A stretch of 49,745 nucleotides of DNA from Candidatus Saccharimonadota bacterium. Its GTDB lineage: Bacteria > Patescibacteriota > Saccharimonadia > Saccharimonadales > Saccharimonadaceae. The position numbers were made by a program, and so were the translations under genes. Positions 1 through 49,745 of this stretch are shown here, piece by piece. Below the pieces are notes generated by a model. The model searched no databases. It saw only the letters and a list, made by a program, of their open reading frames with translations, and was not told where the DNA came from. How positions within the stretch are numbered: the first letter of the stretch is position 1; each line of letters opens with the position of its first letter. The DNA is taken from NCBI GenBank assembly GCA_027492255.1, contig JAPUFB010000006.1, positions 1 through 49,745 on the forward strand, given 5' to 3'.

Positions 1-174
1 TCGGTCACCGAGACCCAGGCCCGTCCGATGACCTCGGACGAGCTGAAGGCCTGCAACGTACCGAGACTGCCCAACACCGGCTCCACGGTCAATCCGTGGG
101 ACATCGGACTGCCGCTCTTGACGATCGTCTTGGGCGTCATGTTCCTGGTCTTCCGCCGGAGGCGGCAGGCCTGA
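1..174 (+). CDS. C-terminal fragment of LPXTG-type cell-surface protein
   Basis: This reading frame is open from the first base and ends with TGA at 172-174. The fragment carries a sorting-signal layout: an LPNTG motif near residue 23, a hydrophobic stretch (about residues 34-52) and a terminal RRRRQA tail. Proteins of this kind are cleaved by sortase between T and G and linked to the cell envelope. The start and main body lie outside the window. The piece is about 65% GC by hand count, far richer than what follows, with mostly G or C at third positions. It could be an acquired gene, an unusual native gene, or a misassembled edge from a high-GC neighbour. The sorting-signal call is firm; what the protein does is unknown. 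Confidence 0.7.
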   Translation, partial: SVTETQARPMTSDELKACNVPRLPNTGSTVNPWDIGLPLLTIVLGVMFLVFRRRRQA

Positions 175-182
175 ACTGAGAT

Positions 183-234
183 GAGTCAAGACCAATAAAG
201 CAAGATTCCTCGCGTAGAGGGTGAGTCTTGACTC
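183..234. repeat. 10-bp inverted repeat around a 32-nt spacer
   Basis: GAGTCAAGAC at 183-192 is exactly mirrored by GTCTTGACTC at 225-234. It lies just downstream of the partial surface-protein gene and before the larger hairpin. It could be a second part of the transcription end or a protein-binding palindrome. No function can be read from the sequence. Confidence 0.6.
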
Positions 235-238
235 TATG

Positions 239-281
239 AGCCCTGCTCTCCACACCCTCATTTCGGTGTGGAGACAGGGCT
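239..281. terminator. Strong GC-rich hairpin between convergent genes
   Basis: AGCCCTG (239-245) pairs with CAGGGCT (275-281), and CTCCACACC (248-256) pairs with GGTGTGGAG (265-273), leaving an 8-nt loop. This is a very stable stem of 16 pairs. It lies between the end of the LPXTG gene on the plus strand and the end of ychF on the minus strand, so it could stop transcription in both directions. The T run afterwards is poor, as is usual for terminators in high-GC genomes. Confidence 0.65.
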
Positions 282-295
282 CTTCTCATAGGTAA

Positions 296-1372
296 TTATT
301 TCTTGACGTTAAATCTAAATTCAACAACATCATCTGGTTGCATTATATAGTCGCGGCCGACAGTATGGATTTTTCCATGCGCTTTAACGGCAGCTTCAGA
401 ACCAAGCGCGACGAGATCTGCATAATTAATAATCTGTGCAGCGATAAAACCTTTTTCGAAATCAGTATGGATGACACCAGCTGCTTCAGGAGCTGTTGCA
501 CCTTGTTTAATTGTCCACGCACGAACCTCTTTTTCGCCTGCCGTAAGGTAGCTCTGGAGACCGAGAGTATGATATGCAGCACGGGCGAGCTGTATGAGAC
601 CGGATTCAGCAACACCGTAACTCTCAAGCATCTCACGGGAATCAGTTTCATCAAGGCCTTTTAACTCCTCTTCGAGTTTGGCGCAGACAAAAACGCTATC
701 TGCGGGCGCAACGAGTCGTGTCAGCTTGCTTTTTATAACAGTATCAGTCAGTGTTGTCTCGTCAACGTTAAATGCATAAATAACTGGCTTAGCAGTCAGA
801 AGGGGAAGACTGATTGATCGAAAGATTGAAACATCAAGCGAAGAACCACTGCAGTTGTCGAGGAGTGAGCGTATGTGCTGAAGGTTTTCGAGCTCCGCTC
901 GTTTCGTAGGATCAGTCTTGGCTTCTTTCTCGATTTTTGGAATATGTTTTTCAAGCGTTTGCAGATCAGCGAGCACGAGTTCGGTATTGATTACGGCGAT
1001 ATCTTGCTCAGGATCAACCGTATCGGAAACATGGACAATATCATCGTTCGCAAAGGCGCGAACCACATGCACAATTGCATCACATTCACGAATATTCGCG
1101 AGAAATTGATTGCCGAGACCTTCACCCTTACTTGCGCCAGCGACTAGTCCGGCTATATCGACAAACGTCACTGTAGCAGGAATTAGTTTCTGAGCCGCAT
1201 ACATTTTTTGGAGTACTCCCAGACGATCATCGGGTACAGGAACAATTCCTGTGTTTGGTTCAATTGTGGCAAACGGGTAATTAGCCGCTAATGCACCTGC
1301 GTCCGTGAGGGCGTTGAAGAGGGTAGACTTGCCAACGTTTGGCAATCCGACGATTCCGATTGATAAACTCAT
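296..1372 (-). CDS. ychF: Redox-regulated ribosome-associated ATPase/GTPase YchF (OLA1 family)
   Basis: This 358-residue protein belongs to the Obg-like P-loop ATPases, which bind ribosomes and are linked to stress and translation control. The G1 loop GLPNVGKST lies at residues 8-16. The usual NKxD specificity motif is replaced by a FNVDE segment, as expected for this ATP-preferring family. The C-terminal TGS domain ends in DVVEFRFNV. I chose the ATG at 1372 because the protein then begins MSLSIGIVGLPNVG, the family's normal start; an in-frame start 63 nt upstream adds residues foreign to the family. A -10 box (TACAAT, minus strand, 1382-1387) lies only 9 nt before this ATG, so the mRNA leader must be nearly absent. 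The gene faces away from its upstream neighbour. Confidence 0.95.
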   Translation of the reverse strand: MSLSIGIVGLPNVGKSTLFNALTDAGALAANYPFATIEPNTGIVPVPDDRLGVLQKMYAAQKLIPATVTFVDIAGLVAGASKGEGLGNQFLANIRECDAIVHVVRAFANDDIVHVSDTVDPEQDIAVINTELVLADLQTLEKHIPKIEKEAKTDPTKRAELENLQHIRSLLDNCSGSSLDVSIFRSISLPLLTAKPVIYAFNVDETTLTDTVIKSKLTRLVAPADSVFVCAKLEEELKGLDETDSREMLESYGVAESGLIQLARAAYHTLGLQSYLTAGEKEVRAWTIKQGATAPEAAGVIHTDFEKGFIAAQIINYADLVALGSEAAVKAHGKIHTVGRDYIMQPDDVVEFRFNVKK

Positions 1373-1428
1373 ATAGGGATAATTGTAACATAACAGGGGT
1401 GAATAGAACAGACGAGGTGAGAGTATGA

Positions 1429-1457
1429 TTGACAAAAAGGCAATAATCTGCTACTAT
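1429..1457 (+). promoter_or_regulatory. Sigma70-type promoter for the 1483 gene
   Basis: A perfect -35 TTGACA (1429-1434) is followed by a 17-nt spacer and -10 TACTAT (1452-1457). The expected transcription start near 1464 leaves a leader of about 19 nt before the ATG at 1483. Confidence 0.8.
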
Positions 1458-1482
1458 TTACAGAGTAAAAAGCAAAATAAAA

Positions 1483-3270
1483 ATGACCGAACAAACTCTT
1501 CGTAGCCCCACCACAGACCCCACACTTATTGCCCCTATGGGGCACAGTGTGATTGAAGCCGTCACCCTAGCGGTTAACTCGCAAGCTGAAATTGAGCCTG
1601 TGCCTACCTACGTTACTATTGAGGGCACGATTGAAGCATTAGAGGAAGAATCTAGATCTGCATTGGAAACCATGGACACCGTATATGAAGCCAGTAGTGA
1701 TGAGGTAAAGCAAAAAATTGATCAACTTCAAGAGGACTACATAACAGCAAATCAAAAAGCAGATGGTGAAGGCGATAAACGACCAAGCCTCGCCAGTTTT
1801 TTCGGTGAAGCAGAGGATATACCCAAAGAATTTAAAACGGCTCTGTTAGCGTATGAAGCAAATACTGTAAAAACCGAAGCTGCTGAACAAGAGTTAGAAA
1901 AATATGTTCCCGAAAAAGCAGCAGAAGTGAAGCTAAAAGCCCTAGCGCTTGAAGCAAGTCTGGATTACGACATGGTTGTAGCACAGGCGTATGCTGACGA
2001 TGACGATACTACGCCTTTTGAGGGTATTAGGAGTTCGTCAAGGAATTTGCTATATGACGTTAGTAGAGTTATAGGTGTACGGAGGTTGCTCGAAAGCGGT
2101 GCGCCTTTGACTTACCAGCAGCTTAAATCTGTCGAACGTAGCCTTAATAGGTCAGCTACCGAATGTAAACGAAAAAGATTGGTCAGAGAGCAGGGTGAGG
2201 TTGCTGCCGAACTTGAACCGGTATTTACCGATGAGCAAATGACTGACTTAGAAGCACATATCAAAGATGTATACGAACTTCGTATAAAATACAAAAATTT
2301 TAACGGAACAGTATCGAATAAGATCCAAGCGCTGCTTAGCCTGACTCGTGACAGTAAAGCGTGTGACGATAACGCTCCTAGAGATTTTGATGAGCTGTAT
2401 ACACGAGCAAAAATTATATACAACGATAGCCTTAGTGTGGCGATCAATCGCAGACTTGCACAAAAACTTAAGGAACTACCGGCTGAAGAATTTGAGACTG
2501 ATACAAGCTCGGATAGTTATATGCAGTTGATTGAAAGAATCAGAAGGACAGATACTGCTGAGGCACTGAAGAAACTTGAAGTCAGTGGTTCGCTTGAAGA
2601 TCTGCCATTTGAATTTAGTGAGGCAGAGTTAAAGCAATTCTTACGCATATCAGTACCTGCTATCGCACTGGCTTCAGTGAAACGTATTCAATTCGGCCCT
2701 ATACCGCAGGAAGAGGGTCAAGATGGCAGCGTAATAGGTATCCACAGGTGGTCTGACGAGCTAGGTGGTACAGAGATTATCATCTCTGACGCAAGAGTTC
2801 GTAAACACTACCAAGATACTTTAGAGCTATTTGGTGATGATCCTAACGCCGAACAATATGCCGAGCTTAGCGCTAAGTATAGAATGTTGCAAACTATAAC
2901 TCATGAATTTGGTCACGGACTACACGAATCCTTACCGGTCGCTGTACTAAAGCGCTGGGAAGACCAGCGGGCAACGGATCCGACTAACATCACAGAGTAT
3001 GTTAAGAGGCGCCACAATGATAACCATTGGCACCGTTATATGGAAGACTTCGCAGACACTATGGCGTTATTTATTAACAAGCCTGAAATACTGATGGTAA
3101 TTTCGTCAACTCGTTTCGATGCTATGCGACAGATTTTTGAAGAAGTTATGCCATCGTATCCAGAAATATTGAAGAAATCACAAGACCATCGCATTGCAGT
3201 CGATAGAATCGCTCGCATGAGTAAGGGTATTTCTGACGAAACAGTTAAGTCCACCTATTTTGGTAAATAG
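1483..3270 (+). CDS. Putative zinc metallopeptidase-like protein (HEFGH motif)
   Basis: This 595-residue protein has no signal peptide or membrane segment that I can see. The first two thirds are charged and mostly helical-looking, with many E, K and Q residues (possible coiled coil about 50-170). A zinc-binding HExxH motif, HEFGH, lies at residues 474-478, and a MEDFAD segment follows with E521 about 43 residues later. That spacing resembles gluzincin-type peptidases, where a downstream Glu is the third zinc ligand. I do not recognise the family as a whole, and the substrate is unknown. It has its own strong promoter and is flanked by ychF (divergent) and a membrane protein. The peptidase call rests on the motif and its context alone. 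Confidence 0.6.
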   Translation: MTEQTLRSPTTDPTLIAPMGHSVIEAVTLAVNSQAEIEPVPTYVTIEGTIEALEEESRSALETMDTVYEASSDEVKQKIDQLQEDYITANQKADGEGDKRPSLASFFGEAEDIPKEFKTALLAYEANTVKTEAAEQELEKYVPEKAAEVKLKALALEASLDYDMVVAQAYADDDDTTPFEGIRSSSRNLLYDVSRVIGVRRLLESGAPLTYQQLKSVERSLNRSATECKRKRLVREQGEVAAELEPVFTDEQMTDLEAHIKDVYELRIKYKNFNGTVSNKIQALLSLTRDSKACDDNAPRDFDELYTRAKIIYNDSLSVAINRRLAQKLKELPAEEFETDTSSDSYMQLIERIRRTDTAEALKKLEVSGSLEDLPFEFSEAELKQFLRISVPAIALASVKRIQFGPIPQEEGQDGSVIGIHRWSDELGGTEIIISDARVRKHYQDTLELFGDDPNAEQYAELSAKYRMLQTITHEFGHGLHESLPVAVLKRWEDQRATDPTNITEYVKRRHNDNHWHRYMEDFADTMALFINKPEILMVISSTRFDAMRQIFEEVMPSYPEILKKSQDHRIAVDRIARMSKGISDETVKSTYFGK

Positions 3271-3383
3271 AATACGTGGGAGTGTTGGGCTTCACGCGCA
3301 TCTATACAAACAATTAAATACAGTTACTTAGTAATCGTATCTTGCTGATCTTGATGAATTTTTATCATGATGTTTATGGTAAA

Positions 3384-4019
3384 ATGATGGCTAAGATGTT
3401 TTTACGACGAAAAAAGAAAATAACAGATAAAGCTCACACTCCAGATGAGCCAGTTGTGACGGGCGGCTACAGTAAGAAGCGCCAGCGAAATACGAAGCGA
3501 TTAAGAATAGTCCTTATCATCCTCTTAGTCCTTGCTGCAATAGGTGCGGGAGTAGCAAAATACTATAGCGACAAAGCGGCACATGATCTAAAAGTAGATA
3601 ATCTTCCTGCGTATACCATAAATAATTACAGAACAGCCACTCTTCAATCTCTCGAGGAGCGGAGCAAACTGCTAACCGGTTATGGTAGTTCAGAACTTGA
3701 AAAGGTATCACTGAGCGGTGTACTGCGCACATATGATATGGCGATTGCTGCGACAGGTGTCCTTTACGGTGCTCAGAGATATTCGAAAGCGCTCGAAGCA
3801 TTTGAGATCGCTGAATCAAAAGCATCTGCCGAACAGAAAAATATGGAATTCTATGATTATGGTGGATTTATTGCCTATCAAGCAAAGAATAAAGAGAAGA
3901 TGAATGAATACGATACTAAGATGGTCGACGCTATCAAAAACGATACCAAGGTATCGGGAGACCACAAAGATGCTCTCATAAAACAGGCTGAGGAATTAGC
4001 AAAATTAAGACAAGAGTAA
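3384..4019 (+). CDS. Single-pass membrane protein, unknown function
   Basis: A basic cytoplasmic N-terminus (FLRRKKKITDK, and later KKRQRNTKRLR) precedes one hydrophobic segment (LRIVLIILLVLAAIGAGVAKYY). An outward-facing helical domain follows, with alternating residues reminiscent of TPR-like repeats (YGAQRYSKALEAFEIAESKA). The exact start is uncertain: in-frame ATGs occur at 3342, 3354, 3384, 3387 and 3396. I chose 3384 because the earlier start adds an unusual hydrophobic/aromatic leader. It ends 1 nt before the large secreted protein gene, so the two are probably co-transcribed. It may help to anchor or export that protein, but this is only inferred from adjacency. Confidence 0.65.
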   Translation: MMAKMFLRRKKKITDKAHTPDEPVVTGGYSKKRQRNTKRLRIVLIILLVLAAIGAGVAKYYSDKAAHDLKVDNLPAYTINNYRTATLQSLEERSKLLTGYGSSELEKVSLSGVLRTYDMAIAATGVLYGAQRYSKALEAFEIAESKASAEQKNMEFYDYGGFIAYQAKNKEKMNEYDTKMVDAIKNDTKVSGDHKDALIKQAEELAKLRQE

Positions 4020-4020
4020 T

Positions 4021-6468
4021 ATGCGCATACATATAAGACACATACTATCGAAGAGAGTAGCCGCTATAGTTGGCATCCTCGTACTAACTAGTTCTCTTGT
4101 CGGATCCGTTGTGTATGCTGCCTATGATGGGCGTTTTCCATCAGATTATTGGGGTATTACTGACCAGGGCTTGTTCCTCGTTACCGGTGCAACGACAGAT
4201 GTCCCAAATGCCTCCGCATACTTTAAAGTGTATTTTGATTCGCACAACGGTGGCGAAACTATTCAAATACTTAACAAAAATCTTTGCTCATCACAGGGAA
4301 GTGGTATCGATAATGGTGGTGGTGCCATTGCATCAGGTGCTACTGTCTCTATGTATAGAATTCACGGTACTGCAGGGGACTGGGACTATGCGGGCGTAAA
4401 AAGCTGCGATATGACCTATCTTACTATTAATATCTACTCCCAGCTCGTCGCCGACACGCTCGTTCCTGGTCGATGGTTCATTATGATCGAAGCGTGGCCA
4501 ACCAGTTCCGGCTACATGAATGACTATCAGATCTACGGAAATAACAACGCCTATTACGGCTTAATGACTAACCAGATGGTAGCTATCGAGAGTCGATTGC
4601 GGTATGACAGTACTTATTGGGGTGGTGTTTGGGGATTCGGAGCTGATTGTACAGTTGTTGCTCCACAGACTGCCTATATAGGTATCTACGATATGGACAA
4701 TCAAGTGGCTGGAATTCAGCCCGATCCAATGGTTGGAGTGGTTATTGATGATACGACTGGTGCTTGGAATTATCTTACCTTACCCGCAGGACAAGGCTCC
4801 AACTGGACCAATATACCATTTACAATAACCCCTGGACATCGATATAGACTTGATCTTGATCATATCTATTGGAACAATACTATTCAAGTGCGGTTGCCGT
4901 ATGATTCTGCCTATTGGGCTGCACCTTGTTCCCCAACAATTAGTACAGATTATGGTGTTAAGTTGGTTAATCCAACCACAGGACTTGAGTATACCGATTC
5001 AATCGCTGCTGGTGAGCCAGTGCGAGCAACTGCGCATATATATAACAACGGAAGTGTTAACTACTCATATTACTTCTCAAGATTGATGTGGTGGGATCTT
5101 GCCGGGGGAACACCAAATGGTGCAGATGCAAGTGAGTTTCCGCCTATAAGACTCGACCAGCCTATTCAAGTCGGTGGGCACTGGCCGGGTCTTGATCTCA
5201 CTGCGGCGGGTTATCCGGGTACAATACCTAACTATGATAACTTTATCGGGGGCATTACACCTCCCGCTAATGCAACGCAGTTATGCACAGCCATAGCAAC
5301 CTATAGTGATAGCTATACTCTCTGGCCATCCGGAACTGCCGTTCCAGCAGGTACGGTGGGTGGGTGGTGGGCAGTGAAGTGTGTGCCAATTGCAAAATAT
5401 CCAGCGCTCAATGTAACCGGGGGAGATGTTCGTGTGGGTGGTTCTTTCCCAGGAACGTCTGCAAGCGTGTGTACACTTCCAAAAAATGCTGTGGATGGTA
5501 ATAATCCCTATGGGATCTTAATGCACAATTACGCTACCGGTACTCGTGGTGATAAGGGTGAATTAGCAATTACTTCACCAGGATTAATTCGTTCTATGGG
5601 AAGTGGCAATATTTACTCGCCTTCTGTAGGGGATACGTTGTTAAATTTTGGTTCAGGTAGTTTTTCAGGTACCTACAACGCCAATGATAACGGATACTTT
5701 TTAGGTAGTAATATTCCGTCACTTACCACAAGCATGCAGTCATATTGTCTTCCGGATACTCAGCAGCTATATCCGGCAATCGGGTCAACAATTAACGTCG
5801 CTGGCGGCACCCAATATGACATGTGGGATATCAATAATTACTATGCGACTCCAAGCGCGTATTTTCGCAGCGCGACAGTAAACTTTACGGGATCAAATGG
5901 CATATTGTCAATCGGAGATTACAATAGCAGCCCTACAACACTCCGCGCATGGGACTATATGAGGCCTAGTCAGACGGTTATTATTCATGTCAAACGGACA
6001 GGAAATGGTACTGGAAATAAAGTCGTCTTTAATAATCGAGTACTCTATCCTAACGGTGTCTATAATTCAATCAGTGAACTTCCTCATTTTGTTCTTGTCG
6101 TTGATGACCCGGCTATTGCCGTTTCTGTAGAGGGTGGCTCTAATAATCCAAATATGATCGTATATGGAATTATTTCAACACCCGGCAATGTAAACACCTG
6201 CAGTACACTTAATGGTGATCCGAGTGACGGATATGTCTATACGAGTGCCACTTGCGGTGGAACACCGTTCTATATGAGAGGTGCGCTTATTGCGGGCGGT
6301 CGGGTAGTTCCGATGCGAACATACGGATACGATTCAACAACAGACTCAACAAACTATGCAGAGAACTTTAATCTCAGTCCAGCAGTTCTTCTTGCTGATT
6401 ATTCTCGCGCAAGCCGACAACCTGTGCTGACAACTGATTATCAGACTGAACTCCCAACTCGATACTAA
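4021..6468 (+). CDS. Large secreted surface protein upstream of pilus genes
   Basis: This 815-residue protein has an N-terminal export signal: basic residues, then the hydrophobic run VAAIVGILVLTSSLVGSVVYA with a likely cleavage after AYA/VYA. The mature part is rich in Tyr, Trp, Asn, Gly, Ser and Thr and has scattered Cys pairs, typical of beta-rich extracellular proteins. No C-terminal membrane segment or LPXTG signal was found, so it is secreted or held by another protein. A CARDB-like stretch (VKLVNPTTGLEYTDSIAAGEPVRA region) is suggestive only. It sits 47 nt before pilM, on the same strand. It could be a pilus-associated adhesin or tip protein, comparable in position to PilY1, but no PilY1 motif was recognised. 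Confidence 0.7.
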   Translation: MRIHIRHILSKRVAAIVGILVLTSSLVGSVVYAAYDGRFPSDYWGITDQGLFLVTGATTDVPNASAYFKVYFDSHNGGETIQILNKNLCSSQGSGIDNGGGAIASGATVSMYRIHGTAGDWDYAGVKSCDMTYLTINIYSQLVADTLVPGRWFIMIEAWPTSSGYMNDYQIYGNNNAYYGLMTNQMVAIESRLRYDSTYWGGVWGFGADCTVVAPQTAYIGIYDMDNQVAGIQPDPMVGVVIDDTTGAWNYLTLPAGQGSNWTNIPFTITPGHRYRLDLDHIYWNNTIQVRLPYDSAYWAAPCSPTISTDYGVKLVNPTTGLEYTDSIAAGEPVRATAHIYNNGSVNYSYYFSRLMWWDLAGGTPNGADASEFPPIRLDQPIQVGGHWPGLDLTAAGYPGTIPNYDNFIGGITPPANATQLCTAIATYSDSYTLWPSGTAVPAGTVGGWWAVKCVPIAKYPALNVTGGDVRVGGSFPGTSASVCTLPKNAVDGNNPYGILMHNYATGTRGDKGELAITSPGLIRSMGSGNIYSPSVGDTLLNFGSGSFSGTYNANDNGYFLGSNIPSLTTSMQSYCLPDTQQLYPAIGSTINVAGGTQYDMWDINNYYATPSAYFRSATVNFTGSNGILSIGDYNSSPTTLRAWDYMRPSQTVIIHVKRTGNGTGNKVVFNNRVLYPNGVYNSISELPHFVLVVDDPAIAVSVEGGSNNPNMIVYGIISTPGNVNTCSTLNGDPSDGYVYTSATCGGTPFYMRGALIAGGRVVPMRTYGYDSTTDSTNYAENFNLSPAVLLADYSRASRQPVLTTDYQTELPTRY

Positions 6469-6475
6469 AAGTGGA

Positions 6476-6504
6476 TTGCCTCAAGAGTATTGCTTATGTA
6501 TAAT
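6476..6504 (+). promoter_or_regulatory. Promoter of the pilM operon, near-leaderless
   Basis: TTGCCT (6476-6481), a 17-nt spacer and a perfect TATAAT (6499-6504). The pilM ATG is at 6515, so transcription would start only about 3-4 nt before it. An AGGA just after the -10 box overlaps the expected start and probably is not part of the mRNA. Confidence 0.75.
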
Positions 6505-6514
6505 AGGACGTAAT

Positions 6515-7561
6515 ATGAGCTTATTTTCATCGGGTGGGGAATACTTTGCTCTGGATATCGGAACTACCGCTATTCGGGTTGTTCAGCTCGTAGGGAATGA
6601 GGGGAGTTGGCGTCTCGAGAAGTACGGGATAGCTCCAGTCGATATACGAGTCAGTAATTCTGATGCTGTTGGTGATCAGAAAAAGTTAGGCGAAGTGATT
6701 GCAACCGCTATTGGCCAAAGCGGTATTAAAGCAAAGGATGTCATACTAGGTATCCCGTCAAATAAAATGTTCGCTACAGTGATTGATATGCCAGACTTAT
6801 CAGCGATTGAGCTTGCTGCGACTATTAAATATCAGGCTGAACAATATATTCCAATGAATGTTGATGAGGTAAAGATAGATTGGGCTGTTCTCGGCAAGTC
6901 TGTCAATGATCCAAATAAAAACGAAGTATTGCTCGCTAGTGTTGCGAATAAGTTTTCCGAAGCTCGACTCGATATGATTGAAGGGCTTGGGCTAAATGTT
7001 ATCGCCATAGAGCCTGACTCTATTGCGCTAACGCGTGCCTTACTGCCTCCTGGGGTTAATGATGCTCGAGTAATCATTGAAATCGGAGATTTCGCAACAG
7101 ATATTGTTATGGTGTATAACGATGCGCCTCGTCTCGTACGATCACTACCAACTGGTCTTCAGACGCTCGTAAAGGCGACAGCTCAAAATCTAAATATTGA
7201 GCCCGCGCAAGCCACACAGTTTATTCTTAAGTTTGGTCTTCAAGAAGATAAGCTTGAAGGGCAAGTCGCTCGTGCGCTTGCAACAAGCGTAGAGCAATTC
7301 TCAACCGAGATATCAAAATCTGTAAAATTCTTTCAGACGAAATACCCTACAATTCCAGTTAATGGTGCGATTATTTCAGGTTACGGAGTGACTATACCTG
7401 GTCTTGCAGAATATACGGCAAGTAAAACTGGTTTGCAGGTAACATATGGTAATCCATGGCAGCAAGTACGTGTCTCGCAAGAAGATCAGCAAAAGCTTCA
7501 AGGCTTCTCGGCACAGTTTGCAGTGGCGATCGGACTCGCTCAACGGGGGACAGCTGCATGA
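6515..7561 (+). CDS. pilM: Type IV pilus assembly protein PilM
   Basis: PilM is an actin-like ATP-binding protein of the inner-membrane alignment complex, bound on the cytoplasmic side to the PilN N-terminus. The 348-residue product begins with the phosphate-1 motif FALDIGTTAIRVVQL, has the middle ATPase-like segment VIIEIGDFATDIVMV, and ends with the adenosine-site region GAIISGYGVTIPGLAEY. The ATG at 6515 was chosen over the one at 6476 because it starts right at the family N-terminus and 10 nt after a TATAAT box. Its stop overlaps the pilN start (ATGA). It is the first gene of the core pilus operon. Confidence 0.93.
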   Translation: MSLFSSGGEYFALDIGTTAIRVVQLVGNEGSWRLEKYGIAPVDIRVSNSDAVGDQKKLGEVIATAIGQSGIKAKDVILGIPSNKMFATVIDMPDLSAIELAATIKYQAEQYIPMNVDEVKIDWAVLGKSVNDPNKNEVLLASVANKFSEARLDMIEGLGLNVIAIEPDSIALTRALLPPGVNDARVIIEIGDFATDIVMVYNDAPRLVRSLPTGLQTLVKATAQNLNIEPAQATQFILKFGLQEDKLEGQVARALATSVEQFSTEISKSVKFFQTKYPTIPVNGAIISGYGVTIPGLAEYTASKTGLQVTYGNPWQQVRVSQEDQQKLQGFSAQFAVAIGLAQRGTAA

Positions 7562-8271
7562 TTCGACTTAATTTACTCCCTGATATTAAACGCGAATATC
7601 TCAAGGCACGACGAACTGAAGCTAAGGCTATTTCGTTTTCGATATTGCTTGGTCTAATGGCAATTATAGGCGTTATTATGATAGGGGTGTATGTGTATGT
7701 TGTGCAACAGGTTCAGACAGGCCTCTTAACGGATAGTATTAAAAACAATACCAAGACTCTCGAAGCAGAAAAAGACGTTGATAAGTACCTTACACTTCAA
7801 TCACAGCTGGCAAATATCGATACACTTCACCAGGCAAAGACTAATTATTCGCGATTGTTAGATATATTACCGCGGCTTAATCCTGCGGCACCAAACAACG
7901 TTGATATTACAGAGATTACAATCGATTCCACTACAAGTGTTATATCTCTCAGTGGAAATGCGAACGATTATACAGGGCTCATTACCTATAGAGATACGAT
8001 ACGTAATACGAAGTTGACATATATCACCAAAGGACAGAAAGATCAGAATACGGAAGATATGTTCCCTGTCGTCACTATAGGACAGTCAAGTATATCGAAG
8101 GGGAGCGATGGCGTCTCAAAACTGCCATTTAAGATTACCGCCACTTTCAATAAGAATGCCTTCGCGACAAACTCAACTAACGTCAATGTTGTCGTACCAA
8201 ATAAGGATACGACGCCTTCTCGAGTAGGATCACCAGATAGCACAGCTACAACGACAGGAGGGACCCAGTAA
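7558..8271 (+). CDS. pilN: Type IV pilus assembly protein PilN
   Basis: PilN is a bitopic membrane protein whose short cytoplasmic N-terminus docks on PilM. The typical N-terminal motif is present: MIRLNLLPDIKREYL, with the LNLLP core. One membrane segment follows (about residues 24-48, ISFSILLGLMAIIGVIMIGVYV), then a coiled coil and a ferredoxin-like fold extending outward. The length of 237 residues is within the family range. The start codon overlaps the pilM stop as ATGA, supporting translational coupling. The C-terminus is Thr/Ser-rich, which is unusual for the Proteobacterial form. It ends in a TAATG overlap with the next gene. Confidence 0.9.
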   Translation: MIRLNLLPDIKREYLKARRTEAKAISFSILLGLMAIIGVIMIGVYVYVVQQVQTGLLTDSIKNNTKTLEAEKDVDKYLTLQSQLANIDTLHQAKTNYSRLLDILPRLNPAAPNNVDITEITIDSTTSVISLSGNANDYTGLITYRDTIRNTKLTYITKGQKDQNTEDMFPVVTIGQSSISKGSDGVSKLPFKITATFNKNAFATNSTNVNVVVPNKDTTPSRVGSPDSTATTTGGTQ

Positions 8272-8969
8272 TGCCGCAATCAACTGACGACAACGTTTTG
8301 ACCGGTCTTAAGAAGCGTCAACAGGTTATTATGGCGAATAAAGCAGTTTTCTTATGGGTAGCTGCCTCATCCTTCGTCATTGTCATATGTATTGTTGCTG
8401 CACAGTTTCTTGTAAGACAGGCACTGTTTAATCAAAAGGTGATAAACGAAAAATCAGCAACGAACAAAATAGCTGAGGATAATGTAAAAAACGCCAAGGT
8501 AGTAAAGGAGAAGGTTGATGCATTAATTGCGGATGAGAATCTTGCGAAAGCCAAGGCGAATCCAGGGGATAAAAACTTCCAAGTTATTCTTGATGCCCTG
8601 CCGGCCGATAAAGACGACGTCACATTCTCTAACTCACTCTCTCGAATAATTATACGAAACTCAGGTGCAACACTCTTGTCGTTATCGGTAGGCGATGCTA
8701 TACAGACGCCGACTACCCCCGTGACTCCCGTGGTGGTAAGCGAACAGCCAACAACACCGCAACCGCTTCATTTCTCGCTTGCCGCAAATGGAAATGCTGA
8801 CCAAACGAAGAATCTACTCCTTGATCTTGAGAGAACAATCAGACCTATCACTATTAATAGATTAACAATACAGATAACTGCCGGAGGATGGGGTACGTCG
8901 ATTGACGGAGAAACTTATTATCTGCCGGCCGTAAATATGAAACCAGGAACGAAGAGTGTAAAGCCATGA
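8271..8969 (+). CDS. pilO: PilO-like type IV pilus assembly protein
   Basis: The protein has 232 residues, one membrane segment (about residues 26-48, AVFLWVAASSFVIVICIVAAQFLV), a coiled-coil linker rich in K, E and N, and a small outer domain. That layout and the position straight after pilN match PilO, which pairs with PilN through coiled coils. Sequence conservation in this family is low, so the name rests on architecture and gene order. A proline- and threonine-rich stretch (PTTPVTPVVVSEQPTTPQ) interrupts the outer domain. It overlaps the following small gene by 4 nt. Confidence 0.75.
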   Translation: MPQSTDDNVLTGLKKRQQVIMANKAVFLWVAASSFVIVICIVAAQFLVRQALFNQKVINEKSATNKIAEDNVKNAKVVKEKVDALIADENLAKAKANPGDKNFQVILDALPADKDDVTFSNSLSRIIIRNSGATLLSLSVGDAIQTPTTPVTPVVVSEQPTTPQPLHFSLAANGNADQTKNLLLDLERTIRPITINRLTIQITAGGWGTSIDGETYYLPAVNMKPGTKSVKP

Positions 8970-9193
8970 AAAAATCAGATATTGCTATGTTAATTCTCAT
9001 TATCGGTGTATCGGCGCTACTTAGTTACTTTGTTGGTAATCTCATATTTGGGGGCAGTGTCTCAAAACCGGTTGATGTCGAGACGGTCCCGAAGGTTTCA
9101 AGCGAAGTCGCAAAACCTTCGGCGGATATCTTCAATACTAATAGTATTAATCCAACGATTCCTATTACTATCGGCAATCAAGCGACAAGGTAG
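8966..9193 (+). CDS. Small membrane protein in pilus operon (PilP position)
   Basis: This 75-residue protein starts with a membrane segment (IAMLILIIGVSALLSYFVGNLIF) followed by an outward-facing tail rich in Val, Pro, Ser and Asn. It overlaps the PilO-like gene by ATGA and ends 9 nt before pilB, so it is surely in the operon. It occupies the PilP slot of Proteobacterial clusters but is far too short for PilP and has no lipobox. It may stabilise the PilN/PilO complex; that is speculation. Confidence 0.75.
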   Translation: MKKSDIAMLILIIGVSALLSYFVGNLIFGGSVSKPVDVETVPKVSSEVAKPSADIFNTNSINPTIPITIGNQATR

Positions 9194-9202
9194 GCGTAGT
9201 AT

Positions 9203-10990
9203 ATGGCAGTACTTACTGAAGAGCTCCAAACAAAACTCGAGCAACTTTTAATTGAACAAAAGGTACTTACAGAGGAGCAGCTTAATAAACATCGCGAAGC
9301 GGCTAAAACAAGCGGTTCACCACTCTTTGGTGAATTAGTACAGACTGGAGCGGTGGATAACGAGATTCTCACATCACTTATCGCGAAAGTGAGTAGTGTG
9401 CCATATGTTAATCTTACAGAGACAACAATCGACGCACAGGTTCTTGGCCTACTCTCTAAAGATCTTGCCGAGAGATATATGGCAGTACCGCTCGGTGAGC
9501 TGCAGTCATCGAATGGCGCAAAACGGTTAGCAATCGCTATGCTTGATGCGAATAATGTTCAGGCAGTTGATTTTCTTGCAAATAAGATCCAGCGTCCTCT
9601 TAAGGTTTATCTTGCGTCTGAAACCGGTATTCAACACGTACTAGATCAGTACAAGACAGATCTCGTTGAGGGTGTTGGTGCGGCAATTACTGCGGCGCAA
9701 TCCGATGATAAAACCAATGATGAAATTGAGAGTGCATCACTGGTTATTTCGCAAGATTCGCCAATTAGTCGTGCACTCAATACTATTCTCGAATATGCTG
9801 TCCGTGCAAGAGCATCAGATATCCATATTGAACCATCGGAAGTCGATCTCCGGATACGCTGTCGAGTCGACGGTGTATTAAGAGAGATAATGAGACTGCC
9901 AAAAAGTATTGAGCCAGCGATGATATCTCGAATAAAGATTTTGTCCAATCTGAAAATCGATGAACATAGAGTCCCGCAAGACGGTCAATTCGCTGTTCGA
10001 ACTGCCGGTAAAGATGTCGACCTTCGTATTGCGATTAGCCCAGTTGTTTGGGGAGAACAGGTGATTATCCGTTTGCTTGATAAGTCAGGAACAAGTTTTA
10101 AGCTTGAGGAGATGGGTTACGCAGGGAGGGCATTACGCATGATACGCAAAGGTATTGCCAAACCAAATGGCATGATTCTTACATCCGGTCCAACTGGATC
10201 GGGAAAATCAACAAGCCTCTATGCATTATTGCAGGAGATTAAGAGTGACACGATAAATATCGTAACTCTTGAGGACCCGGTTGAATATAAGATGCTGGGT
10301 GTTAATCAGATTCAAGTGAATACTGATGTGGGTCTTACGTTCGCCAATGGTCTTCGCTCGATTCTTCGTCAAGATCCAGATGTTGTTATGGTTGGAGAGA
10401 TTCGCGATCGTGAAACCGCAAACCTTGCCGTGCAAGCTGCTCTTACTGGCCATCTTGTGTTTTCAACACTACACACCAACTCTGCAGCCGGTGTATTACC
10501 GCGTTTACTTGATATGGGGATTGAGCCATTTCTCATCGCCAGTACGGTGAATACGATTATCGGTCAACGACTTATTCGAAGATTATACACAACAAAAGAA
10601 GCGGTTCGCTCAACTGAACTAGAAACCGCCAGTATTCATGATACCGTGGGGATGCTTTTGCCAAAATCGAAAGAAGATGCAGCTCGGGTTTCAGAAGATC
10701 TGGGGTATAAAGACCTTCCGCTCGCTACTGAAAGCGCTTATACTTTAATGAAGGGGAAAGATTCTCCGACAACGCCAGGTGGCTACAAAGGTCGCATGGG
10801 GGTATACGAGGTGATGGACGTATCCGAGTCTGTCCAAAATCTGATTGTTAAACATGCCACGAGCGCCGAAATACAGAGACAAGCTATCTCTGAAGGCATG
10901 GTAACGATGAGACAGGACGGATATCTGAAGGCACTTCAAGGATTTTCAACACTAGAAGAAGTTAACCGCGTTGCAGCGAATATGGCGTAA
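9203..10990 (+). CDS. pilB: Type IV pilus extension ATPase PilB
   Basis: PilB is the hexameric cytoplasmic motor that powers pilus polymerisation. The 595-residue product has an N-terminal MshEN-like domain (residues 1-150), the N2 PAS-like domain (ASDIHIEPSEVDLRIRCRVDG), Walker A GPTGSGKS at about 329-336, an Asp box, Walker B (DPDVVMVGEIRDRETA) and a His box (LTGHLVFSTLHTNSA). The C-terminal region after the His box lacks the four-cysteine zinc motif found in many GspE/PilB proteins; in its place is a charged insert of roughly 45 residues (around 475-530). It lies just upstream of pilT and pilC, the usual order. Confidence 0.95.
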   Translation: MAVLTEELQTKLEQLLIEQKVLTEEQLNKHREAAKTSGSPLFGELVQTGAVDNEILTSLIAKVSSVPYVNLTETTIDAQVLGLLSKDLAERYMAVPLGELQSSNGAKRLAIAMLDANNVQAVDFLANKIQRPLKVYLASETGIQHVLDQYKTDLVEGVGAAITAAQSDDKTNDEIESASLVISQDSPISRALNTILEYAVRARASDIHIEPSEVDLRIRCRVDGVLREIMRLPKSIEPAMISRIKILSNLKIDEHRVPQDGQFAVRTAGKDVDLRIAISPVVWGEQVIIRLLDKSGTSFKLEEMGYAGRALRMIRKGIAKPNGMILTSGPTGSGKSTSLYALLQEIKSDTINIVTLEDPVEYKMLGVNQIQVNTDVGLTFANGLRSILRQDPDVVMVGEIRDRETANLAVQAALTGHLVFSTLHTNSAAGVLPRLLDMGIEPFLIASTVNTIIGQRLIRRLYTTKEAVRSTELETASIHDTVGMLLPKSKEDAARVSEDLGYKDLPLATESAYTLMKGKDSPTTPGGYKGRMGVYEVMDVSESVQNLIVKHATSAEIQRQAISEGMVTMRQDGYLKALQGFSTLEEVNRVAANMA

Positions 10991-11005
10991 ATAGGAAAGG
11001 TATAT

Positions 11006-12073
11006 ATGGCACAAGAACTCAAAATTGAATTACTGCTCGAGGACGTGATACGAAAGAAGGCGTCTGATCTTCATATTCAAGTTGGTCTGCAGCCAATGCT
11101 CCGTATTGACGGTTCACTTATACCGGTCAATGGCTCAACTCCTCTTACGGATGAGCAGGTGGAACATCTGGTTTTTTCTATCCTCGATCAGGATCAGCAA
11201 CAGATTTTACTTAAAGACAAAGAGTTTGATTTTAGCTTTGCCTTCGGTGATCTTGGGCGATTTCGTGTAAATGCATTTCATGAGCGCGGCAACATGGCTG
11301 CAGCCCTTCGACTTATTCCAAATGAGATCAAGAGTATTGAAGAGCTAGCGATGCCGGCAGTGGTGAATACCTTTGCGGAATATCCACGGGGACTTGTATT
11401 GGTTACGGGTCCAACTGGCTCAGGAAAGTCAACAACACTTGCTGCGATTGTCGATAAGATCAACAGTGAAAAATCACACCACATCATTACTATTGAAGAT
11501 CCTATTGAGTTTACTCATAAATCGAAAAAATCTGTCGTAGTACAGCGTGAGGTTCATTATGATACCTACTCATTTTCGGCGGCCCTTCGCTCAAGCCTGC
11601 GTCAAGATCCAGACGTCGTCCTTATTGGTGAAATGCGTGATCTTGAAACAATTTCTGCAGCAATTACGATCGCAGAGACAGGACACTTAGTTTTTGCAAC
11701 GCTACACACCAACTCCGCTGCGCAATCAATTGACCGAATGATTGATGTTTTCCCGCCGCATCAACAACCACAGATCCGTGCCCAGCTTGCAAACATTTTA
11801 ATGGCAATCTGCTCGCAACGTCTTGTACCTATGATTGGTGGAGGGCGTGCAGTCGCGGCTGAAATTCTTGTCGCTAACCCAGCCGTACGCAATATTATCC
11901 GCGAAGGCAAAAACCATCAACTCGATGCTGTTATTCAGACGGGTGCTGACCAAGGGATGCAATCAATGGATAAAACTCTTGTTGGTCTTGTACAGGCTGG
12001 AACGGTGACATACGAGGAAGCCCGTAATTTCGCTGTTGATATATCAGAGTTTGATAGGATGATGAGAGGATAA
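11006..12073 (+). CDS. pilT: Type IV pilus retraction ATPase PilT
   Basis: PilT depolymerises the pilus, causing retraction, twitching and DNA uptake. At 355 residues it has the family's usual size. Visible motifs are the N-terminal KKASDLHIQVG, Walker A GPTGSGKS at about 135-142, the Asp box (IITIEDPIEF), Walker B (DPDVVLIGEMRDLETI), the His box (TGHLVFATLHTNSAAQSIDRMID), and the downstream region normally carrying AIRNLIRE, here AVRNIIREGK. A good ribosome binding site (AGGAAAGG) precedes the ATG. Its presence indicates that this pilus is retractile rather than a static pseudopilus. Confidence 0.95.
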   Translation: MAQELKIELLLEDVIRKKASDLHIQVGLQPMLRIDGSLIPVNGSTPLTDEQVEHLVFSILDQDQQQILLKDKEFDFSFAFGDLGRFRVNAFHERGNMAAALRLIPNEIKSIEELAMPAVVNTFAEYPRGLVLVTGPTGSGKSTTLAAIVDKINSEKSHHIITIEDPIEFTHKSKKSVVVQREVHYDTYSFSAALRSSLRQDPDVVLIGEMRDLETISAAITIAETGHLVFATLHTNSAAQSIDRMIDVFPPHQQPQIRAQLANILMAICSQRLVPMIGGGRAVAAEILVANPAVRNIIREGKNHQLDAVIQTGADQGMQSMDKTLVGLVQAGTVTYEEARNFAVDISEFDRMMRG

Positions 12074-12076
12074 TCT

Positions 12077-13285
12077 ATGCTTACCTTTGCTTATTCTGCT
12101 CGAGATACAGCAACGAACAAAATTGTTAAATCAACAATTCAAGCAGAATCAGAAAAAACAGCTGCAAAATTATTAATGGCTCAGAATCTTGTACCGATTG
12201 AGATTGCGCCTGAAACAAAGGCAGAAAGTATAGTAGCGCGCTTGACGAACAAAGTTTCGGTCAAAGATAAAGTTATCTTTACGCGTCAGCTTGCAACAAT
12301 GATTAATGCTGGGCTACCTCTCACCCAAAGCCTTCATACCGTTCAGGAACAGACGCTTAATAAAAAGCTAAAAACGATTATTCAAGAGATTATTGCCAGT
12401 GTCGAAGGTGGTTCAACTTTGGCTGATGCGTTCGCGAAACACGACATATTCGGCGATCTTTTTATAGCTCTCGTTTCGGCTGGTGAGGCGTCAGGTACAC
12501 TCGATAAATCGCTCGAGAGGATTGCGAATCAACAAGAGAAAGATGCGGAGATCGCAAGTAAGGTTAAGGGAGCATTGGTTTATCCGGCAATCGTTTTAGT
12601 GGTTATTGTTCTTGTGATAGTATTTATGCTCACAACCGTTGTTCCACAAATTGAGAATTTATATAAGAGCATGAACAAGCAGTTACCATTTCTTACCATG
12701 ATTATGGTTGGAGCTGGACATATTGTCAGCAATTTTTGGTGGCTGATATTGGCCGGTATGATTGCGCTCGTTGTATATATTCGTAGGTATGCCAAGACTG
12801 ACACTGGTCGCAAACAATTAGATACCATAAAGCTTAATATTCCAATGTTCGGTGATCTTTTCAGGAAACTTTATATGGCAAGGTTTGCTCGCACAGGTGA
12901 AACGCTACTGATGAGTGGTGTGCCAATGCTTGATATGATGCGTATTTCTGGGCGGTCTGTGGGCAATGTGGTCGTAAAGACATCGATTGATCATGCGCAG
13001 GAAAAAGTGAAAGCCGGGAAGCCTCTCTCAAGCTCTCTAAGGGTAGAGCCATACGTGATGCCGCTAGTGCCGCAGATGATCGGTATCGGTGAGCAATCAG
13101 GCGCAATCGACACTATGATGGGTAAAGCCGCGACATTTTATGAGAATGAGGTCGATAACAGTATTAAATCGATTTCTACCGCTATCGAGCCAATCCTTAT
13201 GGTTGCGCTTGCGGTTGTTGCTGGCGGTATGGTCGGGGCTATTCTCTTACCTATCTACACGCTTATTGGGAGTAATGGTACCTAA
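12077..13285 (+). CDS. pilC: Type IV pilus inner-membrane platform protein PilC
   Basis: PilC is the polytopic platform that PilB and PilT turn against. The 402-residue protein carries two GspF repeats, each with the conserved FTRQLATMINAGLPL-type motif (residues about 70-85; second copy FARTGETLLMSGVPMLDM). There are three membrane segments, around 170-190 (YPAIVLVVIVLVIVFMLTTVVP), 215-235 and the C-terminus (PILMVALAVVAGGMVGAILLPIY). GAGGAT precedes the ATG. It starts 3 nt after pilT ends, so it is the last gene of the polycistron before the separate pilin promoter. Confidence 0.94.
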   Translation: MLTFAYSARDTATNKIVKSTIQAESEKTAAKLLMAQNLVPIEIAPETKAESIVARLTNKVSVKDKVIFTRQLATMINAGLPLTQSLHTVQEQTLNKKLKTIIQEIIASVEGGSTLADAFAKHDIFGDLFIALVSAGEASGTLDKSLERIANQQEKDAEIASKVKGALVYPAIVLVVIVLVIVFMLTTVVPQIENLYKSMNKQLPFLTMIMVGAGHIVSNFWWLILAGMIALVVYIRRYAKTDTGRKQLDTIKLNIPMFGDLFRKLYMARFARTGETLLMSGVPMLDMMRISGRSVGNVVVKTSIDHAQEKVKAGKPLSSSLRVEPYVMPLVPQMIGIGEQSGAIDTMMGKAATFYENEVDNSIKSISTAIEPILMVALAVVAGGMVGAILLPIYTLIGSNGT

Positions 13286-13294
13286 AAAGCGCTA

Positions 13295-13322
13295 TTGTCA
13301 GTACGCAAAATCCGTGTACAAT
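13295..13322 (+). promoter_or_regulatory. Promoter of the first major prepilin gene
   Basis: TTGTCA (13295-13300), a 16-nt spacer and TACAAT (13317-13322). A second -10-like TATAAT lies at 13335-13340. The leader of about 45 nt contains a small CCCT/AGGG hairpin and a strong ribosome binding site (GGAAAGGAAAG). An own promoter fits the high expression needed for a major pilin. Confidence 0.7.
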
Positions 13323-13375
13323 AATAAGCATAAGTATAATTCATGCCCTCCTGAAAGTAGGGTGGAAAGGAAAGT

Positions 13376-13849
13376 ATGAGTTCTAACGTTAAGAAAGAAA
13401 AAGGCTTTACGATCATCGAGGTTGTCCTCGTGCTCGCTATTGCAGCATTGATCTTCCTTATTATCTTCTTGGCTTTGCCTGCATTGCAGCGCAGCCAGCG
13501 AGATCAACAGAGGAGGACAGACATGGGACGACTCGTCGCCGCATGGCAGAGCTACCAGTCAAATAACAGTGGAGCTGCTCCTGTTACAACTGTTGCAGGT
13601 ACCCCAGCTGCATTTGCTGCCGCTGGTGCTGCAACAACAACATTAGCCACGCTGATTCCTTCGTATATGGATACGTTCATAGATCCATCTTCAAACTCAG
13701 CATACAACACTGTTGCCAGTACTACGACAACTCCTGGACAGATTGCGATCTACAAGGGAACTGCCTGTGGAACTGCTGTAGCAGCTGCTACTAAGACTTG
13801 GTTCCAAATCGGTCTTGAGCAGGGCGGTCAGATTTGCCAGTCTCTCTAA
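13376..13849 (+). CDS. pilA: Type IV major prepilin, copy 1
   Basis: The 157-residue prepilin has a short basic leader ending KKEKG, then FTIIEVVLVLAIAALIFLIIF, the classical cleavage-methylation site (cut between G and F, Glu at +5) and hydrophobic assembly helix. After ALPALQRSQRDQQRRTD comes a variable globular head rich in Ala and Thr, with a Cys pair at the end (GTACGTAVAA ... GGQICQSL) that could form the D-loop disulfide. Its first 137 nt of shared sequence (13387-13523) is almost identical to the next gene. It is followed by a hairpin and a second promoter, so the two pilins can be expressed independently. Confidence 0.92.
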   Translation: MSSNVKKEKGFTIIEVVLVLAIAALIFLIIFLALPALQRSQRDQQRRTDMGRLVAAWQSYQSNNSGAAPVTTVAGTPAAFAAAGAATTTLATLIPSYMDTFIDPSSNSAYNTVASTTTTPGQIAIYKGTACGTAVAAATKTWFQIGLEQGGQICQSL

Positions 13850-13877
13850 CACGATAGATAGATTCGTACATATAATA

Positions 13878-13906
13878 AAATTGGCAACCATCGTGGTTGC
13901 CAATTT
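13878..13906 (+). terminator. Hairpin between the two prepilin genes
   Basis: AAATTGGCAACCA (13878-13890) pairs perfectly with TGGTTGCCAATTT (13894-13906) across a 3-nt loop. The T run is short, so termination may be partial. It could equally protect the 3' end of the abundant first pilin mRNA. Confidence 0.7.
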
Positions 13907-13926
13907 GCGTAAAGAGTACTTGTTAT

Positions 13927-13955
13927 TGAAGAAGCATTCAGGTACGCTTATAACA
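13927..13955 (+). promoter_or_regulatory. Promoter of the second major prepilin gene
   Basis: TTGAAG (13927-13932), a 17-nt spacer and TATAAC (13950-13955). It lies after the hairpin that follows the first pilin and gives a leader of about 40 nt before the ATG at 14003. Confidence 0.55.
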
Positions 13956-14002
13956 TAAGCATAATTGTAACAATCTACTTGTATTAAAAATGAAGGGTGG
14001 AT

Positions 14003-14476
14003 ATGGGTCATCACGTTAAGAAAGAAAAAGGCTTTACGATCATCGAGGTTGTCCTCGTGCTCGCTATTGCAGCATTGATCTTCCTCATCATCTTCTTGGC
14101 TCTTCCTGCATTGCAGCGTAGTCAACGAGATCAGCAGAGGAGAACAGATCTTGGACGGATCATTGCCGCTTCGAATCACTACAAAGGTAACAACAATGGT
14201 GCAACCAGCTTCACATTTGATGCGAGCGGGTATGCGACAGCCTATGACACAGGAGGAAACGCTCTTTACCAACAGTATCTCGACAGCAAGTTTAGTGATC
14301 CTTCTGCGAACACTCAGTACGCCATACTCGGTACAGGTGCAATTATTCCTACTGCTGCGAAGCAAATCGCGATATATAAGTCGAGTGACTGTACGGCAGC
14401 GGCTTCTGCGACTGGAACAAAAATTGTCTTCCGTATGTTTCTTGAGTCGGGCGGCTATGTTTGTCAAGTTAACTAA
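14003..14476 (+). CDS. pilA: Type IV major prepilin, copy 2
   Basis: This 157-residue prepilin has the leader MGHHVKKEKG followed by the same FTIIEVVLVLAIAALIFLIIF helix as copy 1, down to the RSQRDQQRRTD segment. The heads then diverge completely, here Asn/Gly/Thr-rich, although the closing Cys pair (SSDCTAAASA ... GGYVCQVN) is retained. I chose the ATG at 14003 because an AAGGGTGG ribosome binding site ends just before it; a GTG 6 nt earlier is less well placed. The near-identical DNA of the first parts of the two genes points to a recent duplication or continuing gene conversion, with the exposed part free to vary. Confidence 0.92.
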   Translation: MGHHVKKEKGFTIIEVVLVLAIAALIFLIIFLALPALQRSQRDQQRRTDLGRIIAASNHYKGNNNGATSFTFDASGYATAYDTGGNALYQQYLDSKFSDPSANTQYAILGTGAIIPTAAKQIAIYKSSDCTAAASATGTKIVFRMFLESGGYVCQVN

Positions 14477-14511
14477 AGATATGGTCCTTGTAGGCTAACT
14501 CGGAGATGTAT

Positions 14512-15318
14512 ATGGAAATAATTTACGCATGCATTATGGCTATGTTTGGCGCTGTATTCGGCAGTTTTGCGGGAGCAGTAGCATGGCGTATTCATCAAGG
14601 CAGGGATTTCGTAAAAGAACGATCAGAGTGCGAGTACTGCCATCATATCCTTGGCGTCAATGATCTATGGCCGATTGCAAGCTGGTTATTTCTGAAGGGC
14701 AAGTGTCGGTACTGCAAGAAACCGATCGGGAAAAAAACCCTTGCTATAGAGGTGTTGATGGCGCTTGCTTTTGCTGCTTCGTATCTACTATGGCCATATG
14801 GGTTTGCCACCGTTCTCACAGTAATACTATTCGCGCTTTGGCTAGTCATCCTGGTGTTATTCGCACTCCTCTTCGTCTATGATGCCCGCTGGAGCTATCT
14901 TCCGGATAAACTTGTTTGGCCACTCATCGTCTTGAGTCTCCTGTTCTTTGTCGTTCGTGTGTTTGACGTTGGACAGACCTTCAATGACGCGCTGCCGGAC
15001 CTTTTGTATTCACTCGCACCTATCGCGGGAGTATATGGACTTATTTATCTCATCTCAAGAGGCGAATGGATTGGGCTCGGTGATGTAAAGCTCGGCATTG
15101 CGCTTGGATTACTACTCGGCTGGGATAAGGCTTTGCTCGCCCTTATACTCGCGAATTTTATCGGCTTTTTTGCAGTGTTGCCCGCACTCATCCAGAAGAA
15201 ACTTCAAAAGACAGCCCATATACCGTTTGGTCCATTCTTGATTGTCGCGGGGGTGACCGCATTCTTACTTGGCGATATGTTGATTAAGTGGTACGTATCA
15301 TCTGTTCTAGGCGTATAA
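14512..15318 (+). CDS. pilD: Prepilin peptidase / N-methyltransferase PilD
   Basis: PilD is the membrane aspartic protease that removes prepilin leaders and usually methylates the new N-terminus. The 268-residue protein begins with a membrane segment and FGSFAGAVAWR (family FGSFLNVVIYR). Next is a cytoplasmic loop with two CxxC pairs (CEYC and CRYC), the zinc site linked to methyltransferase activity. The two catalytic aspartates lie in YDARWSYLPD and in GLGDVKLG. About seven further membrane segments follow. The ATG at 14512 was preferred to 14506 because CGGAG lies 6 nt before it. Its location among the prepilin genes supports a single dedicated peptidase. Confidence 0.94.
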   Translation: MEIIYACIMAMFGAVFGSFAGAVAWRIHQGRDFVKERSECEYCHHILGVNDLWPIASWLFLKGKCRYCKKPIGKKTLAIEVLMALAFAASYLLWPYGFATVLTVILFALWLVILVLFALLFVYDARWSYLPDKLVWPLIVLSLLFFVVRVFDVGQTFNDALPDLLYSLAPIAGVYGLIYLISRGEWIGLGDVKLGIALGLLLGWDKALLALILANFIGFFAVLPALIQKKLQKTAHIPFGPFLIVAGVTAFLLGDMLIKWYVSSVLGV

Positions 15319-15354
15319 TTTAGTACTACGCTTATGCTATACTACAGAAGTAAT

Positions 15355-16269
15355 ATGATCAAAAAACAGAGTGGTTATACGATCATCGAAGTTATATTAT
15401 TCCTGGCTATCAGCGGATCACTTATGATGCTCGCATTCACCTTTATGTCACGGTCGATTAATAACGCTCGTTTTACAGATACTGCCAAATCACTTGAGGC
15501 ATTAATCGAGCAAGCGTATAGCTCCGTACAGACCAATAGTGTTTCAAAACTACTTTCCAAGAGCGGAGTGACACCGCTGTGCTCCACGACTCATGGAACA
15601 TGGCCAGCAACTAACCCTACTGCGGAGACGCTTGGACAATCTTCGACATGTACAGTAATGGGAATACTACTGGATTTTGGGATGCCTGTAGATGGTTCTG
15701 CGGTTATCGACCAGTACGCGATTCTTGGCGTTAATCAGGGTTCAAATGATTCAAATCCCGCTTCGGCACTATCAGCGGCAAACCCACTGCCTGCGGCTAT
15801 TAATGCTACAATGAAGGATACCTATACCGTCCCATATGGACTCCAAATTAAGTCTGTTAAAAAGCTACTCATGAAAAACTCTACCTATGGGGGTATCGCC
15901 GCAGGGACACCTGTACCTGTTCGCTACATAGCATTTATTAGAGAAGTAAACTCAGGGGATATTAATATGTATGCCTATGATTACAACTACGAAATAGCAA
16001 CCCCTGCGCCATCCACTAGTACTATAATGGCTATCGATTCCGACAATTCAGCTGGTGATCCAAGTAATTATCGAAATACCCCGGTTATCATTTGTTTGCG
16101 TCCTAGTAACGGCTTCTCATCGCAGCGCGGTATTATCACCATCTCTGGTAATGGGATTGGTCGTCGTTTTGGAGTATCTTCAATATCGAGCACAGTAGGT
16201 GATTCTAGTACAGTTTCTCTTGCCGGTACTTACGGAAGCGTTACATCAGCAGGGACAACATGCGAATAG
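15355..16269 (+). CDS. Minor prepilin-like protein with type IV cleavage motif
   Basis: This 304-residue protein has a short leader MIKKQSG and then YTIIEVILFLAISGSLMMLAF, a type IV pilin N-terminal helix with Glu at +5 (Tyr instead of Phe at +1). The large head is Ser/Thr/Asn-rich with several Cys. The start at 15355 places the cleavage site at residue 7; the ATG at 15334 would add an unlikely MLYYRSN extension. A TATACT box ends 11 nt before this ATG, so a near-leaderless transcript is possible. It overlaps the next gene by 10 nt. The larger size suggests a minor or initiating pilin rather than the main fibre subunit. Confidence 0.85.
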   Translation: MIKKQSGYTIIEVILFLAISGSLMMLAFTFMSRSINNARFTDTAKSLEALIEQAYSSVQTNSVSKLLSKSGVTPLCSTTHGTWPATNPTAETLGQSSTCTVMGILLDFGMPVDGSAVIDQYAILGVNQGSNDSNPASALSAANPLPAAINATMKDTYTVPYGLQIKSVKKLLMKNSTYGGIAAGTPVPVRYIAFIREVNSGDINMYAYDYNYEIATPAPSTSTIMAIDSDNSAGDPSNYRNTPVIICLRPSNGFSSQRGIITISGNGIGRRFGVSSISSTVGDSSTVSLAGTYGSVTSAGTTCE

Positions 16270-16859
16270 ATTATCAGAAAGAGAGAGGAGACACGCTCAT
16301 AGAAGTACTTATGGCAATTACTGTTATGGCGATTGTCGTAACGCTGTCATACTCAGCGATGGTGAGGAGCTATGCTCAAGGGCTTGTGTCGCTCGAGAGA
16401 TCACAAACAGCGGCACTCATGAACGCTTCGGCTATGATTCTTCGTGATCAATATGATACATATGAAAAAAAAATGGCTTCGGGGGGTGATACTACAACAA
16501 CGGAATGGTATCAAGTTAAACATTGGGGAACGACAAGTTTGGTGAACTCAAGCGCGAATGTTCCTGTGACTGTCAATAATGGATGCACGATGTCAACAGG
16601 AATCGATCTATTGTATTTTGATCCAAGTGCTGCAAATCCAATATCTCCAAAAACCAAAAGCAACGTATCTCTACCGCTTCGCACAGGCACCACACCTGCT
16701 TATAATGACGGCATCTGGGTAGAGGGGTTTCGAGTCACGCCTGTAGTAGGCGGTCCAACATATTTCGATTTCTATATCAAAGCATGCTGGAATTCTCAGT
16801 ATGGTGGTGGTCAACAAGCAATGGTTACGACAGTGAGGATATATGACCCAATACCATAA
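16260..16859 (+). CDS. Minor prepilin-like protein (PilV/GspI-like position)
   Basis: This 199-residue protein starts MRIDYQKERG and then DTLIEVLMAITVMAIVVTLSYSAMV, a type IV pilin helix with Asp at +1 and Glu at +5. The LIEVLMAITVMAI run resembles GspI/PilV minor pseudopilins, which prime pilus assembly. The head has few Cys (NNGCTMS, KACWNSQ). It overlaps its neighbours by 10 and 17 nt, showing a tightly coupled operon of minor pilins. Confidence 0.82.
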   Translation: MRIDYQKERGDTLIEVLMAITVMAIVVTLSYSAMVRSYAQGLVSLERSQTAALMNASAMILRDQYDTYEKKMASGGDTTTTEWYQVKHWGTTSLVNSSANVPVTVNNGCTMSTGIDLLYFDPSAANPISPKTKSNVSLPLRTGTTPAYNDGIWVEGFRVTPVVGGPTYFDFYIKACWNSQYGGGQQAMVTTVRIYDPIP

Positions 16860-17502
16860 GAAATTTAGCAGACGAAATAAAGGCTTTACGCTTATAGAAC
16901 TATTGCTATCGATGACATTTTTAGCAAGCGTCTTTATAACTGCAACAATACTCTTTACGCAGATGCTTGTAATATACAATAAGGGGCTAACAGTTAAACA
17001 ATTAACACAAACAACCAGGATGCTTACCGAAGAGCTTAGTCGTGCGGGAAATAGTGCAACCGGAACTATCTATGTGGGGACTAATTGTCTCACTATCGGT
17101 AATTCGTACTATATCTGGAACTGGACTGATGGAAGTAAAACAACCGACTCGGGTTTTATGACCGCCAATATGCCAGCAGTCGACGCTCAATGGAAATATA
17201 CGTCAGGCGAATCACTTAATTTTGTAAAAACACAAGATGCCAATGACTGCTCAGACCATCAAGTTGATAAGACAAAATCAACTCCTCTCCTACCTGATCA
17301 GTTACGCGTATATACTGTGACTACGCAGCAGTTATCCTCAAAACTTGTGCGCTTCTCTATGTATATCGGTACGTATTCAGGACCAGATTCAGATAATAAT
17401 CCCTGGACTTCATCACGACTAGCATGTCGCTCTAATAGTATTGGCGCTTTTTGTCAGAAAATGGTTATAGATACAGTGTTTCGTTTAGCTAATGGAGGAT
17501 AA
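16843..17502 (+). CDS. Minor prepilin-like protein (PilW/GspJ-like position)
   Basis: The leader MTQYHKKFSRRNKG is followed by FTLIELLLSMTFLASVFITATILF, a canonical type IV cleavage-methylation site with Phe at +1 and Glu at +5. The 219-residue protein is of GspJ/PilW size and lies third in the minor-pilin run, where such a protein is expected. Several Cys residues occur in the head (TNCLTIG, NDCSDHQ, LACRSNS, FCQKM). The subtype naming is by size and order only. Confidence 0.82.
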   Translation: MTQYHKKFSRRNKGFTLIELLLSMTFLASVFITATILFTQMLVIYNKGLTVKQLTQTTRMLTEELSRAGNSATGTIYVGTNCLTIGNSYYIWNWTDGSKTTDSGFMTANMPAVDAQWKYTSGESLNFVKTQDANDCSDHQVDKTKSTPLLPDQLRVYTVTTQQLSSKLVRFSMYIGTYSGPDSDNNPWTSSRLACRSNSIGAFCQKMVIDTVFRLANGG

Positions 17503-17506
17503 AGTA

Positions 17507-18649
17507 GTGGAGAAGAATATGAAGCATCACAAATATAGCGAGAAAGGTGTTACGTCTATCCTTACGGTGCTCTTCTTTATTGTCCTCGTTTCTGTTATTA
17601 CGATCGGCTTCACGAGACTTATGAGTCAAGAGTTTGCTCAAGGATATGAAGATGAGTTAACAAAGAGTGCGTATAATGCTGCAACTGCAGGCGTAGAAGA
17701 CGCCAAACGTGCTATCTTGTTTTGTTCTGCCCAGGTCGGTTCCGAGAAGACGAATTGTGAAACTGAGCTATATACCGCAACATGTCCCGGATTTAATACG
17801 GGAACGTACTTTCAGACAAAACTTGGAATACCTCAATCAAATAGTGGTAAAACAAAAGTCTCTGATAGTGGACAAGAAGGCTATAGCTGTGTAACGGTAT
17901 CGCGAAATACACAAGATATTAAGGGGACACTGAGTTATATGTCAGGTAGCGGATCAATGTTTGAGCTAAAGACGAACGATGCGGCGGGCTATAAGACGGT
18001 ACGTATTTCATGGAGAAACCCAACTAATTCAACGACACTGTATCCGCAATCAAGGTTTAATACAGGTAATCCTCGAGCATTTGGTACCGGTTCGGAATAT
18101 TACTGGAATTATGATGGCTCCTTACTTACTTCTCCGACCGTACTGCGAGTTATGGTTATATCAGTACCAGAGGGTGCATTCAATCTTGCCGACATTAAAC
18201 AACAGAGTGTCTTTGTCTATCCTCAGATGAATGGGTCGGTTGCTACTATTTCGAATATTGATAATGGTGCAGTTCCCGTAAAACGCATGTCAACATTGTG
18301 CGATACAGCACAGTCTTGGACGTGCTCGGTTGACATTAGTTACTTTGCGTCCCATAAATATAATCAATACATTCTTCTTAAACCTGTATATAGTGATGCG
18401 GTATTTTCTATGACTGCTACGACAGCACTTGGGGCGCCGGTCACTTTTAATAATGTCCAGCTTAGTATTGATTCAACAGGGTATACGGCAGGACTTTCTC
18501 GTCGCATTCAAACAACCGTACATGCAGGGGGTCCTGCTATCAATACATCAAATGCGATCGACAGTGGTGGGGGACTATGTAAGAACTTTAGGGTAGGTCT
18601 AGCTAATCTATTTACCAATATAGACTACAATAACTGCAAACCTCTCTAG
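17507..18649 (+). CDS. PilX-like minor pilus protein
   Basis: This protein of about 380 residues has the leader KYSEKG followed by VTSILTVLFFIVLVSVITIGFTRL, then an outward domain of about 340 residues. The N-terminus resembles PilX/GspK-type proteins, which often lack the +5 Glu, as here. I chose the GTG at 17507 because GGAGGAT lies 6 nt upstream; ATGs at 17492 and 17519 are alternatives. The ACGVEDAKR-like region (NAATAGVEDAKRAIL) matches the conserved segment after the helix in PilX proteins. Its end overlaps the convergent xer gene by 4 nt. It closes the pilus locus. Confidence 0.78.
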   Translation: MEKNMKHHKYSEKGVTSILTVLFFIVLVSVITIGFTRLMSQEFAQGYEDELTKSAYNAATAGVEDAKRAILFCSAQVGSEKTNCETELYTATCPGFNTGTYFQTKLGIPQSNSGKTKVSDSGQEGYSCVTVSRNTQDIKGTLSYMSGSGSMFELKTNDAAGYKTVRISWRNPTNSTTLYPQSRFNTGNPRAFGTGSEYYWNYDGSLLTSPTVLRVMVISVPEGAFNLADIKQQSVFVYPQMNGSVATISNIDNGAVPVKRMSTLCDTAQSWTCSVDISYFASHKYNQYILLKPVYSDAVFSMTATTALGAPVTFNNVQLSIDSTGYTAGLSRRIQTTVHAGGPAINTSNAIDSGGGLCKNFRVGLANLFTNIDYNNCKPL

Positions 18650-19566
18650 CTCTCAATATGGGTACGGTGGAATTTCTGGTGAATTTCTCGTAGATGCTGA
18701 TCGGTGACATGGGTATATATTTGAGTAGTAGCGATATTGCTATGCCCAAGCATGCTTTGGACACTACGAAGGTCAGCACCATTCATGAGTAGATCTGTTG
18801 CAAAACTATGTCTGAGGGTGTGAGGGCTTACGTGTTTAGTGATACCTGCAAGCTTGGCGTAGTGCTCAACGATTCGTTGGACACTACGCGGTGTGAGGCG
18901 GAAACTTTCACCTTTGCTGTCCCCGGTTTTAGCACCGCTGTATCGAATAAAAAGCGGTTGTGCGGTATCTGCGCGGCTCTCGAGGTATGTCGCAAGCCAT
19001 TCACTTGCTTCCGGACTAATGAACACGGGACGATCTTTTTGACCTTTTCCACGGACCATAAATTCGCCTCGTCGTAGATTGATATGATCACGGTTTAGGT
19101 TACATAGTTCACTTACTCGTAAACCACTCGAAAACAATAGTTCGAGCATAGCTCTGTCCCGTAGGCCTCCCTTACTGTTAATGTCAACGATAGTGATAAG
19201 TCGTTCGGTTTCATCGGTTGAAAGAAAACTTACTTGTTTTCGGCGAATTTTTGGAAGCTCTACCTTTTCTGGAGTAAGGGTGTGAATATCACGTCGTGAG
19301 CAATATCCTAAAAAGCTTCTCAGTGCAATCAAGTGATAATTCTGCGTAATAGAAGAGAGTTCATCTCCTGCTTCGTTTTTATAGCGATTGAGCCAGAGGC
19401 GATATTTGCGAATTATCTCAGCGTTAATTTTATCAACTTCGATATCGCCAGCAAATTCAATAAGCCGATCGAGATAGAGGTGATAATTCTCAGCGGTCTT
19501 CTGGGAGCGACCCTTCTCGACCTCAAGGTACTCGATGAAGTCCATAATAAGCTCAGAGAGGTACAT
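18646..19566 (-). CDS. xerC: Tyrosine recombinase XerC/XerD family
   Basis: The 306-residue site-specific recombinase has an N-terminal SAM-like core-binding domain (residues 1-90) and a C-terminal catalytic domain. The catalytic set is visible: Arg in SSGLRVSELCNL, Lys in GKGQKDRPVF, HTLRHSFATDLL (H-x-x-R), His in LGHSNIATTQ and the nucleophilic Tyr in IYTHVT. Members resolve chromosome dimers at dif; with only one Xer seen, a single-recombinase system is possible. GGAGG lies directly before the ATG, too close for ideal spacing, and a TATGAT -10-like box sits 6 nt upstream. No flanking mobile element was found, so a housekeeping role is favoured over an integrase. Confidence 0.9.
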   Translation of the reverse strand: MYLSELIMDFIEYLEVEKGRSQKTAENYHLYLDRLIEFAGDIEVDKINAEIIRKYRLWLNRYKNEAGDELSSITQNYHLIALRSFLGYCSRRDIHTLTPEKVELPKIRRKQVSFLSTDETERLITIVDINSKGGLRDRAMLELLFSSGLRVSELCNLNRDHINLRRGEFMVRGKGQKDRPVFISPEASEWLATYLESRADTAQPLFIRYSGAKTGDSKGESFRLTPRSVQRIVEHYAKLAGITKHVSPHTLRHSFATDLLMNGADLRSVQSMLGHSNIATTQIYTHVTDQHLREIHQKFHRTHIES

Positions 19567-19628
19567 ACCTCCATCATAACGTATATGTTTATATTTTGCG
19601 ACGTAGAATAGATGCTACAATAGTTCTC

Positions 19629-20420
19629 ATGAATATTATCGAAGCAATTATCTTAGGGGCCATACAGGGATTAACAGAATTTATACCAATTTCCAGTTCA
19701 GGACATCTAGTGATTGCGCAGTTCTTTATGAATGGGGCAAGCGATCATCTATTTATTGAATGGATTAATCTTGGAACAGTCCTTGCGCTTATCATTTTTT
19801 TCCGGAAACGAATACTTGATCTCATCCAGCGAGTCATCGTAAAACGAGATTATCGACTGGCGCTTAATATTATTATTGCGATGATTCCTGCGGGACTAGC
19901 GGGATTCTTTCTTGCCGGATTTATCGAGAGTAACCCATTCTTCGGTAGTATATGGACGGTTGTTGTCACTCTTACAATAGTAGGAATTCTCTTAATTGTA
20001 CTCGAAAAGCTTCCAAGGCTCTCTAATGTTGATGAAAATACATTGTCGAAGAAGCGTGCGCTTAGTATCGGTCTTGCGCAGGTATTAGCACTTATTCCAG
20101 GCACATCTCGTTCCGGAAGTACGATAATAACAGGGAGATTAATGGGACTGAGTCGCGCGAGTGCAGCCGAGTTTAGTTTTCTCGTTTCAATTCCAATTAT
20201 GCTTGGAGTCATCGCAAAGCTGCTTATTAAATCTGCGGACCGCACGTATCTTATAAATAATTTTACAACACTTTTAATTGGGAATGTAGTTGCCTTTATG
20301 TGCGGTATGATTGCTATTGGGTTTCTTATGAGGTTTTTGGAAAAGAAAAACCTCACTGTCTTTGGGTGGTATCGGGTAGGGCTTGCAATAATTATTGCCG
20401 CGATAGTTCTGGTAAAATAA
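19629..20420 (+). CDS. uppP: Undecaprenyl-diphosphatase UppP (BacA)
   Basis: UppP is an integral membrane enzyme that recycles undecaprenyl pyrophosphate to the monophosphate carrier for peptidoglycan and other wall polymers. The 263-residue protein has the two hallmark motifs: LGAIQGLTEFIPISSSGHL near the N-terminus (conserved Glu and SSSGH) and LIPGTSRSGSTI around residue 158-170. About seven hydrophobic segments fit the family. The ATG at 19629 gives the usual MNIIEAIILG start and lies 7 nt after a TACAAT box (19616-19621), consistent with a leaderless mRNA. The neighbouring xer gene is divergent. Confidence 0.95.
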   Translation: MNIIEAIILGAIQGLTEFIPISSSGHLVIAQFFMNGASDHLFIEWINLGTVLALIIFFRKRILDLIQRVIVKRDYRLALNIIIAMIPAGLAGFFLAGFIESNPFFGSIWTVVVTLTIVGILLIVLEKLPRLSNVDENTLSKKRALSIGLAQVLALIPGTSRSGSTIITGRLMGLSRASAAEFSFLVSIPIMLGVIAKLLIKSADRTYLINNFTTLLIGNVVAFMCGMIAIGFLMRFLEKKNLTVFGWYRVGLAIIIAAIVLVK

Positions 20421-20456
20421 GTAATAACGCTAGCTATAACTGAAAGGAAAGAAATA

Positions 20457-21035
20457 ATGGAGCGAACACTCGTTGTGTTAAAACCGGATGCAGTTCAGAG
20501 GGGGATTATTGGAGAGATCATCTCAAGATTTGAACGAGTTGGGCTTAAGATTGTCGGAGCAAAATTATTTGTGCCAAGCAAAGAGCTTGTCGACAAGCAT
20601 TACCCGAGTGATCGAACGGAATTCATCAAAGGTATTGGAGCGAGAACTCTCGAAAGCTATCGAGAGATGGGTCTTGATCCAATAGAGCAGTTTGGTGCCG
20701 ATGATGCGATGCGTATTGGCGAGGAGGTTCGAGGCTGGTTAGCTGATTTTATGCGCTCTGGTCCTGTTTTCGCATTTGCATTCGAAGGGCCACATGCGAT
20801 TGAGGTAGTTCGGAAGATAGTAGGGGCTACGTTGCCTCAAAAAGCATTACCGGGCACAATTCGCGGCGATTATTCATTTGACTCCTCATATCTTGCGAAC
20901 TCTCAAAACAGGCCAATTAAAAATCTTATCCATGCTTCAGGGAACAAAGAAGAGGCAGAGTTTGAGTTAGATCTGTGGTTTAGCCCTAAGGAGATGACCG
21001 ATTATTCAACAATCCATCAAGCAAGTATGATGTAG
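20457..21035 (+). CDS. ndk: Nucleoside diphosphate kinase with insertion
   Basis: Ndk moves the gamma-phosphate from ATP to other NDPs through a phospho-histidine. Family motifs are clear: MERTLVVLKPDAVQRGIIGEIISRFE at the start, KHYP, VVRKIVGAT, PGTIRGDYS and the active-site His in NLIHASG. At 192 residues it is longer than the usual 135-150. The extra sequence lies mainly between KHYP and SGPVFAFAFEG (about residues 48-85, containing EFIKGIGARTLESYREMGLD), with a smaller addition before the active site and a C-terminal extension. Insert-bearing Ndks are known, so function is probably kept. GAAAGGAAAG precedes the start. Confidence 0.92.
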   Translation: MERTLVVLKPDAVQRGIIGEIISRFERVGLKIVGAKLFVPSKELVDKHYPSDRTEFIKGIGARTLESYREMGLDPIEQFGADDAMRIGEEVRGWLADFMRSGPVFAFAFEGPHAIEVVRKIVGATLPQKALPGTIRGDYSFDSSYLANSQNRPIKNLIHASGNKEEAEFELDLWFSPKEMTDYSTIHQASMM

Positions 21036-21070
21036 GGCTCTAAAGATAAGATCTGCTATAGTGAAAAGGC

Positions 21071-21145
21071 GCCCCAGTAGCTCAACGGATAGAGTAGCTC
21101 CGTCCTAAGGAGAAGATATTAGTTCGATTCTAGTCTGGGGTACCA
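21071..21145 (+). tRNA. tRNA-Arg (CCU)
   Basis: A cloverleaf can be drawn: acceptor GCCCCAG with CUGGGGU (first pair G-U), D arm GCTC/GAGT, anticodon loop G-U-CCU-A-A, and T arm ATTAG with CTAGT around TTCGATT. The CCA end is encoded. The first anticodon-stem pair (27-43) is a G-A mismatch. Confidence 0.93.
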
Positions 21146-21157
21146 GATATTATGTAT

Positions 21158-21191
21158 ATAACAAAAGACTTTCCCGGGAGTCTTTTGTTAT
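21158..21191 (+). terminator. Terminator hairpin after tRNA-Arg
   Basis: ATAACAAAAGACT (21158-21170) and AGTCTTTTGTTAT (21179-21191) form a 13-bp perfect stem with a short CG-rich loop and a T-rich 3' arm. The right arm also holds a TATAGT box, 6 nt before the next gene's ATG, so the terminator and the next promoter overlap. Confidence 0.85.
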
Positions 21192-21200
21192 AGTGGTGAT

Positions 21201-21791
21201 ATGTATAATGATGCAATTGTCATTTTGGGATGTGGAATTGATGCACAAGGTATGCTTAGCAGAGATGCAGTAAATGCTGTCGATTTAGGCATCAAGTTCC
21301 TTGAAAATACCCCAAATACGTGTTTGATCATGACTGGAAATGTCAGCTACAAGGCTACATTCAAGCCGTCTATTAGTGAGGCGCAGGCAATGAAAGATTA
21401 TGCCGTTGCAGCAGGTGTCAGTGGTAGCCGAATTTTTGTTGAAACTGAATCAAAGGATTCTCTCGGTAATCTTTTCTTTACGAAGCAAAATCTGCTGATC
21501 CCGCTGAATATACACAAAATAAGAATTATTTGTGGGCCAAATCAAAGTACCAAGCGCATCGAATACTTGGCGACCAAGGTTTTGGGTGATAGATATGATT
21601 TCCGAATTATAGAACCGACTGTCAAAAGAACAGAGAACAAAGACCGTGAATCGAGATCTCTTGAACTGGCTAAAAGATGGTTAGACGATATCCAGAGTGG
21701 GGATATGAACAGTATCTATACACTGATGCGCAGTAAGCATCCCGCATACAATAGTTCTCTGAGCCTTGAATCAGTAAAGGAACTACTCTAG
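21201..21791 (+). CDS. YdcF/SanA-like DUF218 domain protein
   Basis: This 196-residue protein shows the DUF218 pattern: IVILGCGID at the N-terminus, CLIMTGNVSY, an acidic EAQAMKDYAV segment, IFVETESKDSLGNLFFTK (the conserved E...S.T..N region) and a central IRIICGPNQSTKRIEYLA. Family members (ElyC, SanA, YdcF) are linked to envelope integrity, but no reaction is established for most. Unlike SanA it has no membrane anchor and would be cytoplasmic. It has a likely leaderless start. A second member of the family lies at 36846-37499. Confidence 0.8.
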   Translation: MYNDAIVILGCGIDAQGMLSRDAVNAVDLGIKFLENTPNTCLIMTGNVSYKATFKPSISEAQAMKDYAVAAGVSGSRIFVETESKDSLGNLFFTKQNLLIPLNIHKIRIICGPNQSTKRIEYLATKVLGDRYDFRIIEPTVKRTENKDRESRSLELAKRWLDDIQSGDMNSIYTLMRSKHPAYNSSLSLESVKELL

Positions 21792-21877
21792 TACTAGTTC
21801 TGTCCTTAGTGTTGATACTACAGCTTATTACGCTACTGTCATAACTAAACGCTGGTGGTTTGTTGTATTATAGAGCT

Positions 21878-22390
21878 ATGGATACTTTCAGCGGTCAACG
21901 ACCTAATGAGAGGGTAATGTTCGTATTTCGGCGACATATTATTGCGATGCGTCGTGGCTTTTATGCTATGGCGATACCCTTTGTTATAGCATCAGTGCCG
22001 TATTTGCTGCTTCCGGATACACTATGGCTCTTTTGGGTGGCGATGGGCGGCCTTGCGCTTGGTTTGTTGCTATTCTGGTACCATTGGCTTGGCTGGTACT
22101 ACAGTGTTTTCATCGTGACCGATCAACGAATCCAGCAGACGACACAAAAAGGGCTGTTTGGAAAGTCTGTAATTGATCTTGATCTGTCGAAGATTCAGAA
22201 TATCAGCTATAATATACCTGGCTTTACTGGAGAATTGCTCCGATTTGGGACGATCGTCATTCAGACATATGTTGGCGATATGGTCATCGACAAAGTTGAG
22301 CATCCAGAAGACATATATAACCAATTGCAGAATGTAGTACACCTGAGCGGTGGAGGCGCAGGACATAAAGATGAAACGAAATTACCTTAA
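21878..22390 (+). CDS. PH-domain (YdbT-type, bPH2) membrane protein
   Basis: This 170-residue protein has two close membrane segments (about residues 29-48 and 54-72) and then a bacterial PH-like domain, FIVTDQRIQQTTQKGLFGKSVIDLDLSKIQNISYNIPG, with the characteristic TDQRI and KIQN motifs. Such proteins are common in Gram-positive and CPR envelopes and have no agreed function. The ATG at 21878 is preferred because a TATTAT box lies 6 nt before it. Its 3' end overlaps the start of the following parvulin gene by 20 nt, so the two are likely co-expressed. Confidence 0.82.
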   Translation: MDTFSGQRPNERVMFVFRRHIIAMRRGFYAMAIPFVIASVPYLLLPDTLWLFWVAMGGLALGLLLFWYHWLGWYYSVFIVTDQRIQQTTQKGLFGKSVIDLDLSKIQNISYNIPGFTGELLRFGTIVIQTYVGDMVIDKVEHPEDIYNQLQNVVHLSGGGAGHKDETKLP

Positions 22391-23429
22391 ACGTATACTA
22401 CGCAGCAAGACGCCTATCGCTGACGAAGCCCCGTCTCGAATTACTAATGAAACCGTAGCCGAACACCGCGAGCAGATACTAGCGGGTGGGAGACGGTTTA
22501 AATACCCGGTCCAATATCAGCGGCACAAACTTGTTATCAATACAATCATAATTGGTGTAGTGACCCTGCTGGCCGCGTTTGCACTTGGCTGGCAGCAACT
22601 ATACATTGCACAGAATACAAGTAAGTTTATGTACCGTGTAACCCAAGTCGTACCGTATCCTGTTGCATCGGTCGATGGTGAATGGGTACGTTATAGTGAC
22701 TATCTCCGGAAACTGCGAAGCAATATCCAGGCATTGCTTCAGCAGAAACAGATTGTTCCTACGAGTGCTGACGGAAAACGCCAGATTGAGTACTATAAAG
22801 CGCGCGAGATTGTTAATGCAGAACAAGACGCTTACGCACGTAAGCTTGCCAGAGAGCGCAAGATAACAGTTGATAGTAAAGAAGTAAATGATTTTATTCA
22901 AAAAACCGTTGACGCTAAGTCGGTGAGCTTATCAGCGTACGAACAAACAGTACTCCATACATTTTATGATTGGTCACTCAATGATTATCGCCAGGTGCTG
23001 CGAGACCAACTTCTAAAGCGGAAAGTTAGTTTCGCTGTTGATGATAATGCAAAAAGTAGAGTTAAGGATATTCAGCAGAAACTAGCAGCCGGAGCTGACT
23101 TCGCGACCCTCGCAAAAGAAAACTCTGATGATGAGATCACAAAGCTATCCGGAGGTGATGTCGGTTCAATTAGTTTCTCTACGCCTGACATTAACGATAC
23201 TATTTCTACAGCACAAAAACTCGATGTTGGAAAAACCTCCGATCCTATCGAAGGATCAGACGGGTACTATATTGTGAAAGTCATAGAAAAAACGAGTGAA
23301 ACCGTTCATTATGCACAGATAAAGATCGGTCTGACGGAATTCCAAAATAAATTCTCACAATTGGAAAAAGCTGGCAAAATTACTGAGTATATCAAGGTTG
23401 ATAAGGCTCAATTGAAGGCTGGTCAATAG
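22371..23429 (+). CDS. Membrane-anchored parvulin-type peptidyl-prolyl isomerase
   Basis: This protein of about 352 residues is related to SurA/PrsA foldases, which help exported proteins fold outside the membrane. A cytoplasmic basic N-terminus precedes one membrane segment (about residues 54-73, VINTIIIGVVTLLAAFALGW). A SurA-N-like helical domain follows, then a parvulin domain with the signature GADFATLAKENSDDEITKLSGGDVGSI and a GYYIVKVIEK strand. The start was set at 22371; an ATG 21 nt earlier is possible. Pilins and the secreted proteins in this window are possible clients. A 17-bp bidirectional terminator follows. Confidence 0.88.
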   Translation: MKRNYLKRILRSKTPIADEAPSRITNETVAEHREQILAGGRRFKYPVQYQRHKLVINTIIIGVVTLLAAFALGWQQLYIAQNTSKFMYRVTQVVPYPVASVDGEWVRYSDYLRKLRSNIQALLQQKQIVPTSADGKRQIEYYKAREIVNAEQDAYARKLARERKITVDSKEVNDFIQKTVDAKSVSLSAYEQTVLHTFYDWSLNDYRQVLRDQLLKRKVSFAVDDNAKSRVKDIQQKLAAGADFATLAKENSDDEITKLSGGDVGSISFSTPDINDTISTAQKLDVGKTSDPIEGSDGYYIVKVIEKTSETVHYAQIKIGLTEFQNKFSQLEKAGKITEYIKVDKAQLKAGQ

Positions 23430-23449
23430 ACTAAGGGTTAAGATATACC

Positions 23450-23488
23450 AAAGAAAAACTCTCACCAGATTGGTGAGAGTTTTTCTTT
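23450..23488. terminator. 17-bp bidirectional terminator
   Basis: A perfect stem of 17 bp (23450-23466 with 23472-23488) around a 5-nt loop has A-rich and T-rich flanks. It ends the parvulin gene on the plus strand and tRNA-Asp on the minus strand. Its right arm touches the encoded CCA of the tRNA. Confidence 0.92.
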
Positions 23489-23565
23489 GGCGGGCCCGAC
23501 CGGATTCGAACCGGCGATCTCCTCCGTGACAGGGAGGCGTGATAGGCCAACTTCACTACGAGCCC
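23488..23565 (-). tRNA. tRNA-Asp (GUC)
   Basis: On the minus strand the acceptor GGGCUCG pairs with CGGGCCC, followed by discriminator G and an encoded CCA. The anticodon loop reads C-U-GUC-A-C. The T arm GCCGG-TTCGAAT-CCGGT is regular. It is transcribed straight into the adjoining terminator. Confidence 0.95.
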
Positions 23566-23692
23566 GTAACGATATGTCTGAGTGATATCCACGTGACAAC
23601 TTGAAGATAGTATCAAATTTTGACTCTTTTCGCAACAGGGGAAGCGGGGCTCGATTACTCTAGGGCTTTTTGTTATAATTAAGGCCGTATGT

Positions 23693-23768
23693 GCCACCTT
23701 AGCTCAGTTGGTAGAGCATCTCATTCGTAACGAGAAGGTCGCCAGTTCGATTCTGGCAGGTGGCTCCA
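23693..23768 (+). tRNA. tRNA-Thr (CGU)
   Basis: Acceptor GCCACCU with AGGUGGC, discriminator U, encoded CCA; D arm GCTC/GAGC; anticodon loop U-U-CGU-A-A; T arm GCCAG/CTGGC. The base pair closing the anticodon loop (31-39) is an A-C mismatch. A TATAAT box lies at 23674-23679. The UCCA end matters for the thrS leader discussed elsewhere. Confidence 0.95.
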
Positions 23769-23793
23769 TAAGAATGAAGTCTAAAAAATAACC

Positions 23794-24162
23794 ATGAAAC
23801 AAGTATTTCTTTCAACTCTTCGTAATCGTTCGTATCTGGCAGCTTTCGTCATAACGGCATTACTTTGTTTTGCAATTTTAGTACTGAGCGCAATAGAGAT
23901 TCGGCATAGCGATATTCAGGTACCGTTACGCTATAGTGCATTTGGGATCACGCATATTTATCGCGAGTCGTGGTTGAATGAACTATTACTCCCTCTTTTT
24001 GCTATCGGTATTTTTGTTGCTCATACCGTCATTAGCCTTAAGTTTGCATCCCTTAAGCACATAACTGTTGCGATCGCATTCCAGTGGTTAACGGCAATTA
24101 TGCTGTCATTGGTATTTATGACTCTCCTTGCGATTTTTAAGATAGTCTCGGTGCTTCAATGA
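23794..24162 (+). CDS. Small polytopic membrane protein
   Basis: The 122-residue protein has three hydrophobic segments (about residues 13-32, 62-82 and 93-118) and a short loop containing RHSDIQVPLRYSAFGI. It resembles the small CPR membrane proteins often placed before envelope glycosyltransferases, but I do not recognise a named family. Its stop overlaps the start of the glycosyltransferase gene (ATGA), so the pair is very likely translated together and may act together. Confidence 0.75.
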   Translation: MKQVFLSTLRNRSYLAAFVITALLCFAILVLSAIEIRHSDIQVPLRYSAFGITHIYRESWLNELLLPLFAIGIFVAHTVISLKFASLKHITVAIAFQWLTAIMLSLVFMTLLAIFKIVSVLQ

Positions 24163-25772
24163 CCGATATTGAGATTCCACTCGGAAAGCGTACACGTTTC
24201 TATCGTTTTTTTGAGATATTGCCAGGAGTATTGAGCTATTCAATGATATTCGCGCCGATCTTTCTGAGTCTCATTAATCCTGTGATTGGAGCACTATTTG
24301 TTATCATTTTTATTATTATCTGGTTTGTGAAAGCGATTGGTATGACGGTTAGAATTGTGCAAGGCTACAACGTACTTCAGAGTTCTCTGAGGGTTGACTG
24401 GGCTGTGCGCTTGAGCGATCTACAGGACCCAGAGAAAGCACTAAAGAACTTTCATCCAAGGAAAGCATTTGGGCTACAGACACACCGTTATAACCTCGAA
24501 AATATGAGCCACCTTGTAAACGCAAAAAAACCATCGGATATTTTTAATGCCGTTATTATTCCAACCTACAACGAAGGAAGGGATATTCTTGAGCCAACTA
24601 TCAAGGCTGTGATGAGTGGGAGCTATGATTCGCGCCGTATTATTCTGGTTATTGCATACGAGGAGCGTGGTGGAAAAGAGATTGAGGAGACTTGTCGAGC
24701 GCTACAAAAGAAATTCAAGACCCATTTTAAGGCTATGTATATCGTAAAGCACCCTGCTAATCTTAAGAATGAGGTTGTGGGCAAGGGTGGAAATGCAACC
24801 TATGCGGGAAAATTCCTTGCAAAACAGCTGGATAATCTTTCTCTCAATCCGGAAAATATTATTGTCACAACTCTGGATGCCGATAATCGTCCACATACGA
24901 GCTACTTTTCGTATGTGACATATGAGTTTCTTGTTCATCCTGAGCCACGTCATGTCGCGTTTCAACCTCTTGCACTATTCCTGAATAACATATGGGATGT
25001 TCCTGCGCCTATGCGAGTATTAGCGACAGGTAACTCATTCTGGAACCTCATCAGCTCATTACGTCCGCATATGCTAAGAAATTTTGCTGCCCATTCCCAA
25101 AGTATGGCGGCATTAATTGATATGGATTTTTGGAGTGTTCGCACAATCGTTGAAGATGGTCATCAGTTTTGGCGAAGCTACTTTCGTTACGATGGTCAAT
25201 ACCATGTCGTTCCTCTTTATATACCCATCTACCAAGATGCGGTTCTAGCTGATACGTATAAAAAGACGCTTAAGGCGCAATTTAGTCAGTTGCGTCGCTG
25301 GGCCTATGGTGTTTCTGATATTCCCTATGTTGCCGAAAGGGTGTTTACTCGCCATCGTACCGTACCGCTTGTCGATGGTATTCAAAAGTTCCTGCGGCTT
25401 CTTGATAGTCACGTTAGTTGGGCGAGTGCTTCGGTTATACTAATGTTTGGTGCATTCGCGCCTCTTTTCGTTAGTCCTGAGGCGAGTCGAAGTATTGTTG
25501 CGTATCAGTTACCTGGAATTGCGAGTGGTCTGCAAACAATTGCAATGGTCGCCATTTTTGTGCAAATCTTCCTTACTTTCAAATTACTACCTCCACGACC
25601 AGCACGCTATAAGAGCCATCGTAACCTTGGTATGTTATTTCAGTGGCTCCTTATGCCTATTACAAGCATTGCCTATGGCTCAGTGGCCGCTATTAATGCC
25701 CAGACGCGTCTTCTTCTGGGAAAATACCTTGATAAGTTTGAAGTGACCGATAAATCGGTGATTAAGGATTGA
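24159..25772 (+). CDS. Membrane glycosyltransferase, family 2 (cellulose-synthase-like)
   Basis: This 537-residue protein has two N-terminal membrane segments (about residues 21-60), a cytoplasmic GT-A domain (FNAVIIPTYNEGRDILEPTI, then the metal-binding LDADNRPHTSY) and C-terminal membrane segments (about 425-520). The acceptor-site motif QLRRWAYG corresponds to the QxxRW signature of processive beta-glycosyltransferases. It probably makes or extends an extracellular polysaccharide on the inner membrane. The sugar cannot be told from sequence. The neighbouring small membrane protein overlaps it by 4 nt. A bidirectional hairpin follows. Confidence 0.85.
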   Translation: MTDIEIPLGKRTRFYRFFEILPGVLSYSMIFAPIFLSLINPVIGALFVIIFIIIWFVKAIGMTVRIVQGYNVLQSSLRVDWAVRLSDLQDPEKALKNFHPRKAFGLQTHRYNLENMSHLVNAKKPSDIFNAVIIPTYNEGRDILEPTIKAVMSGSYDSRRIILVIAYEERGGKEIEETCRALQKKFKTHFKAMYIVKHPANLKNEVVGKGGNATYAGKFLAKQLDNLSLNPENIIVTTLDADNRPHTSYFSYVTYEFLVHPEPRHVAFQPLALFLNNIWDVPAPMRVLATGNSFWNLISSLRPHMLRNFAAHSQSMAALIDMDFWSVRTIVEDGHQFWRSYFRYDGQYHVVPLYIPIYQDAVLADTYKKTLKAQFSQLRRWAYGVSDIPYVAERVFTRHRTVPLVDGIQKFLRLLDSHVSWASASVILMFGAFAPLFVSPEASRSIVAYQLPGIASGLQTIAMVAIFVQIFLTFKLLPPRPARYKSHRNLGMLFQWLLMPITSIAYGSVAAINAQTRLLLGKYLDKFEVTDKSVIKD

Positions 25773-25813
25773 TAAGCCCACAATTTCTTTATATATGCGT
25801 CGGGGTCGATAAT

Positions 25814-25849
25814 TTAAAAGTTCTGCTACATACATAGCAGAACTTTTAA
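25814..25849. terminator. Bidirectional terminator
   Basis: TTAAAAGTTCTGCTA (25814-25828) pairs perfectly with TAGCAGAACTTTTAA (25835-25849), loop of 6 nt. It can end the glycosyltransferase mRNA on the plus strand and the 43-residue gene on the minus strand, 20 nt after that gene's stop. Confidence 0.88.
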
Positions 25850-25869
25850 TGTAAGATACGAGGCTCTAA

Positions 25870-26001
25870 TTACTTCTTAGAAGAAGTGTGTGACTGGGCT
25901 GGTGTACCAGCCGTCTCGTAAAAGATTGCGAAGCGGGTAAGCTCGGAATCTTTCGCGCGACCAGTTTTTACCGGTGTTGCTGTTGACAGGTTATTACCCA
26001 T
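25870..26001 (-). CDS. 43-residue small protein, leaderless, unknown function
   Basis: An ORF of 43 codons plus TAA encodes a polar, basic peptide starting MGNNLSTATPVKTGRAKDSE and ending in HTSSKK. There is no hydrophobic segment. It is supported as a real gene by context: a near-consensus promoter (TTGACA, 17-nt spacer, TAATAT) ends just 7 nt before the ATG, and a strong terminator lies 20 nt after the stop. No ribosome binding site fits in that space, so it would be a leaderless mRNA. The middle (SELTRFAIFYETAGTP) has the look of a small folded element. I do not recognise the family; ribosome-associated or nucleic-acid-binding roles are possible given the charge, but this is guesswork. Confidence 0.72.
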   Translation of the reverse strand: MGNNLSTATPVKTGRAKDSELTRFAIFYETAGTPAQSHTSSKK

Positions 26002-26008
26002 GGAATAC

Positions 26009-26037
26009 ATATTAGCATAAATAACAATCTATGTCAA
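26009..26037 (-). promoter_or_regulatory. Strong promoter of the 43-residue gene
   Basis: On the minus strand: TTGACA (26032-26037), a 17-nt spacer and TAATAT (26009-26014). It is one of the best -35/-10 matches in the window. The ATG begins 7 nt after the -10 box, where transcription itself would begin. Confidence 0.85.
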
Positions 26038-26179
26038 TAAGCACGAGGAGTATGTGATATATCATGAAGTGAATATGGGCCGAATTACCGGTTACAACAA
26101 TAATACGGACAATGATATATATTTTTTTAAAAACATATAATTTTGATGTGGAAAAGCACAGACAGTACAGCGGATAACA

Positions 26180-26221
26180 CCAAAGAAAATACCCTCCTAA
26201 ATAGGAAGGTATTTTCTTTGG
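26180..26221 (-). terminator. Terminator fused to the tRNA-Val 3' end
   Basis: CAAAGAAAATACC (26181-26193) pairs with GGTATTTTCTTTG (26208-26220), with an inner TCCT/AGGA pair. Its outer arm includes the CCA of tRNA-Val, repeating the arrangement at tRNA-Asp. Confidence 0.88.
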
Positions 26222-26295
26222 TGGGCGATATAGGATTCGAACCTATCACCTCAACAACGTCAATGTTGCGCTCTAGCCAAATGAGCTAATCGCCC
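26219..26295 (-). tRNA. tRNA-Val (GAC)
   Basis: Acceptor GGGCGAU with AUCGCCC, discriminator A, encoded CCA; anticodon stem CAACA/TGTTG with loop U-U-GAC-G-U; T arm ATAGG/CCTAT. A TATACT -10 box on the minus strand lies at 26310-26315. Pieces of its 5' half recur just upstream. Confidence 0.95.
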
Positions 26296-26345
26296 GTATA
26301 TATACGGAAAGTATACCAAAAGGTGCATTGAGCTTAGTATTCTTT

Positions 26346-26407
26346 ATTTGGCTAGAGCGCAAGCGCTATTATGTATGCGCTAATGGCTTTCCAAATGAGC
26401 TAATCGC
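26346..26407. repeat. Rearranged copies of tRNA-Val 5' half
   Basis: The 17-nt stretch 26391-26407 is an exact direct copy of 26277-26293 (tRNA-Val D-arm region), and similarity continues into the flank (AAAGTATACCAAAA versus AAAGCATACCAAAA). The 17-nt stretch 26346-26362 is an exact inverted copy of 26266-26282 (D-loop to anticodon stem). Together they form a stem (ATTTGG/CCAAAT and AGCGC/GCGCT). No full cloverleaf can be built, so this is a tRNA remnant, not a gene. Confidence 0.8.
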
Positions 26408-26453
26408 TCGAACAGGTAAAAGCATACCAAAAACAGAGATAAATCGCAAGATA

Positions 26454-26462
26454 TGGTATACT
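26454..26462 (+). promoter_or_regulatory. Extended -10 promoter for thrS
   Basis: TGG followed by TATACT (26457-26462) makes an extended -10 element; no convincing -35 was found. Expected transcription start is near 26469, giving a 190-nt leader before thrS. Confidence 0.55.
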
Positions 26463-26468
26463 TTTCTT

Positions 26469-26659
26469 GTAGAAGCGTTGAGGCGGATTAACCACCCGCG
26501 GAGCGACCGTCGGCTAGAGAGAAACGTACGTTATCGTGTCTCGAAGAGTGAAAGTTTTCGGTGGAACAGTCTGCAACAGTTGTGGACCCGGGAACATGCT
26601 GAGGATACAAGTATCCTATACGGCATGTTTTTAATTTTATATAGAGGAGATAACGATCT
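26469..26659 (+). promoter_or_regulatory. Structured thrS leader with attenuator-like hairpin
   Basis: The leader contains several stems (GCGG/CCGC near 26483-26499; GAGA...ACG/CGT...TCTC near 26517-26542). It then has GGTGGAAC, resembling the T-box core GGTGGNAC, with UGGA at 26562-26565; a second UGGA is at 26583-26586. UGGA is exactly complementary to the UCCA end of the tRNA-Thr in this window. A terminator-like hairpin follows: AACATGC (26593-26599) with GCATGTT (26623-26629), inner GGATAC/GTATCC, then a T-rich run. An AGAGGAGA ribosome binding site follows. The layout suits a T-box or another threonine-responsive attenuator. Full T-box stem I features were not identified, so this stays a candidate. 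Confidence 0.5.
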
Positions 26660-28501
26660 ATGAACGACGAACAACTATACGCGATGCGACACAGCCTGGC
26701 TCATATTACCGCTCAGGCAGTACGACATCTGTGGCCGGAGGCAAAATTTGGCGTTGGACCGGTTGTTGAGAACGGTTTTTATTATGATATCGATCTCGGT
26801 AGCACTAAGGTCTCAGAAGACGACTTTAAGCGTATTGAAAAAGAGATGCGCACAATTATCAATAAGGACTATGCTTTTGAGCGCTCAGAAAAGCTGATCG
26901 ACGATGCAATTAATTGGGCAAAAACAGAGGAGCAGCCATACAAAGAAGAGCTCCTGAATGATTTAAAGCGCGCAGGTACGACTATAGCAAAAGAGCTCGA
27001 TAGCGCAGAGCTCGGACTTGCGATGGACGGTGATAGTGCGGTTGAGAATGTCTCTTTTTACACCGACGGAGACTTTACTGACCTCTGTCGAGGACCTCAC
27101 GCCGAAACAACAGGTAAAGTCGGTGCATTTAAGCTCATGAGGGTAGCTGGGGCGTATTGGCGGGGCAAGGAAACTAATCCTCAGATGCAACGGCTCTATG
27201 GTATTGCATTTGCGACGCAGGATGAGCTTGATTTACACCTGAAGATGCTCGAAGAAGCAAAAAAACGTGATCACCGTAAGCTTGGGCAGGAACTTGACCT
27301 CTTTACGTTTTCGCCACTTGTGGGTGCGGGACTGCCGTTATTCACACCAAGAGGAACGGTGCTGCGTGAAGAATTAACTAATTTTGCTGAAGGTTTGCGA
27401 AAAACGGCCGGTTTTCAGCGAGTGAGTATTCCGCATATTACAAAGACTGGACTCTATAAAGTATCAGGGCACTGGGATAAGTTTGGGGAAGAGCTCTTCT
27501 TAGTTAAAAGCCAAGAGACGAATGATGAGTTCGCTCTTAAACCCATGAACTGCCCTCATCACAACCAGATATACACCTCACAGCCACGCAGCTATCGTGA
27601 CCTTCCTGTACGATATTTCGAGACAACAACAGTGTATCGAGACGAAAAAACAGGTGAACTCGGCGGTCTTGCTAGAGTGCGTTCAATTTCTCAAGATGAT
27701 AGCCATGTCTACGCAAGGAGAGATCAGCTCGAGGGAGAGGTTTCTGCATTGATTGGCGATGTTCAGACCCTCTACGCGACACTCGGGATGTCACTGAGAG
27801 CACGACTTAGCTACCGAGACGCAAGCGGTAAATATTTCGGGGAACAATCTTTATGGGATCTTGCTCAGGGAATCATTAAAGATGTTGCTGTTAAGAATGA
27901 ACTCAATTTCTTTGAAGCAGAAGGGGAAGCTGCTTTCTATGGTCCAAAGATTGATTTCATGGCGACCGATGCGATCGGCCGCGAACATCAAGTAGCAACT
28001 ATCCAACTAGATTTTGTGCAGCCAGAACGATTCGAGCTTGAGTATACAAATGAACAAGGCAATAAAGATCGTCCAGTCATGATTCACTGTGCGATACTTG
28101 GTTCAATCGAGCGCTTCCTGAGCGTCTATATTGAGCACACTGCCGGACGTTTTCCAGTCTGGCTCGCTCCTGAGCAGTTGCGAATTATTCAGGTCAAAGA
28201 CAGTGAAGAAGTGAAGCTATTTGTACAACAACTATATACCCTCGCTCGTCAAAATGACATCAGAGTAACCATAGATGACAGTAATGAGTCTGTGGGAAAA
28301 AAGATACGAACAGCCGAACTCTGGAAGATTCCGTACACGCTTGTTATAGGGGAGAAAGAAGTCAACGATGCAAAAATTACACCACGAGTACGAACGGACT
28401 TAGCCGTTGATGGACGTGAAGACAAGGCGTATGAAATTGACCAATTTCTAAAAAGCCTCACTAACGAAATACGGGGACGAGTAAGTAAATCTTCGTTGTA
28501 G
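26660..28501 (+). CDS. thrS: Threonyl-tRNA synthetase lacking the TGS domain
   Basis: ThrRS charges tRNA-Thr and edits mischarged serine. The 613-residue protein begins directly at the editing domain (HSLAH at residues 11-15, later DLCRGPH), so the usual N-terminal TGS domain of about 60 residues is missing. Upstream sequence is a non-coding leader, so this is not a mis-set start. The class II core follows: MNCPHHNQIY (zinc Cys), motif 2 YRDEKTGELGGLARVRSISQDDSH, and motif 3 GSIERFLSVYIEH, with HCAILGS where HRAILGS is usual. A C-terminal anticodon-binding domain starts near residue 510. The length and lack of TGS are uncommon outside reduced genomes. Its leader may sense tRNA-Thr charging. 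Confidence 0.95.
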   Translation: MNDEQLYAMRHSLAHITAQAVRHLWPEAKFGVGPVVENGFYYDIDLGSTKVSEDDFKRIEKEMRTIINKDYAFERSEKLIDDAINWAKTEEQPYKEELLNDLKRAGTTIAKELDSAELGLAMDGDSAVENVSFYTDGDFTDLCRGPHAETTGKVGAFKLMRVAGAYWRGKETNPQMQRLYGIAFATQDELDLHLKMLEEAKKRDHRKLGQELDLFTFSPLVGAGLPLFTPRGTVLREELTNFAEGLRKTAGFQRVSIPHITKTGLYKVSGHWDKFGEELFLVKSQETNDEFALKPMNCPHHNQIYTSQPRSYRDLPVRYFETTTVYRDEKTGELGGLARVRSISQDDSHVYARRDQLEGEVSALIGDVQTLYATLGMSLRARLSYRDASGKYFGEQSLWDLAQGIIKDVAVKNELNFFEAEGEAAFYGPKIDFMATDAIGREHQVATIQLDFVQPERFELEYTNEQGNKDRPVMIHCAILGSIERFLSVYIEHTAGRFPVWLAPEQLRIIQVKDSEEVKLFVQQLYTLARQNDIRVTIDDSNESVGKKIRTAELWKIPYTLVIGEKEVNDAKITPRVRTDLAVDGREDKAYEIDQFLKSLTNEIRGRVSKSSL

Positions 28502-28508
28502 AAAAGTC

Positions 28509-29138
28509 ATGAAGAAGAAAAAACTTATTATCGCAATCGACTTTGATGACGTCATCGTTTTGACGGGTAATCGTCAAGTTGAGTATTACAATGAGACGTA
28601 TAGGCAGAGTGTTCACCCGAGACATTTTTATAGCACTGCGACAACTGAAACCTGGGGGACAGATGATGACCAGCTCGTCATAGATCGAATAGCCAAACAC
28701 ACGATGAGCGAGGAGTTTGCCCAAACTCCTCCGACTGAGGAGTCAATTCAGGCCATTCATCACTTGGCTCAATATCATGAGCTTCACATAGTTACTGGAC
28801 GGCCACAATCTATTGAGGGCGCAACGCTTGCTACAATAGACAAGTATTTTAAGGGGTGTTTTAAAACCGTCGAACACACCAATATGTATACACCTTCTAC
28901 ACTTGATCTGGTTCGGAGAGCAAAAGGCGATGTTTGCAAAGATTTACAGGTAGATATATTTATCGACGATCACGTCGGCCATTGTCGATCAGTACAAGAA
29001 GCCGGTATCTCAGAAATAATAGTCTTCGGTGATTACGACTGGAATCGTCACGAATCCTTAGGTCCCGGTATGATTCGTTGTGTCGATTGGTCGGCTGTGC
29101 TCAAAGAGGTAGAGCGTGTCAGTGATGCCGGATTCTAG
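28509..29138 (+). CDS. HAD-superfamily phosphatase (5'-deoxyribonucleotidase-like)
   Basis: This 209-residue protein carries HAD motif I as IAIDFDDVIV (nucleophile D11, acid D13), motif II as LHIVTGRP, and motif IV as IFIDDHVGHC. The DFDDV start and overall size resemble the NT5C/YqfW-type 5'(3')-nucleotidases, which dephosphorylate deoxynucleotides, but other small phosphatases fit too. It begins 7 nt after thrS and overlaps the following alkyltransferase-like gene by 23 nt, so it belongs to the thrS-miaA operon. Confidence 0.8.
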   Translation: MKKKKLIIAIDFDDVIVLTGNRQVEYYNETYRQSVHPRHFYSTATTETWGTDDDQLVIDRIAKHTMSEEFAQTPPTEESIQAIHHLAQYHELHIVTGRPQSIEGATLATIDKYFKGCFKTVEHTNMYTPSTLDLVRRAKGDVCKDLQVDIFIDDHVGHCRSVQEAGISEIIVFGDYDWNRHESLGPGMIRCVDWSAVLKEVERVSDAGF

Positions 29139-29433
29139 TTTCAAAGAGCAGGTCTATTCACTTGTTGCGGTTATTCCATATGGGAGGGTGATGACCTATG
29201 GTGATATTGCAGTACTCGCCGGCCACCCTCGAGCAGCAAGACAAGTAGGTGGGTTGGCTCATTTTGGACCCACGGATTTACCGTGGCATAGAGTGGTTAA
29301 TAGACGAGGTGAGTGTGCGAGCGGCTACTACGGGGGCAAGGAGGGGCATAGGCAGATGCTTCAGGCTGAAGATGTAGATATTGTTGAGTATCGAGTAGTG
29401 AATTTTGCCACCCTTCGCTGGAGACCAGGATGA
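29116..29433 (+). CDS. Alkyltransferase-like DNA-repair protein (ATL)
   Basis: This 105-residue protein is the DNA-binding domain of the O6-alkylguanine transferase family: FKEQVYSLVAVIPYGRVMTYGDIA, then RAARQVGGLAH and PWHRVVNRRG. The active-site Cys of the PCHRV motif is replaced by Trp (W57), the hallmark of ATL proteins. These bind alkylated guanine without repairing it and hand lesions to nucleotide excision repair. The start is GTG at 29116, inside the upstream gene, with AGAGG placed 6 nt before it; ATG 29125 is possible. Its stop overlaps miaA by ATGA. No second repair domain is present. Confidence 0.9.
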   Translation: MSVMPDSSFKEQVYSLVAVIPYGRVMTYGDIAVLAGHPRAARQVGGLAHFGPTDLPWHRVVNRRGECASGYYGGKEGHRQMLQAEDVDIVEYRVVNFATLRWRPG

Positions 29434-30332
29434 ATTCCACACAATTCCGGCCACTCCTGGTGTTGACGGGTCCGACCGCGAGTGGTAAAAGTTCATTAGC
29501 AATGAAGCTTGCACAAGTATACGATGGAGAAATTATTTGTGCTGATTCAAGAACTGTTTATAAAGGTATGGACATTGGTACCGCCAAGCCAAGTAAGCAT
29601 GACCAAAAAAAAATTCGACACCATTTATTGGATATCGTAGAGCCAAATGAAAAATTTACCGTGTATGATTTTCAGCGTCTTGCAAGAAACGCGATTGAAG
29701 ATATCTATTCGAGGGGGCGTATTCCATTCCTTGTTGGGGGGACAGGCTTATATATAGATAGTGTTATCTTAGACTATGAGCTTGGCAGGGAAGCGGACGA
29801 ATCCCTGCGCAAAGAGCTTGAAGAATTGTCTATTGATACACTGCAGAAGATGATTATTAAACAACGATTAGTTATGCCAAATAACATGTTGAATAAAAGA
29901 CATCTTATACGATGCATCGAAAATGCCGGATACTCAACCTCAAGGAAGTCCTCTCCTGATGGTAATGTAATCGTTGTTGCAATTTCAACAGAAAAATCAG
30001 AACTTCTTAGCAAGATATCATTCAGAATCGAAGGCATGCTTACGGCGGGGATTATCCCGGAAACTGAGAAATTATTACAACAGTATGGTAACCAGTGCGA
30101 AGCAATGAAGGGTAATATCTACTCACTCGTTCAACGGTATGTGCAACAAGAATTGTCACTTGATGAACTAAAAGAGCAAGCAAAAACACAGGACTGGCAT
30201 TTAGCCAAGCGACAGCTGACCTGGCTGCGACGTCATGATTTTGTACATTGGCAGTCTATAAAGAACGCGGAAAGCTTTATTGGTAACGCACTGGATGAAC
30301 AACAAATACGTGACTCGCGCAACGCAAAGTGA
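29430..30332 (+). CDS. miaA: tRNA dimethylallyltransferase MiaA
   Basis: MiaA adds a dimethylallyl group to A37 of tRNAs that read UNN codons. The 300-residue protein has the P-loop LTGPTASGKSSLA (about residues 11-23), the DSRTVYKGMDIGTAKP signature with its catalytic Asp, HHLLDIVEPNEKFTVYDF, and the dimethylallyl-diphosphate region FLVGGTGLYIDSVI. A basic helix-rich stretch with LTWLRRHDFVHW closes the protein. It overlaps the upstream ATL gene (ATGA), placing it in the same operon as thrS. Confidence 0.95.
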   Translation: MNSTQFRPLLVLTGPTASGKSSLAMKLAQVYDGEIICADSRTVYKGMDIGTAKPSKHDQKKIRHHLLDIVEPNEKFTVYDFQRLARNAIEDIYSRGRIPFLVGGTGLYIDSVILDYELGREADESLRKELEELSIDTLQKMIIKQRLVMPNNMLNKRHLIRCIENAGYSTSRKSSPDGNVIVVAISTEKSELLSKISFRIEGMLTAGIIPETEKLLQQYGNQCEAMKGNIYSLVQRYVQQELSLDELKEQAKTQDWHLAKRQLTWLRRHDFVHWQSIKNAESFIGNALDEQQIRDSRNAK

Positions 30333-30366
30333 TACTATGAGTGTGAAAATATGATAGGGGAAGACA

Positions 30367-30966
30367 GTGATTGACGCATTATTTGGTTCAAAAACGCGAG
30401 TAAAATTATTGCACCTCTTCTTAAATAACCCAAACAGGGCGTTTTATGTAAGAGAAATTACGCGCAAAATCGACGAACAGATTAACTCAGTACGACGTGA
30501 ACTCGCGAATATGTTGAGTGTGGGTATTATTAAGAGCGAAGAATCAAATAACAGGCTATACTATGAAGTCAATCAAGAGTATATACACTATGAACCAATG
30601 CGACAGATATTTGCAGATACAAGCCTTGAATCAAGGGCTCTAGGCGAAACAGCTGAGAGGGGTGCGGATACAAATAAATTTATCAAAGCACTAGGCGATG
30701 TGAGAGTAGTTATCTTTTCTGGTAAACTTGTTCACGGATCAATTTCCGAAGTAGATGTTGTTATTGCTGGATCGGTCAATAAAACACAAGCGAAGAAATA
30801 TATATCTGCGCTAGAAAAAGAAGAAGGTAGATCGCTGGCGTATGTAGTAATGGAGTACCAGGATTTTTACTACCGTCTAAGTATAAAAGACCGCTTTGTT
30901 AGCTCAATAATTAATACTAAGCATGCAGTCATTGTCGACACTGAACATATATTGCACGAGAATTAG
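30367..30966 (+). CDS. Winged-helix protein with nucleotidyltransferase-like C-terminus
   Basis: The first 75 residues form a winged helix (SKTRVKLLHLFLNNPNRAFYVREITRKIDEQINSVRRELANMLSVGIIKSEESNNRLYYEVN), like ArsR-type regulators. The rest (VRVVIFSGKLVHGSISEVDVVIAGSV) resembles a minimal nucleotidyltransferase fold of MNT/HTH fusions but lacks the usual GSxxxxSD catalytic triad, so catalysis is doubtful. It starts at GTG 30367 with GGGGA 5-6 nt upstream. It is followed 11 nt later by the MBL-fold gene, so they may be one unit. Targets are unknown. Confidence 0.7.
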   Translation: MIDALFGSKTRVKLLHLFLNNPNRAFYVREITRKIDEQINSVRRELANMLSVGIIKSEESNNRLYYEVNQEYIHYEPMRQIFADTSLESRALGETAERGADTNKFIKALGDVRVVIFSGKLVHGSISEVDVVIAGSVNKTQAKKYISALEKEEGRSLAYVVMEYQDFYYRLSIKDRFVSSIINTKHAVIVDTEHILHEN

Positions 30967-30977
30967 GAGGAAGAAAT

Positions 30978-31607
30978 ATGGACTTTGAATATAAAGGTGC
31001 TAACTGCGTTGTGATCACATCAAAAAACGCTAAGGTGGTGATAGATGGAAAACTTTCAGGTGTTGGCCTAAAGGATGTAATGCCGAAAGACAGTATCGCC
31101 GTAACAACCCAGGATAACTTTAAACCGCAACTGTCAGAGGATAATATCAGTGTTGATCAGCCAGGCGAGTATGAAATTCGCGACATCTCATTCAAAGGAG
31201 TAGCCGCGGAGCGAATGATTGATTATGACAAGAGTATGAACGCGACGATGTATCGCATCGCCTATAGCGACCTGTCTGTTGGAGTTGTTGGTCATGTAGC
31301 AGTACCCCTTACTGAAGAACAGCTCGAGCAACTCGGTCTCGTTGATGTATTAATTATTCCAGTTGGCGGACATGGGTACACTCTTGATGCTAGCCAAGCT
31401 ATGCAGGTCGTACGTCAAATCGAGCCAAAAGTCGTCATAGCGACACATTATATGGATTCAGCCGTGAAGTATGAAGTAGAACAAGACGGGTTAGACGAGT
31501 TTATTAAAGAGTATGCAGGCAATGTCGAAGAGACATCAAAGTGGAAGGTAAAGAACGGCGTACTCCCAGAAGGAAACACGCTCGTGAAATTGTTGCGTAC
31601 AGCTTAG
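30978..31607 (+). CDS. MBL-fold metal-dependent hydrolase-like protein
   Basis: This 209-residue protein belongs to the beta-lactamase fold group with UlaG-like members (Lactamase_B_3). It has beta-strand patterns (NCVVITSKNAKVVIDG), the QPGEYEIRDISFKGVAAE strand, LVDVLIIPVGGHGYTLDA and PKVVIATHYMDSAVKYE near the C-terminus. The canonical HxHxDH zinc motif is not visible, and GGHGYTLDASQA together with ATHYMD may supply the remaining metal ligands. Enzyme activity is therefore uncertain. AGGAGG lies just upstream of the ATG. It ends before a bidirectional terminator shared with rpmB. Confidence 0.78.
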   Translation: MDFEYKGANCVVITSKNAKVVIDGKLSGVGLKDVMPKDSIAVTTQDNFKPQLSEDNISVDQPGEYEIRDISFKGVAAERMIDYDKSMNATMYRIAYSDLSVGVVGHVAVPLTEEQLEQLGLVDVLIIPVGGHGYTLDASQAMQVVRQIEPKVVIATHYMDSAVKYEVEQDGLDEFIKEYAGNVEETSKWKVKNGVLPEGNTLVKLLRTA

Positions 31608-31628
31608 TTAGTTTACTAAAAAATAGCA

Positions 31629-31661
31629 AAAACACTCTCCTTGGAAATCGGAGAGTGTTTT
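31629..31661. terminator. Bidirectional terminator between MBL gene and rpmB
   Basis: AAAACACTCTCC (31629-31640) pairs with GGAGAGTGTTTT (31650-31661) around a 9-nt loop, with A and T runs outside. Genes converge on it. Confidence 0.9.
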
Positions 31662-31678
31662 TATATACCTGCGAATAA

Positions 31679-31873
31679 TTAGCTAAGAATGCCTTTTTTC
31701 TTCAGGGTACGGATAGCTTGTGTCGAAAGTGTCATTGTCACTTTTTGACCATCAATAGCAAATGTCTTCTTCTGGAGATTTGGTTTAAAGACACGTTTAG
31801 TGCGCCTTAAGCTAAAACTGACATTATTGCCGTATTGCTTTCCTTTACCGGTGAGTTCACATCGTGATGCCAT
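31679..31873 (-). CDS. rpmB: 50S ribosomal protein bL28
   Basis: This 64-residue protein matches bL28 from its start: MASRCELTGKGKQYGNNVSF, SLRRTKRVFKPNLQKKTF and a basic C-terminal helix RTLKKKG. The zinc-binding Cys residues of some homologues are reduced to one Cys at position 5. It stands alone on the minus strand, with a terminator after it. Confidence 0.95.
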   Translation of the reverse strand: MASRCELTGKGKQYGNNVSFSLRRTKRVFKPNLQKKTFAIDGQKVTMTLSTQAIRTLKKKGILS

Positions 31874-31955
31874 AATAATTTTTTCCTTTACAACCGTTCT
31901 ATACTACTGTTTTTCTCCTCAAGAGTCAAGAGGTAATGATATACTGTTTATGACT

Positions 31956-32603
31956 ATGAATATCGATTTTGCATATATCTTCACTATTCTTGCAGTTATT
32001 TTGTTGTCTATGACACTTCATGAGGCGATGCATGGATACATGGCATACTGGCTTGGTGATGATACTGCGAAAGCCAGTGGGCGCTTAACACTCAATCCTC
32101 TTGCGCACATTGATCCTTTTCTGACGATCATACTTCCGCTATCGCTTGCTCTTATGGGTCTTCCGGTATTCGGTGGAGCGAAGCCCGTACCATTTAACCC
32201 ATCACGCGTTCGCTACGGAGATATGGGAGCGGCACTCGTAGGTCTGGCGGGTCCTCTCACTAACTTTGTTCTGGCGTTTGTTTTCTTTAGCTTCTTTGTA
32301 CTCATGGGTACGCCAAGTGTCTCTACGATTCAGGGTATGGTGTTGCAGGCAGGGATATATGTCAACCTAGGCTTCTTCGTCTTCAATATGCTGCCGCTAC
32401 CACCGCTCGATGGATCACGCGTACTATATGCGCTAGCGCCGGATGCGGTACGACGCGTCATGGAGACAATTGAACAATATGGTATCTTTTTCGTATTCAT
32501 CGTCGTGCTTCTCTTTAGTCAGCCAATTGGTATATTTATATCAAATGCTATACGCTTTTTTGTTCAGCTCTTTGCGGCTCTCTTTGGAATCACAATGATA
32601 TAA
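31956..32603 (+). CDS. Site-2 protease family (M50) membrane metalloprotease
   Basis: This 215-residue polytopic protein has the zinc motif HEAMH at residues 22-26 inside the first membrane segment and a second conserved LPLPPLDGSR motif (family NPDG-type) supplying the third ligand. It is a short YwhC-like version without PDZ. Such enzymes cut membrane-bound substrates, often regulators. I chose ATG 31956 because a TATACT box (31940-31945) puts the transcription start at about 31952, so an upstream ATG at 31950 would be outside or at the edge of the mRNA. Its end carries the promoter of the next RNA. Confidence 0.85.
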   Translation: MNIDFAYIFTILAVILLSMTLHEAMHGYMAYWLGDDTAKASGRLTLNPLAHIDPFLTIILPLSLALMGLPVFGGAKPVPFNPSRVRYGDMGAALVGLAGPLTNFVLAFVFFSFFVLMGTPSVSTIQGMVLQAGIYVNLGFFVFNMLPLPPLDGSRVLYALAPDAVRRVMETIEQYGIFFVFIVVLLFSQPIGIFISNAIRFFVQLFAALFGITMI

Positions 32604-32610
32604 TAGGAAG

Positions 32611-32765
32611 TGTCCTCCTGCGGTGCTTGTGACATATTGATTTCCTTATATCACTTGGAAGGGAACTCTAATGACTGTATCCCGTGGGATGCAGTTGCGA
32701 GTACCCACCTTGCATATACGCGAGGAATCCAATTGAGTCCAAGCGCGACTTGCGGGAGGGCGCTT
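32611..32765 (+). ncRNA. Structured RNA with long terminal stem (6S RNA candidate)
   Basis: A TATAAT box at 32599-32604, overlapping the M50 stop codon, sets the expected 5' end near 32611. The ends pair: a 10-bp stem from GTCCTCCTGC at the 5' side with GCGGGAGGGC at the 3' side, then GCTTG with CAAGC after an asymmetric bulge. Inside are a GTGA/TCAC hairpin, a TTGGA/TCCAA stem, and a 10-bp hairpin ACTGTATCCC/GGGATGCAGT. A terminal stem, internal loops and a length of about 155 nt fit 6S RNA, which binds RNA polymerase as a promoter mimic. No SRP motif was found. The naming is tentative; that it is a real structured RNA is more secure. Confidence 0.55.
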
Positions 32766-32771
32766 TGTTTA

Positions 32772-32848
32772 CAGGGTGTAGCTTAGTCCGGTAAAGCGCT
32801 GCGCTGGGGGTGCAGAGATCGGAGGTTCAAATCCTCTCATCCTGACCA
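32772..32848 (+). tRNA. tRNA-Pro (GGG)
   Basis: Acceptor CAGGGUG with CAUCCUG, discriminator A and encoded CCA; anticodon stem CTGCG/TGCAG with loop C-U-GGG-G-G; T arm GGAGG/CCTCT. It follows the 6S-like RNA by a few nucleotides and may share its transcript. Confidence 0.94.
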
Positions 32849-32987
32849 TGATATATAGTAGACATAATTACATCGAAATTTAATATTTTACGAATAAGAC
32901 TATAGACAATATATTCAGAAAATTGTTCAGTACTTCCTATAGATTGATGTTATTTATTCTACGACCGGACAATGATATAATAGGTGG

Positions 32988-33347
32988 GTTAGAGTGCTGA
33001 ACGATCGCCCGTTCTAATAAGATGCGGGAGGAAAGTCCGGGCAGCATAGAACATTGACAGTTGCTAACGGCAACCGGGGGTGACCCTAGGGAAAGTGCCA
33101 CAGAAACAAAACCACTGATGCGCCTAGCGCAAAAGTAAGGGTGAAACGCGCGGTGTAAGAGACCGTAGTTCTGTACGGTGACGCACAGGAGAGGTAAACC
33201 CTGTCTGCTGCAAGGCGGTTCATGACTTTCGTTAAGAGAGGGCTGTTCGCTACCTCATGAACCATTTAAGCCGCTTGATCCTGCTGGCAACAGCAGGACT
33301 AGATAGATGATCGTTCTCGACGGAACCCGGCTTACAGGTGCTCTAAC
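32988..33347 (+). ncRNA. rnpB: RNase P RNA (class A)
   Basis: The ribozyme that matures tRNA 5' ends. Diagnostic parts are GAGGAAAGTCCGGGC near the 5' end, ACAGAAA in the conserved core, AGTAAGGGTGAAACG, GGTAAACCC, and the closing pairing of GTTAGAG (32988-32994) with CTCTAAC at the 3' end (33341-33347). A perfect TATAAT lies at 32976-32981. It is followed at once by a terminator. Confidence 0.95.
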
Positions 33348-33350
33348 AAC

Positions 33351-33380
33351 AAAAAACTCCTCAAATTTGAGGAGTTTTTT
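33351..33380. terminator. Bidirectional terminator between rnpB and rplT
   Basis: A palindromic stem of up to 15 bp, AAAAAACTCCTCAAA with TTTGAGGAGTTTTTT, ends in T6 on both strands. Confidence 0.92.
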
Positions 33381-33396
33381 GTAGGCTTTAAAGAAC

Positions 33397-33744
33397 TTAG
33401 TTAAGTTTTGCGGCCTTCACAATAGCGCTAAATGCTTCCGGAGAAGTAGCTGCCATTTCCGCAAGTGTTTTACGGTCAAGCTCGATACCAGCCTCGTTAA
33501 GACCGTGCATTAGTTTACCGTAGGTTGTGCCATTTTGACGGGCAGCAGCATTGATACGAGTAATCCATAGTGATCGAAGATCACGCTTTTTATTGCGACG
33601 ATCGCGATATGCGTACTGAAGAGCTCGGATAACCGCCTGTTTCGCCAATCGGAAACTGCTCGTGCGGTTATGTTGCATACCTTTCGCTGCTTTGAGAATC
33701 TTTTTGTGCTTTGCGCGTGCTGTGACGCCTCGTTTTACTCTCAT
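33397..33744 (-). CDS. rplT: 50S ribosomal protein bL20
   Basis: This 115-residue basic protein begins [23 protein letters not shown] and continues [40 protein letters not shown], all typical of bL20. It is the last gene of the infC-rpmI-rplT operon. In other bacteria bL20 represses this operon by binding its mRNA; no binding site was identified here. Confidence 0.97.
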
Positions 33745-33747
33745 TGG

Positions 33748-33942
33748 TTATACTCCTAAGGCTCTCTTTAGGTTTTTAGCAATTTTTCCCTTAACAGTTG
33801 CAGGTGAGCCGATGACGCGTTTGCGGCTTTCACTTTTCCCTGCGAGCAGGTGACTAGAGAATGCACGTCGACGAATAAGCTTACCGGTAACAGTTTTACG
33901 GATACGCTTTGCGGTTCCGCGGTGTGTTTTTAACTTTGGCAT
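33748..33942 (-). CDS. rpmI: 50S ribosomal protein bL35
   Basis: The 64-residue protein starts MPKLKTHRGTAKRIRKTVTGKLIRR and has the LLAGKSESRKR segment and KNLKRALGV end, standard for bL35. Its ATG overlaps the infC stop as TAATG, showing translational coupling. It lies 3 nt before rplT. Confidence 0.96.
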   Translation of the reverse strand: MPKLKTHRGTAKRIRKTVTGKLIRRRAFSSHLLAGKSESRKRVIGSPATVKGKIAKNLKRALGV

Positions 33943-34448
33943 TATTTACTCCTTATAACTATACTCAGATTTCGTCCGTTCATCTGAGGTTTTTGCTCAA
34001 CTATCGCTTCGTTTTCAAGGGTTTGGGCAACGCGATTGATCATTTCGTATCCTAGCTCTTGATGGGCGATCTCACGTCCTCTGAAGAAGACCTGGATTCT
34101 TACTTTGTGCCCTTCGCTGAGGAATGACCGTATTTTTCGCAGTTTGATGTCAAGATCGTTCTGTCCAATCTTGAGGCCAAATCGCATTTGTTTAACTTCG
34201 CTCACTTTTGCATTCTTTTTATTCCGCTGCTGTTCCTTCATTTTTTGATACTGGTATTTACCCCAGTCAATAATTTTAGCAACAGGAGGGGATGCAAGAG
34301 GAGAAATCTCAACAAGATCGAGGCCTGCATCTTCGGCAGCTTTGAGTGCATCGCGACGAGGCATAATACCTAGTTGCTCGCCTTCAGCGCTGACGACCCG
34401 CAGTTCAGAAGCTCGGATAGCTTCATTGATACGAACTGAATTGTTGAT
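33942..34448 (-). CDS. infC: Translation initiation factor IF-3, AUC start
   Basis: IF-3 binds the 30S subunit, discriminates start codons and prevents premature subunit joining. The C-terminal domain is complete (KQMRFGLKIGQNDLDIKLRKIRSFL, VQVFFRGREIAHQELG-type). The first ATG (34364) would begin at MPRRDALKAAEDAGLDLVEI and remove the front of the N-domain. Reading upstream in frame gives NNSVRINEAIRASELRVVSA, typical of IF-3, until a TGA; no ATG, GTG or TTG exists there. The likely start is AUC at 34448, 10 nt after AAGGAG, giving 168 residues. IF-3 genes widely use AUU so that IF-3 represses its own translation; AUC would work the same way. Confidence 0.9.
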   Translation of the reverse strand: MNNSVRINEAIRASELRVVSAEGEQLGIMPRRDALKAAEDAGLDLVEISPLASPPVAKIIDWGKYQYQKMKEQQRNKKNAKVSEVKQMRFGLKIGQNDLDIKLRKIRSFLSEGHKVRIQVFFRGREIAHQELGYEMINRVAQTLENEAIVEQKPQMNGRNLSIVIRSK

Positions 34449-34497
34449 AACCCTTGTACTCCTTCACGTAGTTGTTGTTAGTGTTTTTCCTCGGAAC

Positions 34498-34526
34498 ATT
34501 TTAACAGAGAAAAGACAAAAAATCAA
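34498..34526 (-). promoter_or_regulatory. Promoter of the infC-rpmI-rplT operon
   Basis: Minus strand: TTGATT (34521-34526), 17-nt spacer and TAAAAT (34498-34503). The expected leader is about 43 nt and contains the AAGGAG site for infC. Confidence 0.75.
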
Positions 34527-34531
34527 CGCTG

Positions 34532-36037
34532 TTACGCGCTTTTCTGTCGGTATTGAAGTGCCTCTGCTATATGTTCAGTCAAGATAGCATCTTTTCCCTC
34601 AAGATCTGCGATTGTTCGGGCAACTTTTATCACCTTGAAATAACTGCGAGCAGAAAGTTTTAATTTTTCGGCTGCGCTGTTAAGAAACTCAGCTGCAGCA
34701 GTGTCGAGAAGGGTACTTTTAGCAATATTCTTACTCGAGAGTTCAGCGTTGGTGCGTGATCGATTGCGGATATACTGGCGCGTGCGTGCAGCGGTAACTT
34801 GTTGGCGTGCTAACGGGCTTTCTGGTTGTTTTGATTCGTACGATAGTAAATCCTTCTCGGGAACGCGTGCCACCGAAAGAACCATATCTATTCTATCGAG
34901 CAATGGACCGGATATTCGTTTTTGGTACGCTAGTATTTGGTTCATACCACAACTACATTCGTGGCTTGGATCGCCATAATACCCGCAAGGACAGGGGTTT
35001 CTAGTCGCGACAAGCATGAAGCTGGCCGGGAACTGTACCTTACTGGCAGCACGAGCAACATGGATGACTCGGTCCTCGAGCGGTTGTCGTAGTGCTTCGA
35101 GTGATGCTCTCGGGTATTCCGGTAACTCATCTAAGAAGAGGACGCCGTTATGAGCAAGACTAATCTCTCCCGGCATAGGTTTAGTGCCGCCACCGATGAG
35201 CGAGATAGCGCTTGAGGTGTGATGGGGTGAGCGGAATGGTCGCGTCGTGACAATCGTATCGGTAATTTCACCAACAAGGCTATGGAGTTTTGTGATAGCA
35301 ATCTGCTCCTCGTACGTTGGCGCGGGCAAGATAGAAGGTAATGTGCGGGCCAACATTGTCTTACCTGATCCTGGAGGACCATCAAAAAGGATATTATGAC
35401 CTCCGGCTGCAGCAATAATAAGCGCGCGTTTTGCTTGCTCTTGCCCCTTAATGTCGGCAATATCTGTAGTGTAATTTGCTTCTACTGTATCCGCTTGAAG
35501 ATCTCGTTCATAAGAACTGAGCTTTTTCTCACCAATTAGATGTAGATACACATCAACAAGCGAATGCACACCTATAACATCGATATCTTTGACGAGCGCG
35601 GCTTGAGCTGCATTTTTCTCGGGAACAATAAGGGTTGAGTAGCCCGCTTCACGGGCAGTTTCGGCGATATTTATCACCCCGCGGATTGGTTTTAGGCTGC
35701 CATCCAGGCTTAATTCTCCAGCACATAAGACGTTCTTGAGTGACTTCTGAGATAGTTTGCCGCTTGCGATGAGAATTGAGAGCGCTATTGGTACATCAAA
35801 GTGCGAACCGTCTTTCGGGATATTAGCGGGTGCGAGATTAATCGTTATCTTGTGAGAGGGGAATTCAAGATGAGAATTGTTAATAGCGGAGCGGACACGG
35901 TCTCTTGCTTCGTCGATCGCTTTATTACCAAGACCAACTATTGAAAAAGCGGGCAGACCTCGATTAATATCGCATTCAATCTCAATAATGTGACCTTCGA
36001 AACCAACCGTCGTGGCAGAAATTACCTTGGCTGTCAT
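34532..36037 (-). CDS. comM: ComM/YifB-family Mg-chelatase-like AAA+ ATPase
   Basis: The 501-residue protein has an N-terminal Lon-protease-like S5 domain (TTVGFEGHIIEIECDINRGLPAFSIVGL), then an AAA+ core with Walker A FDGPPGSGKTMLA, Walker B VLFLDELPE, and a C-terminal lid carrying the cysteine-rich CPCGYYGDPSHECSCG. ComM is a branch-migration helicase that helps natural transformation in Vibrio. With retractile pili in the same window a DNA-uptake link is plausible. The ATG at 36037 gives the usual MTAKVISA start and lies 11 nt after a TATACT box (36049-36054); a longer frame adds unrelated residues. Confidence 0.93.
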   Translation of the reverse strand: MTAKVISATTVGFEGHIIEIECDINRGLPAFSIVGLGNKAIDEARDRVRSAINNSHLEFPSHKITINLAPANIPKDGSHFDVPIALSILIASGKLSQKSLKNVLCAGELSLDGSLKPIRGVINIAETAREAGYSTLIVPEKNAAQAALVKDIDVIGVHSLVDVYLHLIGEKKLSSYERDLQADTVEANYTTDIADIKGQEQAKRALIIAAAGGHNILFDGPPGSGKTMLARTLPSILPAPTYEEQIAITKLHSLVGEITDTIVTTRPFRSPHHTSSAISLIGGGTKPMPGEISLAHNGVLFLDELPEYPRASLEALRQPLEDRVIHVARAASKVQFPASFMLVATRNPCPCGYYGDPSHECSCGMNQILAYQKRISGPLLDRIDMVLSVARVPEKDLLSYESKQPESPLARQQVTAARTRQYIRNRSRTNAELSSKNIAKSTLLDTAAAEFLNSAAEKLKLSARSYFKVIKVARTIADLEGKDAILTEHIAEALQYRQKSA

Positions 36038-36064
36038 ATCTAGGGGATAGTATACACGAATAGC

Positions 36065-36093
36065 TAGACTTTTTTGCCATTTTTTGATACAAT
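36065..36093 (+). promoter_or_regulatory. Promoter of tmRNA
   Basis: TAGACT (36065-36070), 17-nt spacer and TACAAT (36088-36093) set a start near 36101, a few nucleotides before the mature 5' end. It lies back to back with the comM promoter. Confidence 0.6.
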
Positions 36094-36104
36094 AACAGAG
36101 GTTG

Positions 36105-36477
36105 GGGGCTGAAATATGCTTTCGACGACTGGACTTTAACAGACTGTTTTGCAAGCCGAACACTGACGTAATCAGTATTTTTAAATGCAAATAAAATTGC
36201 TAACTTCTTCAGGAGCTTGTCTCCTGTTGCAGTACCAGTAGCAGCCTAATCGCTTGCTACCGCTTCAGCACTGATGCCTAATAGGTGTTTGAAGTGTCAT
36301 ATACATATGGCTTGGCGAGTTAGTAGCTGTGAAGCTAATTCGCGACGTACATTCATAGACCGGACGCGTGTATTTTTGTCATTCCCAAGCACGTGGACGT
36401 AAGAAGAATTGACTAAGCTTGTAGACGAACAGTAGGTTACCATTCGGACCCGGGTGCGATACCCGGCAGCTCCACCA
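36105..36477 (+). ncRNA. ssrA: tmRNA (SsrA)
   Basis: tmRNA rescues stalled ribosomes and adds a degradation tag. The tRNA-like ends pair (GGGGCTG at 36105-36111 with CAGCTCC at 36467-36473), followed by A and an encoded CCA. The 5' side has the characteristic TTTCGACGACTGGA, and the 3' side the T arm with GGTGCGATACC. The tag frame runs 36187-36249: it begins ANKIANF and ends VPVAA, 20 codons then TAA. The hydrophobic AA end is a normal protease signal. The one-piece form is used (not the split form of some lineages). A terminator follows. Confidence 0.94.
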
Positions 36478-36478
36478 A

Positions 36479-36512
36479 TAAAAACGCCCAATCGTAAGAT
36501 TGGACTTTTTTA
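36479..36512 (+). terminator. tmRNA terminator
   Basis: CCAATC (36488-36493) and GATTGG (36498-36503) form the core, extended by A and T runs, with T6 at 36506-36511. Confidence 0.88.
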
Positions 36513-36608
36513 TTGCACAAGGGTTCTATTATACGATTCGGCATTGAGTCGCTTATTCAAATAAATATTGAGCAGCAGAAATTTGTTGAGTTCAATATAG
36601 CGAGTTAT

Positions 36609-36740
36609 ATGTATAAGAAACGACCGTCTGCGAGGAACGGTCGTTTCATTTTTGATGTTTTTGTCTTGTTTTTGATTTTTGGCCCTTGTACAAGTTTTTT
36701 GTTCAAGGACTACCTCTATAATAAGACCTTAAAATGCTAA
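36609..36740 (+). CDS. Possible 43-residue single-span membrane peptide (toxin-like)
   Basis: This ORF encodes a basic start MYKKRPSARNGR, one hydrophobic segment (FIFDVFVLFLIFGPCTSFLF) and a charged tail DYLYNKTLKC. That plan (under 50 residues, basic, one span) resembles type I toxins. No good ribosome binding site precedes the ATG. A near-consensus promoter on the opposite strand lies across its 3' end and would make antisense RNA over the ORF. A 10-bp hairpin (AAACGACCGT with ACGGTCGTTT, 36618-36646) lies inside codons 4-13. An alternative view is that the T-rich stretch merely follows a terminator hairpin and nothing is translated. The region 36515-36608 shows no other gene. Confidence 0.35.
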   Translation: MYKKRPSARNGRFIFDVFVLFLIFGPCTSFLFKDYLYNKTLKC

Positions 36741-36746
36741 TGTCAA
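36718..36746 (-). promoter_or_regulatory. Strong antisense promoter over the 36609 ORF
   Basis: Minus strand: perfect TTGACA (36741-36746), 17-nt spacer, TATTAT (36718-36723). It points away from the YdcF-like gene into 36711-36600. No protein gene of meaningful size lies downstream on that strand; the RNA would carry a CCTTG/CAAGG hairpin, an A-rich linker and a 10-bp hairpin. Confidence 0.7.
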
Positions 36747-36845
36747 CAGTAATTTTTACTATAATCTAACTGTGGAAAACTTACTAAATTATGGCATATA
36801 TAGTGTTCAGTTAGTCAAACGGGACACTAGGTGTAGAATAATAGT

Positions 36846-37499
36846 ATGAATCACAGAACATTGGAAGCAGCAGAGGTGGTATGGACGTATCTCTGCCTAA
36901 ACCGGACACCAATCGGAGCAGATATGCTACTTGTACTTGGAGGTAGGGATGAGAGGGTTGCACTAGAAGCGGCTCGATTAGCTCAACAGTTTATGTATCG
37001 AGTAGTCATGATTAGCGGGGGGGCGCCGCTACATAATGAGGTTGCACACGCAAAATGGCAAGGACAAACTGAAGCAGATCATTTTTATGAAGTTATGATG
37101 CGAAGTGGATTCGAAGGTGATATATTGCTTGAGCGAACTGCAAACAGCACGGGTGATAACGCGCGTTTGTCTTACGAAATGCTGCGTGAGCAGAAAATAG
37201 CAATGCCAAAAACGTTATTACTCGTCACGAAACCATATATGGAACGACGTGCACTAGCAACATTTGAAGCGCAATGGCCTGATAAAAAAACGCATATTTC
37301 TGTGACATCTCCACGAATTTCTTTTCTAAAATATGCGAACAGTGATCAGCCGCTTGAAGATGTATTAAATATTATGGTGGGCGATTTTCAAAGGATCATT
37401 GAATATCCAAAAATGGGTTGGCAGAGCAAGCAGCTTGTACCAGAAGCGTACAGACTGCCTGGAAAATTCTGGTTGAAGCAGGGTATACACAGCGTCTAA
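36846..37499 (+). CDS. YdcF/SanA-like DUF218 domain protein, second copy
   Basis: This 217-residue cytoplasmic protein has MLLVLGGRDERVALEAARLAQ, RVVMISGGAPLHNE, ILLERTANSTGDNARLSYEML (the conserved E..S..T..N segment) and LLLVTKPYMERRALATFEAQWP, all characteristic of YdcF-type DUF218 proteins. It is distinct in sequence from the copy at 21201-21791. No membrane anchor is present. The ATG lies 6 nt after a TAGAAT box, suggesting a leaderless mRNA. The role is unknown, though E. coli YdcF binds S-adenosylmethionine. Confidence 0.85.
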   Translation: MNHRTLEAAEVVWTYLCLNRTPIGADMLLVLGGRDERVALEAARLAQQFMYRVVMISGGAPLHNEVAHAKWQGQTEADHFYEVMMRSGFEGDILLERTANSTGDNARLSYEMLREQKIAMPKTLLLVTKPYMERRALATFEAQWPDKKTHISVTSPRISFLKYANSDQPLEDVLNIMVGDFQRIIEYPKMGWQSKQLVPEAYRLPGKFWLKQGIHSV

Positions 37500-37644
37500 T
37501 CTCAAGCTAATGATCGATTCGATGAAACATTTAAGGTAATATATACAACATATTATTCTATACTCTAACCTAGTGAATATAAGTACGAACAGGTTAAAAT
37601 ATTATATATAGTAAAAAATTACAACATTTTATCAATTTAAAATA

Positions 37645-37673
37645 TTGACCTATGAAGGCGCTTGTGCTATAAA
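37645..37673 (+). promoter_or_regulatory. Promoter of the 350-nt structured RNA
   Basis: TTGACC (37645-37650), 17-nt spacer and TATAAA (37668-37673), in a very AT-rich stretch (37500-37680) without coding potential. Expected start near 37680. Confidence 0.75.
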
Positions 37674-37679
37674 AGAACT

Positions 37680-38031
37680 AAGCTTTTGTAAAAATAAAAA
37701 TCAAAAATAAATATTTATAAAGGCCTAGAACCTTCCATCCGCTTGGTGGTTGAAAGGCAACCAAATGTTAGTTCAAAAACAAAAAGTTGCCAACAACTAC
37801 CAAACAAAATGCGTACGAGCAATGAACTAGTAGCAATCTTCGCTATAAGGGAGCTCCGCATACAATGATATGCCCGCCTTACTAAAGGCGAGCGGTCAGT
37901 CGCCTCGAGCGACAGACCCTGGTATTTTGTGACACGCGCCCGATATTTATATTTTGTTGGCGGATGTCGTCACTCTGTACCGCCGTTGGTTTGTCGCTCA
38001 GGCATCCTTTACGATCTTCGTAGAGGGTTTT
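37680..38031 (+). ncRNA. Unrecognised structured non-coding RNA, about 350 nt
   Basis: No ORF of note covers this 549-nt gap, yet it has a good promoter, many stems and a terminator. After an A-rich 5' tail come GGTTG/CAACC (37748-37762), AGTTG/CAACT (37785-37798), GCATA/TATGC (37858-37872), GCCTT/AGGC (37876-37889), and a long hairpin GGTC-GTCGC/GCGAC-GACC (37894-37918). A long-range pairing joins CATCCGC (37736-37742) to GCGGATG (37960-37966), and GGCGG pairs with CCGCC (37959-37984). The structured part is visibly more GC-rich than its flanks, as seen for stable RNAs in AT-rich genomes. It is not tmRNA, RNase P or SRP RNA. I do not recognise the class. It could be cis-acting on the downstream membrane gene, but a terminator and separate -10 box argue for an independent RNA. 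Confidence 0.6.
38006..38031 (+). terminator. Terminator of the structured RNA
   Basis: CCTTTACGA (38006-38014) pairs with TCGTAGAGG (38018-38026), a 9-bp stem with a 3-nt loop, then GTTTT. The T run is short, so some read-through into the next gene is possible. Confidence 0.65.
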
Positions 38032-38048
38032 GAGGTATTATAGAGCTT

Positions 38049-38450
38049 ATGAAGAAACTATTGCATATCGGACTTATTCTGTCGCCACTATTGACGGCTT
38101 TTTTGTTATTAATTTTATTTAATACTACAGATCCTGTGACGATTAGCCCAACAGGTATATTAGCGATCTTCCTTTGCTGGTATTTATTCTGGTCAAGCTT
38201 ATTTTTTGTTGTTTTACATTACGGTGTCAGGTTTTTTAGTCGATTTATTATCGCAAAGAAGAAGGATATCAATAAAAAAGAAGTAATAATAGGGGTTAGG
38301 AAAGCATACTACATCGCGAGCGTTCTAGCTTTTGCACCAGTGATTATTCTTGCGATGCGTTCTTTTTCTCAGTTGAAGTGGACAGATCTTGCTTTGGTTG
38401 GGGTATTTATAGGACTAATGATTTTCTATATTGTGAAACGGGTTGAATAA
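38049..38450 (+). CDS. Small polytopic membrane protein
   Basis: This 133-residue protein has four hydrophobic segments (about 5-25, 33-60, 86-105 and 112-130) and a basic loop (IIAKKKDINKKEVIIGVRKAYY). It resembles the small membrane proteins that CPR genomes carry near VirD4-like ATPases, but I know no named family. A TATTAT box 7 nt before the ATG suggests its own leaderless transcript. It lies upstream of the secretion-like genes on the same strand. Confidence 0.75.
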   Translation: MKKLLHIGLILSPLLTAFLLLILFNTTDPVTISPTGILAIFLCWYLFWSSLFFVVLHYGVRFFSRFIIAKKKDINKKEVIIGVRKAYYIASVLAFAPVIILAMRSFSQLKWTDLALVGVFIGLMIFYIVKRVE

Positions 38451-38490
38451 CCATAAACGACAAGTGGTAATTGTGGTATACTTTCTATGA

Positions 38491-38931
38491 ATGGAACCAC
38501 ATCTACCTACCCCTCAAATTGGGCCTGAGCACTCTCCCGTTATGCCTTCGAAAGTAGGCGAGCAATTTAGAGGTGTAGTTGAAACTAACAGTCAGTCCCG
38601 TGAGCAGCAAGATGCGCAACAGGAATCGCATGAAACGCAGTCAAGTGGTTCGCAGGGAGATCCTGTGTTTACGAGCCCTACTGTAACCCCGCCGCCACTG
38701 CCTGTGATTGATCCCGGTCAGTCAAAAGTTACAGATACGACTATCGTTGACACTCCTGCTGAGGCTGCGGACGAAGACTTGATAGAAAAAGAATGGGTTG
38801 AAAAAGCTAAGAGGGTTGTTAGAGAGACGCGTACAGACCCCTATGCTCAGGAACACGCTGTTAGTAAGCTTCAAGCGGATTATCTCCAGAAACGATACGG
38901 AAAAAGCATTAAGGTTCCAGGTGATAGTTAG
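38491..38931 (+). CDS. Disordered Pro/Gln-rich protein next to VirD4-like gene
   Basis: The first 85 residues of this 146-residue protein are low-complexity (P, T, Q, S, E), probably unfolded. The last 60 are helical and charged (DEDLIEKEWVEKAKRVVRETRTDPYAQEHAVSKLQADYLQKRYGK). That C-terminal segment is the conserved part and probably binds a partner. It ends 14 nt before the VirD4-like ATPase, so it is likely its accessory protein. An extended -10 (TGGTATACT) lies 8 nt before the ATG, again almost leaderless. Confidence 0.75.
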   Translation: MEPHLPTPQIGPEHSPVMPSKVGEQFRGVVETNSQSREQQDAQQESHETQSSGSQGDPVFTSPTVTPPPLPVIDPGQSKVTDTTIVDTPAEAADEDLIEKEWVEKAKRVVRETRTDPYAQEHAVSKLQADYLQKRYGKSIKVPGDS

Positions 38932-38945
38932 GGGAGGATAGTAAA

Positions 38946-41900
38946 GTGCAGATAGCTATCGGCATCCTAACCATCCTCGTCATAGCTGGGATTATTTTAA
39001 GTTTTTTTTACTGGCAATATCGAAAAGTTCTTCGCGAAGCAAAGAACTATGAACGCGGACTAAAGATGGTCCCTCTTAAAATACATCTACCACCAGAGAG
39101 CGATGACATAGAAAGCAACGGGCGCGATCAGAGGGATATTACCGAGGAGACAATCTCTCAAGCACAAACAATGTATAACATTATCGCCAGCACGGCGACG
39201 AAAGGTTTTAAGACTAAGATTTACGGCCAGAGACACCTCTCTTTTGAGATCGTAGCAACCAGAGGAGTTATAGATTATTACGTAGTCGTTCCTATGGCAC
39301 TCCTCGATGTGGTACAGCAAGCTGTTGCTGCTGCATATCCATCGGCACGACTAGAGGAGGTAGAGGAGCATAATATATTTAGTCGCGTAGGAAAAATCAG
39401 TAGCACTATTGGAGGCGAACTAACGCTGAAAAAATCATATGCTTATCCAATTGCAACCTATCAAGAATCGAAACGAGATGCAATGCGAGCAATTCTTAAC
39501 GCACTCGCAGCCGCCAATAAGGATGATGGAATCGGTGTACAGGTATTATTTCGTCCTGCTCCTGAGGGCTGGGTAAAGGCTGGCGTAGCAGAGGCTGTCG
39601 GTATCAGGAAAAATAAAGGGAAATCAACCGGTTTTAGTGGATCTGGGGCAGCGGCTGGATTGTTAGAGGCGCTATGGAAAGCGCCAAGTACCGACGGGAA
39701 GGATAAGAAGCCCGAAGATATGCAGCTAACAACACTGGAGCAGTCAAAAGTAGAGGCGTTAGAGAATAAAACTCAGCACCCTGGCTTTGAAACATTGGTC
39801 CGGATTATTGCTTCGTCAAACACAGCTGCACGTTCACAGGTTTTATTAAAAAACGTTGTAGCTGCATTTTCGTTGTTTGATTCACCAACTTTCAATGGTT
39901 TTAAGTTTTCTGTTTCAAAGAATATTGAACAGTTTGTGACAGCCTTTATCTTTCGATTTTTCCCACAAGAATACAACAAATCTATCTTAAATAGTGTAGA
40001 ACTTGCAACAATATTTCACTTGCCAGATCAAAAAAATATACCGACGTCACAATTACAACGTCAAGCCTCAAAACAAGTTGACGGGCCTCGCCAACTGCTG
40101 AGCGAAGGATTCTTAATGGGGTATAACGTATACCGTGGCGTTAAGAAGGAAATACGACTCGGTACAGTCGATAGACGTCGACATACGTACATTATTGGTC
40201 AAACAGGTACGGGTAAATCTAAGCTTCTTGAAAATCTTGCGTTGCAGGATATGCTTGACGGAAAGGGCTTTGCGTTCGTTGATCCACATGGCGATTCTGC
40301 CGAAGCTTTGCTAGGTATGGTACCGAAGGAACGAGTTGAGGACGTTATTTACTTTAGTCCGGGTGATATGGATAATCCGATCGGACTCAACTTATTTGAG
40401 TTTGATACGCCTGACCAACGAGACTTCTTGGTACAGGAGGCAATAGCGATGCTGTATCGACTTTATGATCCTGGCCATACAGGCATTATTGGTCCAAGGT
40501 ATGAGCATTGGTTCCGCAATGCAGCCCTTACTATAATGAGTGATCCGAACGGAACGAGCTTTATCGATATTCCTCAAGTATTTAATGACAATGATTTTGC
40601 AAAAGAAAAACTGAAGTATGTCACCGATCAGACAGTCCTTGACTTCTGGAATAAAGAGATGGCTCAGACGAGTGACTATCATAAATCTGAAGTGCTTGGC
40701 TGGTTTGTTTCGAAGTTTGGTGCCTTTTTATCGAATGAAATGATGCGAAATATTATTGGTCAGACGAAATCAGGCTTTAATTTGCGTGACATCATGGATA
40801 ATAAAAAGATTCTCCTGGTGAATTTGTCAAAAGGTAAGACTGGTGAACTTAACTCTCAGTTACTTGGTATGATCTTTGTTATGAAATTTCAGGCAGCAGC
40901 TATGGGTAGGGCAGATGTGCCGGAAGATCAGCGCGTAGACTTTACATTGTATGTTGATGAGTTTCAGAATTTTGCAACTGACAGCTTTGAGTCAATTCTT
41001 TCGGAAGCTCGAAAATATCGACTCAATCTTATTCTTGCCAACCAGTTTGTTTCTCAATTGACCGATAAGATTCGTGAGGCGATTATAGGCAATGTTGGTA
41101 CTATTATTTCAGGACGAATCGGTATGACTGATGCAGAGCTCATGGCGAAGAAGTTTACGCCTGTGTTTGACGCCGAGGATCTGACAAAACTTCCAAATTA
41201 TGAAGGCGTTGCGGTTGCTCAGATTAACGGGGTACCGTCGGCTCCATTTAGCATGGCATTTCCGCCAATGCTAGGGCATAGTAATCCTCAGCTCGCAGCG
41301 GCACTAAAACGATTATCAGCAGCTAAATACGGAAGACCTCGCCTAGAGGTTGAGCGTGAAATTTTCAAACGACTGCGTTCTGGCGATGAAGCTCGAGATG
41401 AGAAAAAACGGATTTTCGAAGAAAAATTAAAAACATCAAGTCCTAGCGGTTCAGTATCAGGTAATCCATCTTCAGGCTCATCATTTCTTGATGAATGGCT
41501 AGCAAAAAGAAAGACTGCCCCTAAGGCTACCGTAGCGCCCGCAGGGTTGGATGCAAAATTAGCTTCACCGACCGTAACAAAATCTATCCATACCACAGAA
41601 GCACCAAATACAGCCCATGACTCCCCAGTTAAGATGCAGGAAGTGTCACCATCTGATCTTGTGGATGCATCAACAACTTCGGTATCACCTCTATCTATTC
41701 GATCACAGGCTGTTGATAAACCTACGCCCGAGGATCTTAGTGCGTTAAATAAACTTCCGTTGCCTCCAATAGCGCCTGAAGAGGCTACGACCACTCCAGA
41801 GCCGACCAAGCAGTCTACTAATAACGGTGACGCTAATCTCCACTCTCTTCAGTCACAGGGCATAGGAGACGGTTTAGAGATTAAATATGACGAAACAAAG

Positions 41901-42161
41901 ACGATAAAGGGTCCAACAGTTCAGGACGAAGCAGCAGTTGAGAGCGCCTTGGAAAGCGCCATGAGCCAGCCTACTCTTGAAGCTGTACGACCCGATACAT
42001 TACAGATACAGCGTGCCGCTGCGCAAACCGCTGAGCGTGTCGCTGAGGCTGAAGCTATAGCGCAAGCCGAGAGCGTTGACGAGATATTTATCGATCTTAG
42101 AGGTAACTTGATCCATACAGAAGATGTGAAGGACGATAATTTACAAAATACCCCACTATAA
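38946..42161 (+). CDS. VirD4/TraG-like type IV secretion ATPase, membrane-anchored
   Basis: This 1071-residue protein starts at GTG 38946 with AGGGGAGG upstream. One N-terminal membrane segment (about residues 2-23) is followed by a domain of unknown fold. A HerA/FtsK-type ATPase follows: Walker A GQTGTGKS at 418-425, FVDPHGDSAEALL, Walker B LYVDEFQNF (D671, E672) and the sensor-like LANQFVSQL. The last 250 residues are low-complexity (P, T, S, E, Q), probably disordered. Coupling proteins of this type move DNA or protein through a secretion channel. No VirB4/VirB6/VirB8 partner or relaxase is in the window, so a conjugation element is not supported; an autonomous secretion or envelope role is as likely. 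Confidence 0.85.
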   Translation: MQIAIGILTILVIAGIILSFFYWQYRKVLREAKNYERGLKMVPLKIHLPPESDDIESNGRDQRDITEETISQAQTMYNIIASTATKGFKTKIYGQRHLSFEIVATRGVIDYYVVVPMALLDVVQQAVAAAYPSARLEEVEEHNIFSRVGKISSTIGGELTLKKSYAYPIATYQESKRDAMRAILNALAAANKDDGIGVQVLFRPAPEGWVKAGVAEAVGIRKNKGKSTGFSGSGAAAGLLEALWKAPSTDGKDKKPEDMQLTTLEQSKVEALENKTQHPGFETLVRIIASSNTAARSQVLLKNVVAAFSLFDSPTFNGFKFSVSKNIEQFVTAFIFRFFPQEYNKSILNSVELATIFHLPDQKNIPTSQLQRQASKQVDGPRQLLSEGFLMGYNVYRGVKKEIRLGTVDRRRHTYIIGQTGTGKSKLLENLALQDMLDGKGFAFVDPHGDSAEALLGMVPKERVEDVIYFSPGDMDNPIGLNLFEFDTPDQRDFLVQEAIAMLYRLYDPGHTGIIGPRYEHWFRNAALTIMSDPNGTSFIDIPQVFNDNDFAKEKLKYVTDQTVLDFWNKEMAQTSDYHKSEVLGWFVSKFGAFLSNEMMRNIIGQTKSGFNLRDIMDNKKILLVNLSKGKTGELNSQLLGMIFVMKFQAAAMGRADVPEDQRVDFTLYVDEFQNFATDSFESILSEARKYRLNLILANQFVSQLTDKIREAIIGNVGTIISGRIGMTDAELMAKKFTPVFDAEDLTKLPNYEGVAVAQINGVPSAPFSMAFPPMLGHSNPQLAAALKRLSAAKYGRPRLEVEREIFKRLRSGDEARDEKKRIFEEKLKTSSPSGSVSGNPSSGSSFLDEWLAKRKTAPKATVAPAGLDAKLASPTVTKSIHTTEAPNTAHDSPVKMQEVSPSDLVDASTTSVSPLSIRSQAVDKPTPEDLSALNKLPLPPIAPEEATTTPEPTKQSTNNGDANLHSLQSQGIGDGLEIKYDETKTIKGPTVQDEAAVESALESAMSQPTLEAVRPDTLQIQRAAAQTAERVAEAEAIAQAESVDEIFIDLRGNLIHTEDVKDDNLQNTPL

Positions 42162-42179
42162 AAGGAGGGTATTTTTTTG
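42146..42179. terminator. Bidirectional terminator
   Basis: AAAATACCC (42146-42154) pairs with GGGTATTTT (42168-42176), followed by more T. Its left arm lies within the last codons of the ATPase gene. It also faces the end of the minus-strand gene at 42196. Confidence 0.85.
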
Positions 42180-42195
42180 ATGAGAATAACTATTC

Positions 42196-42774
42196 TTAAG
42201 ACCGTTTACCACTAGCTGTTACACGGAAATAGTCATATAGTAAACCAAGGATCCAGCCAATAATAAACGTTATCATTGTTTCAGATCCAGACAGGGTATA
42301 GCCAAAGGATCGCGTTATAACATTAAGGATTATCAGCGATACAAGAGCTGTGAGGCTTCCTGTAAAAATAGCGTTTGGACGCGCCACTGAACCGCCAATT
42401 ACTTCGCTTGTCTTCTCAATAATTGGGTTGTGAATCGCTTTGCTAAATACTCGGGATGGCGCGCTCATTTGGTGCTGCACAACAGTCATCGTCTCCTTGT
42501 AGGCATCCCTCTTTTGTTTTTTTGTTACACGCCTTTGTGTACCCGGATCGGGATCACCGCCTTGCTTTTTTTCTGCACCGCCAGATTCCTTACTTAGTAG
42601 GGCCTCTTTATTTGCCTCTGTACGCGCATGAGCAGCCTGTTCGGCTTGTTGTTCGGCATTAAGCTCAATACTGCCCTCATGCTTTTTCGCAACTTCTAAA
42701 GAACGTTCTGCGGCGACCATTTCTATTTCTGCGGTATTCTCACCAGCACCTCGTAGTTGTTCCGGGTTTTGCAT
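42196..42774 (-). CDS. Membrane protein with disordered charged N-terminus
   Basis: The first 100 residues of this 192-residue protein are polar (E, A, K, Q), with coiled-coil character (AERSLEVAKKHEGSIELNAEQQAEQAAHARTEANK). Two membrane segments follow (about 138-156 and 165-183). I do not recognise the family. It lies 8 nt downstream of the LPKTG protein gene on the same strand, so the two are probably one operon, convergent to the VirD4-like gene. It could be an anchor or partner of the surface protein. Confidence 0.75.
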   Translation of the reverse strand: MQNPEQLRGAGENTAEIEMVAAERSLEVAKKHEGSIELNAEQQAEQAAHARTEANKEALLSKESGGAEKKQGGDPDPGTQRRVTKKQKRDAYKETMTVVQHQMSAPSRVFSKAIHNPIIEKTSEVIGGSVARPNAIFTGSLTALVSLIILNVITRSFGYTLSGSETMITFIIGWILGLLYDYFRVTASGKRS

Positions 42775-42782
42775 ATTTCCTC

Positions 42783-44462
42783 CTATATCGTTCCAGTACT
42801 AAAGTCTTTACGAATAAGTTTCACTTCTTTGCCTAGTTGCTTTGAGCGTGCGTAGAAGAATGTAACTACCGATAGAAGAACACCCGCAAACAACATATTC
42901 TCTGTAGGTCCAGTTTTAGGTAATTGGCTGACGGTTTGCTCAACAACCTTAGGGGTAGGGCAGTCGACCTTGATCTGAATATTATTACCAAATACATTAT
43001 TCATAACACAATCATAAGAGCTCGGCTCGCTTTGTCCGCGTGGCATAGTTGGTATTGTACCAAGCATACTCACGGTAAATGATCTACTTTGTTTCTCGCC
43101 AGGTTTCAGCACAACATCGCTCCATGAGAGTACTTTTGCGGTTTGATCGTAGACGCCACCACCATTATCCTGAATAGTGGCGTATTCAAGAACATCGCCA
43201 AGATCTTCCTTAAATGTGGCAGTTGCAACTGTTTTACCGATGTTCTCAACCGTTAATTTATATTCGATTCTATCGGCTGCGGCTGCGAGAGTTGTAGTTG
43301 CAAGTGAATTGCCTTGAGTTAAGTTAGTTGCCGTTTTTGTACTCAATATCTTTTCCGTACAATCACTATCTTTATACCAAAGACTTGTATTGCCTGGGCA
43401 AGGCTGACACTCGGAACTGGTTTTTACGAGGTCAGGGTTGTAGGCACATTTTTCTGGGGGAGCAATCTCAAAAGTCTGTGCGCATGCCGTAGAAGTTCTA
43501 TCTCCAAGACTAGTATGGGCGACAACCGATACATAATAAGTGCCGGCCGCTGCAAGTTCGATGCTTTGGGTGGAGTAATCGATGTTAGTTGTATCTTGCT
43601 TAATCTCTTTTATGACCGCACCATTTGAATCATTCTTCTTAATCGTAAATGTGTAGCCGCTAAGAGTAGCTCCTCTATCGATTGCAGTATGAGCGGTAAT
43701 CACGATATGTGTCCTATCTATCTTGTCAACAACAGCTAAATTGCAAGCTGAAGCTGGCTGACAGCCGGTGCTATTAGATGGTTGATCAGTCGCGAGCCGT
43801 TCACTCTCGTTAATTGTAATAACGCCAGTTCCAGGACGACACACAGTAACATAGGAAATTTTTGGAGGAGGTGTTGGGAGAACGCGAGTAATAATGTTGC
43901 CACAGTTTTTCATAATTGCGAAATTACCTATTTTCGCCGAGTAGCCAACAAGTGCATCATAGGTTGAGCCATACTTAATAGTGTAAGCAAGAGTATCGTA
44001 TAGCCAGAGCGGTTTACTGTAAACGATAGTTCCATTAATATCGTGAGTCACTTGTCCTTGAGCTTCAGAGAAGCGAGAAGAACGTCCCCATGTTAGCCAT
44101 GTTCCGCTGCCAGTTCCATACTCTTTTGAATTAATCGTTCCACTCTTTAGATTAGCTAGTTCGGCTCGGGTTACTCCTGCGTAATCCATGATTTTTTTAT
44201 AATCAGTCGCGGAATTATCATATGATCGAAGAACATCATCCGTGGTCGTAACACCACCGTAGATCATGTCGGATGAATTTGCGGCGTTTGCTGATTCCGG
44301 GGGAGAGAATACGGCAAATGACTGAACAACGAGTGCGAGAGCAGTAAGAATGAGACCTGCGCGTCGCGTGACCTCTTCCTTTTTAAGTCTTTTCGCATAA
44401 AACCCTAACTGTCCCACTAATGCGGGGGAGAATGATAGGTTTGAAACTAGTTTCCGGAACAT
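42783..44462 (-). CDS. LPKTG-anchored surface protein with DUF11-like domain
   Basis: This 559-residue protein has an N-terminal export segment (about 36-52, AGLILTALALVVQSFAVF), so the signal peptide is unusually far from the start and preceded by a basic stretch. The mature part holds a Cys-rich patch (CAYNPDLVKTSSECQPCPGN) and a DUF11-like domain near residues 385-480 (AATTTLAAAADRIEYKLTVENIGKTVATATFKEDLGDVLEYA). The C-terminus has LPKTG at 514-518, a hydrophobic segment, then a longer than usual basic tail. It would be sortase-linked. No sortase gene is in the window. Its 3' neighbour is the small membrane protein. Confidence 0.85.
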   Translation of the reverse strand: MFRKLVSNLSFSPALVGQLGFYAKRLKKEEVTRRAGLILTALALVVQSFAVFSPPESANAANSSDMIYGGVTTTDDVLRSYDNSATDYKKIMDYAGVTRAELANLKSGTINSKEYGTGSGTWLTWGRSSRFSEAQGQVTHDINGTIVYSKPLWLYDTLAYTIKYGSTYDALVGYSAKIGNFAIMKNCGNIITRVLPTPPPKISYVTVCRPGTGVITINESERLATDQPSNSTGCQPASACNLAVVDKIDRTHIVITAHTAIDRGATLSGYTFTIKKNDSNGAVIKEIKQDTTNIDYSTQSIELAAAGTYYVSVVAHTSLGDRTSTACAQTFEIAPPEKCAYNPDLVKTSSECQPCPGNTSLWYKDSDCTEKILSTKTATNLTQGNSLATTTLAAAADRIEYKLTVENIGKTVATATFKEDLGDVLEYATIQDNGGGVYDQTAKVLSWSDVVLKPGEKQSRSFTVSMLGTIPTMPRGQSEPSSYDCVMNNVFGNNIQIKVDCPTPKVVEQTVSQLPKTGPTENMLFAGVLLSVVTFFYARSKQLGKEVKLIRKDFSTGTI

Positions 44463-44546
44463 AGCCTATTGTTTGTTTATTTAATTAACTCCTTATCTTA
44501 AACATTAGCATAATAAATATGTTCAACGCAAGTACATTTTTAAAGG

Positions 44547-44575
44547 TTGATTGAGTACAATTTGCACGCTATAAT
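44547..44575 (+). promoter_or_regulatory. Promoter of gyrB-gyrA
   Basis: TTGATT (44547-44552), 17-nt spacer and perfect TATAAT (44570-44575). The leader of about 37 nt carries GAGGG before the ATG at 44619. Confidence 0.8.
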
Positions 44576-44612
44576 AGAAGAGTTGTAAATACATACTTAT
44601 AGGCTTAAGTGA

Positions 44613-49126
<4,514 letters not shown>

Positions 49127-49137
<11 letters not shown>

Positions 49138-49546
49138 TGTACTTTATTTGATTGCTCCATTACTAGCCTTTGCACAGACAATTAAGTTCTTCTTAATTCC
49201 TTCTCAAAAGAGAGTGTGGAGGAACTGGCCAAAGACCGGCTCTATGCCAAGTAGTCATACCGCCACCGTAACCTCACTCGCTACGATCATATTTATGTCC
49301 GAAGGCTTCAGTAATTTGTTCGCAGTGGTCGTCGTTTTCTCGATAATATTTATCCATGATGCGTTGGTTGCGCGTCGTTCGATCGGTGAACAGGGTATGG
49401 CAGTATTGAAGCTTATTAGTACCTCTCGGTTTGCTAAAGATCCTCTCCCAAGGATTGCACTAGGACATAAACCACTCGAGGTATTGGCTGGAGGGGTTCT
49501 AGGGGTTATTGTCGGCTTAATCGTTGCGTTTTTTATAACAAAGTAA
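49127..49546 (+). CDS. Divergent PAP2-family membrane protein (DUF212)
   Basis: This 139-residue protein of four hydrophobic segments has the DUF212 signature [20 protein letters not shown] (the PSSH motif of PAP2 phosphatases) and [16 protein letters not shown] near the end. Activity in this family is unproven. It starts at GTG 49127 within the end of gyrA, with AGAGG just upstream, so it is translated from the gyrase mRNA. It ends 14 nt before the rrn promoter. Confidence 0.88.
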
Positions 49547-49560
49547 AAGGGTGTTTATCC

Positions 49561-49589
49561 TTGACAGCGGTGGGAAAACCGAGTAGACT
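49561..49589 (+). promoter_or_regulatory. rRNA operon promoter
   Basis: A perfect TTGACA (49561-49566), 17-nt spacer and TAGACT (49584-49589). About 100 nt of leader precede the 16S gene. Its last part contains the GCACTAC/GTAGTGC hairpin (49671-49690). The leader should pair with the 3' flank of 16S for processing, but that flank is outside the window. Confidence 0.8.
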
Positions 49590-49694
49590 GGGTATCAGTC
49601 TGAAGTCACGTTTGAGGTGTCAACAGATACGAACGTTCACAATTTGGCAGTGCAAGTCAATTTCGTCAGCGCACTACTCTAGGGTAGTGCATCT

Positions 49695-49745
<51 letters not shown>

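Follow-up and report, generated by a model that had tools for sequence, protein, structure and literature searches.

The closest described counterpart of the locus reported here is the OLE RNA of Bacillota with its protein OapA, in which a structured RNA is encoded next to a membrane protein; OapA has four transmembrane helices and a basic cytoplasmic cluster, and ole and oapA are colocalised (PMC12265935). Large conserved structured RNAs without known function are rare, and neither Rfam 15 nor the papers searched yielded one for this lineage. Two other kinds of RNA invite comparison: attenuating leaders and riboswitches, whose location ahead of one operon and in its orientation is conserved, and 6S RNA, a stand-alone bacterial RNA. 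As for the genes that follow the locus, in Patescibacteria type IV secretion systems the genes for VirD4-type coupling proteins mostly lie apart from virB4, and the coupling protein of S. epibionticum is not essential for epibiotic growth (PMC12102498); its identity with the VirD4-like gene described below is unestablished.

The window analysed is a stretch of 49,745 nucleotides from a Candidatus Saccharimonadota bacterium (contig JAPUFB010000006.1), and the features of the locus all lie on its plus strand. Between the ORFs at 36846-37499 (+), a DUF218 gene, and 38049-38450 (+), it contains a 549-nt gap (37500-38048) without any gene. A preliminary description had placed there a structured RNA of unrecognised kind, together with a promoter of its own, a GC jump and a hairpin terminator, and these elements held in the window sequence. 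The G+C content of the gap climbs from about 0.2 to 0.55. The promoter (37645..37673, +) consists of TTGACC (37645-37650), a 17-nt spacer and TATAAA (37668-37673) with an extended -10 TGC, and a 9-bp hairpin followed by UUUU (38006..38031, +) was read by eye and is also found in the MFE fold. This terminator-like hairpin is not listed by a simple terminator scanner, which requires 5 T. With the 5′ end inferred from the -10 box and the 3′ end from the hairpin, the predicted non-coding transcript measures ~352 nt (37680..38031, +). The folding energy of this region is -127.1 kcal/mol versus -85.8 ± 4.5 for shuffled sequences (z = -9.1). TTGTAA/ATTACAAC-like palindromic repeats occur at 37541-37640 and also 5′ of the promoter in many homologues; they are perhaps regulator sites.

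A first homologue search by DNA matched two congeneric genomes, in both at the syntenic gap. When the 133-residue protein encoded downstream (m133) was used as the query, it was found in 81 of 151 genomes, and the sequences 5′ of its homologues carry recognisable common motifs, with the core hairpin/GGUCA motif present in 73 of 79. With R1, a covariance model built on the 3′ core, 74 matches were obtained among 79 sources (E ≤ 1), and a second model (R2) was made from 60 matches. R2 matched 135 of the 295 genomes of the order Saccharimonadales at E ≤ 0.1 and 119 of the 295, representing about 15 families, at E ≤ 1e-4; the latter count is preferred because the E-values are per genome. Outside the order, only weak and unverified R2 matches were obtained (G209, G319, G392), and no match to the RNA was found in the plasmid and phage collections. 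As far as can be seen from sequence alone, the RNA class appears to be specific to Saccharibacteria.

The promoter is conserved with the RNA, since TTGAC-N15-18-TGnTA precedes 93 of 118 homologues versus 1.25 in dinucleotide shuffles. The terminator, which held in the window, is weakly supported across homologues: the enrichment of U-runs 3′ of the core is slight (51/119 homologues, 39 expected in shuffles), so that the 3′ end of the RNA remains uncertain beyond the window. Most homologues have a predicted length of 360-460 nt, and three loci (L100, L163, L164) hold compact forms of about 150 nt or less. Judging from these compact forms, the large 5′ domain is dispensable for the role of the core, whatever that is.

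The conserved core contains a hairpin (GCCCGCC..GGCGAGC, helix 1, 37872..37893, +), supported by covariation in both sequence sets described below, and after it the near-invariant GCGGUCAG (37892..37899, +), identified by motif counts (AGCRGTCA in 109 of 119 homologues versus 0.7 in shuffles). The long 3′ stem that follows (helices 2-6, 37902..38003, +) pairs 37902-37918 with 37988-38003, 37921-37924 with 37978-37981, 37929-37933 with 37969-37973, and 37937-37940 with 37959-37962, and shows two-sided changes at nearly every pair. Over 74 sequences, 32 of the 34 core pairs display two-sided changes, corresponding to 485 cells versus 131 ± 13 in shuffles, and the covariation score reaches 0.466 compared with 0.159 in shuffles and less than 0.1 in slid controls. 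These counts are biased towards the structure, as the alignment of the 74 sequences was fitted to it. In another set, of 70 loci whose genomes overlap in part with those of the first, 31 of 34 core pairs had two-sided changes and the score was 0.440 versus 0.177, and a model-free alignment showed compensation in 16 of 24 predicted pairs.

Two pairings proposed in the preliminary description did not survive this analysis. The complement of the 7-bp CATCCGC/GCGGATG pairing is present in the window, but the pairing failed as structure: 2 of 89 homologues have it, where 0.9 are expected, and its competitor is a covarying helix with 99.6-100% of cells paired. The local GTCGC hairpin failed as well, the GTCGC strand pairing distally in the stem 37902-37918/37988-38003, which covaries along its length.

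Upstream of the core, the MFE fold shows a 5′ A-rich hairpin (AAGCUUUU.. stem, 37682..37724, +); AAGCUUUU and the A-rich loop are common to many homologues, and the 8-mer AAGCTTTT is found in 48 of 97 homologue leaders. The 5′ domain hairpin (37743..37803, +) is built from an outer stem (37743-37752/37794-37803) and an inner GGCAAC (37756-37761)/GUUGCC (37786-37791) helix, and the equivalent X-Y helix covaries in other homologues. Within one large subgroup (41 sequences, plain MAFFT alignment), two-sided changes were observed in 24 of 33 pairs of the 5′ domain, with 161 cells versus 45 ± 7 in shuffles. A bulged helix, GCG-UAC-GAGC (37811-37820)/GCUCCGC (37853-37859), completes the MFE fold of this part (37811..37859, +). 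It shows little covariation because its strands are nearly invariant; GCTCCGC is present in 68 of 119 homologues versus 0.9 in shuffles. Compared by eye, the strand order of this GCUCCGC/GCG-nn-GAGC helix is reversed in many other families (e.g. L029), as if permuted.

Two further structural candidates were not retained. A general long-range CUGACC/GGUCAG helix joining the 5′ part to the core is not claimed: the window lacks it, CTGACC or CTGACT is found in at most 27 of 97 leaders, and the -35 TTGAC confounds the search. The helix looks good by eye in some lineages, and L007 and L079 show compensatory changes in it. The other candidate, a switch with alternative pairing of the GCUCCGCC strand to two partners, suggested by eye in one group, is undecidable, the strands being too invariant.

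Homology, covariation, the conserved promoter and the lack of an Rfam match thus upheld the proposal of a structured RNA that is unrecognised and has a promoter of its own, transcription itself being unshown. Almost certainly, the structured non-coding RNA encoded here belongs to a new class, whose conserved elements are the promoter and the 3′ core and whose 5′ domain varies in size. Neither 37680-38031 nor its homologues match any Rfam 15 family, and permissive thresholds yielded chance matches alone, such as Drosophila rox2 and SNORA38. No description of this RNA was found in the open-access literature searched (preprints and subscription journals were outside the scope), and the main texts of two large RNA discovery surveys do not mention Saccharibacteria.

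Could a diverged housekeeping RNA, such as 6S or SRP RNA, have been missed by Rfam? In favor of this explanation, neither RF00013 (6S) nor RF00169 (SRP RNA) was found in the window genome. We nevertheless regard it as very unlikely and already largely refuted. The Ffh M domain (PF02978) is absent from the window genome, with 14/14 controls positive, and RF00169 exceeded its cut-off in none of 39 genomes (the window genome and 38 relatives). Since the genome has neither Ffh M domain nor SRP RNA, no SRP RNA is expected and the new RNA is not SRP RNA. The new RNA shares with 6S RNA a stand-alone character and a strong promoter but has no RF00013 match, and its multi-helix covarying fold is not a single rod with a central open bubble. 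Two relatives have sub-threshold 6S matches at other positions (L225, G038:C51:16563-16716, 32 bits; L226, G023:C18:22774-22916, 31 bits), and G023 also carries the new RNA by sequence. The tmRNA and RNase P RNA, likewise large, structured and nearby, were identified by Rfam as separate genes in the window (36105-36477 and 32989-33350, respectively), together with tRNAs; with no Rfam match at the gap, both identities were rejected. The earlier statement that the RNA is not tmRNA, 6S, RNase P or SRP RNA thus held by Rfam, separate genes and architecture. As separate observations, L225 and L226 are possible diverged 6S RNAs of Saccharibacteria, and the signal recognition particle is apparently lost or unrecognisable in the group examined.

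The new RNA is encoded just upstream of m133 wherever checked. The m133 gene (38049..38450, +) encodes a conserved 133-aa membrane protein predicted as four confident helices (pLDDT 92.9), with a basic central loop of mean net charge +3.7. Positive cytoplasmic loops are frequent in membrane proteins. No Pfam family and no detectable fold relative in the PDB were found for m133. It is followed by a gene for a conserved 146-aa protein (p146, 38491..38931, +), recognised as an ORF with conserved synteny, and by a VirD4/TraD-like coupling ATPase gene (38946..42161, +), supported by protein match and synteny. Among 75 loci fetched via the VirD4-like protein, 70 carry the RNA, in every case in the same orientation and for the most part some 1 kb upstream. 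Conversely, 20 of 20 hits picked by the RNA model alone, in genomes of other families and including two with E near 1e-3 or 1e-4, lie upstream of p146 and VirD4-like genes on the same strand. At locus L220, where three ORFs intervene between m133 and p146-VirD4, the RNA remains adjoining m133; in our reading of L193, L199 and L204, neither the RNA nor m133 precedes VirD4. The relevant downstream neighbour is the small membrane protein and not the secretion ATPase. The preliminary description had stressed a position before surface and secretion genes, which held in part: a VirD4-like gene does lie downstream, but it is the small membrane protein that matters. It had also proposed searching relatives for homologous gaps near the VirD4-like gene, examining covariation and comparing with Rfam; such gaps and covariation were found, and the Rfam comparison was negative.

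This arrangement could also be that of a cis-regulatory leader, a riboswitch or attenuator of the m133-p146-VirD4 operon, in which the long 3′ stem and U-run would terminate transcription unless a ligand or protein permits read-through. We consider this explanation possible. The strict co-oriented synteny throughout the order meets the conserved position upstream of the same gene seen in such leaders, T-rich sequence comes after the 3′ stem in some homologues and a terminator-like hairpin in the window, and GCUCCGCC strands could, by eye, choose between two partners in some members of the family. Against it, TATTAT, the -10 box of the m133 gene (38036..38041, +), lies 7 nt 5′ of the ATG, and a -10 box (at least 5/6) is located 4-11 nt before the m133 start codon in 66% of homologous loci versus 8.5% in shuffles. 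Given this box near the start codon, the RNA is probably not the leader of the m133 mRNA, although the argument is in silico only; the position of the box suggests a separate, nearly leaderless m133 mRNA. Moreover, insertions of about 200-700 nt between the RNA and m133 are tolerated (L194, L062, L064, L073), the terminator signal across homologues is weak, unlike that of attenuating leaders, and the RNA exceeds the typical riboswitch size. Palindromic, MITE-like insertions between the RNA and the m133 gene were noted in L194 (3200-3750, about 550 nt) and in L062 (after 1544).

A third explanation is a trans-acting base-pairing RNA, whose single-stranded CACCUU/ACCUUAACAAUU would bind the Shine-Dalgarno-like AAGGUG of target mRNAs. 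These motifs, found in homologue 5′ regions (e.g. L029, L049), are conserved and apparently unpaired. Their enrichment (GCACCTT-type motifs in 63 of 119 homologues versus 2.5 in shuffles) and the independent promoter support this explanation. However, about half of the homologues lack the motif, and antisense sRNAs rarely show such strict synteny or so elaborate a covarying structure; we consider this explanation unlikely.

Our preferred reading, in which the RNA acts with m133 as OLE does with OapA, rests on analogy, and we hold it tentatively, at slightly less than an even chance. The RNA would be transcribed independently and assemble with m133 into a ribonucleoprotein at the cytoplasmic membrane. 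In this model, m133 would touch the RNA through its basic loop, and the assembled complex would take part in some membrane process common to the order. We favor this ribonucleoprotein over a leader because the RNA has a fixed partner, the two have separate promoters, and they stay together despite insertions, the cis-regulator remaining a serious rival. Several points weigh against it: there are no binding, localisation or expression data, cytoplasmic positive loops are commonplace, m133 has no detectable PDB fold relative, a cis-regulator would predict the same synteny, small genomes may keep gene order anyway, and the compact forms exist. The four predicted helices and basic loop of m133 recall OapA, but no evidence relates the two proteins, and m133 has no Pfam match. 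The new RNA is also shorter than OLE (about 150-500 nt versus about 600) and belongs to another phylum, and the OLE covariance model gave no match in the window or the homologues even at permissive E.

If confirmed, the ribonucleoprotein would be a possible second case of OLE-OapA type pairing between an RNA and a membrane protein. A bolder version, which we consider unlikely, makes the RNA a structural part of a membrane machine formed by m133, possibly with p146 and the VirD4-like coupling ATPase; if true, an epibiont lineage would possess an RNA-containing envelope or secretion complex. An RNA class that runs through one order, and whose membrane-protein neighbour is fixed, provides a concrete, testable entry into the biology of epibiotic Saccharibacteria.

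The tmRNA, RNase P and new RNA genes all lie within a stretch of about 5 kb in the window. The longest mechanical ORF of a comM-like gene on the opposite strand (34532-36190) overlaps at its 5′ end with the tmRNA gene (36105-36477); the true start of the comM-like gene is likely further downstream.
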